The position numbers and the translations under genes are program-made. A stretch of 32,393 bases of DNA from a virus. Below the pieces are notes generated by a model, which worked only from the letters and a program-made list of their open reading frames with translations, had not been told where the DNA came from and searched no databases. Below, one piece after another: positions 1 to 32,393 of this stretch. Every line of letters begins with the position of its first letter. The stretch's first letter is position 1. Location of the stretch: IMG/VR virus record IMGVR_UViG_3300024344_000072, positions 1 to 32,393 of that record; one strand, written 5' to 3'.

Positions 1-155
1 TTAGCTCACTTTTTTATTTATTAAAAATTGTAAATTAAATTCGTTATATAGTTATGAGAAAGAAGTTAAGTGTTCCTAATGATTTAAGCGAAATCACTTT
101 AGGTCAATATCAAAAGTTTCACAAGTTACAAGAGCAAAATGATGATCCCTATTTT
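1..155. repeat. Terminal redundancy, left copy (circular contig)
   Basis: These 155 bases recur at 32239-32393 with one visible difference (T at 29, C at 32267). The repeat starts inside a terminator-like stem and ends inside a coding sequence, so it has no natural boundary. It is best read as assembly overlap of a circular or circularly permuted genome with a unit length of 32,238 bp. The mismatch suggests a mixed population or an error. Confidence 0.9.
41..50 (+). promoter_or_regulatory. Repeated promoter-like element TCGTTATATA, copy 1 (tail operon)
   Basis: TCGTTATATA ends three bases before the ATG at 54. AAATTG lies at 25-30, ten bases upstream. The same core recurs before five other block-starting genes (8621, 10502, 12820, 26861, 29445), and AAATT plus one base sits 10-11 bases upstream in copies 1-4. 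Only a few bases separate it from the start codon, so a promoter here would give a very short leader. A translation-associated role is the alternative. Confidence 0.55.
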
Positions 156-704
156 ATACAATGTAAAATGATAGAGATATTTTGCAATTTAGATGCCACA
201 GCTGTAAGACAAATGAAAATGTCTGATGCAGAAAGAGTGGCTAAAATTATTAATGATATGTTTGAAAAGAAACCACCTCTTACAAATAGCTTTTATTTAA
301 ACAGCAAAGAGTTTGGTTTTATTCCTGATCTTAATAATATAAGTTTTGGAGAATATATTGACTTAGACACACACATATCTAACTGGGATAATATGCACCT
401 CGCTATGAATGTGCTATATAGACCAGTAAAAGATAAGATACAAGACAAATATTTAATAGAAGAATATGACTTAGACAGAAAAGATGAGCTACTAGAAATG
501 CCAATGTCTGCTGTTATGGGGTCAATTTTTTTTTTGTTTCGTTTAGGGAGAGACTTGTCGAGGACTATGGCGAGTTATTTGGAAAAAGAGAGCAAGGTGG
601 ACTTGACAGCGTTTCTAACTTTTCAAGAAAATATGGATGGTTTCAATCAATATATGCACTCTCTCAAGGGTGTGTTGAAAGATTTGAAAATATCACTAAG
701 TTAG
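54..704 (+). CDS. Tail assembly chaperone, zero-frame product (gpG-like)
   Basis: First gene of the tail operon, 216 residues, probably a cytoplasmic chaperone that keeps the tape measure soluble during tail assembly. I infer this from architecture rather than from a strong sequence signature. A run of ten T (526-535) lies in the last third, and from 488 to 793 the -1 frame is also open and protein-like, as in lambda G/GT-type genes. The zero-frame C-terminus after the T-run (LFRLGRDL through LKDLKISLS) also looks like a normal protein, so both products are probably made. The start is the ATG at 54, just after the promoter-like element. Unusually, the tape measure gene is 6 kb downstream rather than adjacent. 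A second, truncated copy lies at 32292 because of terminal redundancy. Confidence 0.65.
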   Translation: MRKKLSVPNDLSEITLGQYQKFHKLQEQNDDPYFIQCKMIEIFCNLDATAVRQMKMSDAERVAKIINDMFEKKPPLTNSFYLNSKEFGFIPDLNNISFGEYIDLDTHISNWDNMHLAMNVLYRPVKDKIQDKYLIEEYDLDRKDELLEMPMSAVMGSIFFLFRLGRDLSRTMASYLEKESKVDLTAFLTFQENMDGFNQYMHSLKGVLKDLKISLS

Positions 705-793
705 ACCTACATCAATGTTTGTACACCCTGACTTATATGAAAGAAAAGCAAGAGATAGAAAATAAAAGAATGAAAAAAAGTTTTAATAAATGA
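488..793 (+). CDS. Tail assembly chaperone -1 frame extension (gpGT-like frameshift product)
   Basis: The -1 frame is open from just after a TGA at 485-487 to the TGA at 791-793. It has no convincing start codon of its own. Translation after the T-run gives a protein-like sequence containing RLVEDYGELFGK, KYGWFQSIYALSQG, ITKLDLHQCLYTLTYMKEK and a lysine-rich end. A -1 slip on the T-run would fuse residues from the ATG at 54 to this extension, giving about 246 residues. The frame ends in an ATGA overlap with the next gene (ATG at 790), exactly as most other genes here are coupled, whereas the zero frame stops 86 bases short. Alternatives are an indel error in the homopolymer or transcriptional slippage. 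Confidence 0.7.
   Translation, partial: ATRNANVCCYGVNFFFVSFRERLVEDYGELFGKREQGGLDSVSNFSRKYGWFQSIYALSQGCVERFENITKLDLHQCLYTLTYMKEKQEIENKRMKKSFNK
526..536 (+). promoter_or_regulatory. Putative -1 ribosomal frameshift site (T10 G)
   Basis: Ten consecutive T followed by G. In the zero frame the codons are ATT TTT TTT TTG, so T TTT TTG (530-536) fits the X XXY YYZ heptamer logic and allows re-pairing of both tRNAs after a -1 slip. The overlapping frames diverge here, and both remain open downstream for more than 150 bases. Confidence 0.6.
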
Positions 794-1260
794 GCAATCA
801 GGGAGTAAGGGGTTTTTATCAAGTAAGTGAAACAATTAAAAACCAGTTGTTAGATGACATAAACATCAATACAGTAACTACTGGAGACATCACACAAATC
901 AATCTTAGAAAGCAAGATATATTTCCACTTGGTCATATAATTATTAATAGTGTTTCAATAGGAGAACAGGTTTTAAGATTTAATATTACACTACTTACTA
1001 TGGATATTGTAAATATGTCTAAAGAAGAAACAATAGATATATTTAAAGGAAACACTAACGAACAAAACATACTCAATACACAATTAGGTGTAATTAACAA
1101 AGTGGTGCAAGTTTTAAAAAGAGGAACACTACACACAAACAAATACCAATTAGATGGAGACCCTGTTTGCGACCCTTTTTACGATAGGTTTGAAAATGAG
1201 TTAGCAGGATGGTCAGCTAATATGGATATAATAATTAATAACGATATAACTATATGCTAA
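790..1260 (+). CDS. Tail-terminator-like or other small tail protein
   Basis: 156 residues with no signal peptide or membrane segment. The start overlaps the stop of the frameshift frame (ATGA), so it is translationally coupled to the tail chaperone. The sequence has an alpha/beta feel: an N-terminal helix (SETIKNQLLDDI), a middle pair of strands (FPLGHIIINSVSI, VLRFNITLLTMDIV) and a C-terminal strand run ending DIIINNDITIC. This resembles the small single-domain tail terminator or completion proteins of siphophages and a family I associate with Bacteroidota phages. No diagnostic residue is visible, so the assignment rests on position and general shape. Confidence 0.5.
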   Translation: MSNQGVRGFYQVSETIKNQLLDDININTVTTGDITQINLRKQDIFPLGHIIINSVSIGEQVLRFNITLLTMDIVNMSKEETIDIFKGNTNEQNILNTQLGVINKVVQVLKRGTLHTNKYQLDGDPVCDPFYDRFENELAGWSANMDIIINNDITIC

Positions 1261-1261
1261 A

Positions 1262-1573
1262 ATGGAAGTTTCAGAAAACTCAAAATTAACACTTGATCTA
1301 AAAACTATTTCAATAATAATAATTTTTACAATATCTCTAGCAACGACATATTTTACTTTGTCATCATCAGTTGCACAAAACACACAAAATGTAATTGACT
1401 TAAAAGATAATTCTGTAAATCCAATAGAGTTTCAATATAAAGATGAGCTTGTAAGAGAAACTGTTAAAAGATTAGAGGAAAAACAAGATGTGCTTTCACA
1501 AGACATAAACGAAATAAAAGAAAACTTACAAAAAATAGATGATAGATTATATCAAATAAGCAAAAACAAATGA
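1262..1573 (+). CDS. Small membrane-anchored coiled-coil protein
   Basis: 103 residues. One strong membrane segment covers about residues 15-37 (ISIIIIFTISLATTYFTL), followed by a hydrophilic tail with a heptad-like coiled coil at about residues 60-100 (VKRLEEKQDVLSQDINEIKENL). It lies one base after the previous stop and its own stop overlaps the next ATG (ATGA). The topology could suit a holin-like or lysis accessory protein, or an anchor for the two exported proteins that follow. The main holin candidate is at 21723. Function unknown. Confidence 0.6.
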   Translation: MEVSENSKLTLDLKTISIIIIFTISLATTYFTLSSSVAQNTQNVIDLKDNSVNPIEFQYKDELVRETVKRLEEKQDVLSQDINEIKENLQKIDDRLYQISKNK

Positions 1574-1905
1574 GAATTTTAATTTTTATATTGCTTTTTA
1601 GTAACACAGTATTTAGTCAAAAGTTTAAAAACGATATTAGTGTAGTACAATTTTCAGCAGGGTTTGTAAAAGAATCAGAAGTAAAGCTGACACCTTTTGA
1701 AGTTTACAATGTTTACTATTTTACAATGGAAGATAGAGCTGTTTTATTTAGAGAAGAAAATATAAAATATTTACCTACTGTTGTATTATATCATAATGGC
1801 AAAGAAATAATTAGAGTAGAAAGTGGTATAGATTTAAAATTACCTGAAAATTGTATTGAGCTTATAAACAAACACATAGACAAACTAATAGAAAACAAAT
1901 TTTAA
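1570..1905 (+). CDS. Exported thioredoxin-fold-like protein lacking CxxC
   Basis: 111 residues beginning with a short signal peptide (about residues 1-16, hydrophobic core ILIFILLF, likely cleavage before Q17). The mature part resembles a thioredoxin fold: strand SVVQFSAGFV where an active CxxC would follow in a true thioredoxin, then KYLPTVVLYHNGKEI at about residues 66-80 with the cis-proline-type LPT. There are no cysteines in the place of the redox motif, so oxidoreductase chemistry is unlikely. A binding or scaffolding role in the periplasm is more plausible. The gene is coupled by ATGA to the membrane coiled-coil gene and followed at once by the secreted gene at 1907. The fold call is by eye. 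Confidence 0.55.
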   Translation: MRILIFILLFSNTVFSQKFKNDISVVQFSAGFVKESEVKLTPFEVYNVYYFTMEDRAVLFREENIKYLPTVVLYHNGKEIIRVESGIDLKLPENCIELINKHIDKLIENKF

Positions 1906-1906
1906 T

Positions 1907-2992
1907 ATGAAACAATTACTAACAATATTATTTTTATTAATAACACTAAACATACAAGGACAATTTTTTAAAGATGTTTTTAAGTATTCTACTTTATACA
2001 CATCATATTCAGAAACCAGTCCATTATTTACACCTGACAGATATTTTGTAACACAAGAGGGAGATGTTGTAGATATAACACCTGAAAAATCTAATGATTA
2101 TTTATTAAGTTTTGGATGGCGTAGAATTGCAAGATTTGACTACGAAAACAAAGCTAAAAAGTTTTATGATGGGTCAGAACAAAACTCTAGTTTACAATCT
2201 AACTCAGGATCAATAAAAGGACTTGAATATTTATTTCAATATACAAAAGGAAAACAAAGGGGTAGAGAGTTTACAAGTCAAAGATATTTTGTAAGATATT
2301 TAGCAAAATACTGGAGTGCAAAAATAGAGATGCAACAAAATGGTCTAATTAATTTAGATTATAAAGCAGCAGATGTAAGATTTAGATTACCTGTTAAAAA
2401 ATTTAATTTTAGTATAGGGTCAGTTGTAAGGACACACAAACCTTATGGCTATTCTCCTATTGCAGAATATCTTGCACCTAGTGATGTAAACTGGTGGGAT
2501 TTAGCTTACGAGTATGGTTTCCAAGATGTAGGTTACTCAATAGATTATAATTTTGATGGGCAACCTGATGCAATAGACTGGTACTGGCTAGATGAAAATG
2601 GAGAAAGAGTAGCAGACACAGATTTAGATTTTAGAAAAAACGATTATGAAGATATTGTAAATCATTATAACAAAAGAGAGTTAGATGCCATAGGAACTTT
2701 AGGCACATTGTCAGGTGTTGTCGGATTAGATTTTTACCATTATGGGAATGATGGTAAATGGTGGTTACATAGTTGGGGTAATGTTTACCCTATACACAAA
2801 CATATCAGGGGTAATGAAAATTATAGTTATGAAAGATTTTTAGGAAAAAATGACTGGATAGATTACAATTATGGAGTTATGTTTGGTTGGAAAATAACAA
2901 AAAGTTTTGGTGTATTTACAGAATATGAAAAAACTAAATTTTGGGATAAAGATTTATTATATCTAAAAGCAGGTTTAAACTGGCAATTATAA
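1907..2992 (+). CDS. Exported protein, possibly an outer-membrane beta-barrel
   Basis: 361 residues with a clear signal peptide (MKQLLTILFLLITLNIQG, likely cleaved before Q19). The mature protein is rich in Tyr, Trp and Phe, with alternating-hydrophobic strands such as FRLPVKKFNFSIGSVV, YGVMFGWKITKSFGVFTEY and a C-terminal LYLKAGLNWQL, which suggests an outer-membrane barrel. Around residue 213 there is an acidic NFDGQPDAIDW loop resembling a calcium-binding DxDG repeat. It is coupled to the following gp10-like gene by TAATG, so it is made together with tail proteins although it should leave the cytoplasm. Possible roles are superinfection exclusion, altering the host surface, or release. None can be shown from sequence. 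Confidence 0.55.
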   Translation: MKQLLTILFLLITLNIQGQFFKDVFKYSTLYTSYSETSPLFTPDRYFVTQEGDVVDITPEKSNDYLLSFGWRRIARFDYENKAKKFYDGSEQNSSLQSNSGSIKGLEYLFQYTKGKQRGREFTSQRYFVRYLAKYWSAKIEMQQNGLINLDYKAADVRFRLPVKKFNFSIGSVVRTHKPYGYSPIAEYLAPSDVNWWDLAYEYGFQDVGYSIDYNFDGQPDAIDWYWLDENGERVADTDLDFRKNDYEDIVNHYNKRELDAIGTLGTLSGVVGLDFYHYGNDGKWWLHSWGNVYPIHKHIRGNENYSYERFLGKNDWIDYNYGVMFGWKITKSFGVFTEYEKTKFWDKDLLYLKAGLNWQL

Positions 2993-3570
2993 TGTTTGAA
3001 GAAAGTAAAAAAGAATTAATAAAATTTGCTGAATATGTTATACAGCAGTCAAGAAGTAACCTTAGTAGAGACAGGGGGGATAGTAAATACCCTAATAGAA
3101 ACAATACAAGTAAACTTTATAAGTCATTGTCTTTTAAACCTGAAGTAGAAAAAGGTGCATTGCTTGTACAATTTCTTATGGAAGATTATGGAGAGTTTGT
3201 AGATGAGGGGGTAAAAGGTGCAAACCCAAATAAATTACCTAAAAAATCTGTATGGAAAGGAATACAAAAAGCACCTACAAGTCCTTATAAATTTGGCACA
3301 GGATCAGGCAAATCAGGTGGCTTAACAAAAGCAATAGAAAAATGGGTAAAACAAAAAAAAATAAAAGGTAGAGATAAAAAAACTGGTAGATTTATAACAC
3401 AACAATCTATGCAATTTTTAATAACAAGAAGTATATATTTATCAGGTCTAAGAGCTACACAATTTTTTTCAAAACCATTTAACAAAGGGCAGGAAAAATA
3501 TTTTGATGCTTTTCAAAAAGCGTTTGCATTAGATGTAGAAAAAGGAATAATATTAGGAACTAAAAAATGA
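2992..3570 (+). CDS. HK97 gp10-like tail completion / neck protein
   Basis: 192 residues, basic. It contains EDYGEFVDEGVKG at about residues 64-76, resembling the YGxYVDxGxxG motif of HK97 gp10-type head-tail joining proteins, followed by an LPKK segment and a helix AIEKWVKQKKIKG, which matches the later part of that family. It is slightly longer than the usual 110-150 residues. The start shares bases with the previous stop (TAATG) and the stop overlaps the next ATG. It probably joins the tail terminator to the connector or completes the tail. Confidence 0.5.
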   Translation: MFEESKKELIKFAEYVIQQSRSNLSRDRGDSKYPNRNNTSKLYKSLSFKPEVEKGALLVQFLMEDYGEFVDEGVKGANPNKLPKKSVWKGIQKAPTSPYKFGTGSGKSGGLTKAIEKWVKQKKIKGRDKKTGRFITQQSMQFLITRSIYLSGLRATQFFSKPFNKGQEKYFDAFQKAFALDVEKGIILGTKK

Positions 3571-4553
3571 GTATAATAAAATTAAGAAGTCCAAGATATG
3601 AGGTAAAATTAACACCCTCTACTGCTGTGTCAGCTAAGTTAGAATTAACAATAGATAGCACATTACGATATACAATAATAAAATCTTGTACAGCAGGATC
3701 AAATGTAGAATTTGAAATATCAGAATTATGTAGAGACTATCTTGATGTAGCAGTAGCAACAGATAATTCACACCCTGCCAATACTATTGCTATTTCAAGA
3801 GCAATTAAGTTTTACCCACAAGCAAATGCAAGTGGCACACAAGTAGGTAGCACAGACACAGTTACACATACAGGGATAGATGGTTATGGAATATTTACTG
3901 ATGGAGTAAACCCAAAAATACATAGTTCTCAAGTATTTTTAGTATCTCCAAATTATGTAGGAACAGATAGTTATAAAGTATATGCACCAAGTGGTTACGA
4001 GGGTTCTTTTCCATATCTTGATACAAATCTTGCTGTACAATATAATGATTTTGATGCTTCTGAAACAAGCGTAACATTACGAAGCCAAACAATAACAATA
4101 GAAAGATTAGAGTGCAGTAAATACACACCTATTAAAGTTTTGTTTTTAAATAAATGGGGTGCTATACAAGAATTGTGGTTTCAAACAAAATTAGTAGATA
4201 CATTAAACACTACACAAGAAACCTATCAAAAAAGTTTAGTAACTTTTGCAACTAGCAACACAGCAACACTAGACACGACACAACACAATATAAAAACATA
4301 TAACAAACAGGGCAAAGGTAAAATAAGATTAAGCTCAGGATATTACCCTGAATTTACAAATGAGTGGTTTGAAGAATTATTGTTATCAGAGTATGTATGG
4401 GTTCGCAGACAAAACTATGCACAAGTAGAAAAAACAATACCAGTAAAAGTTGTTACAAGTGCTTTTACAAGAAAGACACAATTAAATGACAGATTAATAG
4501 AATACACAATAGACTTTGAAGAAGCGTTTGATTATATTAATAATGTTAGATAA
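3567..4553 (+). CDS. Minor tail / baseplate-type structural protein
   Basis: 328 residues, almost entirely beta-strand prone (long runs of T, S, N and V), with no signal peptide or membrane segment. The C-terminal block (VLFLNKWGAIQELWF, then EWFEELLLSEYVWVRR, then NDRLIEYTIDFEEAFDYINNVR) is a pattern I associate with structural proteins of Bacteroidota siphophages. Position between a neck-type gene and the large tail protein, coupled at both ends (ATGA and TAATG), suggests a distal-tail or baseplate component. The exact role is inferred from context. Confidence 0.5.
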   Translation: MSIIKLRSPRYEVKLTPSTAVSAKLELTIDSTLRYTIIKSCTAGSNVEFEISELCRDYLDVAVATDNSHPANTIAISRAIKFYPQANASGTQVGSTDTVTHTGIDGYGIFTDGVNPKIHSSQVFLVSPNYVGTDSYKVYAPSGYEGSFPYLDTNLAVQYNDFDASETSVTLRSQTITIERLECSKYTPIKVLFLNKWGAIQELWFQTKLVDTLNTTQETYQKSLVTFATSNTATLDTTQHNIKTYNKQGKGKIRLSSGYYPEFTNEWFEELLLSEYVWVRRQNYAQVEKTIPVKVVTSAFTRKTQLNDRLIEYTIDFEEAFDYINNVR

Positions 4554-6661
4554 TGCAAAAATTACAGTTATACATAAACCAAAATATAGATCAAGACCTA
4601 ACACCAATATATGTTAGGGTAGATTTATTTAATGATGAAAGCGTATCTATTACACAAACGATACAAAATGTAAAAGACATAGCTAAAATTTTTACAGAGT
4701 TTACTCAAACATTTAGTTTACCTGCTTCTAAAACAAACAACAAATTATTTAGACATTATCAAAGGTTTAATATTTCAGGAACTTTTGATGGTAGAAAAAA
4801 ACGAAAAGCAAAAATAGAATTAAATAATATTCCATTTAAAGATGGTTTTATAAAGCTAGAGGGAGTAGATTTAAAAAATAATATAGCACACACATATAGA
4901 GTTACATTTTTTGGTAATACTGTAAATTTAAAAGATGTTTTAGGAGATGATGAATTAGGAAACTTAAGTAGTTTAGATGCTTTAAATGAGGACTATACTT
5001 ATGCAAAAATTAAAGATAAAATAGAAGCAACTTTAACAAACAATAATTTATGTGTTCCATTAATTACACATACACAACAATTAATATATGATAGTGCTTC
5101 AAGTAATGCACAATTAGGCAATTTATATTATAATTCAAATGCTTCTTATAATGCTAATGGGGTTTTTTGGAAAGAATTAAAATATGCAATTAGACTACAA
5201 TATATTATAGATGCAATAGAATCACAATATAGTGAAATAACATTTAGTAATGATTTTTTTAATAACACATCTGTTACAGAATTTTATAATTTATGGATGT
5301 GGTTACACAGAAAAAAAGGAAATGTAGAAGCAGAGACACAACTAAGTTTAGTTTTTGTAACTGCTACACCTATGGGTATTGTAAGTGGCTCAAGTGGATA
5401 TTTTAGTGCATCAGGTAATGCTTTAATTTACCAACCAATGCCAAGCACACACACATTAGATTCTAATACATTAACTATTAACCCAACTACAAATGCAACA
5501 TATAGTGTAAGGGTTTTAAGAAATGGTAGTGTATATAGTGAGCTAAGTAATGTAACTGGTTTACAAACTATGTTTAGTAATATAACAGTTCCAACAGGTT
5601 CGTACTCAATAGAAATAGCATCAGTAGCAGGAGTAACATTTAATGCACTTAATATATCGTGGGAATTTAGTGTTACTGTAACTGATGATGATGATGAACA
5701 AGCAAGTGGAAGTTCAGGTTTTACTATTGCATTTAAAAACTCACAGGCATTTACAACAAGTACAACTATTCCTTTTAATATATCAGCACAAATACCTAAG
5801 ATAAAAATAATAGATTTTTTAACTAATATATTTAAGATGTTTAATTTGACTGCATTTGTAAATGAATCAGGCACTATTGTAATACAAAAGTTAGATGATT
5901 TTTATGCAGCTTCTTCTATAACACATAACATAGATGATTATGTAGATTCAACAAAAAGCACAGTAGATGTTGCATTACCTTTTAAAGAAATAGATTTTTC
6001 TTATACTGGTTTAGGTACATTTTTATCTAAACAATATGAACAATTAAACAACAGAAAATGGGGTTCTTTAGATTATTCTGATCTTGACTCTTTTGATGCA
6101 CCACAAAATCAATATAAGGTTAATGTAAGTTTTGAGCATTTGCAATACCAAAGATTAATTAATTTAACAGGTAGTGCAGATACAGACATACAATGGGGTT
6201 GGTCAGTAGATGACAATAAACAATCTTATATTGGTATGCCAGTAATATTTTATGCTATTGAAATTAATAATGGAGATAATATTTCTTTAAGAAATGATAG
6301 TGGAACTATTGCATCAGTTAATGATTATATTATTCCATCAAATTCATTAAGCACAAGCCCATCTACCAGTAAAATAAATATAAATTATAATTTAGAAATT
6401 AATGAATACAATGCAGAAAATTCAAATGCAAGTGTATTTACTGATACATTATTTGAAAGAAATTATAAAACATATATACAAAGCGTGTTTAACAATAACA
6501 AGCGTTTAACTAAAGTAGAAGCGTATCTACCATTAAAAATCTTTTATAATTTAAAATTGAACGATAAAATTTCGTTAAATAATTATACATACAAAATTAA
6601 CAGCATAACTACAAACCTAATAACAGGAAAAAGTAGTTTAGAATTATTAAATGAAATATGA
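4553..6661 (+). CDS. Large tail-tip / baseplate-type protein
   Basis: 702 residues. The N-terminus (residues about 1-130: VDLFNDESVSITQTI, KIFTEFTQTFSLPASKTNN, LFRHYQRFNI, KIELNNIPFKDGFIKLEGV, FFGNTVNLKDVLGDDEL) follows a pattern I recognise from tail proteins of Bacteroidota phages. The middle contains a beta-sandwich-like region (about residues 260-390). The C-terminus resembles a hub-like domain, with LKLNDKISLNNYTYKINSI near the end. No peptidase or glycosidase motif is evident. It lies after the other minor tail gene and before the tape measure. A tail-associated hub (Tal-like) role is likely but not proven. Confidence 0.5.
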   Translation: MQKLQLYINQNIDQDLTPIYVRVDLFNDESVSITQTIQNVKDIAKIFTEFTQTFSLPASKTNNKLFRHYQRFNISGTFDGRKKRKAKIELNNIPFKDGFIKLEGVDLKNNIAHTYRVTFFGNTVNLKDVLGDDELGNLSSLDALNEDYTYAKIKDKIEATLTNNNLCVPLITHTQQLIYDSASSNAQLGNLYYNSNASYNANGVFWKELKYAIRLQYIIDAIESQYSEITFSNDFFNNTSVTEFYNLWMWLHRKKGNVEAETQLSLVFVTATPMGIVSGSSGYFSASGNALIYQPMPSTHTLDSNTLTINPTTNATYSVRVLRNGSVYSELSNVTGLQTMFSNITVPTGSYSIEIASVAGVTFNALNISWEFSVTVTDDDDEQASGSSGFTIAFKNSQAFTTSTTIPFNISAQIPKIKIIDFLTNIFKMFNLTAFVNESGTIVIQKLDDFYAASSITHNIDDYVDSTKSTVDVALPFKEIDFSYTGLGTFLSKQYEQLNNRKWGSLDYSDLDSFDAPQNQYKVNVSFEHLQYQRLINLTGSADTDIQWGWSVDDNKQSYIGMPVIFYAIEINNGDNISLRNDSGTIASVNDYIIPSNSLSTSPSTSKININYNLEINEYNAENSNASVFTDTLFERNYKTYIQSVFNNNKRLTKVEAYLPLKIFYNLKLNDKISLNNYTYKINSITTNLITGKSSLELLNEI

Positions 6662-6810
6662 TAAAGAATATAATAGACTTATTACAAATAACAAATGGAG
6701 AAACTGAGAATATTAAGATAGCTCAAGGTAAATATAAACTTGCTGAAAGTTTTAGAGAAATGATAAAACAAATAAAACAAAACAGAGATGCCACAAAAAG
6801 TAGTAGTTGA
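6658..6810 (+). CDS. 50-residue hypothetical protein between tail tip and tape measure
   Basis: It starts with ATG overlapping the stop of the tail-tip gene (ATGA) and runs 23 bases into the tape measure gene in another frame. Its sequence is helical and mildly basic (IDLLQITNGETENIKIAQG, SFREMIKQIKQNRD). Without it, 126 bases would separate two tightly packed genes, and the overlap style matches the rest of the operon. Function unknown. Confidence 0.6.
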   Translation: MIKNIIDLLQITNGETENIKIAQGKYKLAESFREMIKQIKQNRDATKSSS

Positions 6811-8599
6811 TTTTGAGTTACAAGCAAAAGAAGCTGAAAAAAATATAAAGAAATTACAAGACCAAGTAGCTAATCTGCAAAAAAAAGTAGAAGAAGCTAA
6901 TAGTAAGACTGAGAAAGGTGTATCTAAAATTGGTAAAGCAGCAAAAGGTGCTGCAAGTGGGGTCAAAAAAGTCGGTTCTACAATAGGTAACTTAGCTAAA
7001 TTCGCAGGTGTTTTATTTATACTACAAAAAGCATTTGAATTTATCTCAGAAGCAGTTAGAAGTAACCAAACAGTTATGGATGCTCTTACTACTGCAACAG
7101 AGACAGCACAAATTATATTTAATCAAGTAGCTGATACCATATTTAAAAACTCAGAAAACTTTGATGCTCTAGGTAGAATAATGGGTAATCTTCTTACTCT
7201 TGCTCTTACTCCTATTAAACTTTCTTTTTATGCTATTAAAGCAGCGTTATTAGGCGCACAATTAGCGTGGGAACAATCTTGGCTAGGTGGAAACGATCCT
7301 GAAAGAATTAAAGAACTTAAAGCAGAGTTAAATGGTGTAAAAGAAGATGTTATTGAAATAGGTACAGAAGCTCTTGATGCAGGAAAAGGTATTGTTAATG
7401 ATTTTGGAGAAGCAATTTCGGAAGTTAGTAATATAGCAAAAGTAACAACAGAAGCATTAAGCGCAGAAAACATAAAAGCTGCAACAGAAACAGCAAAAGC
7501 TAACAAACAATTAAGAAAAGATGCAGAATTAGCAAGGGTAGCAAATCAAGGTTTAATAGAACAATACGATATACAAGCAGAACAACAAAGACAAATAAGA
7601 GACAATGATCTTATTAGTATTGCCGATAGAATTGAAGCTAATGATAAATTAAAAGCTACTCTTACAAGTCAAAAAGAAGCTATGCTAGAAAATGCACAAG
7701 CAATTTTAGCAGCAGCAGAAGCACAATTTAAACTCACAGGACTAGATGAAGATAACATTGCATTACAAGAAGCTAAAAATGAACTAAAAGCAGTAGAAGC
7801 ACAGATTACTGGTTTTATGTCAGAACAAGAATCAAACAGAATTGCTTTGTTAAAAGAAAAAATGGAGTTAGAAGCTAGTGATACAGAAGCAACAGCAGCA
7901 AGACAAGCAGAACAAAGAGCATTTAATGCAGAAATGATGGAGAATGATATGGCTCGTATGCAACAGATGTTAGATGATTTAGAATTAGAAAAAACAATAG
8001 AAGAAGAAAGACTTACTGCAAAAAGAAATTCATACAAAAAAGGAACACAAGCATATATTGATGCAAACAATGAGTTATTAGACTATCAACAAGCTAATGC
8101 AAACGAGCAAGAAAAGATAGAAAAAGATTTAGCAGTAGCAAAACAAGATGCAATCACAGGTGCTTTAGGTAATCTAGCATCAATAGTAGGTAAAAATAGT
8201 AAATTTGGAAAAGCAATAGCAATAGTACAGGCAATTAGAGATACATTTTCAGGTGCTAACAAAGCGTTATCAGCTAGTCCACCACCTTTTAACTTTATTG
8301 CAGCAGCAGCAGTAGTTGCAGCAGGTATTGCTAATGTAAAATCAATAACAAGCAGTAAAGAACCATCAGCACCAAGTTTTGCAAAGGGTGGAACAGGGGG
8401 TGCTGCTACACCTGCTGTACCTGCGACACCATCTCCAGTAATGCCTGACATAGCATCAGTAGGAGATAGTGGCTTAAATCAACTAGCAAGTGCAATAGGA
8501 GATCAATCACAACAACCTATACAGGCATTTGTGGTTTCTAATGATGTAACAACTGCACAAGGACTGGAAAGAAATATTGTTGATGGTGCAGCAATATAA
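6788..8599 (+). CDS. Tape measure protein
   Basis: 603 residues. Order: an N-terminal coiled coil (about residues 8-45, KEAEKNIKKLQDQVANLQKKVEEA), a Gly/Ala/Lys-rich stretch, a hydrophobic segment (LAKFAGVLFILQKAFEFI, about 70-90), long Ala/Glu/Lys-rich helices (about 170-460), a second hydrophobic Ala-rich region (FNFIAAAAVVAAGIANV), a Gly/Pro linker, and a C-terminus IQAFVVSNDVTTAQGLERN typical of Bacteroidota-phage tape measures. At about 0.15 nm per residue it would set a tail near 90 nm, supporting a siphovirus. It is the last gene of the tail block and is followed by a new promoter-like element. Confidence 0.8.
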   Translation: MPQKVVVDFELQAKEAEKNIKKLQDQVANLQKKVEEANSKTEKGVSKIGKAAKGAASGVKKVGSTIGNLAKFAGVLFILQKAFEFISEAVRSNQTVMDALTTATETAQIIFNQVADTIFKNSENFDALGRIMGNLLTLALTPIKLSFYAIKAALLGAQLAWEQSWLGGNDPERIKELKAELNGVKEDVIEIGTEALDAGKGIVNDFGEAISEVSNIAKVTTEALSAENIKAATETAKANKQLRKDAELARVANQGLIEQYDIQAEQQRQIRDNDLISIADRIEANDKLKATLTSQKEAMLENAQAILAAAEAQFKLTGLDEDNIALQEAKNELKAVEAQITGFMSEQESNRIALLKEKMELEASDTEATAARQAEQRAFNAEMMENDMARMQQMLDDLELEKTIEEERLTAKRNSYKKGTQAYIDANNELLDYQQANANEQEKIEKDLAVAKQDAITGALGNLASIVGKNSKFGKAIAIVQAIRDTFSGANKALSASPPPFNFIAAAAVVAAGIANVKSITSSKEPSAPSFAKGGTGGAATPAVPATPSPVMPDIASVGDSGLNQLASAIGDQSQQPIQAFVVSNDVTTAQGLERNIVDGAAI

Positions 8600-8620
8600 A
8601 TACAAAATTTAACTAAAAAA

Positions 8621-8630
8621 TCGTTATAAA
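8621..8630 (+). promoter_or_regulatory. Repeated promoter-like element, copy 2 (protease)
   Basis: TCGTTATAAA ends three bases before the ATG at 8634, with AAATTT at 8605-8610 exactly ten bases upstream. It sits in the 34-base gap between the tape measure and the capsid protease and probably starts head-gene transcription. Confidence 0.5.
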
Positions 8631-8633
8631 AAT

Positions 8634-9494
8634 ATGAGAATCGTAGAACTTATTTTAGATGAAGCTCAAAGTATGATGGGCATAGAAGCAATCTCAATAG
8701 TAGAAAACCCTGCAATAGAAGAAAATTTTTTAGCATTAAAGTCTGATGAGATAAAACTTGCAGAAGTTAATAAAGAAAAAAAGATATTAATGGGTGCATT
8801 ACTTATTCCTAATAAACCTATTTATAGAAAAGCAGGAAAAGATGAATATTATATATATTTTTCTAAAGACACAGTAGAAAAAGCATCACAATTATACCTT
8901 AAAAATGGTAATCAAAACAATTCAACACTAGAACATAAGCACGAATTAAGTGGACTTACTCTAGTAGAAAGTTGGATAGTAGAAGATACTAAGTTTGACA
9001 AGTCAAGAAAGTATGGTTTAGATGTACCAGTAGGTACTTGGATGGGTGCTGTCAAAGTAAACAATGATGATGTGTGGAATGAGTATGTAAAAACAGGAAA
9101 AGTAAAAGGATTCTCAATAGAGGGTTACTTTGCAGATAAAATGGAAAGACCACAAGATAATACTACTGGACTTAGTGAGCAAGAAGCTGATTTATTACTT
9201 AGTCAAATTGCAGATATTGTAAAAGGAATAGAAATAAATCTTGATAAAGTAGTAGATGATGATTTTGCTATTATTGCAGATAGACTTGCTTATTCCTCAA
9301 AAGAAAAAGCAGAAGAAGTTGCACAGGATATGGGATGTGAGGGATCACACGAACACGAATTAGAAGATAAAGTGTGGTATATGCCTTGTAAACAACATAA
9401 ATTAAAAAAACCTTGTCAAGCAGGATATGAGCAGTATGGTATGAAAATGAAAAATGGTAAAAAAGTACCTAATTGTGTACCTATTAAAAAATAA
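8634..9494 (+). CDS. XkdF-like prohead serine protease
   Basis: 286 residues. The opening IVELILDEAQSMMGIEAISIVENPAIEENF is the standard start of XkdF-type capsid maturation proteases. The likely catalytic region includes histidines at 101 and 103 (LEHKHELSGLTLVESWIVED) and the GFSIEGYF motif with Ser161, matching the His/Ser arrangement of prohead proteases. The C-terminus has an extra Cys-containing tail (CEGSHEHELEDKVWYMPC, then GYEQYGMKMKNGKKVPNCV) also seen in Bacteroidota phages. It probably trims scaffold and capsid proteins in the prohead. It is followed by coiled-coil, scaffold and capsid genes as expected. Confidence 0.8.
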   Translation: MRIVELILDEAQSMMGIEAISIVENPAIEENFLALKSDEIKLAEVNKEKKILMGALLIPNKPIYRKAGKDEYYIYFSKDTVEKASQLYLKNGNQNNSTLEHKHELSGLTLVESWIVEDTKFDKSRKYGLDVPVGTWMGAVKVNNDDVWNEYVKTGKVKGFSIEGYFADKMERPQDNTTGLSEQEADLLLSQIADIVKGIEINLDKVVDDDFAIIADRLAYSSKEKAEEVAQDMGCEGSHEHELEDKVWYMPCKQHKLKKPCQAGYEQYGMKMKNGKKVPNCVPIKK

Positions 9495-9500
9495 TATAAG

Positions 9501-9878
9501 ATGATAAACAAGACCAACATTAATAAAGTTTTAAAAAAAATTAACACAGAAGAAGTAAATTTATCTGTGGCAAAAGTTAAACTTTCTAAAATGGAAGATT
9601 TAGAAGATGCAGTAGGAACAGCAGCTATGATGCAAGATGCTTTTGAAGAAGCGTATGATGATGCACAAGTGTTAGTAATTAAAGCATCAGACATTATAAG
9701 GTTTGACTGGTCAGATGCAATTACAGAAGCAGAGGGTGCTTTACAAGAATTAGAGGTTGCATTTAAGGAATTAGGAGTAGATGAACCAAGTGAAGTAAAA
9801 CAATACAGAAAACAAATAGAAGAATTAGAAAACGAAAGAGTTATTGCAGATAAAAAATTAGATGGAATAGGTAAATAA
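9501..9878 (+). CDS. Coiled-coil head-region protein, paralog A
   Basis: 125 residues, mostly helical and acidic. It begins MINKTNINKVLKKI, almost the same as the next gene (MINKHNINKVLNKL), and both end with a helix-turn of the form ELGVDEP / ELGIKPEQ followed by a Y-K element. These are tandem duplicates that have diverged. The position between protease and scaffold suggests a minor head or assembly protein. No enzymatic motif. Function unknown. Confidence 0.6.
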   Translation: MINKTNINKVLKKINTEEVNLSVAKVKLSKMEDLEDAVGTAAMMQDAFEEAYDDAQVLVIKASDIIRFDWSDAITEAEGALQELEVAFKELGVDEPSEVKQYRKQIEELENERVIADKKLDGIGK

Positions 9879-9885
9879 ACAAATT

Positions 9886-10320
9886 ATGATTAATAAACAC
9901 AACATAAACAAAGTATTAAACAAACTCCCTAAAGATAAGGTTGAGTTAGAGAAAGTTCAATTATCTGTTTCAGATGATTTAGGTAAAATGGTGTCTGCTT
10001 TAGAAAAAGCAGCTCAACAAGAAAAAGAATTATTATCAGAAATTAAAGAAGTAACTAAAGTAGAAAAAGAAGTTCTAAAATCTATTAAACAAATAGAAAA
10101 TAGAAGAAATAAGTTATACGATAAAGCTGATAAAATTATTAAAAAGATAGATTCTGAATTTGATGATGTAAATGATCTAATAATTAAAGCAGATCAAGCT
10201 GCTAAAGAATTAGGAATTAAACCTGAGCAAATACCAAATTACAAAAAAGTAGATTCTGCTTATGGTAAAATCGGAGAATTAGTATTAAATGACCTTTTTC
10301 TTGACAATCCATACTTTTAA
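9886..10320 (+). CDS. Coiled-coil head-region protein, paralog B
   Basis: 144 residues, strongly predicted coiled coil by eye (LGKMVSALEKAAQQEKELL, IKEVTKVEKEVLKSIKQIE). It shares its N-terminal 14 residues and the region around ELGIKPEQIPNYKK with the preceding gene, so the two are paralogs. The gap between them is seven bases. Function unknown; a minor virion or assembly role is inferred from position. Confidence 0.6.
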   Translation: MINKHNINKVLNKLPKDKVELEKVQLSVSDDLGKMVSALEKAAQQEKELLSEIKEVTKVEKEVLKSIKQIENRRNKLYDKADKIIKKIDSEFDDVNDLIIKADQAAKELGIKPEQIPNYKKVDSAYGKIGELVLNDLFLDNPYF

Positions 10321-10325
10321 TATAA

Positions 10326-10478
10326 ATGTCTAAAGAAACATATATACCAAGTAGAACAAGTCCAAAGGGAAGTACAAGGGGTTGTCTATGTAAAGACAAA
10401 GATACTTACTCTAGGGAGTGCTGTGATGGCTCATTATGGGCGCAAGGCATAGGAGTAATAAGCAGAGTTGCAAGTTAA
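10326..10478 (+). CDS. 50-residue cysteine-rich mini-protein
   Basis: The ATG lies six bases after the previous stop. The peptide contains GCLCKDKDTYSRECCDGSL, with four cysteines in a CxC ... CC pattern, then WAQGIG. The CLCxDxTYSxxCCDGxLxAQGIG layout is one I recognise from Bacteroidota phages, where it sits near head genes. The cysteines might bind a metal or form disulfides. The role is unknown. Confidence 0.7.
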   Translation: MSKETYIPSRTSPKGSTRGCLCKDKDTYSRECCDGSLWAQGIGVISRVAS

Positions 10479-10501
10479 AAATGCAAAATTAAATTTATAA
10501 A

Positions 10502-10511
10502 TCGTTAAATA
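10502..10511 (+). promoter_or_regulatory. Repeated promoter-like element, copy 3 (scaffold)
   Basis: TCGTTAAATA ends seven bases before the ATG at 10519. AAATTA at 10486-10491 lies ten bases upstream, the same spacing as copies 1 and 2. It would drive the scaffold and capsid genes. Confidence 0.45.
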
Positions 10512-10518
10512 AGTAATT

Positions 10519-11199
10519 ATGAAAAGTAGTGAAATGATAAACAAAATTCGTACACTTTTAAATATTCAAGTACAGCTTGAAGAAAGGAAGTTAGAAAATG
10601 GTACTGTTGTAGAAGCAGAATCGTTTGAAAAAGGGCAAGAAATCTTTATCGTAACAGAAGATGAAAAGGTTGCAATGCCAGTTGGCGAATACATCTTAGA
10701 ATCAGGCGAGTTAGTCGTTGTTGAAGAAGAGGGTGTAATTGCTGATGTTAGAGAAGTTTCTGATGAAGCTCCTGAAAAAGAGGAAGTGGAAGCAGAAGAA
10801 AAGTCCGAAGAAGAAAAAGAGGACTTGTATAAATTCTATGAAGAATTAAAAGACAGAGTTTCTGATTTAGAAAAAGTGGTTGAAGAAATGAGATCATACG
10901 AAGATAAAGAAGAAGTTGAAGCAGAAGCAGAAGATGGTTCTCCTAGACAACCTAAATCAAGAACTATAAAAGAAGAATTTTCTGAAAATAAAATTGAAGT
11001 AAACGAAGAAGAAGTCGTTGAAAATAAAGTTTCAGAAAAAGAAGTTAAAGAAGAATTGAAAGAAGAATTATCTGCACCTGCTGCTGAACCGATTAAACAT
11101 AGTCCTGAAGCATTAGTAAAAAAAGATAAATTTCAATTTTCACAAAGAAGGAAACTATCAACTTTAGATAGAGTTTTAAGTAAAATAAATAATAAATAA
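10519..11199 (+). CDS. Probable capsid scaffolding protein
   Basis: 226 residues, very acidic. The N-terminal 75 residues form a compact beta-rich domain (VQLEERKLENGTVVEAESF, EIFIVTEDEKVAMPVGEY, ELVVVEEEGVIADV). Then follows a long Glu/Lys-rich region with a coiled coil (LYKFYEELKDRVSDLEKVVEE) and a basic C-terminus (FSQRRKLSTLDRVLSKI). An acidic helical middle with a basic capsid-binding end, immediately upstream of the major capsid gene and downstream of the protease, is the usual scaffold layout. It is probably removed or cleaved during maturation. Confidence 0.7.
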   Translation: MKSSEMINKIRTLLNIQVQLEERKLENGTVVEAESFEKGQEIFIVTEDEKVAMPVGEYILESGELVVVEEEGVIADVREVSDEAPEKEEVEAEEKSEEEKEDLYKFYEELKDRVSDLEKVVEEMRSYEDKEEVEAEAEDGSPRQPKSRTIKEEFSENKIEVNEEEVVENKVSEKEVKEELKEELSAPAAEPIKHSPEALVKKDKFQFSQRRKLSTLDRVLSKINNK

Positions 11200-11209
11200 A
11201 TTTTAAAAA

Positions 11210-12136
11210 ATGGCGTTATCAATTACATCAACTTATGCAGGGGAATTTGCAGGAAAATATATAGCAGCAGCTCTCCTTTCTTCAAACACTATTGAACAAG
11301 GTGGTATTGAAGTTAAACCGAACATTAAATTAAAAGAAGTTATCAAAAAGGTAGCTACAAGTGGACTTATTGCAAATTCTAGTTGTGATTTTACTGATGC
11401 AGGAAATGTTACTCTTACTGAGAGAATCATACAACCTGAGGAATTTCAAGTAAACTTACAATTATGTAAAACTCCTTTTGTGTCTGACTGGGAAGCAGCA
11501 CAGATGGGTTATTCAGCATTTGAAAATATGCCACCTAAATTTTCAGACTTTTTTATCGGTCATATTTCAGCAGAAATAGCAGCGAAAAATGAGCAAAACA
11601 TTTGGGTAGGTGCAAATGCAACAGCAGGAGAATATGATGGTCTAGTTACACTAGCAAAAGCAGATTCAGATGTTTCTGACATTACAGGAACTACTGTTAC
11701 TCACGCTAATGTTATTGCAGAAATGGGTAAAGTAGTAGATGCTTGTCCTAATGCAGTTTATGGTAAAGAAGATTTGAACCTATATGTTTCTAAAAATGTA
11801 GCGAAAGCGTATGTAAGAGCTTTAGGTGGTTATTCTATTGGCGTTGGTGCTAATGGTATTGATGATAAAGGTCAAATGTGGTACTCAGGACAGGGTCTTT
11901 CATTTGATGGTGTCAATATCTTTATGGCTAATGGTCTTTCTGACAACCAAATGATGTTAGCACAAAAATCAAATTTATATTTTGGAACAGGTCTATTAAA
12001 TGATTTAAATCTTGTAAAAGTTTTAGATATGGCAGACTTAGATGGTTCTCAAAATGTGAGATTTATTGCTAGATACACAGCAGGTGTTCAGTATGGAATC
12101 GGAAGCGAAATTGTACTTTACGATCCAACAGTATAA
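11210..12136 (+). CDS. Major capsid protein
   Basis: 308 residues, which is normal for an HK97-fold capsid protein. It lies 10 bases after the scaffold and is followed by its own terminator-like hairpin, as expected for a highly expressed gene. Segments I associate with Bacteroidota-phage capsid proteins include LTERIIQPEEFQVNLQLCK, DWEAAQMGYSAF and the later IFMANGLSDNQMMLAQKSNLYFGTGLLND. The C-terminus GVQYGIGSEIVLYDP is a typical final strand. A Walker or enzymatic motif is absent. Codon usage appears slightly richer in GC than the neighbouring tail genes. Confidence 0.8.
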   Translation: MALSITSTYAGEFAGKYIAAALLSSNTIEQGGIEVKPNIKLKEVIKKVATSGLIANSSCDFTDAGNVTLTERIIQPEEFQVNLQLCKTPFVSDWEAAQMGYSAFENMPPKFSDFFIGHISAEIAAKNEQNIWVGANATAGEYDGLVTLAKADSDVSDITGTTVTHANVIAEMGKVVDACPNAVYGKEDLNLYVSKNVAKAYVRALGGYSIGVGANGIDDKGQMWYSGQGLSFDGVNIFMANGLSDNQMMLAQKSNLYFGTGLLNDLNLVKVLDMADLDGSQNVRFIARYTAGVQYGIGSEIVLYDPTV

Positions 12137-12150
12137 ATAATTTATAAAAA

Positions 12151-12179
12151 GGGGTAGGGTTTTACTCTACCTTTTTTTT
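12151..12179 (+). terminator. Rho-independent terminator after the capsid gene
   Basis: The stem GGTAG/CTACC is extended by G-T and A-T pairs, has a loop of about nine bases and is followed by eight T (12172-12179). It begins 15 bases after the capsid stop. Confidence 0.7.
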
Positions 12180-12201
12180 AACCTTTTAAAAATATAATAA
12201 T

Positions 12202-12726
12202 ATGGCTTGTACATTAACAAAAGGGAGAGAGCTACCTTGTAAAACAGGGGTAGGTGGCATTAAATCTATCACATTTGCTGATTATGGTACTTTAGGTGCT
12301 TTAACTATTGCAAATGAAATGGTAACTGATTTTGGTGGAAGTCCAACATTTATGAAGTTTGATGTAAAGGGTACATCAACTTTAGATACTACTGTAACAA
12401 GTAGTAGAGAAAATGGAACGACTTTTTACGAAACATCAGTAGTAATGAACCTAATCTTTCAAGAAGAAAAAACACAAGCTGAGATTAAATTACTTGCAGT
12501 ATCAAGACCTCATATTATAGTTGAAGATTATAATGGTAATTTTAGACTGGTAGGTAAAGATCACGGCTGCGAATTAACAACTGGTACATTTTCAAATGGT
12601 GCAGCTATGGGAGACCTTTATGGGTACTCTTTAACATTTGTTTCACAAGAAACAGAAGCACCTGACTTTGTTACAACAGCAGCATACAATGCAGAATCAC
12701 AGGGTACACAAATAGATGTAAACTAA
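12202..12726 (+). CDS. Probable major tail (tube) protein
   Basis: 174 residues, beta-rich. It begins ACTLTKGRELPCKTGVGGIKSITF and contains TVTSSRENGTTFYETSVVM, SRPHIIVEDYNGNFRLVGKD and GAAMGDLYGYSLTFVSQETEAP. This ordering (Cys-containing N-terminus, a NGTTF turn, a DxNGN turn, a GDLxGY strand) is one I associate with tail tube proteins in Bacteroidota siphophages. It is flanked by terminators on both sides, consistent with high independent expression. A decoration protein is the alternative. Confidence 0.6.
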   Translation: MACTLTKGRELPCKTGVGGIKSITFADYGTLGALTIANEMVTDFGGSPTFMKFDVKGTSTLDTTVTSSRENGTTFYETSVVMNLIFQEEKTQAEIKLLAVSRPHIIVEDYNGNFRLVGKDHGCELTTGTFSNGAAMGDLYGYSLTFVSQETEAPDFVTTAAYNAESQGTQIDVN

Positions 12727-12769
12727 TCTGCTATCTCAGCACTAATAAACTCTTAATATTAGTATATCA

Positions 12770-12795
12770 AAGCACTCTTTTCAGGGTGCTTTTTT
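12770..12795 (+). terminator. Rho-independent terminator after the tail-tube gene
   Basis: An eight-pair stem, AAGCACTC with GGGTGCTT (one G-T pair), with loop TTTTCA and a T-run to 12795. It ends the transcript of the probable tail tube gene. Confidence 0.8.
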
Positions 12796-12819
12796 ATTTT
12801 ACAAATTGACTTATTTTAA

Positions 12820-12829
12820 TCGTTATATA
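12820..12829 (+). promoter_or_regulatory. Repeated promoter-like element, copy 4 (portal block)
   Basis: TCGTTATATA lies four bases before the ATG at 12834, right after a terminator. AAATTG at 12803-12808 is eleven bases upstream. A terminator followed by this element strongly suggests a new transcription start. Confidence 0.6.
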
Positions 12830-12833
12830 CATA

Positions 12834-13277
12834 ATGATAGTATTGACTACAAATTCATCACAAACACTTAGTGTAATACCTAGAGAATATTTAGGGTCAT
12901 TTACTATTGATGTAAGAGATGCTTCGTTAAACAAAACTTTTTCATATTTTGAAGATACAGTTACTACAAGTGGAAACTATATGCAATTTACAAATAGTTA
13001 TGTCGATGCTAGTGGTAATACAATATTTAAAGAAGCAAGATTTTATGATTTAGATTTATATGCAGATTTTAATTACTGGAATACTAATTTAAGTCTATGG
13101 GAAATGTATGATGAAATATGGCAAACAGATAGCAACCAAAAAGAAAGAGTTTATAAAGATAGAATATTTGTTACTGACCAAGACATAGATCAGAAAAACG
13201 ATAATGACCATTATGGTATTAACAAGGATCAATATGTAACTAATAATTCATTTGATAATGAGTATATTGTAATATGA
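12834..13277 (+). CDS. Structural-type protein upstream of portal
   Basis: 147 residues, no signal peptide. The first 90 residues are beta-rich (SQTLSVIPREYLGSFTIDV). The C-terminus carries WEMYDEIWQTDSNQKERVYKDRIFVTDQ, followed by an Asp/Asn-rich end finishing NEYIVI. The YKDRIFVTDQ and NEYIVI blocks recur in Bacteroidota phage virion regions. Its stop overlaps the portal ATG (ATGA), so it is expressed with the portal. Specific function unknown. Confidence 0.55.
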   Translation: MIVLTTNSSQTLSVIPREYLGSFTIDVRDASLNKTFSYFEDTVTTSGNYMQFTNSYVDASGNTIFKEARFYDLDLYADFNYWNTNLSLWEMYDEIWQTDSNQKERVYKDRIFVTDQDIDQKNDNDHYGINKDQYVTNNSFDNEYIVI

Positions 13278-15169
13278 AAAAAAGAAAAAGAAATAGTTTA
13301 GGACAATTTGCTACAAATTCAAAGTCTGAAATTAGTCTAGTAAATTTAAGTAGTTATACCACACCTATAATGAAAGAACAACCCAATAAAGACTGGGTTA
13401 AGTTTGGAGAAGATAATGATTATTTTCAATATATCTTAGATAGATACAATGGTAGTGCAACAAATCACGCTGCTGTAAATGGCATAGCACAACAAATATT
13501 TGGAAAAGGTTTAAATGCCTTAAATGCTAATAAAAAACCTGAGCAGTACGCTAAAATGGTCTCTTTATTTAAAAAAGACTGTGTTAGAAAAATTGCTTAT
13601 GATTTTTATTTGTTTGGTCAAGCAGCTATACAGGTTGTTTATTCAAAAGACAGAAAAACATTAGCGACAGCTGAGCATTTTCCAGTAGAAACATTAAGAT
13701 CAGAAAAAGCGAATGAAAAAGGAGATGTAGAAGCATATTATTATTTTAAAGACTGGTCTAAAATTAAACCTAATGAAGAACCTAAAAGAATAGCTGCATT
13801 TGGTACAAGTAACGAAGCAATAGAAATACTATACATAAAACCATACAAAGCAGGTTTATACTATTATAGTACACCATCTTGGAATGGATGTATTCAGTAT
13901 TGTGAGCTAGAAGAAGAAATAAGCAATTACCATATTAACAATATACAACAGGGTTTAAGTCCTACAATGTTAATTTCAATGCACAATGGAGTACCGAACC
14001 CTGAAGAAAGAAGATTATTAGAAAGCAAAATAGCACAAAAATTTAGTGGGTCAAGTAATGCAGGTAAATTTATACTTAGTTTTTCAGATTCTAAAGAACA
14101 AGAACCAAGTTTAACACCTGTACAATTATCTGATGCACACCAACAATATGAATTTTTAAGTAATGAGTGTTCTAGGAAAATAATGATAGGTCATAGAATA
14201 GTTAGTCCTTTTCTTTTAGGTATTAGAGAAAATGGTGGATTTGGTTCTAATGCAGATGAAATTAAAACTGCAAGTTTGTTGTTTGACAATACTGTTATTA
14301 GACCTCTACAAGAGATTTTAATAGATTGTTTTGACAAAATATTAGCTTATAATGATATTAGTCTAAAACTTTATTTTGTAACCTTACAACCTCTTGAATT
14401 TACTGATATAGATACAGACTTACAAGATGATGAAGATATAGAGGAAGAAACAGGAATACAAATGAGCAAAGAAAAACCTGAATTAGATGATAAATTAGGT
14501 GGAGAAATTGCTGATGAATTAATAAACTTAGGTCAGACAGAAGAAGAACTATTAAAAGACTATGATTTAGTAGATCAAAGAGCAGTAGATTACGAGCAAG
14601 ATCACGAATTAGATGGCGTTATACAAGAGCTTAATAAAGAAAAGAAATCTACACTATCAAAAATATATGAATTTGTAAGTACAGGTATAGCTAGAAAAAC
14701 AAAAGAAAGCAAACAAGATGGAACAAGTAAACAATCAGTAGAAAAACTAAGTAAATTTTTAGTAAGGTATGTTTACAATCCTACAAAGACAGGTTCTAAT
14801 TCAAGGGAATTTTGTAAAAAAATGGTTAGGGCAAAAAAGGTATATAGAAAAGAGGACATTTTGGAAATGACAAAAAAAGCAGTAAACCCTAAATTTTCTA
14901 AAGGTGGAAAAAAAGGTACAGGCAAATATTCTATATGGTTATACAAAGGGGGAAGTCGCTGTCAGCATAGATGGTATAGACAGACATATCTAAAAAAATG
15001 GGATAATGCAGGTATGGGAAAACAAATAACATCAGGACAAGCTAAAAGTTTAGGTTTTAAGTTTCCTAGAAATGCACAAAAAGTACCAGTAGCACCTAAA
15101 GATATGAGATATAAAGGGTACACAAAAGCGTACTATGATAAAATGTTTGGCAAGAAGAAAAAGAAATAA
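13274..15169 (+). CDS. Portal protein with C-terminal Cys/His domain
   Basis: 631 residues. The first ~400 residues look like a phage portal: NKDWVKFGEDNDYFQYILDRY near residue 40, NHAAVNGIAQQIFGKGL, a stem region with SPTMLISMHNGVPNPEERR, and IVSPFLLGIRENGGFGSNADE. After an acidic linker (about 385-450) comes a distinct basic domain (about 480-600) with SREFCKKMVRAKKVYRKEDI, a YSIWLYKGG turn and RCQHRWYRQTY, ending in a poly-lysine tail. That tail domain also occurs in other phage head proteins and carries potential metal ligands (the Cys in REFC, and the Cys and His of RCQH). The portal forms the head vertex and DNA gate. The fused tail could mediate capsid assembly. Confidence 0.75.
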   Translation: MKKRKRNSLGQFATNSKSEISLVNLSSYTTPIMKEQPNKDWVKFGEDNDYFQYILDRYNGSATNHAAVNGIAQQIFGKGLNALNANKKPEQYAKMVSLFKKDCVRKIAYDFYLFGQAAIQVVYSKDRKTLATAEHFPVETLRSEKANEKGDVEAYYYFKDWSKIKPNEEPKRIAAFGTSNEAIEILYIKPYKAGLYYYSTPSWNGCIQYCELEEEISNYHINNIQQGLSPTMLISMHNGVPNPEERRLLESKIAQKFSGSSNAGKFILSFSDSKEQEPSLTPVQLSDAHQQYEFLSNECSRKIMIGHRIVSPFLLGIRENGGFGSNADEIKTASLLFDNTVIRPLQEILIDCFDKILAYNDISLKLYFVTLQPLEFTDIDTDLQDDEDIEEETGIQMSKEKPELDDKLGGEIADELINLGQTEEELLKDYDLVDQRAVDYEQDHELDGVIQELNKEKKSTLSKIYEFVSTGIARKTKESKQDGTSKQSVEKLSKFLVRYVYNPTKTGSNSREFCKKMVRAKKVYRKEDILEMTKKAVNPKFSKGGKKGTGKYSIWLYKGGSRCQHRWYRQTYLKKWDNAGMGKQITSGQAKSLGFKFPRNAQKVPVAPKDMRYKGYTKAYYDKMFGKKKKK

Positions 15170-15171
15170 TT

Positions 15172-15684
15172 ATGGCAACAGCACTTTTTTTAAATAGAAC
15201 AGATTTAATAAGAAATTCTAATATGGATGGCAACATTGATACAGACAAAATTTTGCCTTTTATCAAATTAAGTCAGGAATTAGAAATAAAAAATATAACA
15301 GGAACAGCGTTATATGATAAGATAAGTTCTTTGATTACAAGTGGAGACATTGACCTTAGTGCAAACGCTAAATATAAGACATTGTTAAATGATTATATAG
15401 TACCTGCTTTAATATGGTATGCACAAGCAGCATTTTACCCATTTCATTATATACAGATAAGAAATGGTGGTGTATTTAAGCATAGTAGCGAGACTGCTGA
15501 GACTGTCTCAAAAGATGAACTTGACTACATAGTAAAAAAGGCAAGAGATAATGGAGAATATTATGGTAGAAGATTTGTAGATTATATGAATTTTAATCAA
15601 TCTAACTACCCTGAATATACAAGTAACACAAATGACCAAATAAGTCCTAGTCAAGATCAAACATTTAATGGTTGGGTATTATGA
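15172..15684 (+). CDS. Head-tail connector, DUF6712-like
   Basis: 170 residues, mainly helical. It contains DKILPFIKLSQELEIKNITG, ALYDKISSLI, KTLLNDYIVPALIWYAQAAF and the C-terminal YYGRRFVDYMNFN. The layout (binding-site-like N-terminal helix, central LLNDYIVPAL, then a RDNGEYYGRR helix) matches the connector family seen directly after portal genes in Bacteroidota phages. It lies two bases after the portal stop. It probably forms the ring below the portal. Confidence 0.7.
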   Translation: MATALFLNRTDLIRNSNMDGNIDTDKILPFIKLSQELEIKNITGTALYDKISSLITSGDIDLSANAKYKTLLNDYIVPALIWYAQAAFYPFHYIQIRNGGVFKHSSETAETVSKDELDYIVKKARDNGEYYGRRFVDYMNFNQSNYPEYTSNTNDQISPSQDQTFNGWVL

Positions 15685-15779
15685 GATATAAACCTAAAAA
15701 GAATAACATAGAGAAATTAAAAACATTTTTGAAAAAAAAAAGAAATAAACAAAAGATAAATTATGGCAAGTCTATTTAA
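15681..15779 (+). CDS. 32-residue very basic peptide (tentative)
   Basis: The ATG overlaps the connector stop (ATGA) and the frame continues 17 bases into the fibre gene. Its sequence is almost all Lys, Arg and Asn (RYKPKKNNIEKLKTFLKKK). The coupling supports it. The low complexity and short length argue for caution, because AT-rich leader DNA could give this by chance. Confidence 0.4.
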   Translation: MRYKPKKNNIEKLKTFLKKKRNKQKINYGKSI

Positions 15780-18700
15780 CACAAAAATATCAAACACTTA
15801 TGTAGGACTTATCAAAACCATTGATAATGCAGTTATTAGTGCTTCGTTAAGAGAACTTACAGATGGGTCAGGAAATCAAACTGGTGTTTATCTTAATAAT
15901 GCAGGAGATTTTAAGGCAAGTGGAACACTAGAATTTGGTTCACTAAAAGATACAGGAGAAAGTATTACAATAACTAAGTTTGTTGATGAAGCTGATGGTA
16001 TTGCTTCAAATGATAATGACACTACTATTCCAACAAGTGCAGCAGTAGTCGATTATGTAGCTGCAAAAATTACTTTAGAAGATTTAGATTTTAGTGGAAA
16101 TAGTGGAACTGGCTCTGTTGATCTTGATAGTCAAACTTTTGCAATCGTAGGTACAACAGGCGAAATAGAAACCTCAGCAGGTAGTCAGCAATTACAAATA
16201 GGTTTACCTGACAATGTTACAATCGGTGGTAATCTTCAAGTTAATGGACTTTTAAAAGGTAACAATAACATAGTAGTTAAAGATACATCAGATAGAACAA
16301 TGGCTGCTTTTTATGGTGGCAATAAAGTTGAGTTGTATTTTAATGATAGTAAGAAATTTGAAACCACAAGTGATGGTGCTACTGTTACAGGTGGTTTAAC
16401 AGCAACAGGTGGTTCAGTATTTACAGGTGCTACATTTAGTTCTAATGTAACTATCACAGGGGTTTTATCTGTTACAGGGGATGGTTCTAATGCAGCTACT
16501 TTTACAGAGAGTGGTGGTGGAGATTTTGATATTGTTTCAGTAGATGATTTAAGATTAACCTCAGGTGGAAATGATATTGTATTAAAAGGTTCAAGTAGTG
16601 CAGAGTTTGGTAGATTATCAAATGATAGTCAAAATTTTGTTATTAAAAATATTACTACTGATAAAGAAATACAATTTCACGCTGAAGCAGGTGGCTCAAC
16701 AGTTGAATATTTATCTATTGGTGGTGCAAATGAATTTATAGAGTTTTTAAAAGATGCAAGATTTGGAGATAGTGTAAAAGCTAGATTTGGTGCTTCTGAT
16801 GATTTGCAACTCTTTCACGATGGCTCGGATAGTTTTATAAATCAAGTAGCAAGTGCAACAGGGCATTTATACATACAACAATTTGTAGATGACAAAGACA
16901 TTATCTTTAAATGTGATGATGGATCAGGTGGTTTAGCAGAATATTTCAAATTAGATGGAAGCATAGAATCTTTAGTTGCAAGTAAAGATTTATTAATGGC
17001 TATTGATGGGAATGGTGGAAAAATTAAATTTGGTGCTTCGCAAGATTTAGAAATATATCACGATGGCAGTAATTCTTATATTAAAGATACAGGTACAGGT
17101 AATTTAAGAATTAGTGGTACAGAAGTAGATATATTAAACCCAGATTCAAATGAATTTAAAGCACGATTTAAAACAGATGGCTCTGTTGAACTCTATCACG
17201 ATAATAGTAAAAAGTTTGAAACTACAACAAATGGAGTAACAGTTACAGGTTCTTTTACTACAACAGGCAATATAAATTCAGGTGGGCACGTTTATGTTAC
17301 TGATGGAAATAAATTTATAGCAGGTAGTGGGGAAGACTTACAAATATATCACGATGGTTCAAATAGTTATATAAAAGATAATGGCACAGGCAGTTTATTT
17401 CTTCAAGGTTCAAATGTATATATTCAATCAAGTGTAAGTAAAACTGCTATACTTTGTCAAGATAGTGCTTCAGTTGATTTGTATTACGATGCAAGTAAGA
17501 AATTTGAAACTACAAGTGCAGGAGTTAGTGTTACAGGAGTTACAGATACAGATGGCATAACTTCGTCAGCAGAAATTGATATAGATTTAGCAAGTGAGGG
17601 TAAATATTTTGAGGGTGGAAGTGGAAGTACAAGAAGATTATCTATAACAACTGGAACAAACACTTCAGCACACGCTTTACATACTTTCAATATAGCTTCT
17701 ACTAATGGTAAATATAAATTTGATATTGATGGAACAGAGGAGTTTTCTGTAGATGCAAGTAATGCTAGTTTAGGGGGAAATTTAACAATAGCAGGAGATT
17801 TAACAGTTAATGGTACAACTACAACTGTGAATACATCAACACTTGCAGTCGAAGACCCTCTTATATCTATGGCTAAAGACAATTCAGCTAATTCAGTTGA
17901 TATTGGTTTCTATGGTAGGTACAATGATGGCTCAAATAGATATTTAGGACTATTTGCAGATGCTTCAGATTCTAATACATTTAATTTATTTAAAGGAACA
18001 ACAACAGAGCCAACAACAACAGTAGATAAAACTGCAACAGGATTTGATTATGCTAATTTAATTTTAGGAAATGCTTATATAAGTCAATATTTATATCACT
18101 TTGGAGATGGAGATACTTATTTAGAATTTGCAGGTGCTAATAATATAAAATTAGTTGCAGGTGGTAAACAATTTTTACACGCCCACGATAATGGAAGTTT
18201 ATATTTATCCTCTAATAATTCAACTGCTATCACTTTAGATACATCTCAAAATGCACAATTTGCAAATGCTGTATTAATAGCTGATGATAAAAAAATAGAA
18301 TTTGGTGGTAGTGGAGATTTAAAAATTTATCATACAGCAGGTAGCGATTCATACATAGAAACGACAACAGAAAATTTGGTAATACAAAATACTGCTGATG
18401 ATGGAGATATTATATTTAAAACAGATGATGGCACAGGTGGTGTAACAGAATACTTAAAATTTGATGGTGGAGATACAAGAATAAAAATTCCTGATAGTAT
18501 TCTTATGACATTTGGTGCAGGTGGAGATTTACAACTAAGCCACGATGCTACAAATTCACTTATTAGAAATTATACAGGAGATTTATTTATAGATAATTAT
18601 CACGATGATGGGGATATAAAATTTAGAAGTGATGATGGTACTGGTTCAGTTACAGAATATTTTAGAGTTGATGGTGGTGCTGTAAAAGTAATAGTTTCTA

Positions 18701-20832
18701 AAAACTTTGCATTTACAGATAATGTAAAAGCTGAATTTGGAGATTCAGGAGATTTAGAGATTTACCACGATTCTTCCAATTCTTATATTGATGAAGCAGG
18801 AACTGGTAATTTATATATTCGTTCAGATGAAAGTATTTTTATACGCTCAAGAACAGGAAACCAACCTTTTATTAATTGTACAAAAGGAGCAGAGGTTTCG
18901 CTCTATTATAATGATTCCGAAAAATTCCAAACTACCAATACTGGAGCAACTTTATTAGGGGCATTAGCCATTACAGGAGATGGCTCAAATGCTGCAACCT
19001 TAACAGAAACAGGAGCAGGTATTTTAACAATAGCTTCAGTTGATGATTTAACTTTAGATTCAGGAAGTGATATAAGTTTAGATGCAGGTGGAAACGATAT
19101 AAGATTAAAAGTTAATGGAGTTGAATACGCTAAATTTAAAGATGATTCTGATGATTTAGCAATATTTTCATCAATACAAGACAAAGATATTTTATTCAAA
19201 GGTAATGATGGTGGCTCAGTTATAACTGCTTTAACCTTAGATATGTCAAATGGTGGCTCAGCTACATTTAGTGATGATATTGATTTAGGTGGAAATATCA
19301 ATATGACTGGAACAAGTAAAAAAATTAACATTTCTGGTTTAGCAGATAATCAAACCTTTTTACAAGTTACACAAGTAGGAAATGAAACTTGGGAATTTAA
19401 AGGCGAATCAATAGGTGGTGGCACAGCAGATTATATTACAATAGGAACTTCTGCTGGAAAAGTTGCCTTTCACGAAAGTGGAGGAGCAATTTTTGGAGGA
19501 GATACATCAATTAATAGAGGAAATCAAACTTCAGGAGAATTGTTATTAGGAGGTACTACTGATGGTGGTTTTGTAGATTTTGATTCTACTAATTTACAGC
19601 TTAACACACAAAGAGATCCAAACACAGGAACTTTTGTTAATACAGGAAAATCACACGCACATATAGGATTACAGGGTGCAAATGGTGGATCAAAAATAAT
19701 TTTTGGAACTGCTGCTGCAAATAATACAACAGCTACTACAAGAATGACTATTGGGAAAGATGGAAATGTTGGAGTTGGTGTAGTTCCTCAAGATTTAATT
19801 GCAGGGAATATACAATTAGATGTTGGAACTCAGGGATGTGGAATTACATCAAGACAAAATTATGAAACTAATATAACTGCTAATGCTTATTATGGCACTT
19901 ATGCTACAACAAATAAACCTGCCACAAGATTAACATTAACAAATAGTGGAGAATTTCATTTTGGAGTTGATAATGGAGCAACAAGAACAGCAGGACAAGC
20001 AATTACTTTTGTTAGGGCATTTACCATATTAAATGATGGAAATATTAGTGTTGGAAGTACAGCTATTAATGGCACATTTGGTGCAAGTAATACAATACTT
20101 TCAGTTAAAGGAAAAACATCAGGTGGCGAGGGTATTTTACAAGTAACAGGATTAGGTAATAGTTCAGGTGATAACACAGGTAGGGTGTCATTTCATAGTT
20201 ATGCTGAAGCAGATGAAATGGCTTCTATTAGGGCAGTTAGAGGAAGTGCAGATGATGTTGCAGATTTAGAATTTTTTACAAACTCAGGTGGTGGAGCTCC
20301 ATCTAAAAGGATGACAATTACAGATACAGGAGATATTTTATTTAGAGCAACATCAATTCCAAGTGCATCTCATTTGTTAGGAAGTGGGTTTAAAAATGAT
20401 TCAAAAGGAAGAGCAACTTTAGTACAGGCTTCAGATAATAATAATTTAACTGATTTACAAGAATATTTTAACACAGATGGTGCTGTTGGTAAAATACAAA
20501 CTAATGGAACTGCAACTTTATTTACAACAAGTTCTGATTATAGATTAAAAGAAGATTTGCAAGAATTTAATGGTTTAGAAAAAGTTTCTAATATTAAAGT
20601 TTATGACTTTAAATGGAAAACAAATGGCAGAAGAAGTTTTGGAGTTATGGCTCACGAACTGCAAGAAATTTTACCTCAAGCAGTAGGTGGAGAAAAAGAT
20701 GCTATTAAAGAAAATGGAGAAATTAATACACAAACAGTTGATTATTCTAAAATAGTTCCTGTATTAGTTAAGTCAATACAAGAATTACAAGAAGAAGTGA
20801 ACGAACTAAAACAACAATGTAAATGTAAATAA
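15763..20832 (+). CDS. Tail fibre with repeats and C-terminal S74 chaperone
   Basis: 1,689 residues. The first ~150 residues probably attach the fibre. The shaft carries a degenerate beta repeat, FG-x-x-x-DLxIYHDxxNSYI, near residues 340, 421, 520, 845, 916 and 990, alternating with VELYxDxSKKFETTxxGVxVTG units. The C-terminal ~100 residues are a peptidase S74 intramolecular chaperone: SSDYRLKEDLQEFNGLEKV, then FGVMAHELQEILPQAV and a coiled coil LVKSIQELQEEVNELKQQ. In this family the chain cuts itself between Ser and Asp of the SD-RLK motif, here S1591/D1592, after guiding trimer folding. It probably binds the host surface. The repeats mean the gene is liable to recombination and to assembly error. 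Confidence 0.85.
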   Translation: MASLFNTKISNTYVGLIKTIDNAVISASLRELTDGSGNQTGVYLNNAGDFKASGTLEFGSLKDTGESITITKFVDEADGIASNDNDTTIPTSAAVVDYVAAKITLEDLDFSGNSGTGSVDLDSQTFAIVGTTGEIETSAGSQQLQIGLPDNVTIGGNLQVNGLLKGNNNIVVKDTSDRTMAAFYGGNKVELYFNDSKKFETTSDGATVTGGLTATGGSVFTGATFSSNVTITGVLSVTGDGSNAATFTESGGGDFDIVSVDDLRLTSGGNDIVLKGSSSAEFGRLSNDSQNFVIKNITTDKEIQFHAEAGGSTVEYLSIGGANEFIEFLKDARFGDSVKARFGASDDLQLFHDGSDSFINQVASATGHLYIQQFVDDKDIIFKCDDGSGGLAEYFKLDGSIESLVASKDLLMAIDGNGGKIKFGASQDLEIYHDGSNSYIKDTGTGNLRISGTEVDILNPDSNEFKARFKTDGSVELYHDNSKKFETTTNGVTVTGSFTTTGNINSGGHVYVTDGNKFIAGSGEDLQIYHDGSNSYIKDNGTGSLFLQGSNVYIQSSVSKTAILCQDSASVDLYYDASKKFETTSAGVSVTGVTDTDGITSSAEIDIDLASEGKYFEGGSGSTRRLSITTGTNTSAHALHTFNIASTNGKYKFDIDGTEEFSVDASNASLGGNLTIAGDLTVNGTTTTVNTSTLAVEDPLISMAKDNSANSVDIGFYGRYNDGSNRYLGLFADASDSNTFNLFKGTTTEPTTTVDKTATGFDYANLILGNAYISQYLYHFGDGDTYLEFAGANNIKLVAGGKQFLHAHDNGSLYLSSNNSTAITLDTSQNAQFANAVLIADDKKIEFGGSGDLKIYHTAGSDSYIETTTENLVIQNTADDGDIIFKTDDGTGGVTEYLKFDGGDTRIKIPDSILMTFGAGGDLQLSHDATNSLIRNYTGDLFIDNYHDDGDIKFRSDDGTGSVTEYFRVDGGAVKVIVSKNFAFTDNVKAEFGDSGDLEIYHDSSNSYIDEAGTGNLYIRSDESIFIRSRTGNQPFINCTKGAEVSLYYNDSEKFQTTNTGATLLGALAITGDGSNAATLTETGAGILTIASVDDLTLDSGSDISLDAGGNDIRLKVNGVEYAKFKDDSDDLAIFSSIQDKDILFKGNDGGSVITALTLDMSNGGSATFSDDIDLGGNINMTGTSKKINISGLADNQTFLQVTQVGNETWEFKGESIGGGTADYITIGTSAGKVAFHESGGAIFGGDTSINRGNQTSGELLLGGTTDGGFVDFDSTNLQLNTQRDPNTGTFVNTGKSHAHIGLQGANGGSKIIFGTAAANNTTATTRMTIGKDGNVGVGVVPQDLIAGNIQLDVGTQGCGITSRQNYETNITANAYYGTYATTNKPATRLTLTNSGEFHFGVDNGATRTAGQAITFVRAFTILNDGNISVGSTAINGTFGASNTILSVKGKTSGGEGILQVTGLGNSSGDNTGRVSFHSYAEADEMASIRAVRGSADDVADLEFFTNSGGGAPSKRMTITDTGDILFRATSIPSASHLLGSGFKNDSKGRATLVQASDNNNLTDLQEYFNTDGAVGKIQTNGTATLFTTSSDYRLKEDLQEFNGLEKVSNIKVYDFKWKTNGRRSFGVMAHELQEILPQAVGGEKDAIKENGEINTQTVDYSKIVPVLVKSIQELQEEVNELKQQCKCK

Positions 20833-20866
20833 CTATATTTGAATATTATTAATTAAATTTTTAAAA

Positions 20867-21115
20867 ATGAGTAAAATATCAAAAGAAGAACTAAAAGAAT
20901 TACAAGAACAAGAACAAAAGAAAAGTGCAATTAAACACGATCTTGGAGTTTTAGAAACACAAAAACATAGTTTGTTGCATATTTGGGCAGACATAGTAAG
21001 TCAGCAAGAGGGTGCAAAAAAAGAACTTGAAGAAAAGTATGGTAAAATAAACATAGATTTAAAAGATGGTAGCTACGAAGAAATCAACGAAGAAGAATCA
21101 GGAGAAGATAAGTGA
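20867..21115 (+). CDS. Small coiled-coil protein before the lysis genes
   Basis: 82 residues. The coiled-coil N-terminus (KEELKELQEQEQKKSAIKHD) is followed by LGVLETQKHSLLHIW, then KKELEEKYGKINIDLKDGS and an acidic tail. The DLG-ETQK and LEEKYGKINI-LKDG order is common in phages at this location. It overlaps the next gene by 50 bases. TATATTTG at 20834-20841 resembles the host -7 box TAnnTTTG but has no clear -33 partner. Function unknown. Confidence 0.6.
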   Translation: MSKISKEELKELQEQEQKKSAIKHDLGVLETQKHSLLHIWADIVSQQEGAKKELEEKYGKINIDLKDGSYEEINEEESGEDK

Positions 21116-21575
21116 TAATATAAGCTATAAAGAAGCGACATATTCACAGACTGCTGCGAAACATAAAATTAAGAATGTGCCAACAGAGACACATCTTAAG
21201 AGTATGAAAGTAACAGCAGAAAAAGTTTTCCAACCATTACGAGAGTGGTGCGAACACCCTATTCGTATTAATAGTTTTTATAGAAGTCCTGAGCTGTGTG
21301 AAAAAGTAGGATCAACAGCTAAGTCGCAACATACAAAAGGACAAGCAATAGATATGACTACAAAGGGAGAAAAATCTAATAGAGAGCTGTTTGAGTGGTT
21401 AAAAGAAAATTCTGATTTTGACCAACTTATTTACGAATTTGGGGGAGACCCTGCACAAGAAGATTCTAGTCCTCAATGGATTCACATTTCTTATGTAAAT
21501 AAAAAAGCAAACAGAAACAGAATATTAAGAGCAGTAAGAAAAGGAACACAAACAACTTACTATGTAATGTCGTGA
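21066..21575 (+). CDS. M15-family peptidase (endolysin)
   Basis: 169 residues. The M15 core is clear: INSFYRSPELCEKVG (70-82), SQHTKGQAIDM with His89 and Asp96, and QWIHISY with His140. His89, Asp96 and His140 are the expected zinc ligands. These enzymes cut the peptide part of peptidoglycan, so this is the likely endolysin. No signal peptide, so a holin is needed; the candidate at 21723 follows. The only good start is the ATG at 21066, which means a 50-base overlap with the preceding gene in another frame. The first ~15 residues are Lys-rich and may be dispensable. Confidence 0.8.
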   Translation: MVATKKSTKKNQEKISDNISYKEATYSQTAAKHKIKNVPTETHLKSMKVTAEKVFQPLREWCEHPIRINSFYRSPELCEKVGSTAKSQHTKGQAIDMTTKGEKSNRELFEWLKENSDFDQLIYEFGGDPAQEDSSPQWIHISYVNKKANRNRILRAVRKGTQTTYYVMS

Positions 21576-21721
21576 AATACGAAGTGGCGTTAATTGATAG
21601 ATCAATAAGTGGTTTTACTTTTATCGTTGGGGTTTCAATACACCCAAAAGATTATGAGAATGATTTTTTAGAGATAAATATTTATTTTCTTTTTTTAGTA
21701 TTACATATAAAAATATATTAA
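21572..21721 (+). CDS. 49-residue small protein with GTG start
   Basis: The GTG start overlaps the endolysin stop (GTGA) and the frame ends one base before the holin ATG, filling the gap exactly. The sequence KYEVALIDRSISGFTFIVGV, HPKDYENDFLEI, then a hydrophobic tail NIYFLFLVLHIKIY has a pattern I recall from small proteins beside lysis genes in Bacteroidota phages. It may associate with the membrane. No enzymatic motif. Confidence 0.6.
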   Translation: MKYEVALIDRSISGFTFIVGVSIHPKDYENDFLEINIYFLFLVLHIKIY

Positions 21722-21722
21722 A

Positions 21723-22130
21723 ATGAAACAAATCTTAGCAAAAATATTTGGTGGTGCAGGTGGTAGCATAGCTGATAAAATTTCAGGAGTAGTAGATAAA
21801 TTTGTACAGACAAAAGATGAAAAAGCTGCATTTGAAAAAGAAATGACAGAAATATTTATGTCTCACGAATTATCTTTAGAAAAAGAAATTACATCAAGAC
21901 ACGCTTCTGATATGCAAAGTGATAGTTGGCTATCAAAAAACATAAGACCTCTATTAACTATTTTTAGTTTAGTTTTATATACATTATTTGCTATTACTGA
22001 TGGTAATATAGGACATTTTAATATTGCAAATCAATATGTAGATTTACTAGGTCAAATAGTAATAATGAGTTTAGGGTTTTATTTTACATCAAGGGGTATA
22101 GAAAAAACTGCAAAAATTCTTAGAAAATAA
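21723..22130 (+). CDS. Holin, 3TM type
   Basis: 135 residues. The N-terminal half is amphipathic and hydrophilic (DKISGVVDKFVQTKDEKAAFE, MTEIFMSHELSLEKEI). Then SDSWLSKNIRPLLTIF, the signature of 3TM holins, leads into the membrane segments (LLTIFSLVLYTLFAI about 79-93 and VDLLGQIVIMSLGFYFTSRG about 107-126). Next to the M15 peptidase it completes the lysis pair, opening the inner membrane to let the endolysin out. The start is two bases after the previous small gene. Confidence 0.75.
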   Translation: MKQILAKIFGGAGGSIADKISGVVDKFVQTKDEKAAFEKEMTEIFMSHELSLEKEITSRHASDMQSDSWLSKNIRPLLTIFSLVLYTLFAITDGNIGHFNIANQYVDLLGQIVIMSLGFYFTSRGIEKTAKILRK

Positions 22131-22255
22131 TGCCAAAAAAGATAATATCTACTTATAGAAAAAATAAAAGAAGATCACATCCACATAGTAAAAATGCAAG
22201 TAGATTAAAGACATCAAAACAATACAAAAAAAAATATATAGGTCAGGGTAGATAA
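22130..22255 (+). CDS. 41-residue basic mini-protein
   Basis: The ATG shares its A with the holin stop (TAATG). The peptide is strongly basic: TYRKNKRRSHPHSKNASRLK, then KQYKKKYIGQGR. The HSKNxxSRLKxSKxYKKKYxGQGR layout is one I recognise in Bacteroidota phages after lysis genes. It could bind nucleic acid or the virion. Function unknown. Confidence 0.65.
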   Translation: MPKKIISTYRKNKRRSHPHSKNASRLKTSKQYKKKYIGQGR

Positions 22256-22256
22256 T

Positions 22257-22379
22257 ATGGAAACATTAAAACACTTACTAGGAATGTGTGGAGAACCACA
22301 CTTAAATATTTGGAGTATAATACTATTATTTTTAGTAATTAAAGTCTGTTATAAATACAGAAAATTTTATTTAAAATAA
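22257..22379 (+). CDS. 40-residue single-span membrane protein
   Basis: It starts two bases after the previous stop. An N-terminal LLGMCGEPHLNIW precedes one membrane helix (SIILLFLVIKVCY) and a basic end. The GxCGEPHxN start plus one helix is a pattern I recall from Bacteroidota phages. It is placed to act in lysis (spanin- or antiholin-like), but no such function can be shown. Confidence 0.6.
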   Translation: METLKHLLGMCGEPHLNIWSIILLFLVIKVCYKYRKFYLK

Positions 22380-22555
22380 TTTTTTATATATTTGTCAGCT
22401 GTCGCAAATCAGTCTAAGTTGCTAAACTTTAGGTAATCACTCCTATTGGATCGTGTAAATATTATTAGTTTCTTTTTTAGGGGGGTATTTTTCTTTTCTT
22501 TTTTCTTTTTGTTTACTTTTTCTTTTTTCTTTTCTTTGTTTATAATTATAATAAT
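22380..22555 (+). other. Non-coding junction with G6 and pyrimidine tract
   Basis: 176 bases without a gene, between the late and the replication genes. It opens with TATATTTG (22387-22394), matching the Bacteroidota -7 box TAnnTTTG but without an obvious -33 TTTG. Later there is a run of six G (22480-22485), then a tract from about 22488 to 22540 that is nearly all T and C on this strand. No clear terminator stem is seen. The asymmetry could mark a promoter region, an RNA-binding leader or an origin. Confidence 0.5.
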
Positions 22556-22957
22556 ATGCCTAGAAAAATTACTAGAAAATCATTAATAAAAAAATTAGAT
22601 ACAATATTTAGTCAATATATTAGACTAAAATCAGCAGACAAAAAAGGGTATGTTAAGTGTTATACTTGTGAAACTAAAAAACACTATAAAGATTATATGC
22701 AATGTGGTCATTTTATTAGCAGGAGACATTATGTGTTAAGGTGGTCAGAAAAAAATGCAAGACCACAATGTTATGGTTGTAATGTTATGTCTCAAGGAAA
22801 ACAATACCAGTTTGCTTTAAATCTTAATAAGGAATATGGTTATGATATTGCAGAAGAATTACTATTAGAAAGTAAAAAAATAGTAAAATTATCAAATGAT
22901 GATCTAATTTCGTTGATAAATAGATACAAAGAGTTTGTAGATTTAATGGATAAATAA
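22556..22957 (+). CDS. NinG/Rap-like HNH recombination protein
   Basis: 133 residues. It has CYTC (Cys35, Cys38), CGHFISRRH (Cys50, His52) and QCYGCN (Cys72, Cys75), the zinc and HNH-type arrangement of lambda NinG (Rap). The N-terminus RKITRKSLIKKLDTIFSQYIR and the LNKEYGYDIAEELL tail also fit. NinG proteins act on branched DNA in phage recombination, and an ERF annealase follows at 23415. It is the first gene of the replication side and ends with its own terminator. Confidence 0.75.
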   Translation: MPRKITRKSLIKKLDTIFSQYIRLKSADKKGYVKCYTCETKKHYKDYMQCGHFISRRHYVLRWSEKNARPQCYGCNVMSQGKQYQFALNLNKEYGYDIAEELLLESKKIVKLSNDDLISLINRYKEFVDLMDK

Positions 22958-23000
22958 TTAATTTTGATTAGTTCTGTTCATTTTGTCTTTGGGAGAAAGG

Positions 23001-23029
23001 GGGTTAATTTAGGTTAATCCTTTTTTTTT
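23001..23029 (+). terminator. Terminator after the NinG-like gene
   Basis: GGGTTAA pairs with TTAATCC (one G-T pair) around loop TTTAGG and is followed by nine T. It begins 43 bases after the stop. Confidence 0.75.
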
Positions 23030-23088
23030 GTCTATAATTAGTTTATTAAATATTTTTTTAATAACTTGCAATAAATTAAATTTATATT

Positions 23089-23283
23089 ATGACAGAACAT
23101 ATAGTTGAAGAACTTAAAACTAAACAACAAATAAACTTAGAGGAAACGATAAGGGAATGTGAGTTTGATATTACATATCACACTAAAGAACGAGATAGAC
23201 ATAATAGACATCTTGATATTCGTAAAAGAGCATTAGAGGACTTAAAGGATGAACATCAAAGAAAGTATGAAACACAATTATAG
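23089..23283 (+). CDS. Small charged coiled-coil protein
   Basis: 64 residues, highly charged and helical (EEKxK-type repeats: IVEELKTKQQINLEETIREC, HTKERDRHNRHLDIRKRALEDL). The start follows TTGCAATAAATTAAATTTATATT, which looks like promoter or AT-rich leader sequence after the terminator. It overlaps the next gene by 35 bases. Function unknown. Confidence 0.5.
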   Translation: MTEHIVEELKTKQQINLEETIRECEFDITYHTKERDRHNRHLDIRKRALEDLKDEHQRKYETQL

Positions 23284-23437
23284 TATCTTAATGGTCAAGT
23301 ATCTTAATCATAGAGTAGAAGCATTAGTTAAAGCTCTTGATAAAGAGAAAAATAAAACTAAGGCATTAAAAGATGCTTTAGAATTTAAACAAATACAAAT
23401 AGAAAAATTAGTTGATGAAAAAAGAACACACATTTAA
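23249..23437 (+). CDS. Small coiled-coil protein
   Basis: 62 residues, helical: VKYLNHRVEALVKALDKEK, then TKALKDALEFKQIQIEKL. The annotated ATG at 23249 gives a 35-base overlap with the upstream gene. In-frame ATGs at 23267 and 23291 would reduce or remove that, and 23291 is plausible. The stop overlaps the ERF gene start. Likely part of the same replication operon. Function unknown. Confidence 0.45.
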   Translation: MNIKESMKHNYSILMVKYLNHRVEALVKALDKEKNKTKALKDALEFKQIQIEKLVDEKRTHI

Positions 23438-23948
23438 CGAAAAAATAGCTAAGATTCAAACAGAATTAAAAGCTAAAAAAACCAAGTTTAATAAATTTGG
23501 TAAGTATTATTATAGGTCTGCTGAAGATATACTAGAAGCTATAAAACCCTTTTTAATACCATTAGGATTATCAGTAAGAATTAATGAAAAACTTATTGAT
23601 AGTCATACCATAAAATCAACAGCTATAATTACTGATGGTTTAATGCGAATGAAAGCAAGTGCAATAGTAGGTGTAGAGCTAGATCAAAAGGGTATGCAAA
23701 TGCCACAGAAATTTGGAACTGCAAGTAGCTATGGAAAAAAGTATGCACTTGGTAATTTGTTTCTAATAGATGACACACAGGATGCAGATGCCATACATAA
23801 ACATAATAACAAACCAAAAATTACAAAAGGTACAAAAGACTGGTTTGATGTTATAAAGGTTTTAAAGGCAGGTAAAACTATGAGTTATGTAGAAGAAAAA
23901 TATTTAGTAACACAAGAACAAAAAACAGAATTACAATCTTTAATTTAA
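23415..23948 (+). CDS. ERF-family single-strand annealing protein
   Basis: About 177 residues from the ATG at 23415; a TTG three bases upstream is less likely. The N-terminal ERF core is clear: EKIAKIQTELKAKKTKFNKFGKYYYRSAEDI, ...IKPFLIPLGLSV, then FGTASSYGKKYALGNLFLIDDTQDAD, with the GTASSYGKKYAL block diagnostic of ERF recombinases. These proteins anneal single strands during phage recombination. The C-terminus is short. It sits between NinG-like and SSB genes, which supports a recombination module. Confidence 0.85.
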   Translation: MKKEHTFNEKIAKIQTELKAKKTKFNKFGKYYYRSAEDILEAIKPFLIPLGLSVRINEKLIDSHTIKSTAIITDGLMRMKASAIVGVELDQKGMQMPQKFGTASSYGKKYALGNLFLIDDTQDADAIHKHNNKPKITKGTKDWFDVIKVLKAGKTMSYVEEKYLVTQEQKTELQSLI

Positions 23949-23958
23949 AAATTATATT

Positions 23959-24273
23959 ATGAGTTTATTAATTAGTACGAGTATTAGGGTAGATAAACTA
24001 CCAAAAGAAAAATTTGTTAAAGGCAAAGATGGTGCAGTTTATTACAACTTTACAATATCTGTAAATGACCAAACTAGATTTGGAAATAATGTATGGCTTT
24101 ACGATTCTCAAAGTAAAGAGGAAAGAGAAGCTAAAAAGAAAAAACATACATTAGGTAATGGAAAAGTAGTATGGACTGATGGTAATGTTCAACTTGCAGA
24201 AAAGCAAGAAAACACAGACCATATAATTGCAGGTACAGAAGATGCCTACAAAAAAGAAGATTTACCATTTTAA
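23959..24273 (+). CDS. Single-stranded DNA-binding protein
   Basis: 104 residues, OB-fold-like. The N-terminal strand is SLLISTSIRVDKLPKEKF, followed by YYNFTISVNDQTRFGNNVWLY. It ends KKEDLPF, an acidic-hydrophobic tip like the DDDIPF tail of SSB proteins that recruits partner enzymes. It follows the ERF gene by ten bases and precedes a terminator. Likely coats ssDNA during replication and recombination. Confidence 0.75.
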   Translation: MSLLISTSIRVDKLPKEKFVKGKDGAVYYNFTISVNDQTRFGNNVWLYDSQSKEEREAKKKKHTLGNGKVVWTDGNVQLAEKQENTDHIIAGTEDAYKKEDLPF

Positions 24274-24296
24274 GAAATTTTTTTAATTTTTCTAAT

Positions 24297-24336
24297 AAGA
24301 GGGTAGGGTCATAGTATCTTTCCCTCTTTTTTTTTT
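24297..24336 (+). terminator. Terminator between SSB and ATPase genes
   Basis: Stem AAGAGGG/CCCTCTT with an 18-base loop, followed by a T-run to 24336. It ends the recombination transcript, so the ATPase gene at 24348 needs either readthrough or a promoter within the short gap. Confidence 0.75.
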
Positions 24337-24347
24337 ATCTTAGACAA

Positions 24348-25166
24348 ATGACAAACCACCAAGACTTAATGAAGCAGATAGAACAAAGCTGTTTCATAGA
24401 CACAAACAAAGAATTATCATACCCACCAGTAGCAATCTCAATGGGAGAGAAGCTAATAAAATCTAGCACAGGAGACCAACTGCTACCAGTACCCATAGGA
24501 ACTTATGGATCATTTAGCTTTGTACAAGCTGCACCTAAAACTAAAAAAACTTTTTTTATATCTTTGTTGGCAAGTGTATATTTGTCAGGGGGTAATACTT
24601 TTGGTGGAAACATTAAAGGTCATAGAAATGGAAGATGCCTTATACACTTTGATACAGAACAAGGGTCGTGGCATTGTGGTAGAGTTTTTAAGAGAGTTCT
24701 ATCAATGAACAAATACAATGAACAAGGGTGCTATCATACTTATAGTTTGAGAACACTTATGCCAAAAACAAGAGTAGAATTTATAGAGCATTGTCTAAAG
24801 ACAAAAGAAAACATAGGATGCTGTATTATTGATGGGGTAGCAGATTTATGTAATGATGTGAATAATATACAAGAAGCAAATGATGTTGTGCAGAAAATAA
24901 TGGAATGGAGTGAAATTTACAATATACATATTATATTAGTAATACATAGTAATTTTGGCTCAGAGAAACCAACAGGACATTTAGGAAGTTTCCTAGAAAA
25001 GAAAACAGAAACACAAATACAACTTGAAAAGAACAGCGTACACAAAGAACGAATTACAGTTAAGTGTAAAAGAAGCAGAGGTTATGCTTTTGACACTTTT
25101 AGTTTTGAAGTAAATGAGCTAGGACTACCAATAATAGTTGGGGATTTATATGATCCTCTTGACTAA
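24348..25166 (+). CDS. RecA-like P-loop ATPase with altered Walker A
   Basis: 272 residues, probably the replicative or origin ATPase (RepA/DnaB-type). The P-loop position reads AAPKTKKTFF (61-70): Lys67-Thr68 are kept but both glycines of GxxxxGKT are replaced by Ala and Lys. A RecA-like strand LIHFDTEQG (98-106) and Walker B CCIIDGVADL (158-167) follow, then a sensor-like IILVIHSNF. The lower case for a helicase is that no toprim or N-terminal primase is present. The altered P-loop appears in other Bacteroidota phages as I recall, so it may be a family trait rather than a dead enzyme. Confidence 0.65.
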   Translation: MTNHQDLMKQIEQSCFIDTNKELSYPPVAISMGEKLIKSSTGDQLLPVPIGTYGSFSFVQAAPKTKKTFFISLLASVYLSGGNTFGGNIKGHRNGRCLIHFDTEQGSWHCGRVFKRVLSMNKYNEQGCYHTYSLRTLMPKTRVEFIEHCLKTKENIGCCIIDGVADLCNDVNNIQEANDVVQKIMEWSEIYNIHIILVIHSNFGSEKPTGHLGSFLEKKTETQIQLEKNSVHKERITVKCKRSRGYAFDTFSFEVNELGLPIIVGDLYDPLD

Positions 25167-25174
25167 GAGTAGTT

Positions 25175-25654
25175 ATGATAGAAAAAAGTATGAAGTTGTT
25201 GTTCGCAAAGAATAATGACTGGATAGAAATTTGTAAGTCGTTTGGTTTAGATTATGAGACATCTTGTGATCTTGTGCAAGAAATGTATATCAAAATACAA
25301 TTAAAACTAGAAAAGGGTTTAGACATAAGCTATAAAAAACACGACATAAATTATTATTATATCTATTTAACATTAAGAACAATGTTTATCGATCTAAAGA
25401 GAAAGGGTAAAAATATAAAAAGAGTAGGTACAGAGAAGTTGAGAGCAGGACAGACAGACATTGATTACGAGGGAAAATATAAAGTAATATTAGAAGCGTT
25501 AGACAAAATGTACTGGTATGACAAAAAAGTTTTCTTGATGTTAAACCAAGAAGATGAAAGCGTAGCATCACTATCACGAAAAACAGGAATACCATACTAC
25601 TCACTATATAACACATACAACAAAGTAAAAGAAAAGTTAAAAAAATTATTATGA
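25175..25654 (+). CDS. Small RNA polymerase sigma-factor-like protein
   Basis: 159 residues. Region-2-like DLVQEMYIKIQLKL lies at about 32-45 and YYIYLTLRTMFIDLKRK later, resembling sigma-70 regions 2.1-2.4. The C-terminal helix-turn-helix (EDESVASLSRKTGIPYYSLY, then NTYNKVKEKLKKLL) resembles region 4. The size is like an ECF or phage sigma factor. It likely redirects host polymerase to phage promoters, and the TCGTTATATA elements in this genome are candidate targets. A structural relative not binding polymerase remains possible. It overlaps the next gene (ATGA). Confidence 0.65.
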   Translation: MIEKSMKLLFAKNNDWIEICKSFGLDYETSCDLVQEMYIKIQLKLEKGLDISYKKHDINYYYIYLTLRTMFIDLKRKGKNIKRVGTEKLRAGQTDIDYEGKYKVILEALDKMYWYDKKVFLMLNQEDESVASLSRKTGIPYYSLYNTYNKVKEKLKKLL

Positions 25655-26076
25655 ATGATGTTTTTCAATCTGATTTAAAAGTAGGAAAAATATATGAAAA
25701 CATTGTATTAAAAAAAATACAAGAAAAATACCCAAAAGCATATATACAAAAAGGATATTGTAAAGACTGGGATATATACATACCTGAATTAGAAATGGGT
25801 GTAGAGGTTAAGTCTGATAAAAAAAGTATGCACACAGGAAATATAGTAATAGAAATAGAATTTAATAATAAACCCTCAGCATTAAGTACAACAAAAGCTA
25901 TGTGGTGGGTAATATATGATGGCTTACAATATAATTGGTTTATGGTAAATAACATAAAAAAATGTATAACAGAAAACAATTTAACATATAAGAAGTTTGT
26001 AGGTAGAGGAGATACAAAACAAAAAAAAGCATATCTTATTAAAAAACAATTACTATATAAATATAAAGAAATATGA
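25651..26076 (+). CDS. PD-(D/E)XK-like nuclease A
   Basis: 141 residues. KGYCKDWDIYIPE with Asp41, then MGVEVKSDKKS with Glu52-x-Lys54, gives the D...ExK arrangement of PD-(D/E)XK nucleases; an N-terminal helix with Glu16 fits the usual extra acid. The family includes Holliday-junction resolvases and restriction-like enzymes. No cysteine cluster. Overlaps at both ends with neighbours (ATGA) indicate one operon with the sigma-like gene. Substrate unknown. Confidence 0.6.
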   Translation: MNDVFQSDLKVGKIYENIVLKKIQEKYPKAYIQKGYCKDWDIYIPELEMGVEVKSDKKSMHTGNIVIEIEFNNKPSALSTTKAMWWVIYDGLQYNWFMVNNIKKCITENNLTYKKFVGRGDTKQKKAYLIKKQLLYKYKEI

Positions 26077-26231
26077 AATTAGGAAACATAATAGAAAAAG
26101 TAATAAACATAATCACATTAGGACAAGGTAAAAGAATAGCTACTTGGATAGCACACAAAAGGGGAAAAGAAAGTTGTGGATGTGATGAGAGAAAAGATGC
26201 ACTAAACAATATTAAAATAAAAAGATGGTAA
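26073..26231 (+). CDS. 52-residue protein with CGC motif
   Basis: The ATG overlaps the nuclease stop (ATGA) and the stop overlaps the next ATG. Helical and basic, with LGQGKRIATWIAHKRGKE and then SCGCDERKDALNN. The CGCxxRKxxLN motif recurs in phage mini-proteins. Possible metal binding. Function unknown. Confidence 0.6.
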   Translation: MKLGNIIEKVINIITLGQGKRIATWIAHKRGKESCGCDERKDALNNIKIKRW

Positions 26232-26437
26232 CTAAATTTAATAAAGATGACAGACAAAAATGGAAGAAATTTCGTATGGCAAAAAAATCAGTCATTTCAA
26301 GAAAAGAATTTGAAATGGTATGCAACCTGCACAGAACCTACTATAAACATAACTTATCAAACCCTTGCACCTGTAACCCAAAGCAGATAAATCAATGGAT
26401 AGCTGATTTAAATAAAATTTGGGATAATGGGAATTAG
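26225..26437 (+). CDS. 70-residue Cys/His protein
   Basis: Contains EFEMVCNLHRTYYKHNLSNP followed by CTCNPKQINQWIADLN. The C-x2-H ... H ... C-x-C spacing looks like a small zinc-binding unit, and the whole ISRKEFE-to-LN pattern is one I associate with replication regions of Bacteroidota phages. It overlaps both neighbours by a few bases. Function unknown. Confidence 0.6.
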   Translation: MVTKFNKDDRQKWKKFRMAKKSVISRKEFEMVCNLHRTYYKHNLSNPCTCNPKQINQWIADLNKIWDNGN

Positions 26438-26843
26438 CAAAATACATAAGTGGGAAAGAGCTGTTACAATAATATTAAATGTAATGGGGTGGGATTTAGA
26501 ATGGACTGGTGGTAAATATGAATCGTTTGATGCAAAAGGATTTACACCTAAAAAAAAATCTTGCATAATTGAATATAAGTTTCGTGATAAATATTATGAA
26601 GAAAAATTATTAGAAGTTAAAAAATATAAATCATTAATGGAAACACCTGATGTTGATGTAAGATTATATTTTGTAAATGATCCTAAAGCAAATTATATGT
26701 ATTGGCTAGACAATCTACAAATGCCAAACCCTGTTAAACTATATTGTCCTGACACATCGTTTTGGACTAAGAAAAGACTAAAGAAAGAAGTCTATCTGCT
26801 AAAAGAAAATGATGCCAGTATAATAAATTTAAATAATTATTAA
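26427..26843 (+). CDS. PD-(D/E)XK-like nuclease B
   Basis: 138 residues. KYESFDAKGFTPKKKSCIIEYKFRDKYY gives Asp35 and Glu49-x-Lys51, the D...ExK core of PD-(D/E)XK nucleases; Glu10 in the first helix may complete the site. It differs from the nuclease at 25651 outside the motif. An 11-base overlap with the gene before. It is the last gene before a new promoter-like element. Possibly a resolvase or end-processing nuclease. Confidence 0.55.
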   Translation: MGISKIHKWERAVTIILNVMGWDLEWTGGKYESFDAKGFTPKKKSCIIEYKFRDKYYEEKLLEVKKYKSLMETPDVDVRLYFVNDPKANYMYWLDNLQMPNPVKLYCPDTSFWTKKRLKKEVYLLKENDASIINLNNY

Positions 26844-26860
26844 CAGAAGTTTAATAATTT

Positions 26861-26870
26861 TCGTTATATT
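26861..26870 (+). promoter_or_regulatory. Repeated promoter-like element, copy 5 (exonuclease block)
   Basis: TCGTTATATT lies 14 bases before the ATG at 26885, after a 41-base gap. It would start transcription of the exonuclease, DnaA-like and methyltransferase genes. The AAATT companion seen in copies 1-4 is not clear here. Confidence 0.4.
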
Positions 26871-26884
26871 GCAAAGAAAAAATT

Positions 26885-27004
26885 ATGGTAATAAGCAACG
26901 AAACATTTGAACACTTTAGAAAGCAACAAAAGAAAAAACAAAAATATATAAAACTCTTAAAGAAAGAGGGGTATATAGTATATGAAAAAAAAAAGACTAC
27001 CTAG
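26885..27004 (+). CDS. 39-residue basic mini-protein
   Basis: First gene after the promoter-like element. Lys-rich and helical (FEHFRKQQKKKQKYIKLLKK). It ends a few bases before the next ATG. Real by position and spacing, but low complexity limits certainty. Function unknown. Confidence 0.45.
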   Translation: MVISNETFEHFRKQQKKKQKYIKLLKKEGYIVYEKKKTT

Positions 27005-27009
27005 AATTA

Positions 27010-27213
27010 ATGAATGAAAGATATTTTAAAGAAATAGGATTTAATAGAATAGAAAGCAAAATGAACAAACTTAAAACAAATAAACCAAGACAGTACAGAT
27101 CAAGACAAGGTAGGTCTGATGAAAAATACAAAGAGACTATGAAATTAACCTGCATATCAATATCAGGTTTAGTATTAACTTTTTTATATATATTATATGA
27201 TAGTATTGTTTGA
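27010..27213 (+). CDS. 67-residue single-span membrane protein
   Basis: A basic N-terminal half (KMNKLKTNKPRQYRSRQGRS) is followed by one C-terminal membrane helix (LTCISISGLVLTFLYILYD, about 45-63). The stop overlaps the exonuclease gene by 17 bases. It may anchor replication proteins to the membrane, but nothing confirms that. Starts at 27010 and 27014 are nearly equivalent in position; only 27010 is in this frame. Confidence 0.55.
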   Translation: MNERYFKEIGFNRIESKMNKLKTNKPRQYRSRQGRSDEKYKETMKLTCISISGLVLTFLYILYDSIV

Positions 27214-27910
27214 TGCAGACAGCTTAGTATTTGCAAGTTGTTACAGGACTAGAAAAAATAAAGAAGAACTAGAAGATAAATATTACAGAGACATTAAAGA
27301 TGCAGCAGGTAAATTTGATGAGCAGTTTATGAAAATAATAAATGATATTGATGAGGTTTATAATGTAAAGAATGTCATAACATTTAATGGAAGCAAAGGA
27401 AATTTTAGAAAAAAAATTACACCAGTATATAAAGCAAACAGAAAAAATCAAGAACTACCACCATTATTACACGAGCTGCACGATTATGTAAAAGAAAATT
27501 ATAGTAGTGTTTATGGGTATGGAATAGAAACAGATGATTTAATTGCAAAACATTGGTATGAAATACAAAAACAAGCAGGTAGAGAACAGGTCATAATATG
27601 TGCAATAGACAAAGACTACAAACAATTTAATTGCTTGATGTGGAATTATCATAAAAAAGAAGTTATAGACATAACAGAACAAGAAGCTCTATACAACTTT
27701 TATGAACAAATGATAGCAGGAGATAGTGCAGACAATGTAAACTACTTTAAAGGTAAAGGAAAAAAGTTTGCAGAAAAATACTATAAAGGATGCACAACAA
27801 AATACCAATACACTAAAAGATTATATGAACTATTTAAAAAAGAATACAAAGGCAAGGCAAGACAGAAATATGTAGAATGTTATAATTTATTAAAATTACG
27901 AAATGAATAA
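27197..27910 (+). CDS. FEN/5'-3' exonuclease
   Basis: 237 residues. FEN-type metal ligands are in order: FDAD (Asp6, Asp8), GIETDDLI (Glu111, Asp113, Asp114), IDKDYKQF (Asp138, Asp140) and AGDSADNV (Asp176, Asp179), followed by a GKGKK helix-hairpin-helix-like loop. It matches phage RNase H/5' exonucleases that remove RNA primers and flaps, or degrade host DNA. Length is slightly shorter than T5 exonuclease. It is followed immediately by the DnaA-like gene. Confidence 0.8.
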   Translation: MIVLFDADSLVFASCYRTRKNKEELEDKYYRDIKDAAGKFDEQFMKIINDIDEVYNVKNVITFNGSKGNFRKKITPVYKANRKNQELPPLLHELHDYVKENYSSVYGYGIETDDLIAKHWYEIQKQAGREQVIICAIDKDYKQFNCLMWNYHKKEVIDITEQEALYNFYEQMIAGDSADNVNYFKGKGKKFAEKYYKGCTTKYQYTKRLYELFKKEYKGKARQKYVECYNLLKLRNE

Positions 27911-28370
27911 TTTAAAACCTTTAGAAATAGCAAACAAAATAATAGAACTATCAGGCACAAATATATTTGAAGATAGCAGAAAAAAAAACATAGTAGAAAT
28001 GAGATCATTACTTATACACATACTAAGAGAAAAACTAGGTATGAGATGGGTAAACATAGCACTATTCTTAAAAGCGAATAATAAACCAGTAAATCACGCT
28101 ACACTTATACACAGCGTAAAGAACTTTGAAATGTATAAAAAAGACAATAAACAAATACAAGAGATATACAACATATTTTCTTTTAGAAGTAATTTAGGTG
28201 TAGATGAGATAGACAGAATACACTACCTAGAAAACAAGTGTAGCACATTACAAAAAAAACTAGAAAACCCATTAGTAAAATTAGTAATAGAAGTTCCAAA
28301 CGATATTGACAAAATAGAAAGCATTGAGAGAGTAGTCAAGAGTTGGAAGTGGAAAGAAAAAGTATTATGA
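27903..28370 (+). CDS. DnaA domain-IV-like DNA-binding protein
   Basis: 155 residues without an ATPase domain. EMRSLLIHILREKLGMRWVNIALFL (32-56) followed by NHATLIHSVKNF (64-75) reproduces the helix-turn-helix and signature HATxIHS of DnaA domain IV, which contacts DnaA boxes. The C-terminal half is a coiled coil (HYLENKCSTLQKKLENPL). A phage origin-binding or DnaA-competing role is likely. It ends in an ATGA overlap with the methyltransferase. Confidence 0.75.
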   Translation: MNNLKPLEIANKIIELSGTNIFEDSRKKNIVEMRSLLIHILREKLGMRWVNIALFLKANNKPVNHATLIHSVKNFEMYKKDNKQIQEIYNIFSFRSNLGVDEIDRIHYLENKCSTLQKKLENPLVKLVIEVPNDIDKIESIERVVKSWKWKEKVL

Positions 28371-29053
28371 TAAACCTATATAACCAAGACTGTGTAGAAG
28401 CTATGAAAGAAATGTCAGATAACCAATTTGACTTAGCTATTGTAGATCCTCCTTATGGAATTGGCTTAGGTTTTAGTAAAAGCAAAAAAGTTAAAAATGG
28501 AACTTTAACAAAAGGACATAAACAAAAAAATTGGAATAATACTACTCCAACAATAGATTATTTTAATGAAGTGCTAAGAGTTTCTAAAAAGCACATTATT
28601 TGGGGATGTAATTATTATGGAGAAGCACAAAAGTTATTTGGGCAAGGTAGAATAATACATAATAAGTTAGTAACACCTTTTTTAAAAAGCACTTATTCTC
28701 ACGCTGATATAGCAGCTACAAATTGTCAAAATAGAATTACTATGTTTGATTTTCAATGGAGTGGTAATGTTCAAGCAGGAACAATGAACACAAAAATGAT
28801 TAATGATTATGGTAGAGGGTTAGAAAAAAGAATACATCCTACACAAAAACCAGTAAAATTATACGAGTGGTTGCTTATGAATTATGCAAAAGAGGGAGAT
28901 AAAATATTAGACACACATTTAGGTGGTGGCTCAATAGCTATTGCTTGTCATAATTTAAAATACGATCTTGCAGGGTATGAAATTGATAAAGAGTATTATG
29001 AAAAAGCAAAATTAAGATTAAATCAACATACAGAACAATTACAAATATTTTAA
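28367..29053 (+). CDS. DNA N6-adenine methyltransferase, beta-class order
   Basis: 228 residues from the ATG at 28367; an in-frame TTG at 28343 is less likely because the ATG makes the usual ATGA coupling. The catalytic DPPY lies at 27-30 (AIVDPPYGIG), followed by a short target-recognition region, HPTQKPVKLYEWLL, and the SAM-binding motif ILDTHLGGGSIAIACH. DPPY before the SAM loop is the order of beta-class N6-adenine/N4-cytosine enzymes. The SAM loop reads THLGGGS where many enzymes have PFxGSG. No restriction partner is adjacent, so it is probably an orphan that protects phage DNA. Confidence 0.75.
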   Translation: MINLYNQDCVEAMKEMSDNQFDLAIVDPPYGIGLGFSKSKKVKNGTLTKGHKQKNWNNTTPTIDYFNEVLRVSKKHIIWGCNYYGEAQKLFGQGRIIHNKLVTPFLKSTYSHADIAATNCQNRITMFDFQWSGNVQAGTMNTKMINDYGRGLEKRIHPTQKPVKLYEWLLMNYAKEGDKILDTHLGGGSIAIACHNLKYDLAGYEIDKEYYEKAKLRLNQHTEQLQIF

Positions 29054-29437
29054 ATGGAAACAGACAAAAACAAAAGAAAACAAATACCTATATATACAGG
29101 ACTAATTAAATATTTTCCTAAGGCACTAGCTGAGGTTGCTAAAGTGTCTTATGTAGGAAATCAACAGCATCATCCTGACAAACCTTTACATTGGGATAGA
29201 GCAAAAAGCACAGATGAATTAGATGCACTAACAAGACACTTATTCGAAGCAGGTAAAGTTGATACTGATGGTCAATTACATAGCGCAAAGGTAGCTTGGA
29301 GAGCATTAGCAAACCTAGAAAAAGAGTTAGAGAATAAAAGAGATGAGAAATGGTATAAAGATCAATACAATAGAAATAGAGACCCTAAAGATCAAATAGG
29401 GTATGATGAACAATTTGGAGATTATATAAAACAATAA
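29054..29437 (+). CDS. dATP/dGTP diphosphohydrolase N-terminal-type protein
   Basis: 127 residues. IPIYTGLIKYFPKALAEVAKV, GNQQHHPDKPLHWDRAKS, ELDALTRHLFEAG and SAKVAWRALANLEKEL match the family annotated as dATP/dGTP diphosphohydrolase N-terminal domain, which I recognise from pattern alone. These enzymes remodel dNTP pools, and relatives act in 2-aminoadenine phages. No PurZ- or DatZ-like gene is visible here, so a modified genome is not supported. It starts directly after the methyltransferase. Confidence 0.6.
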   Translation: METDKNKRKQIPIYTGLIKYFPKALAEVAKVSYVGNQQHHPDKPLHWDRAKSTDELDALTRHLFEAGKVDTDGQLHSAKVAWRALANLEKELENKRDEKWYKDQYNRNRDPKDQIGYDEQFGDYIKQ

Positions 29438-29444
29438 ATTTTTT

Positions 29445-29454
29445 TCGTTATATA
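29445..29454 (+). promoter_or_regulatory. Repeated promoter-like element, copy 6 (terminase block)
   Basis: TCGTTATATA lies in the 46-base gap before the ATG at 29484, farther from the start codon (29 bases) than other copies. It would drive terminase expression. Confidence 0.45.
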
Positions 29455-29483
29455 ATTGATTAAACAATCTTTTTTCAATCTTT

Positions 29484-29615
29484 ATGTATCAAATAATAAG
29501 CGACATAGACATCATAATAGAAGCAATAGAAAACGAAGATAACAGAGATGCAATATATATGTTAAAAGAAATAAAACACGAATTAGAATTTAAAGCTATA
29601 ATAAATGGATGGTAG
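29484..29615 (+). CDS. 43-residue acidic mini-protein
   Basis: Helical (IISDIDIIIEAIENED, YMLKEIKHELEFKA). First gene after the promoter-like element, overlapping the terminase small subunit by 11 bases. No known motif. Function unknown. Confidence 0.5.
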   Translation: MYQIISDIDIIIEAIENEDNRDAIYMLKEIKHELEFKAIINGW

Positions 29616-29871
29616 AAAAAGTAATGGTGGTATAAGGAAAGGTGCAGGGAGACCTAAAAAAGTAGAAGAAGAAAAACTAATAGAAAAGCTAGATAGTTTA
29701 ATTGACAATGATGAGGTTATAAAAACACTAGGTAAAAAGATTAAAGAGGGGTCAGATAGAGCTATGAGCTTGTACTTTGGATATAGATATGGTAAACCAA
29801 AAGAATCAGTAGATATTAATTCTAGTGAGGGTTTTAATATCAATTTTAAAGACCTGATTAACTTTAAATGA
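29605..29871 (+). CDS. terS: Terminase small subunit
   Basis: 88 residues. N-terminal GRKSNGGIRKGAGRPKK (basic, AT-hook-like) followed by helices EKLIEKLDSLIDNDEV and DRAMSLYFGYRYGKPKESVDI. The RKGAGRPKK start and YRYGKPKE block are characteristic of small terminase proteins in Bacteroidota phages. It recognises phage DNA for packaging. Its stop overlaps the large subunit ATG (ATGA). Confidence 0.75.
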   Translation: MDGRKSNGGIRKGAGRPKKVEEEKLIEKLDSLIDNDEVIKTLGKKIKEGSDRAMSLYFGYRYGKPKESVDINSSEGFNINFKDLINFK

Positions 29872-31073
29872 TAGACATAAACAAAAAGTATGCACCTATC
29901 ACACAAACAGATTCAAGATACTTTATATTAACTGGGGGTAGAGGATCAGGAAAATCTTTTAGTATAAATGTCTTATTAGTTCTTCTCACATACGAAAAAG
30001 GACATACTATATTATTTACTAGATATACTTTAGCTTCTGCATACATTTCTATTATTCCTGAATTTATAGACAAGCTAGAGCTGCTTAATATATTTGATGA
30101 CTTTTATATAACTAAAGATGAAATCAAAAATAAGCGTTCAGGAAGCAAGATAATATTTAAGGGTATTAAGACATCAAGTGGAGACCAAACAGCTAACCTG
30201 AAGTCATTACAGGGCGTTACAACCTTTGTTTTAGATGAAGCAGAAGAATTAACCTCAGAGGACACATTTGATAAAATAGACCTATCTGTGAGACAGCAGG
30301 GAAGTCATAATAGAGTGATCCTAATACTAAACCCTACAAGCAAAGAACATTGGATATATAGAAGATACTTTGAGGACAAAGGAATACAAGAGGGGTCTAA
30401 TACAACCAAAGACAATATTACATATATACATACAACCTACATAGACAACAAAGAAAACCTATCACAAAGCTATTTACAACAAATAGAGAATATTAAGAAA
30501 AGGAGACCTGAGAAATACAAGCATCAAATGTTAGGTGGGTGGTTAAGTGCAGCAGAGGGCGTTATATTTACTAATTGGAATATAGGTAAATTTAAAGAAG
30601 TAGGTAAAACAGTATATGGGCAAGACTATGGATTTGCAGCAGACCCTAGCACATTAGTTGCAACCAGTATAGACATATCTAATAAGGTTATATATTTAAA
30701 AGAATGTTTTTACAAACCTAGACTAACAACATCAGAGCTTGTTACACTAAATAAAAGGTTTGCAGGAGAATCACTAATAGTAGGAGATTCAGCAGAACCT
30801 AGACTAATCTCAGAAATAAGATCACATTGTAATATAGTGCCAAGTATAAAAGGACAGGGTTCTGTTACTTTTGGTATTAGCTTATTGCAAGACTACGATT
30901 TAATAATAGATGAGGATAGTATAAACCTTATTAAAGAGCTTAACAATTATGCTTGGTTAGAACGAAAATCTAACACACCTATTGATAAATTTAATCACTT
31001 ATTAGATGCAATTAGGTATGCTGTAACATATCAATTACAAAATAAAAACAGAGGTAATTACTATATTTCTTAA
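29868..31073 (+). CDS. terL: Terminase large subunit
   Basis: 401 residues. Walker A GGRGSGKS (23-30), Walker B VLDEAEEL (121-128) with catalytic Glu124, and a motif-III-like LNPTSKEHW (154-162) form the packaging ATPase. The nuclease half has candidate acids Asp253 (GQDYGF), Asp307 (VGDSAEP) and Asp380 (HLLDAIRY). Length is typical. It packages DNA into proheads at the portal. The gene is followed by a 285-base non-coding region rather than by portal, which is unusual. Confidence 0.9.
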   Translation: MIDINKKYAPITQTDSRYFILTGGRGSGKSFSINVLLVLLTYEKGHTILFTRYTLASAYISIIPEFIDKLELLNIFDDFYITKDEIKNKRSGSKIIFKGIKTSSGDQTANLKSLQGVTTFVLDEAEELTSEDTFDKIDLSVRQQGSHNRVILILNPTSKEHWIYRRYFEDKGIQEGSNTTKDNITYIHTTYIDNKENLSQSYLQQIENIKKRRPEKYKHQMLGGWLSAAEGVIFTNWNIGKFKEVGKTVYGQDYGFAADPSTLVATSIDISNKVIYLKECFYKPRLTTSELVTLNKRFAGESLIVGDSAEPRLISEIRSHCNIVPSIKGQGSVTFGISLLQDYDLIIDEDSINLIKELNNYAWLERKSNTPIDKFNHLLDAIRYAVTYQLQNKNRGNYYIS

Positions 31074-31088
31074 AAAAGATATTAAATA

Positions 31089-31120
31089 TTTTGTGGATAA
31101 CTAAATAAGTTGTATATTAG
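31089..31120 (+). promoter_or_regulatory. Host-type promoter candidate for the RNA region
   Basis: TTTTG (31089-31093), 19 bases, then TATATTAG (31113-31120) matches the Bacteroidota -33 TTTG / -7 TAnnTTTG layout except for the last two or three bases. Transcription from about 31126 would cover the structured region and the tRNA. Confidence 0.35.
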
Positions 31121-31126
31121 CAGTAT

Positions 31127-31352
31127 TAAAGTTCATTAAAATATTAAATGCACTTGACTAAATTAGAAAACTGAGAATTAAATGCTACTCAGATATTAGA
31201 TCAAGTCTCAATCTTAAAGGTATTGAGTTAGATTTTTAAAATCATCGTTAGCACGAAAAAGCAGGGAAAGTAACCTTTAATAAAAAAGAGGAGACAAAGT
31301 GTGAGGTAGGGGTCGAATCCCTACAAGAGAGGTGCAAGTCCTCTCTCCTTTT
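31127..31352 (+). ncRNA. Candidate structured RNA with tRNA-like 3' end
   Basis: Between terL and the tRNA gene there is no ORF but many pairings: ACTTGACTAA (31152-31161) with TTAGATCAAGT (31196-31206, one bulged A), CTGAG/CTCAG (31171/31188), CTCAAT/ATTGAG (31207/31222), and a possible pseudoknot TGCTA (31183) with TAGCA (31249). The 3' part (31287-31352) folds like a tRNA without a D-arm: acceptor AGAGGAG/CTCCTTT, a stem TAGGG/CCCTA with a seven-base loop, and a T-arm-like AGAGG/CCTCT with loop TGCAAGT. It ends six bases before the tRNA. No tmRNA 5' acceptor half is found. All pairings are by eye. Confidence 0.4.
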
Positions 31353-31358
31353 CTAAAT

Positions 31359-31432
31359 TGCGAGATAGAGCAGTTGGTCAGCTCGTGAGTCTCATAAACT
31401 CAAGGTCGCAGGTTCGAATCCTGCTCTCGCAT
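31359..31432 (+). tRNA. tRNA with CAT anticodon (Met, or Ile2 reading AUA)
   Basis: A complete cloverleaf: acceptor TGCGAGA/TCTCGCA (7 of 7 pairs), D-arm GAGC/GCTC, anticodon arm TGAGT/ACTCA with loop CTCATAA (anticodon CAT at 31393-31395), variable loop AGGTC, and T-arm GCAGG/CCTGC with loop TTCGAAT. The first pair U-A and the anticodon stem without three G-C pairs rule out an initiator tRNA. A CAT anticodon could be elongator Met or, after lysidine modification, tRNA-Ile2 for AUA codons, which this phage uses heavily. The discriminator base is U and no CCA is encoded. Confidence 0.9.
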
Positions 31433-31436
31433 CTAA

Positions 31437-31601
31437 ATGAAAGTATATAAAATAGAATATTGGTTTTTATCGTTTATAGGAGATGAGGATAATGGTTACG
31501 ATTACGATATAGTAGAGGTAGAAGCTATAAGTCCAAAACAAGCATTACTAAAGGCAAAACAAACAGCACGTAGAGGTGCAAAACATTTTACAATATTATG
31601 A
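31437..31601 (+). CDS. 54-residue hypothetical protein
   Basis: It starts five bases after the tRNA. Beta strand KVYKIEYWFLSFI, then an acidic turn, then YDIVEVEAISPKQALLKAKQ and ARRGAKHFTIL. The VEVEAxSPKQALxKAK part resembles small adaptor-like phage proteins. Its stop overlaps the next ATG (ATGA). Function unknown. Confidence 0.6.
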   Translation: MKVYKIEYWFLSFIGDEDNGYDYDIVEVEAISPKQALLKAKQTARRGAKHFTIL

Positions 31602-31759
31602 TAAAAGCAACAATACATTTTACAACTAATACTGGTAGAGTAACAACAGTAACAAAAGAATTTAATGGTCAAAGGCATATAGACAATTTTGTAACTTATG
31701 CCACAAGCTATTGGAGTAACATAACAGGATTAGACAAAATAGAATATGAAAAAAGTTAA
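31598..31759 (+). CDS. 53-residue hypothetical protein
   Basis: Overlaps the preceding stop (ATGA). Beta-rich start KATIHFTTNTGRVTTVTKEF, then NFVTYATSYWSNITGLDKIE. No recognisable domain. It overlaps the next small gene by 14 bases, consistent with an operon. Function unknown. Confidence 0.55.
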   Translation: MIKATIHFTTNTGRVTTVTKEFNGQRHIDNFVTYATSYWSNITGLDKIEYEKS

Positions 31760-31847
31760 ATTTATACTAAAGATAGTTGGAGAGTTTTTATTTGTAGCAT
31801 CAATATTTTTTATGTATTGGTTAGCTATGGTTATCTATTATGGATAA
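31746..31847 (+). CDS. 33-residue membrane mini-protein
   Basis: The start overlaps the preceding gene. A short basic N-terminus (KKVKFILK) is followed by one hydrophobic helix (FLFVASIFFMYWLAMVIYY). Small single-span proteins of this type are common in phages. Function unknown. Confidence 0.45.
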   Translation: MKKVKFILKIVGEFLFVASIFFMYWLAMVIYYG

Positions 31848-31865
31848 AATTTATTAAATTTAGAT

Positions 31866-32153
31866 ATGGATAAAATACAGAACTTACACGATCTTAAATA
31901 TTATACTAATATGAACCTTGTAACTGAGTTAGCTTTAAAGTGGGGTAAATTAAAACCTGACAATGAAGAAATACAGGCATTGTCTAAGGCAATTACAGAT
32001 ATTGCATTTTATGTAATTAGAGTACAAGAAGATTTAGCACAGCACAAGATAGCTATTAGTGATTACAGAGAGGACAAAAATAAAACAATATTAAAGTATC
32101 GTAGAATAAAAGAAAAATTTATTAACTTAAAGAAACTACAAGAAACCACTTAG
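31866..32153 (+). CDS. 95-residue coiled-coil protein
   Basis: Helical: NLVTELALKWGKLKPDNEEI, ALSKAITDIAFYVIRVQEDL, then a basic C-terminal coiled coil (KTILKYRRIKEKFINLKKL). Starts 18 bases after the previous mini-gene. It is the last gene before the terminator. A pattern I recall from Bacteroidota phages. Function unknown. Confidence 0.55.
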   Translation: MDKIQNLHDLKYYTNMNLVTELALKWGKLKPDNEEIQALSKAITDIAFYVIRVQEDLAQHKIAISDYREDKNKTILKYRRIKEKFINLKKLQETT

Positions 32154-32196
32154 TATTTCATAGTTTAGTTTAGTTAGTTAATTTGAGTAGTTTGGT

Positions 32197-32253
32197 AGTG
32201 AGCAGACATACATATTTTCCAAGTGGTTTGGTGTGTGTTTAGCTCACTTTTTT
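32197..32253 (+). terminator. Terminator before the tail operon
   Basis: AGTGAGC (32197-32203) pairs perfectly with GCTCACT (32242-32248) and a T-run to 32253 follows. The loop is long (38 bases) and can form a small internal CCAA/TTGG pair. It lies just before promoter-like element copy 1, so it likely ends the terminase/RNA transcript. Confidence 0.5.
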
Positions 32254-32393
32254 ATTTATTAAAAATCGTAAATTAAATTCGTTATATAGTTATGAGAAAG
32301 AAGTTAAGTGTTCCTAATGATTTAAGCGAAATCACTTTAGGTCAATATCAAAAGTTTCACAAGTTACAAGAGCAAAATGATGATCCCTATTTT
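32239..32393. repeat. Terminal redundancy, right copy
   Basis: Repeats 1-155 with one mismatch at 32267. It includes promoter-like element copy 1 (32279-32288) and the first codons of the tail chaperone. Confidence 0.9.
32292..32393 (+). CDS. Tail assembly chaperone, partial second copy
   Basis: The first 34 codons of the gene at 54, repeated because of terminal redundancy and cut off by the end of the window. It is not a separate gene. Confidence 0.9.
   Translation, partial: MRKKLSVPNDLSEITLGQYQKFHKLQEQNDDPYF

Follow-up and report, generated by a model that had tools for sequence, protein, structure and literature searches.

Known two-product genes and the layout of this locus

In tail assembly chaperone pairs of the lambda G/GT type, the short product binds the tape-measure protein while the extension binds the tail-tube protein, and the ratio of the two products is needed for tails. 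Lambda G/GT and P2 E/E+E' both make a short and a -1 extended product from one tail-module gene, and the gene described here has a layout that would allow the same. A preliminary description of this locus had regarded its T-run as an unusual slippery site; T-runs in this role are already known, since P2 E/E+E' likewise slips on one, T6G (GGT TTT TTG; PMC3931495), and it is the invariant T9/T10 that would be new. RNA-polymerase slippage in bacteria has been published for runs of nine A or T and, in mxiE, for Tn with n above 8 (PMC5009743, PMC3711429). The genes studied in this respect, Shigella mxiE and spa13, Thermus dnaX and Citrobacter tssM1, resemble the gene described here in their long A/T runs (~9-11), which give rise to transcripts in several frames and to two products (PMC5009743, PMC3711429, PMC4256274). 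They are, however, cellular genes in which slippage was shown experimentally, whereas here a gene of a phage structural module is concerned and the argument is drawn from comparative data. Searches of the open-licence literature yielded no account of a phage tail chaperone that uses transcriptional slippage, and an earlier one is possible.

The window, by which we mean the whole stretch of 32,393 nt that was analysed, is from a phage of marine Flavobacteria, and the gene of interest lies in its tail module (Table 1). Positions 1-155 and 32239-32393 form a direct repeat of 155 nt (99% identical), and the contig is therefore probably a complete genome, either circular or terminally redundant. 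It also encodes TerL, a portal, an XkdF-type protease, a tape-measure protein (TMP) and an S74-chaperone tail fibre.

Table 1. Coordinates of the two-frame gene, its T-run and the neighbouring genes in the window
Feature	Position	Strand	Remarks
Zero-frame ORF, 216 aa	54..704	+	stop TAG 702-704
Conserved N-terminal domain (~residues 1-157), then zero-frame tail of ~55 residues	within 54..704	+	
T10 run (putative slip run), then G536	526..535	+	zero-frame codons ATT TTT TTT TTG
Candidate ribosomal heptamers	527..536	+	T_TTT_TTT (527-533), T_TTT_TTG (530-536)
Open stretch in -1 frame	488..793	+	bounded by TGA 485-487 and stop TGA 791-793
-1 part predicted to be translated after the slip, 85-residue C-terminal domain	~536-790	+	stop 791-793
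Dual-coding stretch, 168 nt	537..704	+	selection on both frames
+1-frame TAG	544..546	+	shortly 3' of the run
Next gene, 156 aa	790..1260	+	PHROG 30964, without assigned function; start overlaps the -1 stop as ATGA
TerL	29868-31073		~1.2 kb upstream of the gene, across the circle
TMP gene	6788		6 kb downstream of the gene
Protease gene	8634		after TMP
Possible major capsid protein gene	11210		after TMP
Portal gene	13274		after TMP

The zero frame and the -1 frame are both open and diverge at the T10 run, as the preliminary description had it, and the coordinates were confirmed on the sequence. Its ATGA overlap between the end of the -1 frame and the next gene was also recovered, and its estimate of about 170 dual-coding bases agrees with the 168 nt counted; the gap 3' of the zero-frame stop is present, with a size of 85 nt (705-789) instead of 86. 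The zero-frame protein matches PHROG 32199 (E=1.4e-22), and in its AlphaFold model pLDDT is >90 for most of residues 10-170 and <50 for residues 179-216; the model of the C-terminal domain is poor (pLDDT 65). Unlike in lambda G/GT and P2 E, a T9/T10 run takes the place of the heptamer, the gene is not located directly before the tape-measure gene, and a zero-frame tail of ~55 codons is dual-coding with the -1 product; homology to these genes is not detectable.

Conservation of the two frames and of the T-run

The queries against viral contigs and genome contigs were the zero-frame protein, the C-terminus in the -1 frame and an alignment of each; a phage collection and Flavobacteriales genomes were searched as well. 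At least 354 loci with both ORFs were found, among them at least 233 non-redundant ones, and three more distant copies in host genomes bring the set to at least 236 non-redundant relatives. Most are metagenomic contigs; the set comprises viral contigs, MAGs, prophages, the cultured Nonlabens phages P12024L/S and a Flagellimonas onchidii prophage. Three weak matches were judged spurious and left out, one because it sits among elongation-factor and ribosomal-protein genes (L364) and two for having neither phage context nor a T-run (L366 and L367). In 236/236 relatives listed, the C-terminal ORF is shifted by -1 against the N-terminal one, and an automatic frame scan found a fused frame in 0/354 loci listed. 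Long host contigs carrying homologues agree with the isolate phages in this frame relation. Even the most distant homologue (2e-7), on a 2.97-Mb contig of a Flavobacteriales genome, keeps the -1 C-ORF and the T9/T10 run.

In P12024L/S the homologous gene likewise follows TerL and has a -1 C-ORF and a T9 run; it differs in being annotated as two hypothetical genes (P12024L_40/_41) and in having a zero-frame tail of only ~25 codons. A distant fold relative of the N-terminal domain is gp10 of Flavobacterium phage 6H (Duneviridae; BFVD E 7.7e-6), which is encoded a few genes upstream of the tape-measure gene. The end of 6H gp10 has only T6C and its -1 frame stops at once, so that 6H does not share the switch. 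In 6H, gp10 (10047-10927, minus strand, in locus L357) is followed by an unannotated 300 nt in which a different frame may hold a C-terminal ORF. Because the PHROG of 6H gp10, 25418, has 293 positions, related phages may carry a fused form.

Selection acts on both frames in the overlap. Synonymous codons were drawn at random with one protein held fixed, and the survival of the other frame was scored: with the -1 protein fixed, the zero frame was open to the observed stop in a mean of 1.2% of draws (median 0.25%), and with the zero-frame protein fixed, the -1 frame survived in 0.5%. In 64 independent pairs of relatives, with every sequence used once, substitutions per site at the three codon positions were 0.041/0.024/0.169 upstream, where only the zero frame is coding, 0.023/0.064/0.066 in the overlap, and 0.045/0.014/0.125 downstream, counted in the -1 frame, where only that frame is coding. 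In the overlap, each frame thus restrains the third codon position of the other, which would otherwise be free. Most relatives have a zero-frame tail of 53-60 codons and a few have one of 22-38; given this variable length and the low-confidence model of residues 179-216, the -1 domain is the end with the wider conservation. Thus, comparison across relatives, the check that the preliminary description had proposed, finds both frames and the T-run conserved and the overlap constrained in both frames, and its claim of a -1 shift with two genuine C-termini is supported.

The run at the junction is T9 or T10 in 236/236 relatives listed (T10 in locus L239), and none of these 236 has a run of <=8 T or >=11 T there. 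The core is always FF, encoded as TTT TTT, preceded by 1-3 T and followed by 0-3, in the combinations (2,2), (2,1), (3,1), (1,3), (3,0) and (1,2) of T before and after; combinations summing to 7, 8, 11 or 12 T are absent among the relatives listed. The run thereby occupies all three codon registers, at both lengths, while the residues around it vary (SIFFLY, ILFFYH, KVFFWT, MFFFYR, ISFFFR, IAFFLQ, LGFFLN). On the tree of the N-terminal domain, the 5' border changes 13 times, the 3' border 14 times and the total length five times, every time between 9 and 10. On permutation of the 3' extensions, lengths that are all 9-10 had P = 2e-4 for 29 cluster representatives at 60% identity and P = 5e-6 for 63 at 70% identity; a tree-corrected compensation test gave 0 contrary pairs (median p 0.125), with too few independent pairs for significance. 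As a background, other ORFs at these loci (502,542 nt in total) contain 268 T6, 81 T7 and 5 T8 runs and no run of T9 or longer; 58 of the T7 runs are in phase to give T_TTT_TTT, and A9/A10 runs occur 14 times inside these ORFs. Since T9 or longer is absent elsewhere and the heptamer T7 is common, it is a length above 8, and not the ribosomal heptamer, that marks the site. The +1 frame stops 4-11 nt past the end of the run in 232/232 relatives scored, and this nearby stop may be a by-product of dual coding.

Proposed origin of the -1 product

Based on these comparisons, we suggest that RNA-polymerase slippage on T9/T10, rather than a ribosomal shift, quite probably gives access to the -1 frame. 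In this model, RNA polymerase would add one U, or drop two, at the run in a fraction of transcripts, and ordinary translation of the altered transcripts would enter the -1 frame and end where the next gene starts, in the ATGA overlap, yielding a longer product of ~246 aa with its C-terminal 85 residues read in the -1 frame. Unaltered transcripts would yield the plain zero-frame product of 216 aa, while transcripts with the other shift would end immediately at the +1-frame stop. We infer that both products are made; that they share their N-terminus, arise mainly via polymerase slippage and most likely form a tail-chaperone-like pair is a probable reading. Slippage is favored because the length is fixed in three registers, T9 is absent elsewhere, T7 is freely used and RNA structure is lacking. 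An A/T homopolymer of about nine or more at the frame junction, conserved in length, is what slippage calls for, and it is found in 236/236 relatives listed.

The main alternative is a classical -1 ribosomal shift, in which the tRNAs in the P and A sites would slip on T_TTT_TTT or T_TTT_TTG, and the residues that flank the heptamer would make the run long as a side effect. Both routes reach the same -1 frame, and every T9/T10 run contains T_TTT_TTT, which makes a ribosomal shift possible at each site: this heptamer is present in every relative listed and every register seen, and it conforms to X_XXY_YYZ in the zero frame. Part of the run length also has protein reasons, namely codons for hydrophobic residues (T as second base) in front of FF and aromatic or Leu codons (TAC/TAT/TGG/TTR) behind it. 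A stimulatory downstream structure is frequent and not obligatory in ribosomal -1 frameshifting. The tail-gene frameshifts described in the sources consulted are ribosomal, some phage frameshifts operate without RNA structure (PMC5009743), and phage P2 shifts on GGT TTT TTG. However, a ribosomal shift leaves unexplained why the total is 9-10 T across three registers, and lineages with AGT, GCT or GGT before FF have a longer 3' side instead; a ribosomal slip at the T TTT TTG heptamer of the preliminary description leaves the same point open to question, and polymerase slippage accounts for it. Moreover, other genes at these loci often contain T_TTT_TTT, and no conserved RNA structure was detected upstream or downstream of the run in 60 relatives (mean z near 0; consensus fold energy -1.3 kcal/mol). 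We therefore regard a ribosomal origin as less likely, while noting that, as judged from the heptamers, ribosomal shifting may add to polymerase slippage or replace it.

The remaining alternatives dispense with a programmed shift and are far less probable. If the -1 ORF were a separate gene with an internal start, the overlap would be an ordinary gene overlap, which is how GenBank presents P12024L_40 and P12024L_41; this is very improbable, as the fixed T9/T10 exactly at the frame junction would be left unexplained and the conserved -1 protein starts at the run, where the alignment has no conserved start codon. Poly-A/T runs can vary through slipped-strand mispairing (PMC3711429), and in a phase-variable gene replication would alter the run length and switch a fused protein on and off; the absence of a fused state from the 236 genomes listed, and the constancy of T9/T10 with the same frame relation over long divergence, make this highly implausible. 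The possibility of a single-frame gene with a miscounted T-run is negligible and is refuted by the data from the relatives. Homopolymers are error-prone and the relatives are mostly metagenomic contigs, but compensation in the flanking codons preserves the -1 relation in T9 and T10 lineages alike, the isolate phages are in line with the long host contigs, 0/354 loci listed are fused, and selection acts on both frames over ~55 codons. Relatives in which the two frames are simply one frame with another T count, the case that the preliminary description had named against itself, number 0/236 among those listed. Thus, because the C-ORF is always in the -1 frame and never fused, and because both frames are selected in the overlap, this is a real, conserved two-frame gene, and neither an indel error nor phase variation.

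Function of the pair and implications

A G/GT-like role is our best guess for the pair and a likely one, because the gene lies in the structural module, 6 kb upstream of TMP, and has a layout for two products. The G/GT gene layout is present, with the conserved -1 C-ORF of the 236 relatives listed and with both frames under selection, and by analogy the predicted products most likely act as tail assembly chaperones whose ratio matters. The name tail assembly chaperone, which the preliminary description had given to the gene, is without sequence or fold support beyond the gene neighborhood and weak matches, i.e. PHROG 166 'tail protein' (E 5e-4), Phage_TAC_7 (E 0.08) and a BFVD entry annotated 'tail assembly chaperone' (E 0.07). 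Lambda G, P2 E and A118 gp15 gave no significant hhalign match, and Foldseek and VIA-align gave no useful fold match in the PDB, an outcome that is no proof of a novel fold. The gene is not positioned between a major tail protein gene and TMP; it follows TerL. A chaperone function is thus best read as predicted from gene context.

The gene order in 6788-15169 is unusual, with tape-measure, protease, possible major capsid and portal genes all 3' of the tail genes. Between the genes starting at 790 and 2992, the region 1262-2992 holds three genes without Pfam match, two of which start signal-peptide-like as judged by eye. The apparent P12024L counterparts of the genes at 790 and 2992, genes 42 and 43, adjoin, and the three genes in 1262-2992 may therefore be an insertion in the tail module. 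Further T10/A10 runs in the window, at 24327-24336, 15732-15741 and 26985-26994, are all located between listed genes.

Taken together, the comparisons lead us to lean towards the broader reading that, in an old and large Flavobacteria phage lineage, polymerase slippage determines the ratio between two proteins of the tail module. This reading comprises an invariant T9/T10 run in a dual-coding gene, a chaperone-type switch that has passed to the polymerase from the ribosome, and a stop nearby in the third frame. The T9 threshold, set against the background of other genes, would be a direct and testable prediction. If the reading is true, two products can be obtained by the same logic at a different stage of gene expression, as is already known for dnaX, and annotation misses or splits this gene in hundreds of marine phages.
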